44,591 nucleotides of DNA from a virus. This document shows positions 1-44,591 of this stretch, one piece after another. The stretch's first letter is position 1. Each line of letters starts with the position of its first letter. The notes beneath the pieces are model-generated. The model ran no database searches and had not been told where the DNA came from. It worked only from the letters and a program-made list of their open reading frames with translations. The stretch is taken from IMG/VR virus record IMGVR_UViG_3300029267_003948, positions 1 through 44,591 of that record; one strand, given 5' to 3'. Made by a program: the position numbers and the translations under genes.

Positions 1-2825
1 ACCGTGTCGTTCGGGATCGGCCCGCTCACGGTGATGGTGCCGCTCGCCTGGACGCCCTCATTGAAGTTGAGGCCACCCGGAGTCTGAGCTCCGGCTGCGG
101 TCAGGAGAACCGGGCCACCGCCCACTGCCGTGGTATCGATGGTGATGGTGTCACCAGGCTGAACGCCGGCAGCCATGATGGTGCCTCGAGCTTGGCCGGT
201 GTCGTAGTCGAGACCGCCGGGAGTGACCCCAAGGGAACCGGTAAGCGTGATGCCTCCAATCTCGATGGTGTCTCCCAGAACCGAAGCCACGTTGGTGACG
301 GTGCCGGTCGCGAAGGTACCGAGGTCAGTGTCGGCACCTGTGAAGGTGAACCGCATCTGACCGTCCGCGTTCGCCGTGCAGGTCACGTCCACACCATCGT
401 AGGCTGCCGGGAGAGCAGCGATGGCGGTGTCGAGTGCGGAGTTCACCGCAGCAGCCAGCGCGTTCGGGGACACGTAGATACCCGGGGCGATGGTCGCCGT
501 CACCGGGCCAGTGCTGCCGTTGGTGACGCCCGTGTAGTTGAACGTGAGGGTGTCGTACTCACCAGCCGTGATGGTCGTGGTTCCGAGGAACCGCGTCACG
601 CCGTCGTAGTACGGGTTGTTGTCAGCGAGCTTGGACTCAGCGTTGATCGCCTCGACGTAGGCATCGGCGTTCACGCCCGTCTGTGCCGGGACGTTCACCG
701 TGACCACCACGTTGTCCACCGTGAACGAGATGTTGTCGTTCAGACCGGCGAGAACATCGTAGGTCGTCTTGCCCGAGTCGTCGGTGTAGACAATCTCCTC
801 ACCAAGGAGCGAGGCGTTGAAACCGAGACCCGCGATGCCGTGTGGCGCCGAGAGATCGATGCCGGCCGCACCGCCCGCCAGCGGAGAGCTGTCGATGGTG
901 AACCGAGCTCGGTCCGACTGACTTTCGACGAAGAAATACGGGCCCGAACCGGGAACCGTGAACTTGCCGATCGTCGAGTCCTTGTCGGAGAACTGAATGG
1001 TGACGGTTTCCTCGACGGGGCCTTGCGTGCCGCCCTCGAAGTGAACGTCGGGAGTGATCTCCGAGCCGCTCGGGAACTGGATCGTGACGCCGGTGAGCGC
1101 CGGACCCTTGCTACCGAACTTCGGCGTGTAGACCGGGTTCCCGTTGCTGTCGAACAGGAAGTAGGTACCGATGCCCGACGGTCCGCTGGTCTCAACCTGA
1201 ACGGTGTACTCCTCATCGACGAGGATGTTGTACCAGAAGGTCGCCCAAACCTCGGCGCCCACGGGCACCGGCTGCTCGAGGGTGATCTCCGTACCCTGAA
1301 CCTGCGTCACCGTCACCGGACCGCGCTGGAGGGCGTCTTGGATGCTGAAGCCCCAGTAGGCCCGAACCAGGTTCGGGTTGTTGGTCGGGAGATCGAGACG
1401 GTTGTTGCTGATGCTGAGGAAAGTCTGCTGACCCAGCGGGGTGTCACGACCGTTGCCCGTGGTGGGCTGAGCCGGCAACGTGAACTTGGTACGATCCTCA
1501 ACAGGCGGGTTGACCGTGTCGTCGACCACCACATCGGTGGGCGCAAGGAACCATCGGTTGTCGATGAGCAGGCCGCTGATCTGCGTGGGACCGAACGCGG
1601 GAGCTCCGGGGCTCGTGACTCCGGGCGACACCAGGAAAGCGGAACCCCAGACGATCAGGTCGTCCTTGAGGATGAAGTCAGCACCCTCGATGAAATCGTT
1701 GTTGAGCGGAACGATGCCGCACCGCAAGACCTCGGTGACATTGATGTTCGCCAGGTAGTCGAACGTGTCTTGCCACGAGTTGAAGAAGTACTGGACAGTG
1801 ACCTGCGATCCCACTTCGGGAGCGAAGGGCAGCGTCACAGCGTGGTTCTGGCCGTCCACCTCTGTGGGGATGACCTGCACCCCGTCCACGCGAACCGTCA
1901 CCTTCGAAACGTCGGTGGTGGTGATACCGCCGTTGGTACCGTCCACGATGGGACCGTTGTAGGTGTAGAAAGTTCGGTTGCGGTTGGTGCTCTGACCCCG
2001 CGAGAAGCCCAAGACGACGTTGGCCGATCCGTCGCCGATGAGCAGATCACGGTCAGCAACCAAACGCACAGCGGTCTGGCCAAAGTTGTTCGTGAACTCC
2101 GAAGCGACGAGAGACGTGCCGGCTGCCGCGCCGTTGATCAACGAGACAACCGTGGCGGCAGTGACGCTCCCAGTCGGGAAGGTCGCGGTCACGACCTGTT
2201 GAGTCGCCTGCGACTGGTCGAAATCCACCGTGACGGTGAGCTCGTTGGTGTCGGCGGTGAACTCGTACTGGTTGCCGAGCGCGCCATCCAGGACGGCGCT
2301 CGAGGGCGTCGCCTGGTTCGAGACATCGTCGGTGATCTGGGAGTCGGTCCGCTTGAAGAAGTACGTGATCCGCACATCGTCACCGAGCTCGGGAGCGGTG
2401 CTGATCTCGATGACGCCGATGTCGGCGCGCGCGACGCTGAGCACCACATCGGCACGCCCGTTGATCGTCACGAAGATCGAGCTCGGGTCGGTGGCGATGG
2501 TGCCGCTGCCATCACCGTTGGTGATGGGGAAGTTGCGCACCTGGATCCGACGACGCTCGCCATTGAAGTCACCGAGGGTGACCTGGCCAGTGTCGGAGAT
2601 CGAGACTACCGCGCGACCAGTCTCGTCCTCCTGTGGAACCTGCTGGTCCACGGAGCTCGAGGAGCCACGGATGACTTCGAGGTCTTGTTGCTGGAGAAGC
2701 TCGTTACCGGTCCCGATGAAGACAGGAATCCGGACACCAGCAAGTACAGCGGAAACCGGGCTCTCGAAAAGCGTCCGCGTGTACACGCCGGGCGGGGCGT
2801 AAATGTTGCCTGGGAAATCGGCCAT
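1..2825 (-). CDS. Tail sheath protein, C-terminus missing (runs off left edge)
   Basis: The frame is open from ATG at 2825 to the window edge, giving at least 941 codons. A Shine-Dalgarno (GAGGT) lies 9 nt before the start. The N-terminus (MADFPGNIYAPPGVYTRTLF) carries the P-G-V-Y signature with which contractile tail sheath proteins begin. The rest is rich in beta-strand, Thr, Val and Gly, with Ig-like or hook-like stretches, consistent with domains inserted between the sheath N-terminus and the C-terminal polymerisation domain outside the window. Phage T4 gp18 is about 660 residues, so this protein is much larger. Sheath subunits polymerise around the tail tube and contract at infection. 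The call rests on the N-terminal signature and neighbouring tail genes; another tail surface protein is the alternative. Confidence 0.72.
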   Translation of the reverse strand, partial: MADFPGNIYAPPGVYTRTLFESPVSAVLAGVRIPVFIGTGNELLQQQDLEVIRGSSSSVDQQVPQEDETGRAVVSISDTGQVTLGDFNGERRRIQVRNFPITNGDGSGTIATDPSSIFVTINGRADVVLSVARADIGVIEISTAPELGDDVRITYFFKRTDSQITDDVSNQATPSSAVLDGALGNQYEFTADTNELTVTVDFDQSQATQQVVTATFPTGSVTAATVVSLINGAAAGTSLVASEFTNNFGQTAVRLVADRDLLIGDGSANVVLGFSRGQSTNRNRTFYTYNGPIVDGTNGGITTTDVSKVTVRVDGVQVIPTEVDGQNHAVTLPFAPEVGSQVTVQYFFNSWQDTFDYLANINVTEVLRCGIVPLNNDFIEGADFILKDDLIVWGSAFLVSPGVTSPGAPAFGPTQISGLLIDNRWFLAPTDVVVDDTVNPPVEDRTKFTLPAQPTTGNGRDTPLGQQTFLSISNNRLDLPTNNPNLVRAYWGFSIQDALQRGPVTVTQVQGTEITLEQPVPVGAEVWATFWYNILVDEEYTVQVETSGPSGIGTYFLFDSNGNPVYTPKFGSKGPALTGVTIQFPSGSEITPDVHFEGGTQGPVEETVTIQFSDKDSTIGKFTVPGSGPYFFVESQSDRARFTIDSSPLAGGAAGIDLSAPHGIAGLGFNASLLGEEIVYTDDSGKTTYDVLAGLNDNISFTVDNVVVTVNVPAQTGVNADAYVEAINAESKLADNNPYYDGVTRFLGTTTITAGEYDTLTFNYTGVTNGSTGPVTATIAPGIYVSPNALAAAVNSALDTAIAALPAAYDGVDVTCTANADGQMRFTFTGADTDLGTFATGTVTNVASVLGDTIEIGGITLTGSLGVTPGGLDYDTGQARGTIMAAGVQPGDTITIDTTAVGGGPVLLTAAGAQTPGGLNFNEGVQASGTITVSGPIPNDT

Positions 2826-3089
2826 TGTGGGGCTACCTCTTCGGAGTCAGGGCAGATCTCTCCTGTGGAGCTAAAAGCCCTGGATTGCAGTCGCTGGATG
2901 CGCTCAAAAGAGCACTGGAGTACACATCTGCTTCTCGTTCACGTCCGTTTGTCGGTTTCCATTTGGCCGTCCCCGTGAGGGGAGGAAGATCGGGGTGCTG
3001 CTGGAAAACAGCGGGTGTGTCTCAATCTGTCGTGTCTGTCTGGTTCAATCTGGGTGCCTCCAAGGGAGGCCCGGGGTAGCGACCGCTTT
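2826..3089. other. Largest intergenic gap, before the sheath gene
   Basis: This 264-nt gap holds no ORF I can support. On the minus strand it contains two small GC hairpins: a 6-bp stem with a 3-nt loop at 3056-3070, and a 5-bp stem at 2970-2983. Neither is followed by a T-run. I found no convincing -35/-10 pair. It is the most likely place for separate control of the abundant sheath transcript, but that is inference from gap size alone. Confidence 0.4.
3056..3070 (-). terminator. Possible terminator hairpin after the zinc-ribbon gene
   Basis: A 6-bp all-GC-rich stem (GCCTCC / GGAGGC) with a 3-nt loop begins about 20 nt after the stop codon of the preceding gene. There is no U-tract, so a canonical Rho-independent terminator is not shown. 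It could be a processing or stabilising hairpin. Confidence 0.25.
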
Positions 3090-3593
3090 CTACGAAGCAG
3101 CCTCGTCGGGAATCTCATGGGTGCCGGAAAGGGACTTGCCGGTTCGGCCATACGCGCCCTTCGCTTTCCGGTACTCGGTGATGCGCTTCATCGCCTCCTG
3201 GTTTTGAAGGCGCGCCTTCTTCGCAGCGATGCGCTGTTGCTCGGTCATGACGAAGTAGTCGCCATTATCAAGCCGGCTGAGGTGATCACCAGTAGTGTTG
3301 TTGGCGTCAATGACGCGCCGCTTGTAGTCTTGGCGGTCCTGGTAGACGCGCAGGTTGGCCTGTGCGCTTCGACCGATCACCACATCCACGTCGTGATCGA
3401 CCGAGCTCGCTCCCGTGTTCTGAGGAGCCGGAGCATCAGGCCGATGACCGAACTTGAAATTAGCAGCCGAGACTTGCCGGGACGCACGACCCCTGCACTT
3501 CTTGCAGGGAAGCGTCTCCTTGGCAGCCGTTTTGGGCTGCATGGACTGGAACCGAAGTCCGCAATCCGAGCAGTGGTACTTGAAAATGGGCAA
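3090..3593 (-). CDS. FmdB-type zinc-ribbon protein (copy 1)
   Basis: This 167-aa protein starts MPIFKYHCSDCG and has a second C-x2-C pair (CKKC) about 20 residues later. That is the zinc ribbon of the FmdB family, whose members begin MPxYxYxCxxC. The start is a TTG at 3593; it is chosen because the zinc ribbon begins at residue 2, and GGAG lies about 11 nt upstream. Beyond residue 45 the protein is charged and probably partly helical (Arg/Lys-rich segment 105-150). A second FmdB-type protein is encoded at 33232-33630. FmdB-like proteins are often carried by large phages, but their role in the virion is not established. Confidence 0.7.
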   Translation of the reverse strand: MPIFKYHCSDCGLRFQSMQPKTAAKETLPCKKCRGRASRQVSAANFKFGHRPDAPAPQNTGASSVDHDVDVVIGRSAQANLRVYQDRQDYKRRVIDANNTTGDHLSRLDNGDYFVMTEQQRIAAKKARLQNQEAMKRITEYRKAKGAYGRTGKSLSGTHEIPDEAAS

Positions 3594-3633
3594 GCGCGCG
3601 TGCTCCGTCTATATGTGCGCCGGTATAGGCCCA

Positions 3634-4902
3634 CTAACGAAGCATCGGGCCCGTGTTCTTCTTGCCAGGGAAACCAGACTTGCCCGCGTACCAGGGATCG
3701 AACGTCTGGGAGAGGCCCAGATCGGCCATCGCGCGGATGTTGTCCTGAATTTGGGCGATCTGCTCGTCCGTGAGGCCCGCGATCTGCTCGATGAAGGGCG
3801 GTGTGAGCGGAGCCTGACTCGGCCCAGAAAGAGGCAATGGAGGTCCTCCACCAGGCTCGACGCCCCGGATACAGATGCCCAGAGGCACGTGGATGCTCCA
3901 ATCCGTCTGAAGCTGAAGGTTGAAACTGGCGTTGTAGAACCAGTCATCGGCGTTTTCGTCGTAAACCTCTTCGGTCTCGCCGCCGAGATTGATCGACAAA
4001 AGCTCGATGCCCGCGCTCGAGAGCCGAGGACGCGCAGTTGCCCACAGGTACAGAGCGGTCTGATCCAGAATTTCACGTTGCGCGAGCGGATCTCGAGCGA
4101 TGACATCCACGTCGAGCGTGAGGTCCCAACGACCACCGAACTCGAGCGCAGAGATTGATCGCTTCGACTGCACCACAACCGCCAACCGATCTCCCGGAGT
4201 GATGCGGCGACCGAAGGCCAACACGACACCAGGGATGGGTTCCGTCAACGCCCGGTTCTCCATGACCTTCCACGGACCCGTCGTCTCACCAGGGCAACGG
4301 TAGTCCGCCGAAAGGAAATCCTCTTCGGACAGAGGCTCGGTGAGCTCGAGCATCCCTGTCGCAGGGTCAGCCGTGTAATGCGTGCCTTCGTACAGTTGGA
4401 GGTTGCCAGGCATCCGGTACAGACGAAGCGTCCCTGCCAAGAAGGCACCCTTCTGAAGCTGGTACTCCGTGTCGTTGACCTGGAAGACCGTCTCGTCCTC
4501 GACGTTCAGCAGTGGATCGACGAAGAACGCATCATCCGTTGGGTTGCCGTTCGCATCACAGAAGTCAATGTAGTAGATGCCCGCCTCAGTCGGGAACAGA
4601 CCACCGTTGTTCTGGATGTCGATCATGTTCTCCTTGACCCACTCGATCGACAAGCCAGGCTTGCCTTCAACGTTGGCCAAGTAAACGTAGCTGTGGACGT
4701 ACCCTTGGAAGTTGTCGGCAGCGAGCTGCGCTTGGTTACCCGCACTGTTTTTCAGGACGATGCCGAACTGCGGACGCTCACGAAACGAGTACTTACCCTG
4801 GATGTGATCAACGATGTCCTTGTACCGAGGGTGGTACTGCCAGTAGTTGCGCAGCTCCTCGATGAAGACACGTTGGATCTGCTGGGTCAAGAAATAGTAA
4901 AT
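3634..4902 (-). CDS. Virion structural protein, probable tail completion/terminator; unusual start
   Basis: The product is about 422 aa and soluble, with beta-rich segments. The middle region (GGRWDLTLDVDVIARDP, then an LSSAGIELLSINLGGETEE stretch) resembles proteins that cap or complete contractile tails. A Pro-rich linker and short helical tail follow. This fits its place near the sheath gene. The recognisable N-terminus begins at YYFLTQQI, immediately after the stop codon of the homing endonuclease gene upstream. No ATG is available there. Candidates are ATT at 4902 (AAGG 6 nt before it), TTG at 4890, or GTG at 4953, which would overlap the endonuclease by 50 nt. I chose 4902 because of the ribosome-binding-site spacing. 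Function is a moderate guess; structural status is more secure. Confidence 0.6.
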   Translation of the reverse strand: MYYFLTQQIQRVFIEELRNYWQYHPRYKDIVDHIQGKYSFRERPQFGIVLKNSAGNQAQLAADNFQGYVHSYVYLANVEGKPGLSIEWVKENMIDIQNNGGLFPTEAGIYYIDFCDANGNPTDDAFFVDPLLNVEDETVFQVNDTEYQLQKGAFLAGTLRLYRMPGNLQLYEGTHYTADPATGMLELTEPLSEEDFLSADYRCPGETTGPWKVMENRALTEPIPGVVLAFGRRITPGDRLAVVVQSKRSISALEFGGRWDLTLDVDVIARDPLAQREILDQTALYLWATARPRLSSAGIELLSINLGGETEEVYDENADDWFYNASFNLQLQTDWSIHVPLGICIRGVEPGGGPPLPLSGPSQAPLTPPFIEQIAGLTDEQIAQIQDNIRAMADLGLSQTFDPWYAGKSGFPGKKNTGPMLR

Positions 4903-4903
4903 C

Positions 4904-5683
4904 TCACACCTTCCCTTCAGGCTTCGTGTCGATGACACGGTAGAGCCAGCCACGGTCCACGCAGAACTTACGACCTGCGATGAACTTGGCCGCGATGCGG
5001 CCTGTTTTGTCAGCCTCGATTCGTCGTCGAGGTTTGATCTCTTCTACTTCCGGAAGGCGACCTTCGTAGATAACCAGGGTGTCGGGGGTGTAGTGTTTGA
5101 CCGCTCCTTCCCAGAAGTAGGGGATCGAGAAAGGTTGTGGTTTGTACAGGAGGACCGTGTCATCCGCATCCAGTTCGATGAAACGATTTTTTTCCCAGGA
5201 ACTCATGAAGTGTACGCGACCCGCTTTGGGGGAGTCATGCCAACCACGGGCAAAACCTCCTCCTGTAGTTCGAAGTCTTTCGGACGCGCGACGTGACTGT
5301 GCTTCACGGAATTCGGGAGTCCGAACAACCTTGGCAAATGCCGCAGCAGCCCGAGCCACACGCTCATCGGTTTCCTTGGTCAGGCCGACATTCCAGCGAC
5401 GCACTCGATCCAGAATTTCACGTTTTTTCGCTGCGGTTTCCGGCGTGTCTCGTCGTCCTCGTCGTGCTGCTGAAACCTTGGCCCGCGTTTCTGCGCTCCG
5501 AACCAAACCTGTCATGGCTTGCGACCGAGAGCGCCACGTAAGCCCGTGTGCAGTGAACGAGTCGCGCACAAGCCGGATGTTGGTTCCGGTTCGGTCAGCG
5601 ACCTTTTGGATAGAGAGCCCTTCTTGGAAATACAGAGTTTCCAGGACTTCTCGTTCCAGAAGTGGTTGGGTACGAGGTGGCAC
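4904..5683 (-). CDS. PD-(D/E)xK homing endonuclease with NUMOD3-like module
   Basis: This 259-aa protein has an N-terminal helix-turn-helix-like stretch (residues 15-48), a NUMOD3-like DNA-binding motif (SAETRAKVSAARRGRR, 63-78) and a C-terminal PD-(D/E)xK nuclease core. The core shows E164 (SSWEKNRF), P200-D201 (YTPDTLVIY) and E215-x-K217 (EEIKPRR), with the usual QP and Y before the PD motif. NUMOD modules are typical of phage homing endonucleases. Translation starts at GTG 5683 with AGGAGG 9 nt upstream; that site lies within a strong hairpin (5690-5725). The gene sits between the intein-bearing actin-like gene and a tail gene and is not part of a structural function. It is probably a free-standing mobile gene that cuts a phage genome lacking it. 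Confidence 0.75.
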   Translation of the reverse strand: MPPRTQPLLEREVLETLYFQEGLSIQKVADRTGTNIRLVRDSFTAHGLTWRSRSQAMTGLVRSAETRAKVSAARRGRRDTPETAAKKREILDRVRRWNVGLTKETDERVARAAAAFAKVVRTPEFREAQSRRASERLRTTGGGFARGWHDSPKAGRVHFMSSWEKNRFIELDADDTVLLYKPQPFSIPYFWEGAVKHYTPDTLVIYEGRLPEVEEIKPRRRIEADKTGRIAAKFIAGRKFCVDRGWLYRVIDTKPEGKV

Positions 5684-5689
5684 AGCTCA

Positions 5690-5725
5690 AAGCCTCCTGG
5701 GGATTTGGGTTCCCACAGGAGGCTT
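5690..5725 (-). promoter_or_regulatory. Hairpin sequestering the endonuclease ribosome-binding site
   Basis: On the minus strand a perfect 10-bp stem (AAGCCTCCTG / CAGGAGGCTT) extends after a one-base bulge into four more pairs (GGGA/TCCC) with a 7-nt loop. The 3' arm contains the AGGAGG that serves GTG 5683. Transcripts reading through from the actin-like gene would therefore mask the Shine-Dalgarno of the endonuclease. It may also act as a transcription terminator for the actin-like gene, although there is no U-run. Similar hairpins that limit early translation are known for phage T4 homing endonucleases. Confidence 0.6.
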
Positions 5726-5747
5726 CGGCATAGAACGAAAACCGCTG

Positions 5748-7850
5748 TCAGTCCTCGTCGTCCACGTACTCTTGCATCGCCTGCACAAGAAGACCCCGTG
5801 CAACAGCATCCAGAGGCTCCTTAGCCGCCCGGATCTCGCTGATCTCGATGGGGAACTTTTTACGTTTGTCCTCGAAGACTTGGGTGAAGAACTCGAGGAA
5901 CCCACCGGCCTTGGACGTACCGCCGCTGACGACGATGGGGATCGGCTTCGGCAGCGAGAACTTGCCCTGGATCTTCATGAACTCGCTCGCGACGTTGTCG
6001 AGCGCGTACTCGATGAGGCTCTTGTAGTAGACCACCAGAGCCTCTTCTTCACGGCTCTGCGGGTGCATGAGGTTGAGCCCCTTCTCCTTGAGGCTACACA
6101 TGCGAGCCTGCGTAGAGCCCGTGGACTTCGCGGCACCGTGGTCGATCCAGTCCCCACAGTTATGAACCGTCATGCCTGGAGAACTGAAAGAGTGGTGTTC
6201 CGACCCCACACGGATGTCGTAGACCTCCCCATCATGCTCCACTTCGGAAACCGAAGCGACCTTGTAGGTGACGAAGGCGGGGAATCTGTCGAACACTTGG
6301 TGGCCTTCGACTGTGAGCATCGTGTCGAACAGATTCTTCGCTACGTGGCCGTTGATCCTGATCTCGTAGCACGGTTTGCGACCTTCGATTTGGACACCAC
6401 GTGCGTTCACGCCGCCGAGGCGTGGCTCCCGTTTGAGGATTGAATGTTCGATCCCGAAACGGTTGAGTAGATGGTGAGCCAACATGACGACAGGCACCGA
6501 TGTGTTCGTGATCGTGTGACGCTTGAGCTCCTCATGGGAGTCGCTGTCCATCAGACCATGAAGAATTCCGAGTGCCATCTGGTTGCCGATCTTGGAGGGA
6601 TCAAGCGGGCACCGTTTTGTCCCCTCATCATCGTAGAACTTTTCCTTGAAATGGCAGGCCACCGGTGTGATGTGAAGTTTGAGGCGCGTGAGGTTTTCGG
6701 CGGGATCGTCCACGATCTCCGGTTCTCGATGGAACAGGCGGAAACACAAGTCTGTATACTCTTCGACAAGATGTTGATCCCGGCGGTTGATGGCAAACTG
6801 GACATAAGACGGCCTTTCGGCATGAGGACCACATGAACCATCGCCGAGGAACATCCCCATCAGACGCCCCAACCCACGCGCCCCAGCAACCGTGACGTTT
6901 TTTCCGTCTTGCCTACCGAAATAGTAGCTCGATCCGCTGTCCCGGTCGGACTGGATCGTCGCGATACCCACGGTATCCCCCTCACGAAGATCCCCTGCCT
7001 CAACCCACTCCCATCCGAAACGACGTTGGACAAATACCCGATGGTCGTGTGTGAGACGGTGAGGGAAAGCAGGGAGATTCTCGAGTTGAACCTCGATGAG
7101 ATGGCGCCGGGTCCCGTTCGACATCTTCTCAAGGACAGGCACGAAAACACCGTATGCGTCGAGGATTTCGTCACCTTCGCGCACCTCCTCCATCGTTTTA
7201 AGCCCTTCCCGCGTGACGACCGGGAAGTCTCCTGAGAGACAGCGCGCGACGCTAAAACTCAGACCCTCGATGGTGCCCATGGCAAGCGCCACGTTGGTCA
7301 TGCCGGACCCGAACGAGAATGCGATGCCGGAGAAACCATCCTTCGCGCACTCGGAGTAGATGATCGCCAGCGCCTCGTTGCTCGGGTACGCCTTGTAGCC
7401 GCACTCGTTGACGATCCGCTCGAGAACGCCTCGGTGGTACACCACGTCCCGGTCCGGATCATCGACCGGAGCCGCCGGCACAGAGAAGTAGCAGACCTCC
7501 TTCTCTTCCTTCGGCTCACCGAGCACATGCTTGACCAAGATGCCGAGGATCTCGAGTGCATCGATCTCCCCAGCCGCGATCAGGCCGCTCTGAAGCGGGC
7601 GCCGAACTTCGCGACTGAACATGTTGGCCATGTCGTAGGCCGCATCCCCCACGATGACGAGCCCGTCGTCCGTTGAGACGTAGTTGACGCCCGACAGCTT
7701 GAGCATCTTGCGGTGCTCGGACGGCAGATCGAGGAAGGCGTCACGAATGCGGTTCGTGATGACGCCTTCCTTGGTACGACGGGCAGCCACGATGTTCATC
7801 GTGCCCATGTCGAGCCCGACCCCCAGGACTGGTTTTTCACTATCGCTCAT
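5748..7850 (-). CDS. Actin-like (MreB/ParM-type) ATPase interrupted by an intein
   Basis: This 700-aa precursor contains 339 aa of host protein and a 361-aa intein (residues 204-564). The extein has the actin/Hsp70 nucleotide-binding signatures: phosphate 1 (VGLDMGTMNIVAARR, 11-25), phosphate 2 (FSFGSGMTNVALA, 178-190) and the adenosine motif (IPIVVSGGTSKAGG, 637-650). The first Asp usual in phosphate 2 is Ser here. Joined extein reads SFSVAR-CGDWIDHG, which matches the MreB-type SxxR-GGDxxD segment. Length after splicing equals that of bacterial MreB-like filaments. Phage actin homologues build filaments that position DNA or virions; the role here is unknown. Start ATG 7850 has GGAG 8 nt upstream and overlaps the stop of the preceding gene by 4 nt, suggesting a coupled pair. 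Confidence 0.8.
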   Translation of the reverse strand: MSDSEKPVLGVGLDMGTMNIVAARRTKEGVITNRIRDAFLDLPSEHRKMLKLSGVNYVSTDDGLVIVGDAAYDMANMFSREVRRPLQSGLIAAGEIDALEILGILVKHVLGEPKEEKEVCYFSVPAAPVDDPDRDVVYHRGVLERIVNECGYKAYPSNEALAIIYSECAKDGFSGIAFSFGSGMTNVALAMGTIEGLSFSVARCLSGDFPVVTREGLKTMEEVREGDEILDAYGVFVPVLEKMSNGTRRHLIEVQLENLPAFPHRLTHDHRVFVQRRFGWEWVEAGDLREGDTVGIATIQSDRDSGSSYYFGRQDGKNVTVAGARGLGRLMGMFLGDGSCGPHAERPSYVQFAINRRDQHLVEEYTDLCFRLFHREPEIVDDPAENLTRLKLHITPVACHFKEKFYDDEGTKRCPLDPSKIGNQMALGILHGLMDSDSHEELKRHTITNTSVPVVMLAHHLLNRFGIEHSILKREPRLGGVNARGVQIEGRKPCYEIRINGHVAKNLFDTMLTVEGHQVFDRFPAFVTYKVASVSEVEHDGEVYDIRVGSEHHSFSSPGMTVHNCGDWIDHGAAKSTGSTQARMCSLKEKGLNLMHPQSREEEALVVYYKSLIEYALDNVASEFMKIQGKFSLPKPIPIVVSGGTSKAGGFLEFFTQVFEDKRKKFPIEISEIRAAKEPLDAVARGLLVQAMQEYVDDED
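6159..7241 (-). mobile_element. Intein with LAGLIDADG homing endonuclease
   Basis: The 361-aa insertion has every splicing block. It begins with nucleophile Cys (CLSGDFPVVTREGLK), has block B T-x-x-H (THDH, precursor residues 267-270), block F (VYDIRVGSEHHSF) and ends VHN followed by Cys of the extein. Thus C1, the penultimate His, the terminal Asn and the +1 Cys are all intact. Two LAGLIDADG motifs lie between the splicing blocks: GRLMGMFLGDGS (acid D337) and ILHGLMDSDS (acid D437). Both splicing and DNA cleavage look competent. The frame is continuous with the extein on both sides. Insertion is in the conserved nucleotide-binding region just after phosphate 2, as inteins usually prefer. Confidence 0.93.
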
Positions 7851-8581
7851 GATTCGTTCTCCTCGTTCCCATTCTTTCTACCGCGCTTCTTGCTTCGCAG
7901 TGCACGGAGTGCGGCCTGTGCGTCGTCGAGCTCTTCCCCGCCTTCGCTGGCCTTTTGCTTTACATCGATCTTGGCCTTCGTGTCCTTCGAGACAATCTTG
8001 TCCGGGATGAACAGAGGCTCCTCGGGCCCAGAGCTCTTACGAGCCCTAGGAGCCGCTCCTGCCACACCGCCCTCGGGCACTACGCGCCGTAGGACGTTCT
8101 CCAGGACGCCCTCGAGCTGTGCAGGGTCCAAGGCCGGAGCTGGAGTTGGGGCCGTTGGTGCAGCCTCTGAGGCGGCTTGAGCGGCCACCTTCCCGACCTC
8201 CTCGGCGATCACCGAACGAAGCCCAGGGATCAGGTCGCCCAAGAGCTCGGCCTTGAGCCTCTCGGTGTCCACCTCCTGCACCACAGTCTTTTCGACAAAG
8301 GTTTCGATGCGATGCTCGACTACCTTGCCGGAATCGGCGGGTTCTTTGTTCTGTGGCCGGCTGTGGGCCACGAAAGGCGGAGCTGGACGTGTAGGCACGG
8401 CACCCTTCCGTTGAGCTTTTCGATTCACCCGCACGTTGCCCTTCCCCTGCTCCTTGGCCAAGTCCTTGGAAGACTGAGCCGCAGCGATCGAAACCCAACG
8501 CTGCTCCCCACGCTTCAGCCCCACAATCCCCAGGTCGGGGATGTCGCAAGGGTTGCAGCAGATGATCTGGGCTTCGATCAT
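7847..8581 (-). CDS. Unknown protein coupled to the actin-like ATPase
   Basis: This 244-aa protein is not recognised. Residues 1-50 form a compact small domain (DIPDLGIVGLKRGEQ, then SIAAAQSSKDLAKEQGKGNVRV) of a type seen in small phage structural proteins. Residues 50-85 are basic and Pro-rich, 88-135 look helical (EKTVVQEVDTERLKAELL), then an Ala/Pro-rich linker leads to a basic C-terminus. The gene overlaps the next gene by ATGA and the preceding gene in the same way. This tight coupling suggests that it works with the actin-like protein, perhaps as an adaptor, but no sequence evidence for that exists beyond position. Confidence 0.6.
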   Translation of the reverse strand: MIEAQIICCNPCDIPDLGIVGLKRGEQRWVSIAAAQSSKDLAKEQGKGNVRVNRKAQRKGAVPTRPAPPFVAHSRPQNKEPADSGKVVEHRIETFVEKTVVQEVDTERLKAELLGDLIPGLRSVIAEEVGKVAAQAASEAAPTAPTPAPALDPAQLEGVLENVLRRVVPEGGVAGAAPRARKSSGPEEPLFIPDKIVSKDTKAKIDVKQKASEGGEELDDAQAALRALRSKKRGRKNGNEENES

Positions 8582-9114
8582 ACAAGGGGAGTCTCTTTGA
8601 GGGTCTTCATGATCTGCTGGTCAATCATCGCCTTCATCTTGCGCCTCGATTTTTCGTAGGCCCTACGCACAAACGTGTGCTTCTTGAAACCTGGATGAAT
8701 CCAGGAATCTTGTGGCGATGCCGGAGTGGTTCTGATCAACACTGTACCGCCGGGTCCCTTCATCGGTACCCGCGAGACTCCAGCCTGTTGGGTCAACCAC
8801 TCCATGGGGTAAGCTTCACGCCCCTCAAGGAGCTGATCGATCCAGGGCCACGAAGAGTAGATCTCCACGCGACCCCCACGCGGAACTACTTTGTGCGTGA
8901 ACGAATCGAAAAAGCCCACTGAACGAGGAAGACCCTCGGGTTCTCCTGGCGGGGTCGGTTTGTTGCCTTGTTTGGCGAAGTCCTTGCCCGCCTCGAAGAC
9001 GATGGCTTCGACGAGCATCTCGCCGATCTTGTTGAGGAACTCGGGAGTGATGAAGTCCTTGTTCTGGAGACCAGCCCAGGTCTTCCCATAGGTCCGTTTG
9101 ATCTTGATCTCCAT
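8578..9114 (-). CDS. Putative neck/tail-completion protein (HK97 gp10-like)
   Basis: This 178-aa protein has a helical N-terminal half (residues 20-50) and a beta segment (FFDSFTHKVVPRGGRVEIYS). A C-terminal block ends in WIHPGFKKHTFVRRAYEKSRR, which resembles the HPGxxxxxFxRRA element of HK97 gp10-type and Mu-type virion-morphogenesis proteins. Those proteins sit at the head-tail junction and are needed for tail attachment. It precedes the actin-like pair and follows a large structural gene, which fits. The assignment is by local similarity only. Confidence 0.5.
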   Translation of the reverse strand: MEIKIKRTYGKTWAGLQNKDFITPEFLNKIGEMLVEAIVFEAGKDFAKQGNKPTPPGEPEGLPRSVGFFDSFTHKVVPRGGRVEIYSSWPWIDQLLEGREAYPMEWLTQQAGVSRVPMKGPGGTVLIRTTPASPQDSWIHPGFKKHTFVRRAYEKSRRKMKAMIDQQIMKTLKETPLV

Positions 9115-9127
9115 CTACGCCCCCCAC

Positions 9128-10651
9128 CTAGTAGGTGATGTTCTCGTAGACGGGCGTGCGACCCCTTTGCTCGCGTTCGTCTGGGATGTTGTCCTTCTCC
9201 GTCTGCATCGGGGTCTGCTGGTAGTCGGAGCCCACGGGGTAAGGACCCTCGGGTGGGTACTCCGTCTCCCAACCTCCGCCCTGCACGACAGCAGGACGAC
9301 CGCGACACTCGGGCCAGCAAAGTTCCGTCGTGTCGAACAGCGGGATCTGGTAGCGGATGTCGTTCTCGTCCAGGTACTTCATTGTGAAGTGCTGCTGGAG
9401 GATCGTGCCGCGATTAGACGGCTTGCGAACCGGGCCAATCGAGTATCGCTCGTTGGTCTGCTTCACGATGAAGTCACGCATCGTGAGCAACGGGCTCGGG
9501 CCCGACCAGACATCCTGCGTGTGGTCGAGGTACCGACCATTCGGTGTCTGTTTTACGGCACGCTCAGCGTCATCCGGCGCGACGATGAGGTCGTAGGGAC
9601 CTTCGTATCCACCGACGAATCCAGTGCCGAAGCACTCAAGACAACGGGAGTCGGGCTGCTGGTTGTACTCGATGGTCCGAGGATCGCGACCGCAGAAGCA
9701 GCGTGGTCCGCTGGTCTTTTTGATGAAGACCTTGACACGCTCACCACCCTGCTCGAGAACCCAGTTGTTCCGACGCATAGCCTCACGCCAGATGTAGTCG
9801 AGCCGCTCAACGGACCGGTAGGTGATCGGCTCGGCGAAGTCGAGCGGCGTCTCCCGGAACCCGGTCGGGGAAGCGGGGTCTTGAGCCACCGTCGTAATGC
9901 GGTACCAGATCTTCTTGTCGAGGTCGGTACGCACCGCGTTCGTGTTGTAGCGGTAGCTGATCGACACCGCCGACTCAGGGCCTGTAGGCAGCACAGGCTC
10001 GATCCACCGCTCCGTCGCGAAATTGTAGCCTCGGACGTTGATGAGGGTAACCTCGCCGGTCGGACCAAACACCGCGTGAACGGGGACGATCTGGTTGTCG
10101 ATGACGAGCTGCACGTCCATCGGGCTGTTGGCCGAAATAGCCTGCCCGGAGTTTTTCACGATCGGGAAATACTTCGTCCGAAAGATCCAGTTGCGCTGGT
10201 TCGCGGACTCTCCTCGAGCGATCCAGCTCGTCTCCCAGTCAACGACTTCGTTGTCCACGAAGGCGTTGTTGGTGAAATCCCGATAGAACGTGCCACCTAC
10301 CGGAGCGATGTTGAGGCGCGTGTAGGGGCCGCGCTCCGACGTGTCGCTACGGTAGATGTTGACGCCGAGGACTGTGAACTTGCTGTTCTTGGTCAGAATG
10401 GCTGGGTTGTCCCAACGCAGGTCCATCGTGCCCGAGAACAACGGGCTCACGACCTCAGCGTTGATGGGTGGGGCCGGACAGTCGTTCGGCCCCACCTCCC
10501 AGCCGGGACATCCGGGACCGAAAGGTCCCGGACTGGGTCCAGGGTCAGGACATGGCGGCGTCGGGGTAGGTTCCGGGGTCTCGCACGAAACCGGCTTCAA
10601 CGGATCCGGCTTCTGCAACCACGGTTCTTGCCCCTTGTTGATGCACGTCAT
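9128..10651 (-). CDS. Virion structural protein with Fn3-like and four-Cys region
   Basis: This 507-aa protein has a Pro-rich N-terminus (about residues 20-60) followed by a fibronectin-III-like segment (residues 63-130, ending GPYTRLNIAPVGGTFYRD). Mid-protein are two Cys pairs, C-x-C (CFCGRDPRTIEYN) and C-x2-C (RCLECFGTGFVGGYEGPYD), spaced like a zinc or structural knuckle. The C-terminal part is beta-rich with aromatic residues. No hydrophobic segment is present. Its place among neck and tail genes and the lack of enzyme motifs suggest a neck or baseplate component. I do not recognise a named family. Confidence 0.55.
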   Translation of the reverse strand: MTCINKGQEPWLQKPDPLKPVSCETPEPTPTPPCPDPGPSPGPFGPGCPGWEVGPNDCPAPPINAEVVSPLFSGTMDLRWDNPAILTKNSKFTVLGVNIYRSDTSERGPYTRLNIAPVGGTFYRDFTNNAFVDNEVVDWETSWIARGESANQRNWIFRTKYFPIVKNSGQAISANSPMDVQLVIDNQIVPVHAVFGPTGEVTLINVRGYNFATERWIEPVLPTGPESAVSISYRYNTNAVRTDLDKKIWYRITTVAQDPASPTGFRETPLDFAEPITYRSVERLDYIWREAMRRNNWVLEQGGERVKVFIKKTSGPRCFCGRDPRTIEYNQQPDSRCLECFGTGFVGGYEGPYDLIVAPDDAERAVKQTPNGRYLDHTQDVWSGPSPLLTMRDFIVKQTNERYSIGPVRKPSNRGTILQQHFTMKYLDENDIRYQIPLFDTTELCWPECRGRPAVVQGGGWETEYPPEGPYPVGSDYQQTPMQTEKDNIPDEREQRGRTPVYENITY

Positions 10652-10672
10652 GTCCTACCTGCCTTGGAGACG

Positions 10673-11029
10673 CTAGGCGCCTCCTTGAGTCTGACCTGCA
10701 CCGGGGGGCGTGACCAGTCGGACCGTGCCGTCCTGGAGAGCCACCCACTGCTGACCGTCCTCGAGGTTGAGACGCTTCGAGATCGCGTTGATGTGCCCCT
10801 GGCCCTTGTCGTCGAGCTCGTCGAGCTTGGCCAAGATGCGCGTCTTGAGAACCTCATGCTCACCGACCTTGGCCAGGAGTTGCTGAGACTCCTGACGAAT
10901 GCTCAGAAGAGCCGTCTGCTCCTCGGGGGTCAGCTTGCCGATGATGCTGGGGTCCTGCGCCGGAGCCTGCGTCTCCGGAGCGTCGGGGGTTGCGGTGGTG
11001 TTCTCGGTGGTGTTCTCGTTGTTTTCCAT
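10673..11029 (-). CDS. Small helical protein, unknown
   Basis: The 118-aa product has a disordered Asn/Thr/Pro-rich N-terminus (residues 1-30), then a long helical stretch with heptad-like spacing (LTPEEQTALLSIRQESQQLL and beyond to residue 78). A short C-terminal motif follows (QQWVALQDGTVRLV). GGAGG lies 6 nt before ATG 11029, so it should be well translated. Small proteins of this layout are common between structural genes of large myoviruses; no function can be assigned. Confidence 0.6.
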   Translation of the reverse strand: MENNENTTENTTATPDAPETQAPAQDPSIIGKLTPEEQTALLSIRQESQQLLAKVGEHEVLKTRILAKLDELDDKGQGHINAISKRLNLEDGQQWVALQDGTVRLVTPPGAGQTQGGA

Positions 11030-11053
11030 TTGAGCCTCCGGCTTGCCGGTACT

Positions 11054-11293
11054 CTACCCACGCCCCACAGATTTGGCTTTCTCCTCTTCAAGGAGAAGAC
11101 GCCGGTGGGCACGCAATTCAGACAGGAAGTTGTCGAAATGGGTGCCTACGCGGTCACCGAGGGTGAGGGTTCGTGCGTGTTTGACCACGCTGGGGAATTT
11201 TTCGAAAGACCAGAAAACGTTCCCGTCCTGGTCGGTGTACTCGTAGATACGGAGTCCCTTGGTGACAGCGCTTTCTTTTGTCGAATCTGTCAC
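11054..11293 (-). CDS. Small unknown protein
   Basis: This 79-aa soluble protein reads IYEYTDQDGNVFWSFEKF near the N-terminus and ends in a basic helix (LSELRAHRRLLLEEEKAK). The start is GTG 11293, overlapping the stop of the lipoprotein gene upstream as GTGA, with GGAAG before it. No family is recognised. Confidence 0.55.
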   Translation of the reverse strand: MTDSTKESAVTKGLRIYEYTDQDGNVFWSFEKFPSVVKHARTLTLGDRVGTHFDNFLSELRAHRRLLLEEEKAKSVGRG

Positions 11294-11844
11294 GGCTGTT
11301 CTTCCTTGGGCGTCGGACCTTTCTCAGCCTTGGCAGCCTTGGCGGTACGCTCCCGGTTCTCTTTTTTGAGCTCTTCGATGATCTCGTCAAGATCGTCTTC
11401 GGCCTTATCGACCTGCGCGATCTGCTTCTCCAACAGATCGTGAGCAGCGTGGGCAGCCTCGTTTGGCATCTTCGCCTGCTGCACCCGCTTCAGCGCTTGC
11501 TGCTCTCGACGCTCAAGGATGGTCTCAACCTCTTTCTTGGGGAGACAACGACCTTCGAAGCGCATCCGTCCCTTGAGACAGTCGTCTTTGAGCTCTTCGT
11601 CATTCGGTATCGGCGCACCAGGCTCCGGGACTACCCCCTCACCTCCGGTGTCTTCACCCTCGTCCTCCGCAGCTTCCGGAAGGTCCTCTTTGGTCTCTTC
11701 CTTCTTGTCAAAATCCGACGACGGCCGATACTCAGGCAGCCGGTCCTCCTTCTTCTCGAAGCCCGGCGCCTGCTTACCAAGGCAGGAGATCATAGTCAGC
11801 AGGAAGCTACTGAGGACGGTCGCGGAGTAGCTTTTTGACTTCAT
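11290..11844 (-). CDS. Acidic lipoprotein, possible outer-membrane spanin subunit
   Basis: The chosen start, ATG 11844, gives a 184-aa protein with a Lys-rich N-terminus, a hydrophobic core (SATVLSSFLLTMISC) and a Cys at the expected lipobox position. Upstream in-frame codons encode only low-quality sequence that overlaps the preceding gene. The mature protein is Pro/Glu-rich and disordered to residue 85, then helical (residues 100-170). Its start lies inside the end of the neighbouring gene, which encodes a single-pass membrane protein. Overlapping genes for a membrane-anchored coiled coil and a lipoprotein are the classic spanin layout, so a lysis role is possible. Known o-spanins are usually shorter. 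Confidence 0.5.
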   Translation of the reverse strand: MKSKSYSATVLSSFLLTMISCLGKQAPGFEKKEDRLPEYRPSSDFDKKEETKEDLPEAAEDEGEDTGGEGVVPEPGAPIPNDEELKDDCLKGRMRFEGRCLPKKEVETILERREQQALKRVQQAKMPNEAAHAAHDLLEKQIAQVDKAEDDLDEIIEELKKENRERTAKAAKAEKGPTPKEEQP

Positions 11845-12109
11845 CGATCTTCTCGTCCACGTTGTCGAGCTTGCCCTCGAGCCGCACCAAGGCAAGCGAA
11901 TTCTTTTGGACCGAATCAGTCACATCTGCGAGTTTGTCGAGGTCTTCTTGCAGCTCCGTGATCCGCTCGTCCTGAATAGCGTTGTTGACCTCAAGCTTGA
12001 CTCCCCAGATGATCACTGGAATCACCAAAACAGACAACACTTTCATGGTGATATCCACGAACTTGGAAGTGTTGTCCTTCGAAAAAGCGCTGTGGCTACT
12101 GGGGGACAT
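11807..12109 (-). CDS. Single-pass membrane protein with coiled coil, possible inner-membrane spanin
   Basis: This 100-aa protein has one strongly hydrophobic segment at residues 22-36 (MKVLSVLVIPVIIWG) followed by about 60 residues of predicted coiled coil (ELQEDLDKLADVTDSVQKNS and LVRLEGKLDNVDEKIDEV). The topology fits an inner-membrane spanin subunit. It overlaps the lipoprotein gene by 38 nt. Alternatives are a holin-like or virion-assembly membrane protein. No endolysin is visible in the window to support a lysis cassette. Confidence 0.55.
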   Translation of the reverse strand: MSPSSHSAFSKDNTSKFVDITMKVLSVLVIPVIIWGVKLEVNNAIQDERITELQEDLDKLADVTDSVQKNSLALVRLEGKLDNVDEKIDEVKKLLRDRPQ

Positions 12110-12148
12110 AGGATCAACCGCTCCTACTCACAAAAACCTATAGAGGAG

Positions 12149-12508
12149 TTACCGGGCTGAACGAAGCTTGGCCGCCAAGTAGCGTGCCGTGACACGCGCA
12201 ACCTTGTTGAGCTCGAGCTCGTCGCCTTCAGACGTCACCCAGCCGGCTTGCTTGAGCGCATCTACCGCCTCACGGAAGAACTCGGGGCCTTCTCCGTGGA
12301 AAGGATAGTGTCGGCTGATGTCTTCAGCCATGGTTTCAAGGTTCACGCTGTCCTGCGCGGGGAGGTTTTCGAGGTAGCGGAGCACAATGTTTTGCGCCTG
12401 CTTCAACTGGTCGCCCCCGAAGTCGTTGCGGAGATCGGTCCACTCGACCCGTCGGGGTTCGAGGTCACCTCGAAGAAATTGCCAAGTTTGTGGTTCACGG
12501 AGCGGCAT
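12149..12508 (-). CDS. Small unknown protein
   Basis: The 119-aa product is mostly helical and soluble. It carries the segment DFGGDQLKQAQNIVLRYLEN and ends in a basic helix. AGGAG is 8 nt upstream of ATG 12508. Its C-terminal half, with alternating helices and a DALKQAGWVTSEGDEL element, looks like a small winged-helix-type fold, but this is only an impression. No family is recognised. Confidence 0.55.
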   Translation of the reverse strand: MPLREPQTWQFLRGDLEPRRVEWTDLRNDFGGDQLKQAQNIVLRYLENLPAQDSVNLETMAEDISRHYPFHGEGPEFFREAVDALKQAGWVTSEGDELELNKVARVTARYLAAKLRSAR

Positions 12509-12527
12509 CGTTGATCTCCTGCTTTAG

Positions 12528-12542
12528 GCCCTACTCAAGGGC
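12528..12542 (-). terminator. Small intergenic hairpin
   Basis: A 5-bp stem (GCCCT / AGGGC) with a 5-nt loop lies between the stop at 12576 and the start at 12508. It has no U-tract and may be a processing hairpin rather than a terminator. Confidence 0.2.
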
Positions 12543-12575
12543 GTGTCATAAAGGCTTCACCGGCACAGCACAACT

Positions 12576-13187
12576 TCATGAAAAGACTCTGCGGGCACGA
12601 AGTCGACAAATAAAGCGGCGCCACCATGAGAGTCGAAGAAGGGTTCGATAAACCTCTCGAACCGCACGGGCCTCTTGAAGAGCGGAAGTGGGAGTATTCA
12701 ACTCGATACCGAGGAACTCAGCAACGGACGCGAGGGACAAATTTTCAAGCCCACAGGGCTCAATTTGCTCCCAAGCCAAAGTAACCGTATCGATCCATGG
12801 AGAGTCAATGGAGAGCATCCTCGCCAACACAGCATCAGGAGGAACATTTTTGCTCTCGAGAATTTGTCGAACAACGGGGCGAACGAACCGCATAGCTCGC
12901 TGCACGTCATGTCCGACAACGAGACGATTCTCAAGAAACTTGAGAAGAGCTTGACCTACATCGTTTTCAGACGGACTTGGGGCCCATTCCCCGTCAGAGT
13001 ACCCGGCCCTTACGAGAAACTCGGCTACCCCTTTGTCAGGGCGCGAGGGAAGTAATGCCGTATGCAAAAGAGTACTCCCGTCGGTGCCAACGACTGCGAC
13101 ATCGAGAATTTCATGCTCACCTGCGTCGGGTCCTGAGGTCACCACCGCGAGAAACACGGGAGAACGTCCATTGATGTCGTAGCTCAC
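12576..13187 (-). CDS. DnaQ-like (DEDD) exonuclease-fold protein, catalytic residues lost
   Basis: The 203-aa protein follows the layout of DnaQ/RNase T-type 3'-5' exonucleases. An N-terminal strand and ITEI-like region (ILDVAVVGTDGSTLL) are followed by Exo II at 90-98 (VVGHDVQRA) and a C-terminal block (LASVAEFLGIELNTPTSALQEARAV) that aligns with the SLaaVAxxLGIexxxHxALxDA element. Metal ligands are missing: Exo I reads AVVTSGP instead of DxETTG, Exo II lacks the FD, and Exo III has T and E in place of H and D. It is therefore likely a pseudoenzyme, possibly a structural or binding protein. It starts at GTG 13187, overlapping the stop codon before it. A basic C-terminus (RRFICRLRARR) may bind nucleic acid. 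Confidence 0.6.
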   Translation of the reverse strand: MSYDINGRSPVFLAVVTSGPDAGEHEILDVAVVGTDGSTLLHTALLPSRPDKGVAEFLVRAGYSDGEWAPSPSENDVGQALLKFLENRLVVGHDVQRAMRFVRPVVRQILESKNVPPDAVLARMLSIDSPWIDTVTLAWEQIEPCGLENLSLASVAEFLGIELNTPTSALQEARAVREVYRTLLRLSWWRRFICRLRARRVFS

Positions 13188-13783
13188 TACTCGTCTCCGA
13201 AAAGGGGCACCAGGGAGAGCCGCACTCGACGGATCACAGCGACGTCGGTCTGACCCTGTCGAGAGAACTGAAGCTCAACGACCGGAGATGACCCACGACT
13301 CGTGTTGATCACGAGGCTGCCGCTGCGGGCATCGAAGAATCCGACACCCTCTACCCCACCGCTGGCGACCTCCTGCCCGTCCACAAGAACGGAGAACCGA
13401 GCCTGTCCGTTGTTGGTGTTGTTCTGGAGTCGGAGCTCGCAGTAGAATCCGAGCTGGTACCGGAGCGTGCCGATGGGCTCGGCGTTCAGGACGGCGGCGG
13501 TCTGCGGCGTCGGGGTGCCGTTGGTCTGCGCGGCGATGACATTAACACGCTGAGGGTCATTGTTGAAGGGGATGCCCTGGTGATTGGCGACGATGCCGTC
13601 GAGAGTCGTCTGATCCCCTGACGAAAGCGTCGAGACGAACTCGATGTCGACATCGTCGCCATCGAGACTGATGCCTTGAAGCACCTCCGCGATGCTCGAG
13701 TTCTCGATCTCGACGGTGAGGACTGTAAGGTCAACAGCCTGGTTGGGGAAGTCGTTCTGGAGACTGTAATTGTAACTCGCCAT
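13187..13783 (-). CDS. Tail appendage protein with shared N-terminal module (A)
   Basis: ATG 13783 is preferred over the TTG at 13795 because it gives MASYNYSLQND, which matches the starts of the next two genes. Residues 1-70 form the shared module, ending in LDGIVANHQGIP. The C-terminal part (residues 85-198) is beta-rich and ends RRVRLSLVP, like a jelly-roll tip domain. It is the last gene of the fibre cluster. The product is probably a virion surface protein. Confidence 0.6.
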   Translation of the reverse strand: MASYNYSLQNDFPNQAVDLTVLTVEIENSSIAEVLQGISLDGDDVDIEFVSTLSSGDQTTLDGIVANHQGIPFNNDPQRVNVIAAQTNGTPTPQTAAVLNAEPIGTLRYQLGFYCELRLQNNTNNGQARFSVLVDGQEVASGGVEGVGFFDARSGSLVINTSRGSSPVVELQFSRQGQTDVAVIRRVRLSLVPLFGDE

Positions 13784-13791
13784 GGGTTCGC

Positions 13792-14895
13792 TCAAAACTC
13801 ACTGTTGGTGCTGATCGAGTAGAGGGTGACGGATGCCTTGCTTCCGCCGTAGGGAACGTCGCTAGACAGCTTGATCCGAATCCTCATGCCAGAGGCGGAG
13901 TCGATGTCTCGAGTGGCGTCCTCCTGGTACGGCCAGCGGTAGACCTGGATCGGGTTCTGGAGACCTCGCCACCCGGGACCGCCGAGAGCCGGGATCTCCG
14001 GGTAGGCTCGCTGAGCCTCGGCGATGTAGTCGTACATAGTCTTGTACTCGCGTCGGTAGCCGAGCGGGATGCGCGTGCCCGTCGGGAAGGATGTCACGTA
14101 GTCCGGGTTGACGTCGTTGACCAGTTGGGGGGCGTAGTACTGCACGTAACCCTCAAAGTCGAAGATGACCGTGTCCGTGAGCACCAGGTCCGTCGAGAAC
14201 TGCGCCTCAACGGCGGTGAAGCGCAGTTTAGTCCCCGGGTTCGGCTCAACAAAAAAATCGGAGGTGGTGGCGTAGCTGTACGTGGCCTTGACTGTCTTGC
14301 CGGACTGGCTCGAGTTGAACGTGACGACGCCGGTCTCGTAGTCGACCTGGTAGTCCCCATCCGTGGTGTCGGGGGAACTTTCGGTCATCGCCACGTCGTC
14401 CACGGTGACGGCAACGTAGTAGGAGTCGTAAAGCCTGTACTCCTGGGTGATTTTCCCGTGCGTGACGTCGATCCAGTAGGGGTTGGCGGAGGCGAACTCG
14501 GTCGCACTGTTCTCCGTCAGAACCTCGTTCACGACCCGGCTCGACATGGTGTACCAGGTCGTTTTGTCGCACCAGTTATGAGACATGAAGTCCGTCGGGT
14601 TGCCCTCGCGCCAGGCAGGCATCGTGAAAGGCACGCCCGCAGAGGTGTACTGGCCCGGACCCCTGATCGTGGGGACCCCGTCGTGGGCCGCGACGACCGC
14701 GTCAAGCGCCGCCTCCTCGGCCATGTCGAGTGCTGCGAGAAAATCGACGTAGAGATCTTCGCCGGCCACGGTGACTCCGGCGAGCTCCTTCGTGATCGTG
14801 AGGTCCGCTCGGATCTCTGCGTCGAGGTTGCGAGGGGCGACCGCCCCGTTCAGCGTGTCGTCCGCGATGCTGAAGTTGTACTTGACGATGGCCAT
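13792..14895 (-). CDS. Tail appendage protein with shared N-terminal module (B)
   Basis: This 367-aa protein opens MAIVKYNFSIADDTLNG and carries the shared N-terminal module to LDAVVAAHDGVP (residues 85-96). The remainder contains a beta-sandwich-like region (SYYVAVTVDDVAMTES, YQVDYETGVVTF) and a C-terminal domain rich in Tyr, Trp and Pro (VYRWPYQED). It resembles tail proteins in which an assembled beta repeat joins a tip. It ends 4 nt inside the alternative start of the next gene. No receptor can be inferred. Confidence 0.6.
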   Translation of the reverse strand: MAIVKYNFSIADDTLNGAVAPRNLDAEIRADLTITKELAGVTVAGEDLYVDFLAALDMAEEAALDAVVAAHDGVPTIRGPGQYTSAGVPFTMPAWREGNPTDFMSHNWCDKTTWYTMSSRVVNEVLTENSATEFASANPYWIDVTHGKITQEYRLYDSYYVAVTVDDVAMTESSPDTTDGDYQVDYETGVVTFNSSQSGKTVKATYSYATTSDFFVEPNPGTKLRFTAVEAQFSTDLVLTDTVIFDFEGYVQYYAPQLVNDVNPDYVTSFPTGTRIPLGYRREYKTMYDYIAEAQRAYPEIPALGGPGWRGLQNPIQVYRWPYQEDATRDIDSASGMRIRIKLSSDVPYGGSKASVTLYSISTNSEF

Positions 14896-14896
14896 C

Positions 14897-15799
14897 TTAG
14901 ATCACTCTCCAAAAACTCAGGGTGGCGTCCCACATGGACGACTCGGACCCGGCCCGACCCGATCGGTGTTGCAGGTGGTAGGTGTATGAGCCCTGACTGA
15001 GGCTCAGGACAAAATGACGCGAGGCGTAGTGACGCTGGTCGGTTCCGGTGGATTCGAACGATTTCTTTGAAACCGTGGGCTCCTGCACGTGGTGTTGTCC
15101 AATATCCGTGTCCCCCTGTAGGACGCGCGCCTCGAAGTCGCTTGAGGTGGAGTCCATGGACCACCCATAGCTCACCAGGAGGATGTATGTGCCTGCCTCG
15201 AGCGTGCCAGTCGTCAACTTCACTTTGGGTTGCCAACGAGTACTCGTGGTCGTTGAGATACTGGGACTTTGCGCGGACTGGAAGTGATTCCCGAAAACAA
15301 CCTGCGCGGAGCTTCCGAGCTCTCCCCACGAGGAGCCGTCCCACACAACGACCTCGCCCTCGTCCTTGATGTAGACGGCGAACCCCGAAGCAGGGATCTG
15401 AAACTGCCAGTTGGTCCCGTTCCACCGAGCCACCGCGTTGTCGTGGCTCGCCCACTCACCTGTCGCCGACGCGCCCACGATGTAGTAGTGGCTGGTGTTC
15501 GGCGAGCCTGGGGGGCTTGTCAAATCACGATTTTCGACCGTGATGTTCCAACCCGTCTCATCGTCAAGGAAGTCATCAACAGGCTCGCCCGTATGGGCCC
15601 CGACAATCGCAGCCAGCGTTACCTTTTCCCCCGCATCCAACTCGGGTTCAAACTCGATGTACAGAGTGTCCCCCCCTGTGGGGCTTGTTGAAACGCCCAC
15701 AAGGCTCGCAAAGGTAGCGGCTACCTGTGTGTGCAGGGAGCCTGCATCCACGGTTCCGTTGAGCGTATCACCTGAAATCGAAAATTCCTCAACAGCCAT
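14897..15799 (-). CDS. Tail appendage protein with shared N-terminus and DUF2793-like domain (C)
   Basis: Residues 1-73 repeat the shared module (MAVEEFSISGDTLNG to LAAIVGAHTGEP). Residues 95-155 resemble DUF2793, a domain of phage tail and gene-transfer-agent proteins, with the series YYIVGASATGEWASHDN, ARWNGTNWQF and VVWDGSSWGEL. The C-terminal 130 residues form a beta-rich domain typical of trimeric fibre tips. The order (attachment module, adaptor, tip) is that of an adsorption protein. The start at ATG 15799 has only a weak ribosome-binding site. Confidence 0.62.
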   Translation of the reverse strand: MAVEEFSISGDTLNGTVDAGSLHTQVAATFASLVGVSTSPTGGDTLYIEFEPELDAGEKVTLAAIVGAHTGEPVDDFLDDETGWNITVENRDLTSPPGSPNTSHYYIVGASATGEWASHDNAVARWNGTNWQFQIPASGFAVYIKDEGEVVVWDGSSWGELGSSAQVVFGNHFQSAQSPSISTTTSTRWQPKVKLTTGTLEAGTYILLVSYGWSMDSTSSDFEARVLQGDTDIGQHHVQEPTVSKKSFESTGTDQRHYASRHFVLSLSQGSYTYHLQHRSGRAGSESSMWDATLSFWRVI

Positions 15800-15803
15800 C
15801 GCA

Positions 15804-16454
15804 CTACCCGATCTTCACCAGGCTCAAACCAGAGCCACTGGGTTGCATCTGAACGGTACCCCAGCCCACGGTGCGCACAGCCCGAAGCCTCAAGGTGTCC
15901 CCAGCCGACAGATTCACAGGAAATACGTGCGACGCAGAGGCACCGTATGGCGCCTGACGCACATACATTTCGCCACGTGTGCCAAGCGTGAACCCGTTGT
16001 TGATGTCGAGGTAACTAGCAGCTTGCGTACGACTACCGCTGACCAAGAACACCGAAGTCGTGAAAGAAACCAAATACCGGCCATCCTCGTTGACCGTCAC
16101 CTCATCGCCAGCCAAAGTGTATGTGGCAGAAGACGTAAACCGCTCCACGTTCAGGTTCACCACGATGGTGCTGCCCGTAAACTGCTGGCCGCCAGTCTGA
16201 TCTACTGCGGAAAACGCATCAACGGTCGGGCTAGTCGGCGAAAGCGCCGCGCTTGACGCCGCCACGCCATCAATGGTCAGTCCGAGAGAGCCTGCGTCCA
16301 GCGCCTCATGTAGCCCCGGGTCACTGAGAATCTCGTAAACGAACAAAGAGTCCGTCAACGTGATGGAGCCCGCCAGTGGCACGGAAAGCCCAAGACGCGG
16401 CAAATTAAGGATGGCCCCACTAAGGTTCTGGATTGCGATGGTCGGAATCGGCAT
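15804..16454 (-). CDS. Tail appendage protein with C1q/TNF-like tip
   Basis: The 216-aa product has a short hydrophobic-patterned N-terminus (IAIQNLSGAILNLPRLGLSV) and, from residue 100 to the end, a jelly-roll-like domain (YLVSFTTSVFLVSGSR, FPVNLSAGDTLRLRAVR) resembling the C1q/TNF tip domains of phage fibres. The N-terminal part has a simple beta-strand pattern different from modules A-C. TGATG overlap at 16454 couples it to the gene before. Confidence 0.58.
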   Translation of the reverse strand: MPIPTIAIQNLSGAILNLPRLGLSVPLAGSITLTDSLFVYEILSDPGLHEALDAGSLGLTIDGVAASSAALSPTSPTVDAFSAVDQTGGQQFTGSTIVVNLNVERFTSSATYTLAGDEVTVNEDGRYLVSFTTSVFLVSGSRTQAASYLDINNGFTLGTRGEMYVRQAPYGASASHVFPVNLSAGDTLRLRAVRTVGWGTVQMQPSGSGLSLVKIG

Positions 16455-17362
16455 CAGGTGGCCCTCCAGCGGATACGCACAAACATCTGCACGTCAAACT
16501 CGGGCGTCACAGCGTCCGAAACAAGGCGAGCCGCCAGGACACTTCCCTGGGCAAAGTCACCGTTGGCTGTGGTCGTGCGCACCCCAAAAATGAGGTTAGG
16601 GAAAGCCAATGTAGCGATGTCCGTGCCAGACGCAACAACAGCATACTCAGCCACGCTTTGGGTCGAACGCCGGATAGTGACACCCACAACCGTTCCGTTG
16701 TACAGCGCGTCATACCCCTCCGTGGCGCTCGTGACCATGCCATTGATCGCCCTCAAATAGGTTCCAGCAGGGAACAGATTCCCGTTACGGCCGAACCCGA
16801 AGGTCGCGGACTCCACGGACAGCCACTTCGACCGCGACCCGTCGTACTGCATCTGCATCTGAAGCGAGGTGTTGTAGTAGGTGTCGCCCTCGGCCGGGGC
16901 CGGACTGACGGGGTCGGTCGCCGAATTTGAGTACCTCTTGGGCCCCGCCCACTGCGGGTCAGACGCACCTGCGGTCAGGACCTGGCCTTCGGTGCCGAGA
17001 CTGAGGCGAACCCACTCGGCGCCATCGTAGTAGAGAAGATCTCCGGTAGAAGGCGTCCCAACGGGGGCGACGACGCCTCCCGTGAGAACCGATTGAAGGA
17101 CATCCGGAGGTATGTAGGTTGCGGGTGTTGTGTCGAGGCTGACAATCTGGATGCGCCCGGTCACGACGGCGGTGAGATTGACGGTGACCGAGTTAAGGGG
17201 GTTGAGCCCGTCCGGCACCATGTCTTCGATGAGGTCATTCTGAACCTCTTCGCTGACGATGACTCTGACTCCCCAGTCCCCGTATCCCAGATTATGGTTC
17301 ACCACAACCGAGTCGGTGGCGGTAAAGCTTTGGGTGAAAAGGACATTGACAACGCCGGCCAT
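16454..17362 (-). CDS. Tail fibre-like protein
   Basis: This 302-aa protein begins with a beta segment seen in many tail fibres (TQSFTATDSVVVNHNLGY). A central linker reads GDLLYYDGAEWVRLSLGTEG then VLTAGASDPQWAG, a motif widespread in phage tail fibres. The C-terminal 130 residues form a beta-rich tip. Start and stop overlap the neighbouring genes by one base each (TAATG and TGATG), so it is part of a translationally coupled string of fibre genes. Confidence 0.65.
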   Translation of the reverse strand: MAGVVNVLFTQSFTATDSVVVNHNLGYGDWGVRVIVSEEVQNDLIEDMVPDGLNPLNSVTVNLTAVVTGRIQIVSLDTTPATYIPPDVLQSVLTGGVVAPVGTPSTGDLLYYDGAEWVRLSLGTEGQVLTAGASDPQWAGPKRYSNSATDPVSPAPAEGDTYYNTSLQMQMQYDGSRSKWLSVESATFGFGRNGNLFPAGTYLRAINGMVTSATEGYDALYNGTVVGVTIRRSTQSVAEYAVVASGTDIATLAFPNLIFGVRTTTANGDFAQGSVLAARLVSDAVTPEFDVQMFVRIRWRAT

Positions 17363-19710
17363 TAGAGCTTCTCCCCTTCCGTCCAGAAGACGGCGTCGAT
17401 CTCGACAGACAGCACGAGGACATCCGTATTGCCGGGGCCATCATCGTCCAGTTCCAAACGCACAAACCCCATGTCGCCCTCGTACAACTCTGAGATATCA
17501 AACCCATCCTGAGTCGACGTGTGGGACTTATTGATAGAAGTCTGAGGCAAGTTAAAAGTGATGACCTGCCCCGCAGTAGAAGTCAGGGTAGGGGTGTTCG
17601 CGTCGGACCTGGGGACAGGTGTGATGCCTCCGGCAGGATCGGCAACGAGCACTCCGCTTGAAGCTTGCCCCAAAAAAGACCAGATCACCTGTACCGGAGT
17701 CGTGTTGGTATTGGTGACATACGTGACAACGAGTCGGAGCGGAAAACTCGTATCAATGCCTCGAGGCAGATTAAACTGAAAATAGACAGCGTCACCATTG
17801 CCGTTCAGAATCGAGTTTTTGATGTTGTGGGCCCACCCCGTGGGTAGTCCCCCAGCTCCCACGAACAAAGTGCCGCTGGTCACCCCGCCGGACTCGCCGA
17901 AAATGTTGCCCGAACTCACGACGGTTTTTCTGGACCGCGCTCGACCATGAGCCGTTTTGGTGCCGTCCTCGTTGAGTTCGGTTCGGTTCGTGGAGAGTTT
18001 GAACTGCTGGAAAACGGGGACAGTCGTAGCAGCCGATTCAATACGAACTCTAGCCCAATAAGCCGTTACGGTGTTGATGGTTTTAGTCGCCCAAGTGGTG
18101 TCGTCTTCGATGCCGAAACGGACGTGCTCGCTGCTGTTGGCGCGCAGGAAAAACGTGTTCGCATACCTGTGGAACAGGCTCGAATGCGTGGCCATGGCCC
18201 CGATCTCGACCCACGCGGCCCCGTCCCAGATCTCGAACACGTACGTCCCGCCGGAGGTTGCCGTGGTGTTCGCGATCTTCCAGCCCCAGTGCTTGAGCAC
18301 ATCGACGCCGTCCGACAGGACCGACCCGACCAAGATCGTGTGGTTAGCTGCGGTGCCTTGAAACGAAAAAGTACTTCCGGTAGGGGATGCAGCCGCAGCG
18401 GACACATTGATGAAGTTACCGCCGTCGGACACGGAACTGGCCGTGGAGTCGGTCGTAAACACGACCATCCCTCGAGTATAACTGTCGCCCTCCCCGAACA
18501 CGGACTCCCGCCCGCGTTCGGGGATGCCCACAGCAAGCTCGGAGATGAAACGATAAGCGTTGTCGCTGATGTCGTTATCGTCTTGGTAGCTGATGACGAC
18601 ATCAGCATTCGCCAAGTATGCGCCGGGCACAGAGAACTTGTTGCGAGATGCCTCAAAGTTGAGCACATGCAGTGTACCCGTAGTCACCGCAGGGTTGACG
18701 TTGAAGTCCAAGGTGCCGCCGTTCGTCCGACCACTGCGGAACGAGATATTGTGCCCGTTTGCGGTAATCGACACCGCTGTAGTGGGTCCCTCAATGTCCA
18801 AGACATCTCCGGTGACCGTAGCAGCTCCAACCGAAAGACCAGTGGTCGTCGTAGCACCGCTCAAGATGCTGACATCCTGAAAGCGCAAAGAGCCGCTGTT
18901 CACCAAGATGCCGTTAGAAATGGTGCCCGCGTCAATCAGGCACCTCGTGAGGCGCATTTCCCCGCCGCCCGAAGCTTGGCGGAAAATCGTGTTGCCCGCA
19001 CCTCCGACGTACTGGGTACGGTCGACCGTAAGCGTGCCCGCTCCGGAGTTTTCGACACCATGGCCAAAACCACCCGTGCCTTGGAGGAGAACATCACTAA
19101 CCCGTGCCTGCCCGGCCGAACTGTAAGCGATGGCTGCCACCGCGTTCGTCGGCTGCGTGACGAGCACTTGGAAGAGCGAAGACTCATCCGAAAGAGTAAT
19201 CCTTACACCGGTAGCCGCAGTTCCTGTAATCTGACTGCGGCCTGCTCCATAAGCTCCCTGAACACGAACCTGTGTTGGGATAGTGAAAGATTCAGCGAAA
19301 GAACCGGGCCCGAGAACAACCGTATCTCCCGCGATAGAGGCTGCCAACGCCGCAGAGATTGTCCCATAAGCCGTGGCTGTCGATCCGCTAACCAACACGA
19401 CCGAGTTGACGCCCGGTTGCACCAACGTGGAGGGGATGACGGTTTCCTCCCAACCGTTGACTGTGCCATCCGTATTGACGTACAGACGCCCCGTAGAAGC
19501 GTCTGTACGGAGGAACAAGTCACCCTCATTGCCCGCAACAGAGCCTTGAGGAGACCCAGATCCACGCTTAATGTTGTCGGCCTCGAAAACGGCGCCGCTT
19601 TGGAGGGTGAGATCGACCGACAAAAACAGATCATCCGACGCCACGTTGACGGTTCGGATAAACCCCGTGGTGTCGTCGTTCAGTGTGAGGTTGTCGATCT
19701 GGTTGGCCAT
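17362..19710 (-). CDS. Tail fibre/tailspike with right-handed beta-helix
   Basis: The 782-aa protein shares its first 21 residues (NLTLNDDTTGFIRTV) with the 1106-aa fibre gene upstream, indicating a common virion-attachment module. Residues 40-80 contain a GDLFLRTDASTGRLYVNTDG linker. Residues 110-400 have the pectate-lyase-like pattern of a right-handed beta-helix (TISAALAASIAGDTVVLGPG, then repeated short strands). A beta-sandwich (EIWDGAAWVEIG) and a C-terminal domain follow. Tailspikes with this fold often bind or cut surface polysaccharide, but no catalytic residues can be identified here. Confidence 0.7.
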   Translation of the reverse strand: MANQIDNLTLNDDTTGFIRTVNVASDDLFLSVDLTLQSGAVFEADNIKRGSGSPQGSVAGNEGDLFLRTDASTGRLYVNTDGTVNGWEETVIPSTLVQPGVNSVVLVSGSTATAYGTISAALAASIAGDTVVLGPGSFAESFTIPTQVRVQGAYGAGRSQITGTAATGVRITLSDESSLFQVLVTQPTNAVAAIAYSSAGQARVSDVLLQGTGGFGHGVENSGAGTLTVDRTQYVGGAGNTIFRQASGGGEMRLTRCLIDAGTISNGILVNSGSLRFQDVSILSGATTTTGLSVGAATVTGDVLDIEGPTTAVSITANGHNISFRSGRTNGGTLDFNVNPAVTTGTLHVLNFEASRNKFSVPGAYLANADVVISYQDDNDISDNAYRFISELAVGIPERGRESVFGEGDSYTRGMVVFTTDSTASSVSDGGNFINVSAAAASPTGSTFSFQGTAANHTILVGSVLSDGVDVLKHWGWKIANTTATSGGTYVFEIWDGAAWVEIGAMATHSSLFHRYANTFFLRANSSEHVRFGIEDDTTWATKTINTVTAYWARVRIESAATTVPVFQQFKLSTNRTELNEDGTKTAHGRARSRKTVVSSGNIFGESGGVTSGTLFVGAGGLPTGWAHNIKNSILNGNGDAVYFQFNLPRGIDTSFPLRLVVTYVTNTNTTPVQVIWSFLGQASSGVLVADPAGGITPVPRSDANTPTLTSTAGQVITFNLPQTSINKSHTSTQDGFDISELYEGDMGFVRLELDDDGPGNTDVLVLSVEIDAVFWTEGEKL

Positions 19711-19716
19711 AGAGGC

Positions 19717-19929
19717 TTACTTCACCTTGCTGGGGGCTTTCACCTCAACGTTCTTGACATGAACCTCCCAACCCACAGCCCGCTTTTCGCCACCAAGACG
19801 GCATCCCACCAAGGCGTTCAGGCGGTTACGAACTTGACGGACCATCATCCCGGTGGCGTTGGCCATCTCTTTGTTGTCGAGCTCCTTTTCGGGCTCGACC
19901 TCAAGCTCGACTGTGAGTTGGACTTTCAT
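19717..19929 (-). CDS. Small unknown protein between two fibre genes
   Basis: The 70-aa protein is charged, with a beta-like N-terminus (MKVQLTVELEVEPEKELD), a helix (NATGMMVRQVRNRLNALVG) and a basic end. AGGAG lies 9 nt before ATG 19929. Its position invites a role as a fibre-assembly chaperone, but no family is recognised. Confidence 0.5.
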   Translation of the reverse strand: MKVQLTVELEVEPEKELDNKEMANATGMMVRQVRNRLNALVGCRLGGEKRAVGWEVHVKNVEVKAPSKVK

Positions 19930-19940
19930 GTTTCATGCTC

Positions 19941-22900
19941 CTACGGGCGGATCGCGATGAACTGCGGCTGGTACACAACAAGCGGGCTCGTGTCTGCACC
20001 GTCCGCGCCTTGAAGGATGCCGACCACGTAGACGACGTTGCCCGATCCGGTCGGAGGCGTCATGGTGGCAACACCGGCCGTCTGGCTGACGTACACCGGA
20101 TCACCGTTACGAGCGGCAGCCGGAGCCGCCGCGAAGTTCACCGGCACCAGAGCACCCGGCACGGTGTAGACCTTCACATCAGCAGCAGCCGCCGCCCCCT
20201 CAGCCGCGATACCGATGCAAAGACCGTCAATACTGGTACCCGTGTTGGAATCAGCCAGGATGGCGTCGCCCGTCGTGTCTTCGATGGTCACCAGAGCACC
20301 GGCCGTGATGGCAGTGCCGGCCGTCAGAGTAATGCCCGAACCGCTGCCCGTGATGTCGAGGAATTGGTTGACCTCAACAGCCTGGCTTCCCGTCGTCGAA
20401 TCGAACGTCAGGAAGTTGTTGGTTCCGTCATCGATGACCATCGCCGTGGCGTTGTTGGTCTCGAACGTCATCTGGATGTCATCCGCCGACGTGATATCCA
20501 CGGTGCCCGACGTGGTGGTCTCGAGCGTCAGGTTGGCGCCTGCGACCGAGAAGTTCGAAGCAGCCGAAGCATCGAGGCTGATGGCCTCCGTGCCGGAGAC
20601 ATCGAAGTCACCGTTCGTGGTGTCCGTCGTGATGGTGTTTCCACCCTCGTAGGCGTTCTGGAGCGTAACCGATCCGCCCGTCGCCACCTGAGCCCACGTG
20701 GTGCCCGAGCCAGTCGAGGTGTTGATGTAGACCTCACCGGTCGTGCCCGTATCACGGAAGAACAGCGAGCCCGCCAGACCCGTCACGGTGCCGCTAGGAT
20801 CGCTGTCGCCGACGAAGAAGTTGACCGAGTCACCGTTGATACCGGTGGTCGTCAGCGTCATCAGAGCAGCCGTCTCAGCCACCGTCGAATCGAAGGTGAA
20901 GGCCCCGGTACCCGAGTCGAAGTTCACCGAGGTAGCGCCCGTGGCGTTACCCATCGTGAGAGTACGAGCCGCAGCGCCCGTGCCGATGTTGATGGCACCG
21001 GTGTTGGCGTCGTTGCCGATGTTGATCGCACCACCCGAGGAGTTGAGCTCGAGCAACCCTGCCGAATCGACCAGAACATCGCCCGATGTAGTGGTGCCCA
21101 AACTGAGGTTGGCACCGGCAACGGTGAAGTTCGAAGCGAGAGAAGCATCAAGAGAGATGGCTTGAGTTCCCGAAACGTCGAACGGTCCGTTCGTAGCGTC
21201 GGTAACGATCGTGTTGCCGTTCTCGTACGCATTCTGGAGAGTGACAACACCACCCGTGGAAAGCTCCGTCCAAGTGGTCCCGGAACCCGTTGAGGTGTTC
21301 AGGTAGAGCTCAGCACCCGCGCCCGTGTCTCGGAAGAAGAGCGACCCCGCGAGACCCGTGATGGTGCCGCTCGGATCGCTGTCACCAACAAAGAACTGGA
21401 CCGAATCGCCGTTGGTCCCTGTCGTCGACAGTCGGACCAGTGCTTCGTCCTCGTTGTTGTCTCCAACGATGTCCACGAATCCCTGGATGCCAGTACCCGT
21501 GTTGGCACCCACATCAAGAGCGATGACGCCTCCGTCACCATTGGTGGAGAGAGCATCACCCGCAGAGATGTTGACATTGCCGCCATTACCCGTGGCACCC
21601 GCTCCAGAGTTACCTCCTGTGAGGCTGACGGCACCACCGTTGTTGGCGCCACCGCCATCACCAGCATCAACGGTGACGGCGTTACCGGCCGCAGCCACCT
21701 CATCTCCTGCCGAAAGGGCCAAGACGTCCGCCGCAGCAACGGTCAGGTTGCCACTGGTGGTAGTCTCGAGCGTCAAGTTCGCGCCGGCTACCGAAAAGTT
21801 CGACGCAAGACCCGCATCCAAGCTGATGGCCTGAGTTCCCGAAACATCGAACGGCCCATTCGTGGCATCAGTGACGATCGTGTTCCCAGCCTCGTACGCC
21901 TGCTGAAGGCTGTTGCCGCCACCAGCCGCAAGCTGCGTCCAGGTCGTGCCCGAACCAGTCGAAGTGTTGAGGTAAGCCTCCGCTCCCGATCCCGTATCCC
22001 GGAAGAACAGAGAACCCGCATCCGCCGTGACCACACCAGTCGGAACCGAAGTACCGGTGAAGAACCCGACCGTGTTGCCGTTGGTGCCGGTGGACGCGAT
22101 CTGAAGCAGGACCTCGTCCTCGTCGGCCGGAGACGTGATGTCCACGAAACCGGCCACACCGGTCGTGTTGCCGTCACCAGGAGTGAGGACGATGGAAGCA
22201 CCACCAGCGGTGCCGCCCGTCGAAGAGCCGGCGGTGAAGGTGATGTCGTTGCCCGAAGCGTCAGCAGCGTTCGCGGTGTCGAACGTCATCGAGGTCGCAG
22301 CGTCCACGTCCAACGCAGCCGCCGACGAAGCGATGATGTTGCCCGACGTGGTCGTGGACAGCGTCAGGTCACCAGCCGTGACGCCGACGTTCGACGCAGC
22401 AGTACCGTCGATGCTGAAGCCGTTCGTGCCCGTCATCTGGACATCGAAAGTCGTCACATCAGCATCGAAGACGGTATCGAGGTCGATACCGCCAGCAGCC
22501 GTGATGCTCAGAAGCTCGGTGCCGGCGATGACCACGTTGCCCTCAGCACCCGAGGTCGTGATCGTGTTGCCCTGGACGTACGCCTCTTGAAGATCGACAG
22601 TGCCCTGAGTCGTGAACGTGTTGTACGTCAGCCCCGTGGTCGTCGTGGTCGTGGCGGTCTGCCAGTTTCCGCTCGAGTCGCCCTCGAGGACGTTGACGTT
22701 GACAATGCGGATGTCACCACCGGCGGTAGCATCCGCCGTGAAGTCGTTGACCACCCAAGGGACGGTCGCGCCTGTCACACCAACACCACGGATCGTGAGG
22801 GTCGTGCCGACGTGGCTCAACACCTCGAAGATGCCGTCGTTGTCATCCAGGTTCGAACCGGCAATCTGGACGATGTCGCCAGCCGCGAACGTACCAGTAC

Positions 22901-23261
22901 CCGTCGTCTGCACGGTCGGGTTCGACACCGCAGGAACACCAGCCACGAAAGTGCCCGCGATGGTGTCGGCGGTCGCCGTCGGCAGGACGTTCACGACGAT
23001 GCCACCCGTCTGGGCGACCGTGGTCGTGTAGTCCGCGTTCAGGTACAGGTGGTTGTCACGGATATTGACCTGTTCGGAGTTGACCGTGGTGGTCGTTCCG
23101 TTGACGATCAAGTTCCCGTCCACCAACATGTTCGCGCCCGTAATGAGCTCGAAATCGGTGGAGAGCTGAATGGTGTCTGGGGTGCCACCCGTCTCAACGG
23201 TGCGAATGAGCCCCGTCGTGAGATCGAGCAGTGTCAGGTTGTCTGTCTGGTTGCCGGCCAT
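19941..23261 (-). CDS. Long modular tail fibre
   Basis: This 1106-aa protein opens with the attachment module NLTLLDLTTGLIRTV and a TGANMLVDGNLIVNG fibre motif. It then has four copies of a repeat starting LQxAYExGNTI at residues 224, 452, 675 and 867. Each copy continues FDVSGTxAISLD; the first three are followed by GSLFFRDTG (from residues 417, 640 and 832). Residues about 993-1106 form a C-terminal domain also found at the end of the 23273-24247 gene. Composition is Thr/Gly/Ser/Ala-rich with almost no Cys, typical of long trimeric fibres. GAGG lies 9 nt before ATG 23261. Confidence 0.75.
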   Translation of the reverse strand: MAGNQTDNLTLLDLTTGLIRTVETGGTPDTIQLSTDFELITGANMLVDGNLIVNGTTTTVNSEQVNIRDNHLYLNADYTTTVAQTGGIVVNVLPTATADTIAGTFVAGVPAVSNPTVQTTGTGTFAAGDIVQIAGSNLDDNDGIFEVLSHVGTTLTIRGVGVTGATVPWVVNDFTADATAGGDIRIVNVNVLEGDSSGNWQTATTTTTTGLTYNTFTTQGTVDLQEAYVQGNTITTSGAEGNVVIAGTELLSITAAGGIDLDTVFDADVTTFDVQMTGTNGFSIDGTAASNVGVTAGDLTLSTTTSGNIIASSAAALDVDAATSMTFDTANAADASGNDITFTAGSSTGGTAGGASIVLTPGDGNTTGVAGFVDITSPADEDEVLLQIASTGTNGNTVGFFTGTSVPTGVVTADAGSLFFRDTGSGAEAYLNTSTGSGTTWTQLAAGGGNSLQQAYEAGNTIVTDATNGPFDVSGTQAISLDAGLASNFSVAGANLTLETTTSGNLTVAAADVLALSAGDEVAAAGNAVTVDAGDGGGANNGGAVSLTGGNSGAGATGNGGNVNISAGDALSTNGDGGVIALDVGANTGTGIQGFVDIVGDNNEDEALVRLSTTGTNGDSVQFFVGDSDPSGTITGLAGSLFFRDTGAGAELYLNTSTGSGTTWTELSTGGVVTLQNAYENGNTIVTDATNGPFDVSGTQAISLDASLASNFTVAGANLSLGTTTSGDVLVDSAGLLELNSSGGAINIGNDANTGAINIGTGAAARTLTMGNATGATSVNFDSGTGAFTFDSTVAETAALMTLTTTGINGDSVNFFVGDSDPSGTVTGLAGSLFFRDTGTTGEVYINTSTGSGTTWAQVATGGSVTLQNAYEGGNTITTDTTNGDFDVSGTEAISLDASAASNFSVAGANLTLETTTSGTVDITSADDIQMTFETNNATAMVIDDGTNNFLTFDSTTGSQAVEVNQFLDITGSGSGITLTAGTAITAGALVTIEDTTGDAILADSNTGTSIDGLCIGIAAEGAAAAADVKVYTVPGALVPVNFAAAPAAARNGDPVYVSQTAGVATMTPPTGSGNVVYVVGILQGADGADTSPLVVYQPQFIAIRP
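20472..22592 (-). repeat. Four tandem long repeats inside the 1106-aa fibre gene
   Basis: Units of roughly 190-230 codons start at about 22592, 21908, 21239 and 20663; the last is truncated. The conserved cores encode AYExGNTIxTDxTNGxFDVSGT and GDSVxFFVGDSDPSG followed by GSLFFRDTGxGAxxYLNTS. DNA of the cores is also similar, and related cores occur in the gene at 24244-26376. Such repeats allow unequal recombination that would lengthen or shorten the fibre. Confidence 0.8.
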
Positions 23262-23272
23262 GGTTCTCTACC

Positions 23273-24247
23273 TCACGCGCGGAAAGCGATGAACTGTGGT
23301 CGGAAGAGCACTTCAGGAGACATCGAAGCGCCGTCTGCACCTTGCAGAGTTCCGACCGTGAAAAGGGTGTTTCCATTTGACGTAGGAGGCGTCACTGTCG
23401 CCTGCCCCGAGGTAGAGTCGAGAAAGACCAAACGGCCATTCAGACTCGCTGCTGGTGCCGCACCGAACCGAACGCTCGGCAAGGACCCAGATTTCGTAAA
23501 AACTTGCACGCTGACGCTCGCGCCAACGGTTTGTGCGGAGATGCCAATCACTTCCCATACACCTCCGGCAATAGAAGAATTCGCGCGAATCACTTCCCCC
23601 GAGGAGTTGAAAGTCAGCACGTCCCCCGCCGTCAACGCCTCCCCCGACGTGAAGACCTCGATGGAGGTCAGGTCGTTGGTCACGACATCGGTGATCGCGT
23701 CCTGGACGTTGTCCGCGCTGAGACCGGGAACGCCCCCATCGTCAAAAGTGATGTCCTCTGCACGACGACTCTGAGAAATCTCCCAGATGCTGTTGGCGGG
23801 GTCAGAGACGAGCCACAACGAGTCGCCGTGCTGGTCGAGGGTCTGAGTGACAGAACCATCGATGGTGTCACCACCCGTTCGTGTCACGGTCACCACGTTG
23901 GCGGACGCATCCACCTTCATGACCTGTAGATCGTTGCCAAGCCTCGAGCTCGTCGCCGGCAGTGTGATCGACACAGGACCCAGCGTCGCGTCCGCAAGGA
24001 TGACCTGTTCGGTTCCCACGACATGCGCGCCAGCCGGCACCACGATGGTGGGCCCCGTCGGATCAACCACATAGCCGAGGTCGGCCATGAAGTCGTCGAG
24101 GTCAGTGTCGCGCGTGCCGTCAACGACCGTGATCTCAGTCCAAGGAGTTCGTTGAAGGAACTCGAGCGTGGCGCCAGAGCCCGCCTCGATGATGTTGTTG
24201 AGGTCGTCTGAATAGACCCCCGTCCAACGGTATCGGCGAGTGCTCAT
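23273..24247 (-). CDS. Tail fibre protein sharing the C-terminal domain of the long fibre
   Basis: The 324-aa product has a distinct N-terminus (RRYRWTGVYSDDLNNIIEAG). A beta region (residues 65-150) contains a phage-fibre pattern (TIVVPAGAHVVGTEQVILAD), and residues 210-324 match the end of the 1106-aa fibre (FNSSGEVIRANSS to TLQGADGASMSPEVLFRP). This looks like a module swap between neighbouring fibre genes. GGAGGT lies 6 nt upstream of ATG 24247, and the gene overlaps the one before it by 4 nt. Confidence 0.68.
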   Translation of the reverse strand: MSTRRYRWTGVYSDDLNNIIEAGSGATLEFLQRTPWTEITVVDGTRDTDLDDFMADLGYVVDPTGPTIVVPAGAHVVGTEQVILADATLGPVSITLPATSSRLGNDLQVMKVDASANVVTVTRTGGDTIDGSVTQTLDQHGDSLWLVSDPANSIWEISQSRRAEDITFDDGGVPGLSADNVQDAITDVVTNDLTSIEVFTSGEALTAGDVLTFNSSGEVIRANSSIAGGVWEVIGISAQTVGASVSVQVFTKSGSLPSVRFGAAPAASLNGRLVFLDSTSGQATVTPPTSNGNTLFTVGTLQGADGASMSPEVLFRPQFIAFRA

Positions 24248-26376
24248 GCTGCCACCTCCACGGTGACCTCCGGACGCCGAGCTCCGCTACCCGCCACCGC
24301 CACCTTAGTTACTTGGATTCGGATAAGGTCTCCGGCAGAAACCGCTACAGAGTTGACCGTGTCCGAACCGTTCGAAGACGTACTCGCAAGACCGACCGTC
24401 AACGCCGTCGCAACCCCGTTCACGAAAACCGTGTACGTGATGACCGCGCCAGAGCCTCCGGGGTTGTTGTGCCGGACGTACATGTTCTGAAGCGTCCCCG
24501 CGATAGGGGACCGAAGTTCGATGAACGCGGTGCTACTCGCCAAAGGAGCCGTCCGTTGCTCGTAACCGGGGTCAAGCACTCGAGCTGCGGTGCTGTTCGC
24601 GACGCTGTTGTTGCCCCAAGCAAGAACGGCAGTACTGGCTTCGTTGCCAGAGGTGACAACCTCCGACCAGCTCGTGCCCGAACCTGTGGACGTGTTGATG
24701 TAGAGCTCACCACCCGTCCCGGTATCGCGAAAAAACACCGAACCGGCCTGACCAGTTACGGCTCCTGACGGATCGTTGTCTCCGACAAAAAAGTCAACGG
24801 AATCACCGCTGGCCCCCGTCGTCGTCCAGGTGGAGATCGGAAGCGCTTCTCCACGATCTGTAGAAAGATCGAGGAGCGTTCCGACGGTGGCGAGGATGTC
24901 GGTCGTCTGAGAATCCAGACGAAGTGATCCGCCAACCGAAGTCACTCGGACTTCATCACCAGCGGTGAGGTTTACGTCCGAAGCAACCGAAGTGAGGTTA
25001 GCGTCATTGCCGGCCCCGATCGCCGTGAAGACGATGCCACCATCGAGGGCGGTTCCCGTGATGTTGCCCGAGGTAGTCGTTGCCGTGATCGCGTCGCTTG
25101 CCGAGATCAGGACGTTACCCGTCCCCGTGCCTGCGTTGCTCGAAGAGAGCGTCAGGTCCAGGGCACCAGCGTCAGTACCCGCAACGGTGAAGTTCGAGGA
25201 GACCTCAGCATCCAGGCTGACAGACTCCGTGCCGCTCACGTCGAAGTCGCCCGACACGGCACTCGTGACGATGGTGTTCCCGTTGTCGTATGCCTGCTGA
25301 AGCGTCAGGCCAGCACCACCGCCAAGGCTCACCAACGTCCACGTCGTGCCGGACCCTGCCGACGTATTCAGGTAGAGCTCAGCCCCGGCGCCCGTATCCC
25401 GGAAGAACAGCGAACCCGCCTGCCCCGTGACAACACCCGAAGGATCGTTGTCACCCACGAAGAAATCAACAGAATCTCCGTTGAGGCCCGTCGTCGTCAG
25501 TGTGGCAGCAGGAAACGTCTCACCACGCGAGCTCGAGAGCGCGATGACACCGTCAGTCGCAAGCGAGATGTCTTCCGTACCCGAGACATCAAAGGGGCCA
25601 AAGCCTGCCGAGGTAACGATGGTGTTTCCTACCTCGTAGGCGTCTTGAAGCGAACCGCCACCGCCTCCACCCGTCGTGCCCGGAAGAAGCTGGCCAGCGA
25701 TGTAAGCGTAGACATTCGCACCGAGGCCACCGACATCCCCGTTGCCGTTGAACTGCATCGTGACCTGGCCCTCAGTCAGGCACACGTTCACGCCAGCCAA
25801 CGTGGTCGAAGCGATGTCCGCTCCCTCGGAAGGAACCTCAATCAGGTACGAACCCGCAGCGACTCCAGCGAGACCACTCCCAGGGGTCGCCGTCGAGATG
25901 ACGTACTCACCGTTGAGGTTTCGGAACGCGCCTGTCAGGCCAGTGATTGCGACGGGCTCACCGACCAAAAAGCCCAAGGTTTCGAGCGTCGTCGGAATGA
26001 CGTTGTCGGGAAGGACCAGGCGAAGAACCCCACCGACTCGCTCGATGTTTGGAACCGCAGGACGGAGCGTCTGGCCCGTGCCGGCCGGACCACCGCACCT
26101 GCTCTTGTCGCGGAACTGGAGGATGATCTCGGACGTGATCAACCCCTGCCGCGTGAACGTGCAAATGTCGCCCTGGTGCCACGAGATGAAAGTCCTCGTG
26201 GACATGGGGATGTCCACGTAGCTGTTCGGAGGAACCGGTACCGCCCGGGTCCGGTTCTTTTGAATGGTGATCTCGTCGAGGTCGTACAGAGTCACCGACG
26301 CCGGATTTGGGCGTCCGTCTGCGTACACGCCCGTGTGTGTACATCGGACGATCAGAACGGCGACGATGTTGCTCAT
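24244..26376 (-). CDS. Modular tail fibre with repeats and distinct tip
   Basis: The 710-aa protein begins with a unique N-terminal region (residues 1-230) that includes an RNLNGEYVISTATPGSGLAG segment. A Gly-rich hinge (residues 236-241) leads to the AYExGNTI/FDVSGT/GSLFFRDTG repeats of the long fibre (cores near residues 244 and 360, and GSVFFRDTG near 545). The last 135 residues (NMYVRHNNPGGSGAVITYTV and onward) form a tip domain unlike that of the other fibres. The unique N-terminus may dock onto the baseplate. It is the first gene of the fibre cluster in transcription order and lies just after the large homing endonuclease gene. Confidence 0.7.
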   Translation of the reverse strand: MSNIVAVLIVRCTHTGVYADGRPNPASVTLYDLDEITIQKNRTRAVPVPPNSYVDIPMSTRTFISWHQGDICTFTRQGLITSEIILQFRDKSRCGGPAGTGQTLRPAVPNIERVGGVLRLVLPDNVIPTTLETLGFLVGEPVAITGLTGAFRNLNGEYVISTATPGSGLAGVAAGSYLIEVPSEGADIASTTLAGVNVCLTEGQVTMQFNGNGDVGGLGANVYAYIAGQLLPGTTGGGGGGSLQDAYEVGNTIVTSAGFGPFDVSGTEDISLATDGVIALSSSRGETFPAATLTTTGLNGDSVDFFVGDNDPSGVVTGQAGSLFFRDTGAGAELYLNTSAGSGTTWTLVSLGGGAGLTLQQAYDNGNTIVTSAVSGDFDVSGTESVSLDAEVSSNFTVAGTDAGALDLTLSSSNAGTGTGNVLISASDAITATTTSGNITGTALDGGIVFTAIGAGNDANLTSVASDVNLTAGDEVRVTSVGGSLRLDSQTTDILATVGTLLDLSTDRGEALPISTWTTTGASGDSVDFFVGDNDPSGAVTGQAGSVFFRDTGTGGELYINTSTGSGTSWSEVVTSGNEASTAVLAWGNNSVANSTAARVLDPGYEQRTAPLASSTAFIELRSPIAGTLQNMYVRHNNPGGSGAVITYTVFVNGVATALTVGLASTSSNGSDTVNSVAVSAGDLIRIQVTKVAVAGSGARRPEVTVEVAA
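24652..25653 (-). repeat. Fibre repeats shared with the 1106-aa gene
   Basis: Two and a half units of the AYxxGNTI...FDVSGT...GDSVDFFVGDNDPSG...FFRDTG repeat, encoded by residues 242-575 of the 710-aa fibre. They are clearly related to the repeats at 20472-22592 and are in the same orientation, 2-5 kb apart. Confidence 0.75.
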
Positions 26377-26454
26377 GGCAGGGTCCGAGAAAGGGATGCA
26401 CGAATCCCTACCTACGCCCTGCTATCGACCGAAAAACGCGGCGCGCCGAGAGCG

Positions 26455-28134
26455 CTACCCAAGGAAGTCGCGCAGGCGTCCGGCCACACCCTCAGGATCG
26501 CTTTTGACCTCGGACTCCCAAATCACGAGGCACTCGAGGCCGACTTCGGCATACGCCTCGATGAGCTCGGACTCGTGCTGCTCAGGCCAAACGCCCGTGA
26601 ACTGCTCGCTGTGCCAGAAATCTCCGTTCACCTCCACCACTTTGCGGAGATCGCGGAAAGGATGGCCATGTACGGGACCGCGCAACACGAAATCAGGGTT
26701 CTTGTGACGCCCGAGGCGGGGGAGCCACCTCCAGAACGTGCGGTTCCCGGTGTACAGAAGACGGGGCTCCATCTCTTGAACCATGCGTTCAGGACCATTC
26801 GGTTCTCGGGAACTGCTCTGTGCGTGGAGCATCATCCGAGCGAAGTCCCGGTCCTGCATCGGATGTGTCATGCCATACCGATCCGCCAAATCTTCGAGGG
26901 TCTCGGCTTCGGTTCCGTACTCCGGAAATTCGTATCCCACTTTGGCGAGACACTCACGCAGAACCTTCTCCTTTACCCGAGGCCACGCGAACGGGTTGTC
27001 GTTGCCCCGGAGAATGGGACGTTTACCTTCTAACGCGGCTTGAACCTGCTCGTAGAGAATGGACCCTTGAGCGAAAGGGCTTATAGCCCCGTAACGCTCC
27101 ATGTTGGTCTTTTCGGTTTTTGTACGAGTCTCTGGATGTTGTTGAGGGTTCTCAACACCCCACCGTTCCAACATGGTCCGTAGACGACGTGCGCGAGTCA
27201 CCGCTTCAGCATCCCGAAACATCCAGACGACACACACCTGTCGGTGCCTCTTCATCTGGGTCAACGAGGTGCTCTCGTGCCCACACAAACACGGCTCAGG
27301 AGCTTCCGTGTCAGGCCAGCCTTCGCAGATCGCCTTGTGGCGGCTCGTGACCTTGGTGAACACCTCGTCGCAGTGAGGACAGATCTCGTAGTTGCCGGAA
27401 ACGATCAGCTCTTCTCTCCGGGCCTTTTCGCGCTCTCCCCGAGCACGCGCCAGCTCGGCATACCAAGTCGCGGATTGCAGAAACGAAACAGCCCCGTGAC
27501 GCTCCAGTGTGGTCTGCTCGGTACGTCGTCGGATCTCAGGAACCTGCTGCGGGTTCTCGGCCCCGTGACGGTCAAGGTTTGTCGCGCGGATCTTCTCCTT
27601 GATCTCCTCGGACGCGAAAACATTGTCGGCGCCGTACCGCTCCCGATTCGTGCGTCGCCGTTTCCTCTGCACCTTCTTGGACTTCAGATGATGATCAACC
27701 CCGTATTTGCGACGTGCCGTATCCCGCGTCTTCTCCTTGACCTCATCGCTCTGCCCGACGTTGTCGACGCCGTACTTGGCCTGCGTCGTCTTCTTGCGTT
27801 TGGCACCTGAAGAACGCGCGACCACTGGAGCTCCAGGGAACCGGCTCTCGTACTCCTTGCGCTTCATCCCGTCGTGAGCGCGCTTGAGATGGTCGCTCAG
27901 ACGCTTCACTCGGACTTCTGTGCCCTCAGCAGCACAGAGAAGACACCCGACATAGTCCTCGTTCTCAACCTTCTCAGGCGCCCACAAACCGCGACCAAAA
28001 TGCCTGTCGAAATTGAACTCCGACGGCGGCACACCGATCACCTCATCCCACTTGGAGCACCCATTCGTGTGCTTGGGGACGGCTTTGGGGGATGAGAGCG
28101 GTTTTTGGCAGGCCGGACAGCGCAACTCGGTCAT
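26455..28134 (-). CDS. Large homing endonuclease, zinc fingers plus Vsr-like PD-(D/E)xK domain
   Basis: The 559-aa protein starts with a zinc finger (C6-x2-C9, H22, C26) and further C/H-rich fingers near residues 64-87, 252-270 and 282-301. Between and after them are repeats of the type ERYGADNVFASEEIKEKIRA (residues about 119-216 and 323-350), known from phage homing-type nucleases. The C-terminal domain has PDF (480-482), VVEVNGDFWHS (499-509) and LECLVIWESEV (533-543), the pattern of Vsr-like nucleases. It sits between two structural genes with its own AT-rich leader and no role in virion assembly. A free-standing homing endonuclease is the best reading; target and activity are unknown. 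Confidence 0.8.
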   Translation of the reverse strand: MTELRCPACQKPLSSPKAVPKHTNGCSKWDEVIGVPPSEFNFDRHFGRGLWAPEKVENEDYVGCLLCAAEGTEVRVKRLSDHLKRAHDGMKRKEYESRFPGAPVVARSSGAKRKKTTQAKYGVDNVGQSDEVKEKTRDTARRKYGVDHHLKSKKVQRKRRRTNRERYGADNVFASEEIKEKIRATNLDRHGAENPQQVPEIRRRTEQTTLERHGAVSFLQSATWYAELARARGEREKARREELIVSGNYEICPHCDEVFTKVTSRHKAICEGWPDTEAPEPCLCGHESTSLTQMKRHRQVCVVWMFRDAEAVTRARRLRTMLERWGVENPQQHPETRTKTEKTNMERYGAISPFAQGSILYEQVQAALEGKRPILRGNDNPFAWPRVKEKVLRECLAKVGYEFPEYGTEAETLEDLADRYGMTHPMQDRDFARMMLHAQSSSREPNGPERMVQEMEPRLLYTGNRTFWRWLPRLGRHKNPDFVLRGPVHGHPFRDLRKVVEVNGDFWHSEQFTGVWPEQHESELIEAYAEVGLECLVIWESEVKSDPEGVAGRLRDFLG

Positions 28135-28194
28135 TCAAAGAGACTATCGCGTGACCAAAAACAAATCAAAGTTGTTTGTAAGTGCTTGATTTTA
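28135..28194 (-). promoter_or_regulatory. AT-rich leader of the large homing endonuclease
   Basis: This 60-nt gap is much richer in A and T than the rest of the window (runs TTTGTTTTT and TAAAATC on the minus strand). TTGATT and GATAGT are separated by 15 nt, a weak sigma-70-like arrangement, followed by the ATG at 28134 with no clear Shine-Dalgarno. It may have arrived with the endonuclease gene. Confidence 0.3.
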
Positions 28195-29103
28195 CTACAC
28201 AAATGATCGCGGCGAAAGCACACCCCGACCAGTCGCGGGCCCGAAACTAGAGCGGACACCGAAACCGAACTTCGGTTGTTGCAACCCTCGGATGAATTTC
28301 ACGGTCCGGGATTTGGCCTCTGTCGCTTTATCGAGCTGGCCCTCTGCGTTCTGCTTCAGGCTCTCGTACTTACTCGACTTCTCGAGACTCAACGAGATCC
28401 CACCGATGCTGTAGTCGAACTCGTCGTGCACCCAGTTGATGCTCAAAGCGAAGAGCGCGTGCACCGCTGCCGCCCACAAAATGAACGTACGCCACACCGG
28501 CTTGCGAGCGCACAGATCGTTGAGTGTACGGATGCCCTCCGTCTCAGGAGGCATCGCGTTGAACCAGTCGAGTCCCATCTCGAGGTAGCAAAGCAGCTCG
28601 TGGTCTTCCCAGACGTAGCCGAAGACGCGGTTGTACTTCTTGATCACGCCCTCTTGCTCGGGAGGACGGAAGTGATAGTTGCGGTCCGGGTTGTTGTCCC
28701 GGAGCATGATCCGAAGCTTGTCCACCAGGTCCTGCTCACAACTCGAGAGCAGTCGTTGCCCGAACTGGGAGCTCGAGGGCTCAACGATGCAGAACTCTTG
28801 GACGACCTCTTGCGGCTCGTCCATCAACGTCTTCCGGAATGTCCACCGGATCCGGTAGTCGCCCGCAGAGACGCCCGGGAACACCATGATGGCGGCGTAG
28901 TACTCACCAACCGCAGGGTTCACTGGTACGTGTGCAGGCGGCCCAACCAGAACCTCGACCCCTGGTGGGCCCATGCTCTGGTCTACGAAGTAGAGGGCGT
29001 ACGAGATCTCAGCCGCATCACAAGGGACACCGAGCTCATCGACCAGGAAGATCTTGAGATCGTTCCTGCCGAGCTCTTGTCCGATATTGAAGCATACAGC
29101 CAC
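28195..29103 (-). CDS. Virion structural protein, possibly neck or baseplate
   Basis: The 302-aa protein starts at GTG 29103 (GAGG upstream). Residues 10-105 form an Ig-like domain (LKIFLVDELGVPCDA, VNPAVGEYYAAIMVF, GDYRIRWTFRKTL) known from phage structural proteins. Residues 120-250 are helical with Trp-rich segments. The C-terminus has FIRGLQQPKFGFGVRSSFGP (270-289), which is shared with the SWIM protein at 33630-35444. The shared motif suggests that both proteins bind the same partner or undergo the same processing. Confidence 0.6.
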   Translation of the reverse strand: MAVCFNIGQELGRNDLKIFLVDELGVPCDAAEISYALYFVDQSMGPPGVEVLVGPPAHVPVNPAVGEYYAAIMVFPGVSAGDYRIRWTFRKTLMDEPQEVVQEFCIVEPSSSQFGQRLLSSCEQDLVDKLRIMLRDNNPDRNYHFRPPEQEGVIKKYNRVFGYVWEDHELLCYLEMGLDWFNAMPPETEGIRTLNDLCARKPVWRTFILWAAAVHALFALSINWVHDEFDYSIGGISLSLEKSSKYESLKQNAEGQLDKATEAKSRTVKFIRGLQQPKFGFGVRSSFGPATGRGVLSPRSFV

Positions 29104-29106
29104 GCT

Positions 29107-29616
29107 CTACAACCTCACGTCGCCGAGATCAAAGATGTCGGCGACGGAGATCGGCAGCTTCTCGCCGCTGGAGGTGTCCTTCACCTCAACTTCAGTGTTG
29201 TCGCCCGTTTCAGTTTTCACGTTGATATCGGACTCGACTTTGACTTTGACCTCACCGGGATCGGCGGGTTTGCCCTCGTCGAGGATTTTCTTGGACTTGG
29301 CGACCCACTCGTCCATGACGTGAATCAGGTCATCGAGGAACTGTGCGTCCGACTGGTCGATGGACTTGTACTGGATCAGGCGAGTGTAGATCTCAGTTTT
29401 GCCTTTGAAGGCTGCTTCGATGTCCTTTTTCGTCTGCTCTCCGAGCTCATCTACAGATTCAGAGCTGGTGACGTGAGCATCGAGCTGGGGGAGAACTTCT
29501 TTCTCGATCGCCTTGCGCGCCATGGGAGACACAGCCACCAGCGCCGCTTTCTCCCGTTCGGAAGCTACGTGCTGTTGGACCGAATCGTCTCCCTGAATGA
29601 GCTGCTCAAGACGCAT
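29107..29616 (-). CDS. Unknown helical protein
   Basis: The 169-aa product is acidic, mostly helical to residue 115, then has a Val/Lys/Glu-alternating segment (GEVKVKVESDINVKTETGDN), a beta-like stretch. It has no signal peptide or membrane segment. It lies between two virion-type genes with 3-5 nt spacing. No family is recognised. Confidence 0.55.
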   Translation of the reverse strand: MRLEQLIQGDDSVQQHVASEREKAALVAVSPMARKAIEKEVLPQLDAHVTSSESVDELGEQTKKDIEAAFKGKTEIYTRLIQYKSIDQSDAQFLDDLIHVMDEWVAKSKKILDEGKPADPGEVKVKVESDINVKTETGDNTEVEVKDTSSGEKLPISVADIFDLGDVRL

Positions 29617-29621
29617 AGAAG

Positions 29622-29873
29622 CTATCCCCTGTCCTCGTGGGTGAGGGCCTTCATGACCTTGATCTCATCCGCGTATGTCAGCGCCGCAACCTTACTGGTT
29701 CGGTTGTAGTACTGGTCCCGGAGCTCGCGCATGGATGCGTTGTCCGCTTCCTCGAAGAGGAAGTAGACCCGGCCTCCATCTCGTTGCGTGCCCGTCAACT
29801 TCACTCCTGCGACCTTCAGGTAGGCGGCGTAGTACAGGTCCGAGGTCCTGTAGCCGTTTCGTTCTTCTGCCAT
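29622..29873 (-). CDS. DUF5659-like small phage protein
   Basis: This 83-aa protein has the pattern of DUF5659: YRTSDLYYAAYLKVAGVKL, then RVYFLFEEADNASM and a YYNRTSKVAALTYADEIKVM stretch. The family occurs in large phages and its role is unknown. GGAGAG is close to ATG 29873, downstream of the strong hairpin pair at 29903-29951, so it may be translated from a processed message. Confidence 0.65.
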   Translation of the reverse strand: MAEERNGYRTSDLYYAAYLKVAGVKLTGTQRDGGRVYFLFEEADNASMRELRDQYYNRTSKVAALTYADEIKVMKALTHEDRG

Positions 29874-29902
29874 TTCTTCTCTCCGTTCGTTGGTTCTGAC
29901 CG

Positions 29903-29917
29903 TCTCCCAGAGGGAGA
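29903..29917 (-). terminator. Second hairpin in the 29.9-kb spacer
   Basis: A 6-bp stem (TCTCCC / GGGAGA) with a 3-nt loop follows the stronger hairpin at 29924-29951 by a few bases. Together they form a double-hairpin spacer. Confidence 0.4.
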
Positions 29918-29923
29918 GGAAGC

Positions 29924-29951
29924 GGGCGCCGACCAGAATGGGTCGGCGCCC
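29924..29951 (-). terminator. Strong GC hairpin ending the tandem virion-protein operon
   Basis: A perfect 11-bp stem (GGGCGCCGACC / GGTCGGCGCCC) with a 6-nt loop starts about 10 nt after the stop codon of the 224-aa gene. It is the strongest inverted repeat noticed in the window. No U-tract follows, so it may slow polymerase, protect the 3' end of an abundant message or be a processing site. Its place after three genes with excellent ribosome-binding sites fits an expression step-down point. Confidence 0.65.
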
Positions 29952-29960
29952 GGAAGTCCG

Positions 29961-30635
29961 CTAGAGGACGGTTCCCGTCGCGCTGTAGACGGTGACCGCA
30001 GCCCCCGTCACGTCGTCGTACGTGAAGTTCGCCGACTTTAGCAGCGAGACGTTCCCGTTCAGGTTCGACACGAGGAACTGCCCGGTGTCGTAGAGCTGCT
30101 TGTAGACGCCCTCGACGAAGGCGCCCTGCTGAGCGGCAACCTTGACGCCGCCAGCAGCCAGGTCCGTGCCAGCGTCCACCTGATAGCCAGCACCAGCCAT
30201 GACACTCAAGAGCTCCGTGAGAACGCCCGTCGATCCACCACCACTGAGGCTCGTGCCAGCCACGACACCCACAAGAGCAGCGTCCACAGCCGCCGCATCG
30301 AGCACCATGCCGGCCTGAGCGATGGCGACCAGAGCCGTCGCCGCAGCGTCAGCCTCAGCTCCGGTGAACGGAGCACCGCCAGCAGCACCACCGGTATCGA
30401 TGTTGCCGAGCAGGTAGGCCGCGAGACCCGACACGTCAGCCGACACGGTGAAGGTCGGGCCAGCACCGACGAGACCGTCAACCGGATCGGCCGGGATGTT
30501 GTGCACGTACCCGGTCTGACCGAGGCCAGGCGGGTAGATGTAGTTCTTGCTCGAGGTGTTGGGGTACAGGTCCACCACCTGCAACACCCCGTCAGGGATG
30601 TCCATACGACGCATGATGAGGAAAACTTCAGCCAT
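29961..30635 (-). CDS. Tandem virion protein, paralogue 3
   Basis: The 224-aa protein begins with the shared block MRRMDIPDGVLQVVDLYPN and a PPGLGQTGYVHNIPA stretch, as do the two genes upstream. The Ala/Gly-rich middle (residues 65-160) is probably helical; the C-terminal part includes FTYDDVTGAAVTVYSATG, matching the end of paralogue 1. AAGGAG lies 8 nt before ATG 30635. Three paralogues with strong ribosome-binding sites indicate an abundant virion protein, but I cannot say whether of head or tail. Confidence 0.65.
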   Translation of the reverse strand: MAEVFLIMRRMDIPDGVLQVVDLYPNTSSKNYIYPPGLGQTGYVHNIPADPVDGLVGAGPTFTVSADVSGLAAYLLGNIDTGGAAGGAPFTGAEADAAATALVAIAQAGMVLDAAAVDAALVGVVAGTSLSGGGSTGVLTELLSVMAGAGYQVDAGTDLAAGGVKVAAQQGAFVEGVYKQLYDTGQFLVSNLNGNVSLLKSANFTYDDVTGAAVTVYSATGTVL

Positions 30636-30647
30636 CGTCTTTTCTCC

Positions 30648-31700
30648 TTACGGGGTGAAGAGGGATCCATCGTCGTTGTAAACAACGACCGCTTCGCCGT
30701 TCGGATCACCGGGGACTCCGGCGTACACGAACGAGCTATCAGTGAACTCAGCGAGCTCACCCACCACGAACGACAGCGGAAGACCGTCGTTCAGGAACAG
30801 GGCGCGGTTCGAGTTCTCGACGAACCCAGGACCACCAGCCGAACCCACCGGAGGCTGCACGTCCCAAACACCACCGCCGTCTGCAAGTTGAACCCCTCGC
30901 GGCACTTCGTACTTTGCGCCTGCCAGAAGATTCAGTACATCGGGAAGCTGGGCAGCGGTGATGGCAGCACCGCCGACGAGCGCACCGTTGATGTCGGCAA
31001 GCTGAAGCGTTCCCGCTGCCGAGGTGAGATCACCGAACCCGTAGAGGGCCAGGACCGCAGCGGCGCCCGTGTTGGCGTCCGCAGCCGTGACTTGGCCCGC
31101 ATCCACACCACCAGCCATGCCGACCGGGGAGAACCCAGCAGCGTTGGAGGAGGCCAACGCCAGGTTGCCGGCCGCCCCATCCATGTTGGCAGTGATGGTC
31201 ACCACGCCAGCGGCAGGAACTGCCGTAACGAGATTGGACAGACCACCAGGCTGAGCCAGACCGTTCATCGGGTCGTTGATGGCAGCAGCCAGATCGGCCG
31301 CCACGCCGGCATCGGTGCCCGAAGCCAGACTGAAGTCATTGGAACCCGGAGTACGGGGCCCAGCAACTGCCGTGAAGATCTGAGCGCCAACCGTCACCGT
31401 GTCAGCGGGGAGGATTGGGGTCGCCACCACAACGGTGAAAGTACCTGTACCTGCTGCGCCGGTGCCGTCGTTGACGTTGGTAACGATCCACGCCGCGAGA
31501 CCATTGGCAGCACGGTGCATGACGACCTCGCCGCCGCCCAAAGTGGTTTCGACAACCGTGTCGTTCTCGACCGCGTTGACGTACTTGGTCTGACCCGGTG
31601 CGTCGAGCGTCAGGTTACGCTGCGACACGTTCGGCTCGAGGTCGAGGACCTGGAGCGTCCCGTCCGGGATGTCATTCCGCTTCATGATGATGTACGGCAT
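30648..31700 (-). CDS. Tandem virion protein, paralogue 2, with inserted domain
   Basis: This 350-aa protein has the same ends as its neighbours (MPYIIMKRNDIPDGTLQVLD and a C-terminal AVVVYNDDGSLF) but carries about 117 extra residues (87-203). The insert reads FTVVVATPILPADTVTVG, then SGTDAGVAADLAAAIN, and ends in GMAGGVDAGQVT, the pattern of an Ig-like or hook-like surface module found in other phage proteins. The insertion falls in the Ala-rich middle, at a loop by inference. GGGAGAAG precedes ATG 31700. Confidence 0.65.
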   Translation of the reverse strand: MPYIIMKRNDIPDGTLQVLDLEPNVSQRNLTLDAPGQTKYVNAVENDTVVETTLGGGEVVMHRAANGLAAWIVTNVNDGTGAAGTGTFTVVVATPILPADTVTVGAQIFTAVAGPRTPGSNDFSLASGTDAGVAADLAAAINDPMNGLAQPGGLSNLVTAVPAAGVVTITANMDGAAGNLALASSNAAGFSPVGMAGGVDAGQVTAADANTGAAAVLALYGFGDLTSAAGTLQLADINGALVGGAAITAAQLPDVLNLLAGAKYEVPRGVQLADGGGVWDVQPPVGSAGGPGFVENSNRALFLNDGLPLSFVVGELAEFTDSSFVYAGVPGDPNGEAVVVYNDDGSLFTP

Positions 31701-31711
31701 TGCTCTTCTCC

Positions 31712-32377
31712 CTAGAGGACGCTTCCGTCGTCGGCGAGAACAAGAAGGGCAGGACCGAGCACGCCGTTGTACTCGAAGTCCGCACGCTTGTAGTTGAACA
31801 GGTCACCCGCGCCGTTGGAGACGTTGAAGGCGCCCGTGGCTTCGATCCGCTTCACGCCAGGCGTGGTAGCGAAGAACCCTTGGCGAGTCGGGTTGAAGGT
31901 CGAGCCGTTGGTGTCCACGACGCTGCCAGCCGGAAGCTGGTACTTGGCGCCGGACAGGAGCTCGAGGAGCTCGCTGAGAAGACCCGTGGAAGCGCCTGTC
32001 TCGAGACCAGTGCCCGCAGTCGCACCCGCAGCGACAAGCTCAGCGTCCACCTCGGTGAGGCCGACAGCCATGCCGCCCACAGCCAGGGCGATGATCGCGT
32101 CCGCCGCATCGTTGGCAACAGTCGCGGTGAGAGCAGCACCGCCGCTGTCCTCCACGTTGTCGATCAGGTACGCGGCCAGGCCGCAGGCATCGCGCACCGT
32201 CAGGATGGCGCCAGGAGCGGTCGTGACGACATCGTCGCTGGCGGGGATCTGACGGACGTACCCGCTCTGTCCCGGGGGATCGAGCGTGTAGTTGCGCTGG
32301 GAGTCGTTGGGCTTGAGATCGTCGACCTGCAACACCCCATTCGGGATGTCCGTCCGACGCATGATGATGTACGGCAT
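31712..32377 (-). CDS. Tandem virion protein, paralogue 1
   Basis: The 221-aa protein has MPYIIMRRTDIPNGVLQVDD at the start and FEYNGVLGPALLVLADDGSV at the end, framing an Ala-rich middle (residues 60-130). GGAGG lies 10 nt before ATG 32377. Start blocks of the three tandem genes align with no gaps through the PPGQ motif. They probably arose by tandem duplication and assemble with one another. No homology to a named capsid, decoration or tube family was recognised. Confidence 0.65.
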   Translation of the reverse strand: MPYIIMRRTDIPNGVLQVDDLKPNDSQRNYTLDPPGQSGYVRQIPASDDVVTTAPGAILTVRDACGLAAYLIDNVEDSGGAALTATVANDAADAIIALAVGGMAVGLTEVDAELVAAGATAGTGLETGASTGLLSELLELLSGAKYQLPAGSVVDTNGSTFNPTRQGFFATTPGVKRIEATGAFNVSNGAGDLFNYKRADFEYNGVLGPALLVLADDGSVL

Positions 32378-32455
32378 CGTGGTGATTCCTCCGGGTCCCG
32401 AGATGGGCTCTCTCTACATTGGAGGGGCTATAAACAGATAACCGATAATGCGCCC

Positions 32456-33235
32456 CTAGCGCTGACCGGTCACGGTGGAGATGAGAATCGAGAAGTTCGG
32501 GTTGGCGCCGTCGGCGGCAAGAGAGATCTCGTCCTTCATGCCACTCGAGTGCGAGATCGAGGCGCCAGGGTCTACCTGCATCATCGGCAAACCCTGTCCA
32601 ACCGAGAAGAAAAGAGGTGCGGCACCGTGGTTGGTGATGACCATCGCATCGGCAAAAGCCGGTACGTGAAAAGACATCGACTCGAGAGGCGCCGGAAGAC
32701 CCGGAACAGCACCCACGTCAGGCGCGGTGCCATAGAGAGTCAGGGCAGGACGCGGCACCGAGAAAAAGTCCGGCGTCTGCATGACGAGGATGTCGCTCTG
32801 GTCCGTCGCGCTCGCCGTCCCCGGAAAAACACCGCCGGGGTAACCAGCCTGAACGCTACCAGCCGCCGCTGCGGTTGCCACCGTCGAGACCTGGAACCGC
32901 AGGAACCAGAGATCAGAGTCCGGCGGTACCTCCGGCGACAGGCCGAAGTACTCGGTCGGATCGAAAGTCGCACGGGTCTGACCTCGAGTGATGTCGCCCG
33001 AGATGCCCGTACGTCGCTGCCGGATCTCCTTGCTGATGAAGGATCGACCTCGAAGGAACTCGAACACCGCTGTGGTACCAACACCACCCACCCCGTTGGT
33101 GGGGCCGTAGGCATTGTCCAGCGAATTCGCCACACGAACCCGGTATCCGAGGATGTCCGAGTTGTTGATGAACTGAAGCTGAGCGAACTTCTCCGCCCGG
33201 TACAGAATGTTCGCGAAGGGGATACCGCTGCTCAT
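32456..33235 (-). CDS. Virion structural protein, unknown
   Basis: The 259-aa soluble protein opens IPFANILYRAEKFAQLQFI and is beta-rich, with Pro/Gly-rich loops in the middle and a TNHGAAPLFFSVGQG segment at residues 202-216. It lies directly before the tandem trio and its start overlaps the stop of the zinc-ribbon gene by 4 nt. The composition suits a virion component. Its family is not recognised. Confidence 0.55.
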   Translation of the reverse strand: MSSGIPFANILYRAEKFAQLQFINNSDILGYRVRVANSLDNAYGPTNGVGGVGTTAVFEFLRGRSFISKEIRQRRTGISGDITRGQTRATFDPTEYFGLSPEVPPDSDLWFLRFQVSTVATAAAAGSVQAGYPGGVFPGTASATDQSDILVMQTPDFFSVPRPALTLYGTAPDVGAVPGLPAPLESMSFHVPAFADAMVITNHGAAPLFFSVGQGLPMMQVDPGASISHSSGMKDEISLAADGANPNFSILISTVTGQR

Positions 33236-33630
33236 GCCGAACTAGCCTTTTCCTTACGAGCCAGCCGCTCGTAGCCGCTCGTGTCCTTGCCTTTGTCCTT
33301 CGCGAGCTTGGCAGCATCACTCCACGAGTCCACGCGCTCGCCACCAACATTCGGAGCGAGCTGCGGAATCATGCCGTCACCCTTTTGCTCACGCTCCTTG
33401 GCCGCCAAGCGCTTGTTCTTCTCCCGCATCTGTCCAGCGATGCGTCCATTCTTGGTGGACCAGCCATCCCCGCTAAAATTGATCATTGGGGGCGAGAAGA
33501 CACGGTAGGTCTTTTCCTCTGCACCGCACTCGGGGCACGGGGGTCGGTACTTCGTGTCGTACTCGGAGATCTTCATCACGATCTCGAAGTGGTGCTCACA
33601 CGCCTCACACTGGTAGTCGTACGTCGGCAT
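33232..33630 (-). CDS. FmdB-type zinc-ribbon protein (copy 2)
   Basis: The 132-aa protein starts MPTYDYQCEACEHHFEI and has a second pair (CPEC) at residues 34-37, the FmdB zinc ribbon. Residues 60-130 are basic and partly helical. GGAGG lies a few bases before ATG 33630, which shares its A with the stop of the SWIM gene. It is a distant paralogue of the protein at 3090-3593: the zinc ribbons align but the C-termini do not. Confidence 0.75.
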   Translation of the reverse strand: MPTYDYQCEACEHHFEIVMKISEYDTKYRPPCPECGAEEKTYRVFSPPMINFSGDGWSTKNGRIAGQMREKNKRLAAKEREQKGDGMIPQLAPNVGGERVDSWSDAAKLAKDKGKDTSGYERLARKEKASSA

Positions 33631-35444
33631 CAGGATTCCTCCTTGGCAAAATACCGACGCGCAACTCGACGGCTGATTTGCCGTTCCAAGAAGCGTTGCG
33701 CCACGCGCGCTGGATTGGGCTCTTGCACGAGTTCGATCTCAATTTGGTCCGGGCTATCGACGGAAAACCGGGATCCCAGCTTCTTGAGGGGGCTCTTCTT
33801 GGGTCGCACGAAGAACTTCTGCGACTTCTCCAGCACCGCGTAGGCGTGCTTGCAGATAGGTCTCCAGCGCGCAGGGTCACGAACCTTCGGGTACGCAGCC
33901 GTCCCCTGAAGCGCCCCTTTCTGGTAGTCGCTCTTGGTCGCCCAGTGTTCGGGACCCCACCACCGCCAAAACGGGCAGCTACATGAAATCCGCAGGTTCA
34001 GCTTCTTCAAGTTCGTGGCATTTCCACGTTTGAAGGCTTGAACCTTCACCGTGTGGTCGCCCGACTTCCAGTGCCAGATCCAGTTCTTGGTGTCCGTACG
34101 GAGAAGTTTCGGTGGACGCTTCTTCGCTCGAGCCTTGATCTTCTTGTCCACCCGCTTCATCAGCTCGGGCATCGTCATGGCGACACGGGTAGGCCCGAAC
34201 TCACCACGCACACCAACGCCGAACTGAGCTCGAACGAGGCCCCGGATGAACTGCGCCGTCGCCTGCTTCACCTGGAAGTTGTTGTTGTCGAGGTACCGAT
34301 CCTGGCGTCCATCTGGAAGCGCCTGAGTGTTGTTCGCGAAGTCCGTGTAGTAGGACATCGGCAACACCTTCCCCGAGCCGTCGGTCGGGTTCATGGTCGT
34401 CACCACGGGGTAGTCAAGGCCACCCGAAGCCGGCGGCTCGAGCTCCCATCGTAGACCCTTTTGCTTCTTCGAGGACAAATCCGGCGCTCGGAGTGACTCA
34501 CCCTTTTGCTTCTTGGGGTCCTTGCGCGGCGTACCCGTGTCGCGGCTTTGACCCTTCCCGAAGTTCTGGTCGAGTTGCCCCGGCGGTACCGTCTTCTTGA
34601 CGTGCGTGTTCCAGTTGGACGGCCAGTTGCCTCCCAACACCTCACGCACCTCCGCAAGCATCTCCATGCCCGCCTGACGACGCTGCTCCCTCTCCCGCTG
34701 GCGTCCCTTTTCGATGCGCCAATCTCTCGATTTCTGAGCTGGGGTACGTGGATCGATACCGCGTCGCTTGTACCGGTTCGGGTACATGCGTCGGTACTTT
34801 CGCTTGAGCTTTTCACGAGGCAACCGTTTACCTCGTGTGCGGTACTCCAAGAGCACCTTCCGCTTCTTGCTGGGGTTCCGCAGATACCACCGCTTCGAGC
34901 GCAGACGGCCAACATTGCTTTGATTCTTCTGGGGCCTGTCCGGGAAGATGCCCGCAACCGAAGTGAGCTGGTCGTCGATCGGTTCTTCCTCGTAGATGTC
35001 CTGAAGCTCCGCCAACAACTCTCGAAGGGAACCAAGCTCAGCACCCTCATCCATGTCGAGCTCGTCCTCATCAAGGGCGGTCACCCCAGGACGACGACGC
35101 ACGTAGTTGTAGTCGTACTTGGTCGGGTGCCCATACTCTTCACCAGGTACGGACAGAGTTCGGTCTGGGACCTTGCGAGGCTTGTTGTAGGTGGTCGGGC
35201 CAATCCTCTTCTCGCGCTTCTTGTCGTGGTTCGACGGCAGAGGAAGAGCTCGCTCCTTCTCTCGAGACTGCGGAGCTTGAACAGGCCAGGTGGAGTCGAG
35301 GTTTGACTGTCCCCGATCGACAGACTGGCTCTCGGTTTGCGCCGGAAAGATCCCCATCTGGGAATCCTGATCGACGACCGTCTTGTAGCCGGGCGTGTCC
35401 TGCCAACGAGGACGGTACGCCTTCTTGTCCTTGGGTTTGGACAC
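33630..35444 (-). CDS. SWIM zinc-finger protein
   Basis: The 604-aa protein starts at GTG 35444 with GGAGG upstream. Its N-terminal 250 residues are basic and charged (KKREKRIGPTTYNK, LPREKLKRKYRRMYPNRYKR) and probably disordered or DNA-binding. Residues 399-418 carry the FIRGL/FGxGVR motif. C488-x-C490, then C531-x-H533 (CSCPFWRWW to CKHAYAV), form a SWIM zinc finger, a domain that binds DNA or protein. Proteins of this kind are frequent in structural regions of large phages. The C-terminal basic helix (RRVARRYFAKE) could bind nucleic acid. Confidence 0.7.
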   Translation of the reverse strand: MSKPKDKKAYRPRWQDTPGYKTVVDQDSQMGIFPAQTESQSVDRGQSNLDSTWPVQAPQSREKERALPLPSNHDKKREKRIGPTTYNKPRKVPDRTLSVPGEEYGHPTKYDYNYVRRRPGVTALDEDELDMDEGAELGSLRELLAELQDIYEEEPIDDQLTSVAGIFPDRPQKNQSNVGRLRSKRWYLRNPSKKRKVLLEYRTRGKRLPREKLKRKYRRMYPNRYKRRGIDPRTPAQKSRDWRIEKGRQREREQRRQAGMEMLAEVREVLGGNWPSNWNTHVKKTVPPGQLDQNFGKGQSRDTGTPRKDPKKQKGESLRAPDLSSKKQKGLRWELEPPASGGLDYPVVTTMNPTDGSGKVLPMSYYTDFANNTQALPDGRQDRYLDNNNFQVKQATAQFIRGLVRAQFGVGVRGEFGPTRVAMTMPELMKRVDKKIKARAKKRPPKLLRTDTKNWIWHWKSGDHTVKVQAFKRGNATNLKKLNLRISCSCPFWRWWGPEHWATKSDYQKGALQGTAAYPKVRDPARWRPICKHAYAVLEKSQKFFVRPKKSPLKKLGSRFSVDSPDQIEIELVQEPNPARVAQRFLERQISRRVARRYFAKEES

Positions 35445-35447
35445 GAG

Positions 35448-35864
35448 CTAACCCCTCCCGAGGTGACGCTCGGCCACACGCTTTGCCATGTAGCGCTTCA
35501 ACACCCGGTCAGTGGTCTGACGCATCATGGGCGCACCGAAAGCCGGTGCGCCCTCAACGGTCTCATCAACCTTGTTGCGAAGCGTGATGGGTAGACGCTC
35601 CTTGAGGTGGTCGGTGCCCATCACCGACAGGGCGTAGCTCGTTGCATCGAGCTCCTGGCTCAGGAGCTCAAGACGCTTGGGGAACTCGACAATGAGGTCC
35701 CCAGCAACTTGGTAGAGATGTTCGCGTTCAGGCGAGCTTTCGACGAGCTTGAGGACTTTCGTCAAAAGCTGGTGCAGGCGATGAGCCTCCACGCGCGCGG
35801 AGCTCACGCCCTCTACGATGAGAGCCCAGCCGGCTTGACTTCCTGCGCTTCGTGAAATCGACAT
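35448..35864 (-). CDS. Unknown helical protein
   Basis: This 138-aa product is almost wholly helical after residue 22 (SSARVEAHRLHQLLTKVLKL, EREHLYQVAGDLIVEFPKRL). It ends in a basic segment (MAKRVAERHLGRG). AAGG precedes ATG 35864, next to an inverted GGCGCC repeat in the 44-nt spacer. The protein sits just before the SWIM gene with a 3-nt gap. No family is recognised. Confidence 0.55.
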   Translation of the reverse strand: MSISRSAGSQAGWALIVEGVSSARVEAHRLHQLLTKVLKLVESSPEREHLYQVAGDLIVEFPKRLELLSQELDATSYALSVMGTDHLKERLPITLRNKVDETVEGAPAFGAPMMRQTTDRVLKRYMAKRVAERHLGRG

Positions 35865-35908
35865 CAGGCGCCTTCACAAGGGGGGGCGCCATTGGCCGAA
35901 AACCGAGA

Positions 35909-37567
35909 TCAGGCGTCCCCGGCGTTTTCGGGCTCTTGCGGCCCGTTCTTGGCCTCGGAGCGCTTCTTGATCTCGGCCGCCAGAGCCTTTTTGATCTCTT
36001 CGCGGGCCAACTCGGTCTCCACGGCAAGAATTCCCTTCACGTACTGGGGGTTCTTGATGTGCTTGAGAGCCGCCTGCACCCGGACCTTCACCGGGCGATC
36101 TTTGTCCCACTCGAAGTCCGGGATGATCATCTTGACGGCTTGGTAGGCCGGATCCTCCTCGGGACGACGGTGTACCTCCGGCTTGGGGGGAGTCGCCGCA
36201 TCCGGAAGGACCTCTTCGAGAGTGTCTCCACTCTTGACCTCCTGCACGTCACCTGTCGCGACCGCCTGAGCCGGAGCTCCGTCAGAAACATTGCCGACCA
36301 CTTCTTCGTCGGTCTCGTACTTCTCGACACGAAGCTGCTTGCCTTCTTGGGCACGCTGAATCGCCGAGCTCGATGTGTTGGCGTCACTGGCCACGAAACT
36401 TCGCTTGGTCGGCGACATGATGCGCCCCACCGCGACACCGCCATCAACTTCCGTCGAAGGACGAGGAGAAGCAGTCTTCCGGCCCACTTGGGCATCGCCC
36501 ATCTTGATCGATTCTTGACTGCCAGAAACCACCTTTGCCGACTCGTCGAGCCGAATAGGCGCAGCCTCACTCGACAAAGAGATCGCACCCATGTCGCGCT
36601 GCTCGTCGACCACGATAGCCCCGGTGCCACCAAACCTCGGCTTGGGTGCCGGGCTCTGTTGCTCGGGCTTGGCCTGCGCTACGTTCAAAGCGATCTCTTC
36701 TTCACGTTCGATGACGGTCCGCTTCTGGTCCCCCACGTTGCCGACCACGGTGCCTGCGTTCTCCGTGGGGTCTTCACGGACGATGGGCATCGTCTTGCGC
36801 TCATCCTGCATGTCCACAGGAAGCTGACGAGCAGTCGGCCTTGTCGTGACAGGAGTTTTGGTCGTGCGCGGCGTCGGTGTGGGAGGTGCGGGATCGTCCT
36901 GTTCAGCCCACTCGAGCATATCCATGATGTCGGACTCGACCTCAGCCTCGATCTTGGCCTGACGACTGCGCTTGATCGCCTGCTTCTTCTCCAGCTCAGA
37001 CTGGAGAGTCTGAGCCATCCGGTACTCGTAGAGCTCATTGTCGATCTCGACCAGGAGACCATCAAGCTCACTATCTCCCGTGCTTTGAAAACCAGCCTTC
37101 TCGATCTGGATTTGCTTTGCCACCGCAACCTTCGCTTCTTGACTCTCAAGCGGTACGCGACGGGTGGCCTCGAGATTGGTGGCTTCGCGCTGCCTCTTTC
37201 GCTCGGAGATCGACACGACTTCGCGCTCGTCGGAGGTCTGGAGCTCGACCGTGGTCTTGACGGGCCGCTGTCCTCCGCGCGTCTCGGTCGGGCTGACCTT
37301 GATGTTGGCGGATTTTGGGCGCACTCGAGTCACCTTGTCGCCCACAGGCACGAGCCAGTTGGACTTCAGGATGGCGGTGCGAAGCTGCGGCACATCAGGA
37401 AACTCACGACCATCCTTGAGGATGACGGTAGTCCCGTCGTACTGGATCTTCTCGCCAAGAGAAGGTGTGTAGCCACCTTGGCCTGTGTTGATGAACCCGA
37501 GGGAAAGCCCTTCGACCTTGACCTCGTAGGTCCGGAATTCGTTCACTTGAAAGTCGATGGCAGACAT
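35909..37567 (-). CDS. Long low-complexity virion-type protein
   Basis: The 552-aa protein has an ordered N-terminus (residues 1-85, DFQVNEFRTYEVKVEG and DVPQLRTAILKSNWLVPVGD). A highly charged, mostly disordered middle follows, with a helical stretch at 170-225 (ESDIMDMLEWAEQD). Residues 465-550 form an ordered C-terminal helical domain (DPAYQAVKMIIPDFEWDKD, VRVQAALKHIKNPQYVKGIL). That order resembles scaffold or head-associated proteins, but no homologous family is recognised. Confidence 0.55.
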   Translation of the reverse strand: MSAIDFQVNEFRTYEVKVEGLSLGFINTGQGGYTPSLGEKIQYDGTTVILKDGREFPDVPQLRTAILKSNWLVPVGDKVTRVRPKSANIKVSPTETRGGQRPVKTTVELQTSDEREVVSISERKRQREATNLEATRRVPLESQEAKVAVAKQIQIEKAGFQSTGDSELDGLLVEIDNELYEYRMAQTLQSELEKKQAIKRSRQAKIEAEVESDIMDMLEWAEQDDPAPPTPTPRTTKTPVTTRPTARQLPVDMQDERKTMPIVREDPTENAGTVVGNVGDQKRTVIEREEEIALNVAQAKPEQQSPAPKPRFGGTGAIVVDEQRDMGAISLSSEAAPIRLDESAKVVSGSQESIKMGDAQVGRKTASPRPSTEVDGGVAVGRIMSPTKRSFVASDANTSSSAIQRAQEGKQLRVEKYETDEEVVGNVSDGAPAQAVATGDVQEVKSGDTLEEVLPDAATPPKPEVHRRPEEDPAYQAVKMIIPDFEWDKDRPVKVRVQAALKHIKNPQYVKGILAVETELAREEIKKALAAEIKKRSEAKNGPQEPENAGDA

Positions 37568-37635
37568 GGACGTGGGACCTCTGGGGTTGGTGAAAACCGA
37601 CCAGGATCACGTTACCGGCGTCATCCCGTACCGGA

Positions 37636-37935
37636 TCAATGAAGTGTTTCGCCGTTTTTTCGGAGGGGGGCGCAGGGCGGAAGGGACTCCTTTTCATCGG
37701 TTTCCGGAAATTCCTCCATCGCAGAGCTCAACGAGCTCCGGATGCTCGGGAGAAATTCCCTCCGCACTCGAACTCGAGAAACCACCGTCGCTTCGTGAGC
37801 GTCCGCCGAGTAGACCATGAAATCCAGGAAACAGTCGGGTCCCACCTCATTCACGATGCGAAAGGCATTGGCGAACAGACCAAATTTCAAGCCTTCTTCG
37901 ACCCTGACCTTCGTGATTCGTTCAGATTGAGACAT
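37636..37935 (-). CDS. Small protein resembling DUF3467
   Basis: I chose ATG 37935 over 38004, because the upstream choice would overlap the preceding gene and adds 23 low-complexity residues. The 99-aa product has beta segments (ANAFRIVNEVGPDCFLDFMV, VVSRVRVRREFLPSI) in an arrangement like DUF3467, a small protein of unknown function. Its C-terminus is acidic. The ribosome-binding site is weak for both starts. Confidence 0.5.
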   Translation of the reverse strand: MSQSERITKVRVEEGLKFGLFANAFRIVNEVGPDCFLDFMVYSADAHEATVVSRVRVRREFLPSIRSSLSSAMEEFPETDEKESLPPCAPLRKNGETLH

Positions 37936-37969
37936 GCTTACGAACTTTCGAGAACACTGTACCGGCTGA

Positions 37970-38299
37970 TCAGCCGCCGACCTCCACGGGTTCGACAGGT
38001 TCAAAGCCTAGATCAGAGAGATAGTCGCGGTAACGGCGTGGCACATGAAACACGAACACCAAGCAGCCGTCATAGAAGTGCGTCCCGGGCTCGTAAGTCG
38101 CGCCGGCACACTCTTCGAACACACACGCGAGGCTGTCAAAGCTCTCTGCTACTTCCTGCATGTGCGCCGCTACATGCGACATCCCAGCAGGGACTCCTTC
38201 CACTTCCCGAAGAATCTCGCTGACGCTGGGAAAAGGCAGGCGGTAGGTGAGCTTCTCGCCAGCCGTCGGGAAAGGAAGCACATTGGCTTCTGTACCCAT
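37970..38299 (-). CDS. Small unknown protein
   Basis: The 109-aa soluble protein has no recognised motif. It contains a helical centre (MSHVAAHMQEVAESFDSLAC) and a C-terminal beta element (LVFVFHVPRRYRDYLSDL). No Shine-Dalgarno precedes ATG 38299; a TATAG sequence is 10-15 nt upstream at the stop of the preceding gene. Confidence 0.5.
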   Translation of the reverse strand: MGTEANVLPFPTAGEKLTYRLPFPSVSEILREVEGVPAGMSHVAAHMQEVAESFDSLACVFEECAGATYEPGTHFYDGCLVFVFHVPRRYRDYLSDLGFEPVEPVEVGG

Positions 38300-38311
38300 A
38301 CTGAGGAGAGG

Positions 38312-38881
38312 CTATAGGCGCTCCAGCGCATTTTCCCTCAAGAACGTGTGAATTTCCGCAGAGTCCCTAAACCACTCGGCCTCGAGCCGCAGATGAGAAA
38401 AGCGTGCGTGTAAGGAGGCTTCCGTCTCCATCGTCCCCGAAACTGTCCCTAGCAAGACAAGCTTCTTCGCGTTTGCTGTCTGGAGCTCGCTGATGCGGCG
38501 GTCCACATCTTGCGTCCAACCCACTTTGATTGGTCCACCAGGGCCAGCCTGGACGAAGTAGACAACACCATCGCGCTCCTTGGGTGCGACGTACTGTTCT
38601 TTGTACCGCACCTCCACAGCCTGAACACGACCGTAGGAGTCGAGCGACTGCCACAAACCAGTTGGAAGGACGCCGTACAAGGGAACGTCGTCGTCGGGGC
38701 CGTAGGCATAAGCTACCCCGGCGTCGGAAACGGGATCCCCAAGACACACGAAATCCGTTCGGACGACACGCTTACCATCAAAAATCCGAACTCGGTGCGT
38801 CGGTACGAAGTCCGCTGCGATCGACATGGAGGAGTAGCGCCTCTCCACGTCGATGCGCGTGACGATAGGTGGACGAGCCAC
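38312..38881 (-). CDS. T5orf172-type GIY-YIG nuclease
   Basis: The 189-aa protein ends in a T5orf172 (MUG113) domain, a compact GIY-YIG nuclease variant: VVYFVQAGPGGPIKVGWTQD (106-125), then ISELQTANAKKLVLLG, E153, LHARF (157-161) and EAEWF (167-171). The N-terminal 100 residues hold a small beta domain of unknown use. GTG 38881 is the longest start; ATG 38827 is equally possible, since the first 18 residues are not conserved-looking. It lies among other nuclease genes and is probably a mobile or accessory nuclease rather than a structural protein. Confidence 0.72.
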   Translation of the reverse strand: MARPPIVTRIDVERRYSSMSIAADFVPTHRVRIFDGKRVVRTDFVCLGDPVSDAGVAYAYGPDDDVPLYGVLPTGLWQSLDSYGRVQAVEVRYKEQYVAPKERDGVVYFVQAGPGGPIKVGWTQDVDRRISELQTANAKKLVLLGTVSGTMETEASLHARFSHLRLEAEWFRDSAEIHTFLRENALERL

Positions 38882-38913
38882 CAGTCTCTCTACCCAGTAG
38901 ATGTTCGATAGGC

Positions 38914-39561
38914 TCAGGGATTCGGGCTGTCGAGCATCCAGATCTCGATAGCCCTCTCGATCGCGTACTCACGCGGCATGGCACCAAGCTGGTACGCCTC
39001 GTAGAGGCGCACGGCGCGACGCTCCATTGACGCTCGGATCTGATCTTCGGGCGTACCGAAGATTCGCAGAACGTTGAAAGTCTCGCGGTACGCCTGAACC
39101 TCCATCGCCCAGCGACCTTCAGCGGTAAAGTACATGAGACCCATCAGGAGCTCACCGTGTTTTTTGTACTGACGCAGGTGCACGAGCTCGTGCCACATCG
39201 TCGGAGCACGACTTGCGTAGGAACGCTCCTCCCACCCGGGCTTGACGAGGATCGCACTCGGGAAGGCAGTCGTGAACTGGTCCCACTGCTCGAAACCCGT
39301 GGGCGCCTTGGGGATGATCTGAACGCCAAGCTCCTTGATCTTCTGCTCGGCAAGGAGATACGCCTCCTTGGGGTCGGAGGGGATCTCACCCTCCTTCGCC
39401 ATTTCCTGCGTTCGCAGGGCGAGCTTCTCGTAGTGAAGGTCCTGCGGGACTCCGTCCTTGTAGACAGGAGGCCCCTGCACCCGCACCGAGTTCAGGGTCT
39501 TGCATCCCGTCAACGAGAAGATGACGCAAAAGAGGAGCGAGAATCTGAGTAGCTTGTTCAT
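38914..39561 (-). CDS. Lipoprotein with HExxH zinc-protease motif
   Basis: This 215-aa protein begins with a signal peptide (LLRFSLLFCVIFSLTGC) with lipobox Cys20, so it should be exported and lipidated. Residues 123-130 read WHELVHLR, giving the HExxH motif of zincin metallopeptidases. A downstream acidic element (WAMEVQAYRE, E154 or E160) could supply the third zinc ligand. The remainder is helical. Phage-encoded lipoproteins can block superinfection or modify the cell envelope; a peptidase role is inferred from the motif. A hairpin overlaps its ribosome-binding site. It sits between two nuclease genes, like cargo in an accessory patch. Confidence 0.65.
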   Translation of the reverse strand: MNKLLRFSLLFCVIFSLTGCKTLNSVRVQGPPVYKDGVPQDLHYEKLALRTQEMAKEGEIPSDPKEAYLLAEQKIKELGVQIIPKAPTGFEQWDQFTTAFPSAILVKPGWEERSYASRAPTMWHELVHLRQYKKHGELLMGLMYFTAEGRWAMEVQAYRETFNVLRIFGTPEDQIRASMERRAVRLYEAYQLGAMPREYAIERAIEIWMLDSPNP

Positions 39562-39563
39562 GA

Positions 39564-39581
39564 CTTCCCCAATCAGGGAAG
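39564..39581 (-). promoter_or_regulatory. Hairpin over the ribosome-binding site of the lipoprotein gene
   Basis: A 6-bp stem (CTTCCC / GGGAAG) with a 6-nt loop lies directly before ATG 39561, and its 3' arm holds the only purine-rich ribosome-binding sequence. A CTATAG sequence borders it at 39584-39589. The arrangement could restrain translation. Confidence 0.4.
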
Positions 39582-39602
39582 CCCTATAGGAAGAACAGCG
39601 AG

Positions 39603-39713
39603 ATGTGGTGGGTCTACGTCATTCAGAGCACACAGCCGCGCGTCACAAAATCGGGATGTACGGTTCCGGGATTCCACTACGTCGGGTCCACCGACCCAGC
39701 GCGCCACTCGTCG
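39603..39713 (+). pseudogene. Inverted GIY-YIG fragment
   Basis: On the plus strand ATG 39603 opens WWVYVIQSTQPRV, then PGFHYVGSTDPARH. This matches the beginning of the second GIY-YIG domain of the minus-strand gene next to it (YWVYVIQSEQPRF, PGFFYVGMAVDPS). The DNA at 39609-39629 is identical, over 21 bases, to the reverse complement of 40064-40084. Similarity stops at about 39713, where the frame runs into antisense of the neighbouring gene, so the domain is truncated before its catalytic Arg/Glu region. AGGAAG precedes the ATG. It is the remnant of a second, oppositely oriented GIY-YIG gene, or of an inverted duplication. Confidence 0.75.
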
Positions 39714-40867
39714 AGTGTTGGAGGTTTCCAGCTCGGATCTCGCACCCAAGGATGCGAAGGCCCTTCTCCTCGACAGAGGTCCGAGTCCTTGGAAGACCAT
39801 TTGAGACGCCCTTCTCCACGCTTCTGCCGTTTCAAAGCGTACTCAGCACGTAAAGCCTCTGAACGTGTGAAATACGGACCGTAAAGTGCCCTTGCCACCC
39901 AAGGGCGGTGTTTAGCGGTGTACTTTCCACCTCCTTTCAAACCGGGCTGACCGTTCGCTTTGATGCCGTTGTGCTTCCTGAGCCGCACGGACGGATCTAC
40001 TGCCATTCCCACGTAGAAAAACCCCGGAAGTTCTTGCCCTCGTGCGCCAAACCTCGGTTGTTCGCTCTGAATGACGTAGACCCAGTACAGCTTGGAAGGC
40101 AACGTAGGGACCACTGTGTTGAGGCACTCCCCGTCCCCCAGAGAGGTCTCGATCTCTGCCGCCTCCTTCTCCAATGCTTCAATTTCACTTACACATTCGT
40201 GACGCACCGACAGCACGGCTGTCGAAAAGTCTTTGCCATTGAGAGCCTCGATGTGCTGACCTTTTCGAGCTTTCGATTTGTGGTTGTTGAACCGAAGGTC
40301 GTAGTGGCTTGATGAACCAAGATAGTAAGTTCCGTCTGCAAACCGGATCTCGTACACGACCCACTGCCGTTTGAGTTCCCTGTTTTTACGAATCTCGTCT
40401 TTGTTCCGAGCGTAGTACTCCCGATCTCGATGGCGGTTTTTTTTCCGGTAACGACGAACCTTCTCTTTATTTTTGGAGCGCCACTTCTTCTGACGCGCTT
40501 TCACTTTTTCCGGGTGCTGAGCCGCGTACTCTCGGGCCGCCTCTCGTCGCTCATCCGCATGTTGTTGATACGAACGACGGGCTTGCTCCCTCACCTTATC
40601 AGGGTTGTCTTTCTTCCACTTCTTGTCGTACGCAGCTCGCGCTGCTTTGACTTCAGGACGAGCTCGACGTTTGTCTCGTGACGCTTTCACCTTCTCTGGG
40701 TTTGCGGATTTCCAAGACCTATTTGCTTCGCGCAATTTCTCCTTGTTGGCTTGCCGATACTGTCGCTGACAACCCTTGCACCAAACCTGCAACCCATCCT
40801 TTCGAGATCGGTCCTTTCCAAATTCCGCCAGAGAACGCTCCTCATGACATTTTGAGCAGGTTTTCAC
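39677..40867 (-). CDS. Zinc-finger protein with two GIY-YIG nuclease domains
   Basis: The 396-aa protein starts at GTG 40867. It has an N-terminal zinc finger (C4-x2-C7, C30-x2-C33) of the type seen in phage HNH/homing nucleases, then a highly basic Lys/Arg helical region to residue 165. Two GIY-YIG domains follow. The first (169-255) has VYEIRFADGTYYLGSS. The second (261-355) is SLX1/UvrC-like, with YWVYVIQS, FFYVGM, GGGKYTAKHRPW and the EYALKRQKR helix. The last 12 codons are antisense to the inverted GIY-YIG fragment, so the original C-terminus may have been replaced at a rearrangement junction. A homing endonuclease is likely. Confidence 0.75.
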   Translation of the reverse strand: MKTCSKCHEERSLAEFGKDRSRKDGLQVWCKGCQRQYRQANKEKLREANRSWKSANPEKVKASRDKRRARPEVKAARAAYDKKWKKDNPDKVREQARRSYQQHADERREAAREYAAQHPEKVKARQKKWRSKNKEKVRRYRKKNRHRDREYYARNKDEIRKNRELKRQWVVYEIRFADGTYYLGSSSHYDLRFNNHKSKARKGQHIEALNGKDFSTAVLSVRHECVSEIEALEKEAAEIETSLGDGECLNTVVPTLPSKLYWVYVIQSEQPRFGARGQELPGFFYVGMAVDPSVRLRKHNGIKANGQPGLKGGGKYTAKHRPWVARALYGPYFTRSEALRAEYALKRQKRGEGRLKWSSKDSDLCRGEGPSHPWVRDPSWKPPTLDEWRAGSVDPT

Positions 40868-40919
40868 CTGCCCAAAATACCACGAAAATGGCGAGATTCA
40901 AGGTAGCCGAAATACACTG

Positions 40920-40937
40920 TAGACCCAACATGGTCTA
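40920..40937 (-). terminator. Hairpin at the stop codon of the 100-aa gene
   Basis: A 6-bp stem (TAGACC / GGTCTA) with a 6-nt loop begins with the stop codon itself. No U-tract follows. It may mark the end of the preceding transcript before the nuclease patch. Confidence 0.35.
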
Positions 40938-41237
40938 GCTCGTGATCAGCCAGTGAAGCTCAGGCGCAGCAAAATACGCCCAGGCATAGTCACCGTAGCC
41001 GTTGTTCAGGTACGTCTTGGTCTCATCGGCCCCAACGACCTCGAGCACGAGGCCCCCGGGTCCGACAGACGTGACCTGATAGATGCGCGAGTCCATGCCG
41101 ACCAACAGATCCTCGAGTTTCAACGCCGAGACGAGACCGCACGGCAGCTTGGCCGGAGGCACGGACGGCATCGACCTTCGCTTCAACCACATGCTCGCCA
41201 CTTTGGAGGCGAGGCGTTTTTTCTCGGCGCTGTGCAT
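40935..41237 (-). CDS. Small unknown protein
   Basis: The 100-aa protein has a basic N-terminal helix (SAEKKRLASKVASMWLKRRS) and a beta-rich C-terminal part (DSRIYQVTSVGPGGLVLEVV). It follows the 709-aa gene with a 2-nt gap. The N-terminal helix resembles those of phage head-associated proteins, but no family is recognised. Confidence 0.55.
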   Translation of the reverse strand: MHSAEKKRLASKVASMWLKRRSMPSVPPAKLPCGLVSALKLEDLLVGMDSRIYQVTSVGPGGLVLEVVGADETKTYLNNGYGDYAWAYFAAPELHWLITS

Positions 41238-41239
41238 GG

Positions 41240-43369
41240 CTACACGTTGAGGAACCAGCCGGTCTGCTTCTCGAACGTGCTGGCGAGCTCTTCCTTCGAC
41301 ACCGTGTATTTCGCCACGACGCCCAGCTCACCTTTCGTGTTGTGAGCCAAGAACATCATGTTGCACTGGCCGTCATCACCCATGACGACCCCACACTGCG
41401 TTCCCTTGGAAGCCGTCCGATTCGGCCAGCGAAAAGACACAAGACTCTTGTACGCCTTGATCTCCCGGGCTCCAAGAAGCCGCTCGAGCTTGTGCACACC
41501 GCCAAGAGCTTCGAGGATCTCGCTGGCCTTCTTGTCTCGGTCCGCTTTGAGGCTGTCGATGAGCTTGCTGACATCGGCCTCGGGCATCTTCTCGAGCGAG
41601 TCTTTCGACGGAGACTTGCGACCAGCCTCGTTGAGAAGACTCAAGGCATAGGCAACCTGCTTCTCCGAAGCCACGTTTTCCTCACCTTGCATGGTCTCGA
41701 TCAGGGTCGAGATCTCGTCCTTGGTCTTCTTTTTGAGCTCAGCCTCGGTGTAGTCCTTCCCCTTTTCCTCGGCGAGGTCCATAGCGAACTCAACTTGTGC
41801 TGCCGTGGCCTTGTCGCTCTTGGCTTCAGCCTCCGCCGCGAGCTTCGAGTGAACGATCTTGAGCTGGATGACCGGGTAAGCCGGGAACCCTTGTCCCGGC
41901 TCCCACATGAGCGGCATGTCCTGTCCACGGTCAGCCAACATCTCCTCCGCCTCCTCGATACCCCGGAGCGTCACGCCCGGAATGATGGGGTCGAAATCCG
42001 AGCTCACCAGACGAGTTGAGATGCGCCGAGGCTCCTTCTCATCGGGCTGAAAAGTGATCTCGACAAGATCGCCCTCACGCAGGTTCTTCAGCATCTGGTG
42101 CTGCGAGAACTCGTCGATGGTGAAGTCTCGGATGTTCCAGTTGATGTTGGCCTCTTTGGCGACCTCGGAAAGCAGAGCATCCCGAAACTCGGCGCTGTTC
42201 TTGGCGAGGCTGATGAGAGCCTGAGTGGCGTTCTTGGTCGTCATGGTCTTGTCCTTCTTCTTGCGCTTCTTGGGGAGGCTGTCCCAAATCGCGCTGAGGA
42301 TTTGGAGATCATCCTTGTCGAGACGAGGGGCTTGCTCGACCTTGTCTGAGTTCTTGGTCTTCTTGGAGGCGTTGTGTAGGAACTGGCCCACAGTCTTGCC
42401 AGCCTTCGACGCCTTCTTCTCGAGGTAGCTGTCGAGCACATCCGTCTCGTCCACCTGGAACTCGAGGTCTTCGAGCTCGCTGCCGTACTCTTTCCAGTAG
42501 TCGCGGCCCTCTTTGAACGACATCAGCTCACTGATGTAGAAGGGTTCGCCACCACCAGTATCTTCGAGCTCCTCACGGATCTCAGGAGGAAGTTGTTCAA
42601 CATCATTCTCTGGGAGCTTCTGGTCAAACCCGAGAAGAGGCCAGACGTAGTAGCCGACATAGTCGCAGTCGAAGCAGCCAGAGCCCACGGTTTGAATGAC
42701 ACGCCCGCCCGCCTCCTTGAGCGACGCCACCTGCGTCGCAAGCATCCGGGTTCCAGTGCCGGGAGGCGCGTCTTCGCTGAGCTCCAGAATTGAGTTCTTT
42801 ACACGGTCTACCTTGCCGTCCTTCAGGAAAATCTCGCGCTCGTACTCGAAGATGTTGTCCCCTTCGCCGGTGATCGAGACGTAGTTGTCGTCCGCCACGA
42901 TGCGAACCGAGCTGAGCTGTCCCTGCAAGCCACCGCCACCGGCCAGATCAAGGACCATCTGCTCCGGAGTGCGTCCCGAAGCTTGGGCCGCTTCACCGAA
43001 CATGCTGTGAAGCTTCTTCTTGATCTCCTCGGGCTCGTCCCCCAGCGCACCGTACTCCACGTCCACGCCTTGGTACCGGTGAGGGTCCCTGTTGGGGGTG
43101 AGGCGGTTGGTTTTCAGCGCCTCTTCAGGGATCTGACGCTGTTGAGCACCACCACCACCACCGCCCCCACCTTCTTGCTGCTGACGTGCTCGGTTCCAGT
43201 GCTCGTAGATCCGTTGCTGCTCGTGGTCCGGTAGCGAGACGAACACGTTCTCGTTGCCCGTCTCCGGGTTCCGAAAGCGACGGCCCTTCATCGCCTCCAG
43301 GAACTCTGGGGCGTACTTCGCTCGCCGACGCATCGGCGGACGTGTGAAGAGCTCGAGCGCCAGACCCAT
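41240..43369 (-). CDS. Acetyltransferase-fold structural protein with long C-terminal extension
   Basis: The 709-aa protein begins with a basic segment and a Gly8 run (residues 67-74). Residues 155-250 resemble a GNAT-type fold (TGEGDNIFEYEREIFLKDG, GTGTRMLATQVASLKEAGG, CDYVGYYVWPLLGFD). A helical region ends in TKNATQALISLAKNSAEFRD (378-397), which parallels the end of the neighbouring 401-aa protein. Beyond that, 300 extra residues include two similar repeats (ATAAQVEFAMDLAEEKGKDY, 521-540, and ASEKQVAYALSLLNEAGRKS, 567-586) that resemble DUF3072. Acyl-CoA-binding residues cannot be confirmed. It is probably a head-associated protein. Confidence 0.6.
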   Translation of the reverse strand: MGLALELFTRPPMRRRAKYAPEFLEAMKGRRFRNPETGNENVFVSLPDHEQQRIYEHWNRARQQQEGGGGGGGGAQQRQIPEEALKTNRLTPNRDPHRYQGVDVEYGALGDEPEEIKKKLHSMFGEAAQASGRTPEQMVLDLAGGGGLQGQLSSVRIVADDNYVSITGEGDNIFEYEREIFLKDGKVDRVKNSILELSEDAPPGTGTRMLATQVASLKEAGGRVIQTVGSGCFDCDYVGYYVWPLLGFDQKLPENDVEQLPPEIREELEDTGGGEPFYISELMSFKEGRDYWKEYGSELEDLEFQVDETDVLDSYLEKKASKAGKTVGQFLHNASKKTKNSDKVEQAPRLDKDDLQILSAIWDSLPKKRKKKDKTMTTKNATQALISLAKNSAEFRDALLSEVAKEANINWNIRDFTIDEFSQHQMLKNLREGDLVEITFQPDEKEPRRISTRLVSSDFDPIIPGVTLRGIEEAEEMLADRGQDMPLMWEPGQGFPAYPVIQLKIVHSKLAAEAEAKSDKATAAQVEFAMDLAEEKGKDYTEAELKKKTKDEISTLIETMQGEENVASEKQVAYALSLLNEAGRKSPSKDSLEKMPEADVSKLIDSLKADRDKKASEILEALGGVHKLERLLGAREIKAYKSLVSFRWPNRTASKGTQCGVVMGDDGQCNMMFLAHNTKGELGVVAKYTVSKEELASTFEKQTGWFLNV

Positions 43370-43373
43370 GAGA

Positions 43374-44591
43374 TCAGGACTCCTCGCTGTTCAACTCTTT
43401 CAGCAAGAGACGGCGGAACTGGTCGTTGTCCTGCGCAAGCTTGACGAGGTAGTGGGTCGCCTTCTTGTTTTCGCGCTTCTTCTTGTTGCGCTTGCGAACC
43501 TCTTCGCCCATGCGGTCCCAAATTTCACGGGCGATAGCATCCGTCTTGGGATCGTACGCAGGAGGCTCCTCAACCAGATCTTCCGTGTCTCTCTTCTTTT
43601 TCTTGGAAGCGGACCGTTGGATGAACTCCTCCGCGCCCATTTCGAATTTCTTCGCCACGTCCTGAACATACTCAGTCAGGAACTTGTAGCTTATCGCACG
43701 ATCAGACAACTCGAACGTCATGCGTCTCATGTCGTCGTTTCCATTGTCCTTCCACCAATCTTGGGCGGGCTTACCGGCCCTCATAAGATCGTTGAAGTCA
43801 AAGGACCCGTCCCTGTTTGATGCCCTGGGGTTGATTCCCCGAATCGCATCTTTGATCTCTTGTGGGAACCGATCCCACCAGTGGCTCGGAACCGATGCGT
43901 TGTACCCGAAACGAGGCCAAACGTAGTAGCCAACGTACTCACCTTGGTCCGCTCGGAAAGGAGAACGACCGGCTGGTGTGGTTTGGACGGACTTGAAACC
44001 GTACTTTTTGGCAGAGGCGATCTGCGAAGCGAAAGCACGAAGCCCCGCCTTCGCTGGTGCTTCCGGAGAAAGCCTGAAGTGAGAGTTGTAGATGTAGTTA
44101 GGCCGCCCGGCTTCGTCGAAAAAGATCGTACGGTCCATGACCTCGATGACACTCCCTCCACCACCTCCGAAGTAAACGGTATTCCCAGAAACGGTGATCG
44201 AAACTCTCTTGAGGGACTTCGCCACACCCCCGCCAGCCGCCAAATCTGTGATGACGTGCACGGGATCCTCCCCCTCCGGAAGATGAGGACCTAGAAGTTG
44301 GCGAAGGCGATCCTTCGTTGCCGAATTCACCTGGAAATCGACATGAGCGTAACGATCGGGCTGAAGGTTGGGTACGAGTTTGCCTTCGCCAGGCGGCGAA
44401 AAGCCGCCTTCAGGTTCCTGAAGCGGAGGACGCAAAGGAACCGGCAGATGGGGCATCCGAGCGACATGAGCCCAGCGCTTGAGATCAGTGCCGCTCAGCG
44501 TTTCTGGGTCCCCTTCAGGCTCTCCAGTGCGCCCGTTCAAGGGTTGCAGCTTCACCTCGCTACCGGTCACTTGCTCCACGCGAACCCATTT
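43374..44591 (-). CDS. Acetyltransferase-fold structural protein (5' end outside window)
   Basis: The frame stays open to the right edge (reading KWVRV before the GTG at 44579), so the true start is probably outside the window. The visible 405 residues share the full architecture of the first 400 residues of the neighbouring 709-aa protein. It has a GNAT-like domain (SGNTVYFGGGGGSVIEVMD, ASQIASAKKYGFKSVQTT, EYVGYYVWPRFGYN) and an ending of the type KKATHYLVKLAQDNDQFRRL. The pair evidently arose by tandem duplication. Function unknown; a head or neck role is plausible. Confidence 0.6.
   Translation of the reverse strand, partial: KWVRVEQVTGSEVKLQPLNGRTGEPEGDPETLSGTDLKRWAHVARMPHLPVPLRPPLQEPEGGFSPPGEGKLVPNLQPDRYAHVDFQVNSATKDRLRQLLGPHLPEGEDPVHVITDLAAGGGVAKSLKRVSITVSGNTVYFGGGGGSVIEVMDRTIFFDEAGRPNYIYNSHFRLSPEAPAKAGLRAFASQIASAKKYGFKSVQTTPAGRSPFRADQGEYVGYYVWPRFGYNASVPSHWWDRFPQEIKDAIRGINPRASNRDGSFDFNDLMRAGKPAQDWWKDNGNDDMRRMTFELSDRAISYKFLTEYVQDVAKKFEMGAEEFIQRSASKKKKRDTEDLVEEPPAYDPKTDAIAREIWDRMGEEVRKRNKKKRENKKATHYLVKLAQDNDQFRRLLLKELNSEES

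Follow-up and report, generated by a model that had tools for sequence, protein, structure and literature searches.

A GIY-YIG fragment on the plus strand of the window (IMG/VR record IMGVR_UViG_3300029267_003948, analysed over its full 44,591 nucleotides) is very probably what is left of the 5′ end of a resident, single-copy Slx1-like gene, here called S, which was destroyed by the antisense insertion of a putative homing endonuclease gene, M; the second GIY-YIG domain of M (D2) may take its place. The insertion of M into S is well supported by sequence comparison: a remnant of S was found together with syntenic intact and occupied sites, the arrangement recurs at other loci and D2 has a separate ancestry. 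Beyond the insertion, we infer targeted homing and rescue, in which M would cleave S and D2 would functionally replace it.

The plus-strand fragment

The S remnant (39603-39704, plus strand) begins with the start codon of a standalone Slx1-like GIY-YIG gene and covers about 34 of its codons. It was recognised by tblastn, by an S-family HMM and by its intact syntenic homologue in a related phage (L013, 5007-5360). The translation of the plus strand from 39603 to 39701 is MWWVYVIQSTQPRVTKSGCTVPGFHYVGSTDPA. An earlier note on this DNA had described the plus strand from 39603 onward as the start of a GIY-YIG domain similar to D2, which was borne out with an alignment E-value of 1e-8 and 56% identity. 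The fragment is still closer to the intact standalone S of L013, with 79% identity over 33 codons. GIY-YIG similarity beyond a short inverted match had been set beforehand as the test of the note's reading, and it extends well past those 21 bp. The S-type similarity ends near 39705, after ~34 codons, so that the complete catalytic domain is absent, and from there on the frame just reads M in antisense. The HMM matched the window fragment with 6.3e-8, while a value of ≤1e-3 was reached in one out of 294 control windows used as a chance control. Upstream of the S start (39588-39602, plus strand), the motif AGGAAG lies 9 nt ahead of the ATG, and DNA alignment revealed that the stretch CTATAGG..GAACAGCG is common to the intact S loci L013 and L049 and to L004.

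The perfect 21-bp inverted match between 39609-39629 and 40064-40084 was confirmed and sits within a 38-nt inverted pair of 84% identity (39601-39638 and 40055-40092). Exact matches of 20-22 bp at the same conserved WVYVIQS stretch also join other pairs of S-family genes. The 21-bp identity is by itself unremarkable and, as far as these sequences tell, reflects the conserved stretch. A chance origin of the repeat was dropped because homology accounts for it.

In the window and in L004, the S fragments are truncated at the same point and share the same M-S junction. Between them, pN/pS was 0.20 (Fisher 1.8e-6), as low as between intact genes, with synonymous change near saturation (pS of the neighbouring genes 0.65-0.77). 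Given a shared junction together with constraint at the codon level, either M inserted twice rather recently at the same site, in a site-specific-like manner, or the fragment still matters. To the right of M in the window, the best local alignment to a 3′ remnant of S was no better than those of shuffled sequences; thus, a single junction is visible there. No supported GIY-YIG piece turned up in any frame on the right flank, upstream of M (40868-40934), only a short WVY-like string.

Domain structure of M

M (39677-40867, minus strand) starts with GTG and encodes a putative homing endonuclease of 396 amino acids with two GIY-YIG domains, as seen from its open reading frame, from PF01541 and from an AlphaFold model (pLDDT 90). 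M and the S remnant are arranged tail-to-tail, and the earlier description of a truncated GIY-YIG gene inverted relative to the minus-strand gene was correct. The same applies to the end of M being antisense to the fragment: its last residues (~AGSVDPT) and the stop codon occupy 39677-39704 on the minus strand, with TAG at 39677-39679, and this end was identified as antisense of the S remnant by comparing the junction with those of L004 and L005.

Residues 1-165 (40373-40867) form a CxxC..CxxC Zn-ribbon followed by a long helical stretch with NUMOD-like repeats, as judged from tblastn, PHROGs and the helices of the model; tblastn and PHROGs also showed that this N-terminal part is common to phage HNH/endonuclease VII-type genes. 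It is followed by D1 (residues 167-257, 40097-40369), which is I-TevI-like and aligned with the I-TevI catalytic domain (1mk0) with a VIA-align Z-score of 11.8. D2 (residues 258-387, 39707-40096) is an S-family, Slx1/HIGLE-like domain with Z-scores of 8.8 to 7wme (HIGLE; 108 residues, 2.8 Å) and 8.6 to 6sei_C (Slx1), whereas matches of the D2 range outside the GIY-YIG superfamily stayed at ≤3.8. The two domains are thus of different GIY-YIG types. PF01541 matched M with 51.9 bits in two stretches; D2 alone scored 27.6 and the S of L013 41.9 bits, both above the cut-off of 22.6. NCBIfam gave no match for M or S. The catalytic residues of D2 are kept (Tyr264, Tyr285, Arg295, His299 and Glu342), and their equivalents in D1 (Y172, Y182, R192, H196 and E235) are invariant in the M alignment. 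All parts of M are under purifying selection, which is strongest in D2 (pN/pS 0.18). In an alignment of the M N-terminus used solely to pick search patterns, the row of L007 was shortened by hand. According to the model, M has the plan of a homing endonuclease, namely a nuclease domain joined to putative sequence-recognition modules.

Elsewhere in the window, the minus-strand frame 5748-7850 matches Volactin, an actin-like protein (PF25216, E 1.5e-67), and also holds intein-splicing and LAGLIDADG matches; it is probably a viral actin-like gene with an intein. At 26455-28134 (minus strand), a DUF7487 match is accompanied by a PHROGs homing-endonuclease match (E 3.8e-29).

Intact and occupied alleles at the syntenic site

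The site is defined by two minus-strand flank genes together: on the left a putative lipoprotein gene with a WHELVH motif (38914-39561), having homologues beside S in L013, L004, L049 and L101, and on the right a gene at 41240-43369 with homologues in L013, L004, L049, L099 and L101. An intact plus-strand GIY-YIG gene in related phages, which the earlier note had suggested looking for, was found in L013 (wider locus L034). This phage has the same gene order on the left, a homologue of the right flank gene and, at the same syntenic place, an intact standalone S of 117 amino acids. In L101, too, S is intact and lies between these flank genes, accompanied by two more genes. L004 contains M with a truncated S and a junction identical to that of the window. 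Hence, occupied alleles (window, L004) and an empty allele (L013) are available for the same site.

The S of L049 is full-length, but in its 3′ part it is similar to another S lineage (L055/L057). The region 6007-7290 of this locus consists of S with the foreign 3′ end, an antisense gene (6338-7249) with weak GIY-YIG and NUMOD3 matches and a displaced native S 3′ end (7112-7288) that is 80% like L013. By its layout, a different homing-type gene appears to have entered the same S locus and made S complete again with a 3′ end of foreign origin.

S and M are both absent between the flank genes of L099, and its 82-kb record holds no other S match, so S may be dispensable. L099 was rejected as a pristine empty site: its positions 5866-5953 keep the apparent first codons (MAVFDPKRCS) of a phosphatase-like gene that is whole in L101 (3633-4301), and L099 may therefore be a deletion. 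In the window, a GIY-YIG-related T5orf172/MUG113 gene (38312-38881, minus strand) lies less than 1 kb from the S-M locus and is conserved beside it in relatives.

M and S at other loci

By sequence comparison, M breaks S at three loci besides that of the window, in what appear to be separate events in several environmental phages. In L007, and also in L008, L024 and L027, M is placed antisense between codons 1-20 and codons ~58 to the end of one S. In L012 and L033, M lies in sense orientation between S codons 1-24 and the S tail; L048 shares the flanking genes and carries an intact S whose ends match, so that L033 and L048 are again an occupied and an empty allele. In L005 and L026, S codons 1-41 abut an M in antisense orientation, and the flank gene of this locus adjoins an intact S in L054 and L045. 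The junctions fall at varying positions in S (codons ~20, 24, 35 and 41), with S codons lost there, while codons ~42-58 are absent from every S broken by M. A short CGCC(A) is common to the junctions of the window, L004 and L005.

Six other M-type records (24-619 kb) were searched as a whole. Four had other S-family matches and two had none; the extra matches were remnants adjacent to M or, in a single record, such a remnant repeated at the other end. No S remnant was detectable with the M-type genes of L035/L036, L040 and L029, which means that M is not confined to S. The M-type genes at L035 5200-6393 and L040 5353-6390, with no S remnant nearby, have an extra N-terminal stretch (LDVFDLFG...).

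The S/D2 family

The S family was surveyed at 52 viral loci (L025-L076). S is a single gene of ~350 bp in records of up to 619 kb and one copy was present in 36 of the 37 IMG/VR records tested. Neither 50,697 phage records of INPHARED, searched for the S family, nor 72,556 plasmid records, searched for D2, gave a match. In the tree, all eight D2 domains and four standalone genes formed one clade (support 99/94), while the broken S genes resembled other lineages outside this clade. Consequently, D2 was not copied from the local S, nor is the fragment D2 in flipped form.

The active-site residues Tyr, Tyr, Arg, His and Glu are kept in 44 out of 44 S/D2 sequences. The sole degenerate S is the resident one of L032, outside these 44, in which Arg is changed to Ser and Glu to Thr. 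This full-length gene (6392-6694) stands tail-to-tail with an intact standalone gene of the D2 clade (5926-6390). A 7-residue loop insertion occurs in seven of eight D2 domains compared to two of 36 standalone genes, both of which belong to the D2 clade. It falls within S codons ~42-58, the stretch lost from all S genes broken by M, and could serve to mask the target. Two different invaders leave an intact S domain, as L049 has its foreign 3′ end and the phages with M have D2, which suggests that the activity of S is worth keeping. Replacement of S by D2 is consistent with the single-copy state of S, with the residues conserved throughout the 44 sequences and with the degenerate S of L032 facing a D2-clade copy.

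Proposed history and alternative explanations

In the favoured history, the Zn-ribbon/helical DNA-binding part and the I-TevI-like D1 of M would cut S, and repair of the break would install M in it. The junction of M with S lies at about codon 35; the 3′ two thirds of S are gone, and the stop codon of M comes from the antisense of S. The C-terminal D2, a diverged S domain with its catalytic residues intact, would then take over the role of S. Homing endonuclease genes usually spare their host and sit in introns, inteins or intergenic gaps. Here, a conserved nuclease gene is repeatedly broken by a homing-type gene that carries a homologue of the same gene. The home-and-rescue layout is known from synthetic gene drives. 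It is possible, though less likely than not, that M is a natural home-and-rescue element that targets a conserved single-copy Slx1-like gene, enters it in both orientations and has, fused to itself, a diverged version of that gene's domain that resists cleavage. If D2 replaces S, this would be a natural counterpart of the synthetic layout and a route for a homing element to take over a host function; occupied and empty alleles are at hand.

The same history could have come about by another mechanism, a passive pile-up in which nuclease genes accumulate at a variable site and illegitimate recombination let M disrupt S, with no recognition of S. This is a possible but rather unlikely explanation. 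The varying junctions with their missing codons, the short common CGCC(A) and the M genes of L035, L040 and L029 without S speak for it. However, four separate loci have M within S or abutting it although S is single and only ~350 bp long in records of up to 619 kb, and the same stretch of about codons 42-58 is gone each time. It is improbable that the truncated S still works as a small gene, or serves M as an alternative tail in the manner of invertible gene switches. Its start region and reading frame are kept, and the pN/pS of the window and L004 fragments is as low as that of intact genes, but the region with the catalytic Arg, His and Glu is absent, beyond the junction the frame is nothing but antisense of M, and length and place of the remnant differ in other phages; a switch would moreover yield a broken domain in one orientation.

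The earlier note had offered an inversion or the capture of a second homing gene as the origin of the fragment. Capture got the involvement of a second nuclease gene right and the direction wrong, since it was the minus-strand gene that arrived and broke a standalone S. A version in which a single-domain ancestor of M took D2 from this very S and left the 5′ end behind would suit two homologous and adjacent sequences; it is very improbable, as D2 has the S domain complete, with the stretch that would have stayed behind, and clusters with D2 domains from M genes elsewhere. An inversion or inverted duplication, by which the fragment would be a flipped copy of M's own D2, is scarcely credible despite the perfect 21-bp match and the 38-nt inverted pair: similar exact matches exist between other S genes, the fragment is nearer to the S of L013 than to D2 and has a start region of its own in common with intact S loci. 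It belongs to the resident S lineage represented by the intact gene of L013/L034, while D2 falls into the other, well-supported clade. The reading of a resident S broken by the arrival of M is therefore preferred.

Comparison with known systems

In the open-access literature, no report was found of repeated disruption of a nuclease gene by a homing gene carrying a domain of the same family, and no direct precedent for homing genes inside nuclease genes or for proteins with two GIY-YIG domains. Modular Zn-finger/T5orf172 homing genes are known in phages (PMC10448857). M resembles homing endonucleases of the I-TevI type in the fold of D1 (Z 11.8) and in the plan of a nuclease domain with small DNA-binding modules. 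Unlike these, it has its DNA-binding part at the N-terminus and a second, Slx1-like GIY-YIG domain fused to the C-terminus, and no intron was seen. D2 and S, known here from sequence and model, share the fold (Z 8.4-8.8) and the conserved catalytic residues of Slx1/HIGLE nucleases but, unlike those, were found here in phage-type contigs only.

Free-standing homing endonucleases of the T4 type split phage genes by transposition-like insertion, as mobE does with nrdA of Aeh1 and mobA with T4 gene 60, and the seg genes belong to the same type (PMC2988022). As in the window, a phage homing endonuclease gene is inserted into a coding gene and splits it. Both halves of the host gene work or are thought to work in the mobE and mobA cases (PMC2988022), whereas S is left broken in the window; moreover, the host gene in the window is a GIY-YIG nuclease gene and the invader carries a homologous domain.

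Mobile ORFs of fungal mitochondria bring a foreign C-terminus to their host gene, as described for atp6 of Allomyces and for atp6, atp9, cox2 and nad3 of Glomus (PMC3630166). The inserted endonuclease cassette separates the native 3′ end from the gene and supplies a foreign one that makes it complete again, which is the same layout as that of S in L049. In contrast, S in the window is not restored in frame, and D2 is a candidate substitute only: what may replace S is an entire domain, fused to the endonuclease and placed antisense to the broken phage nuclease gene.
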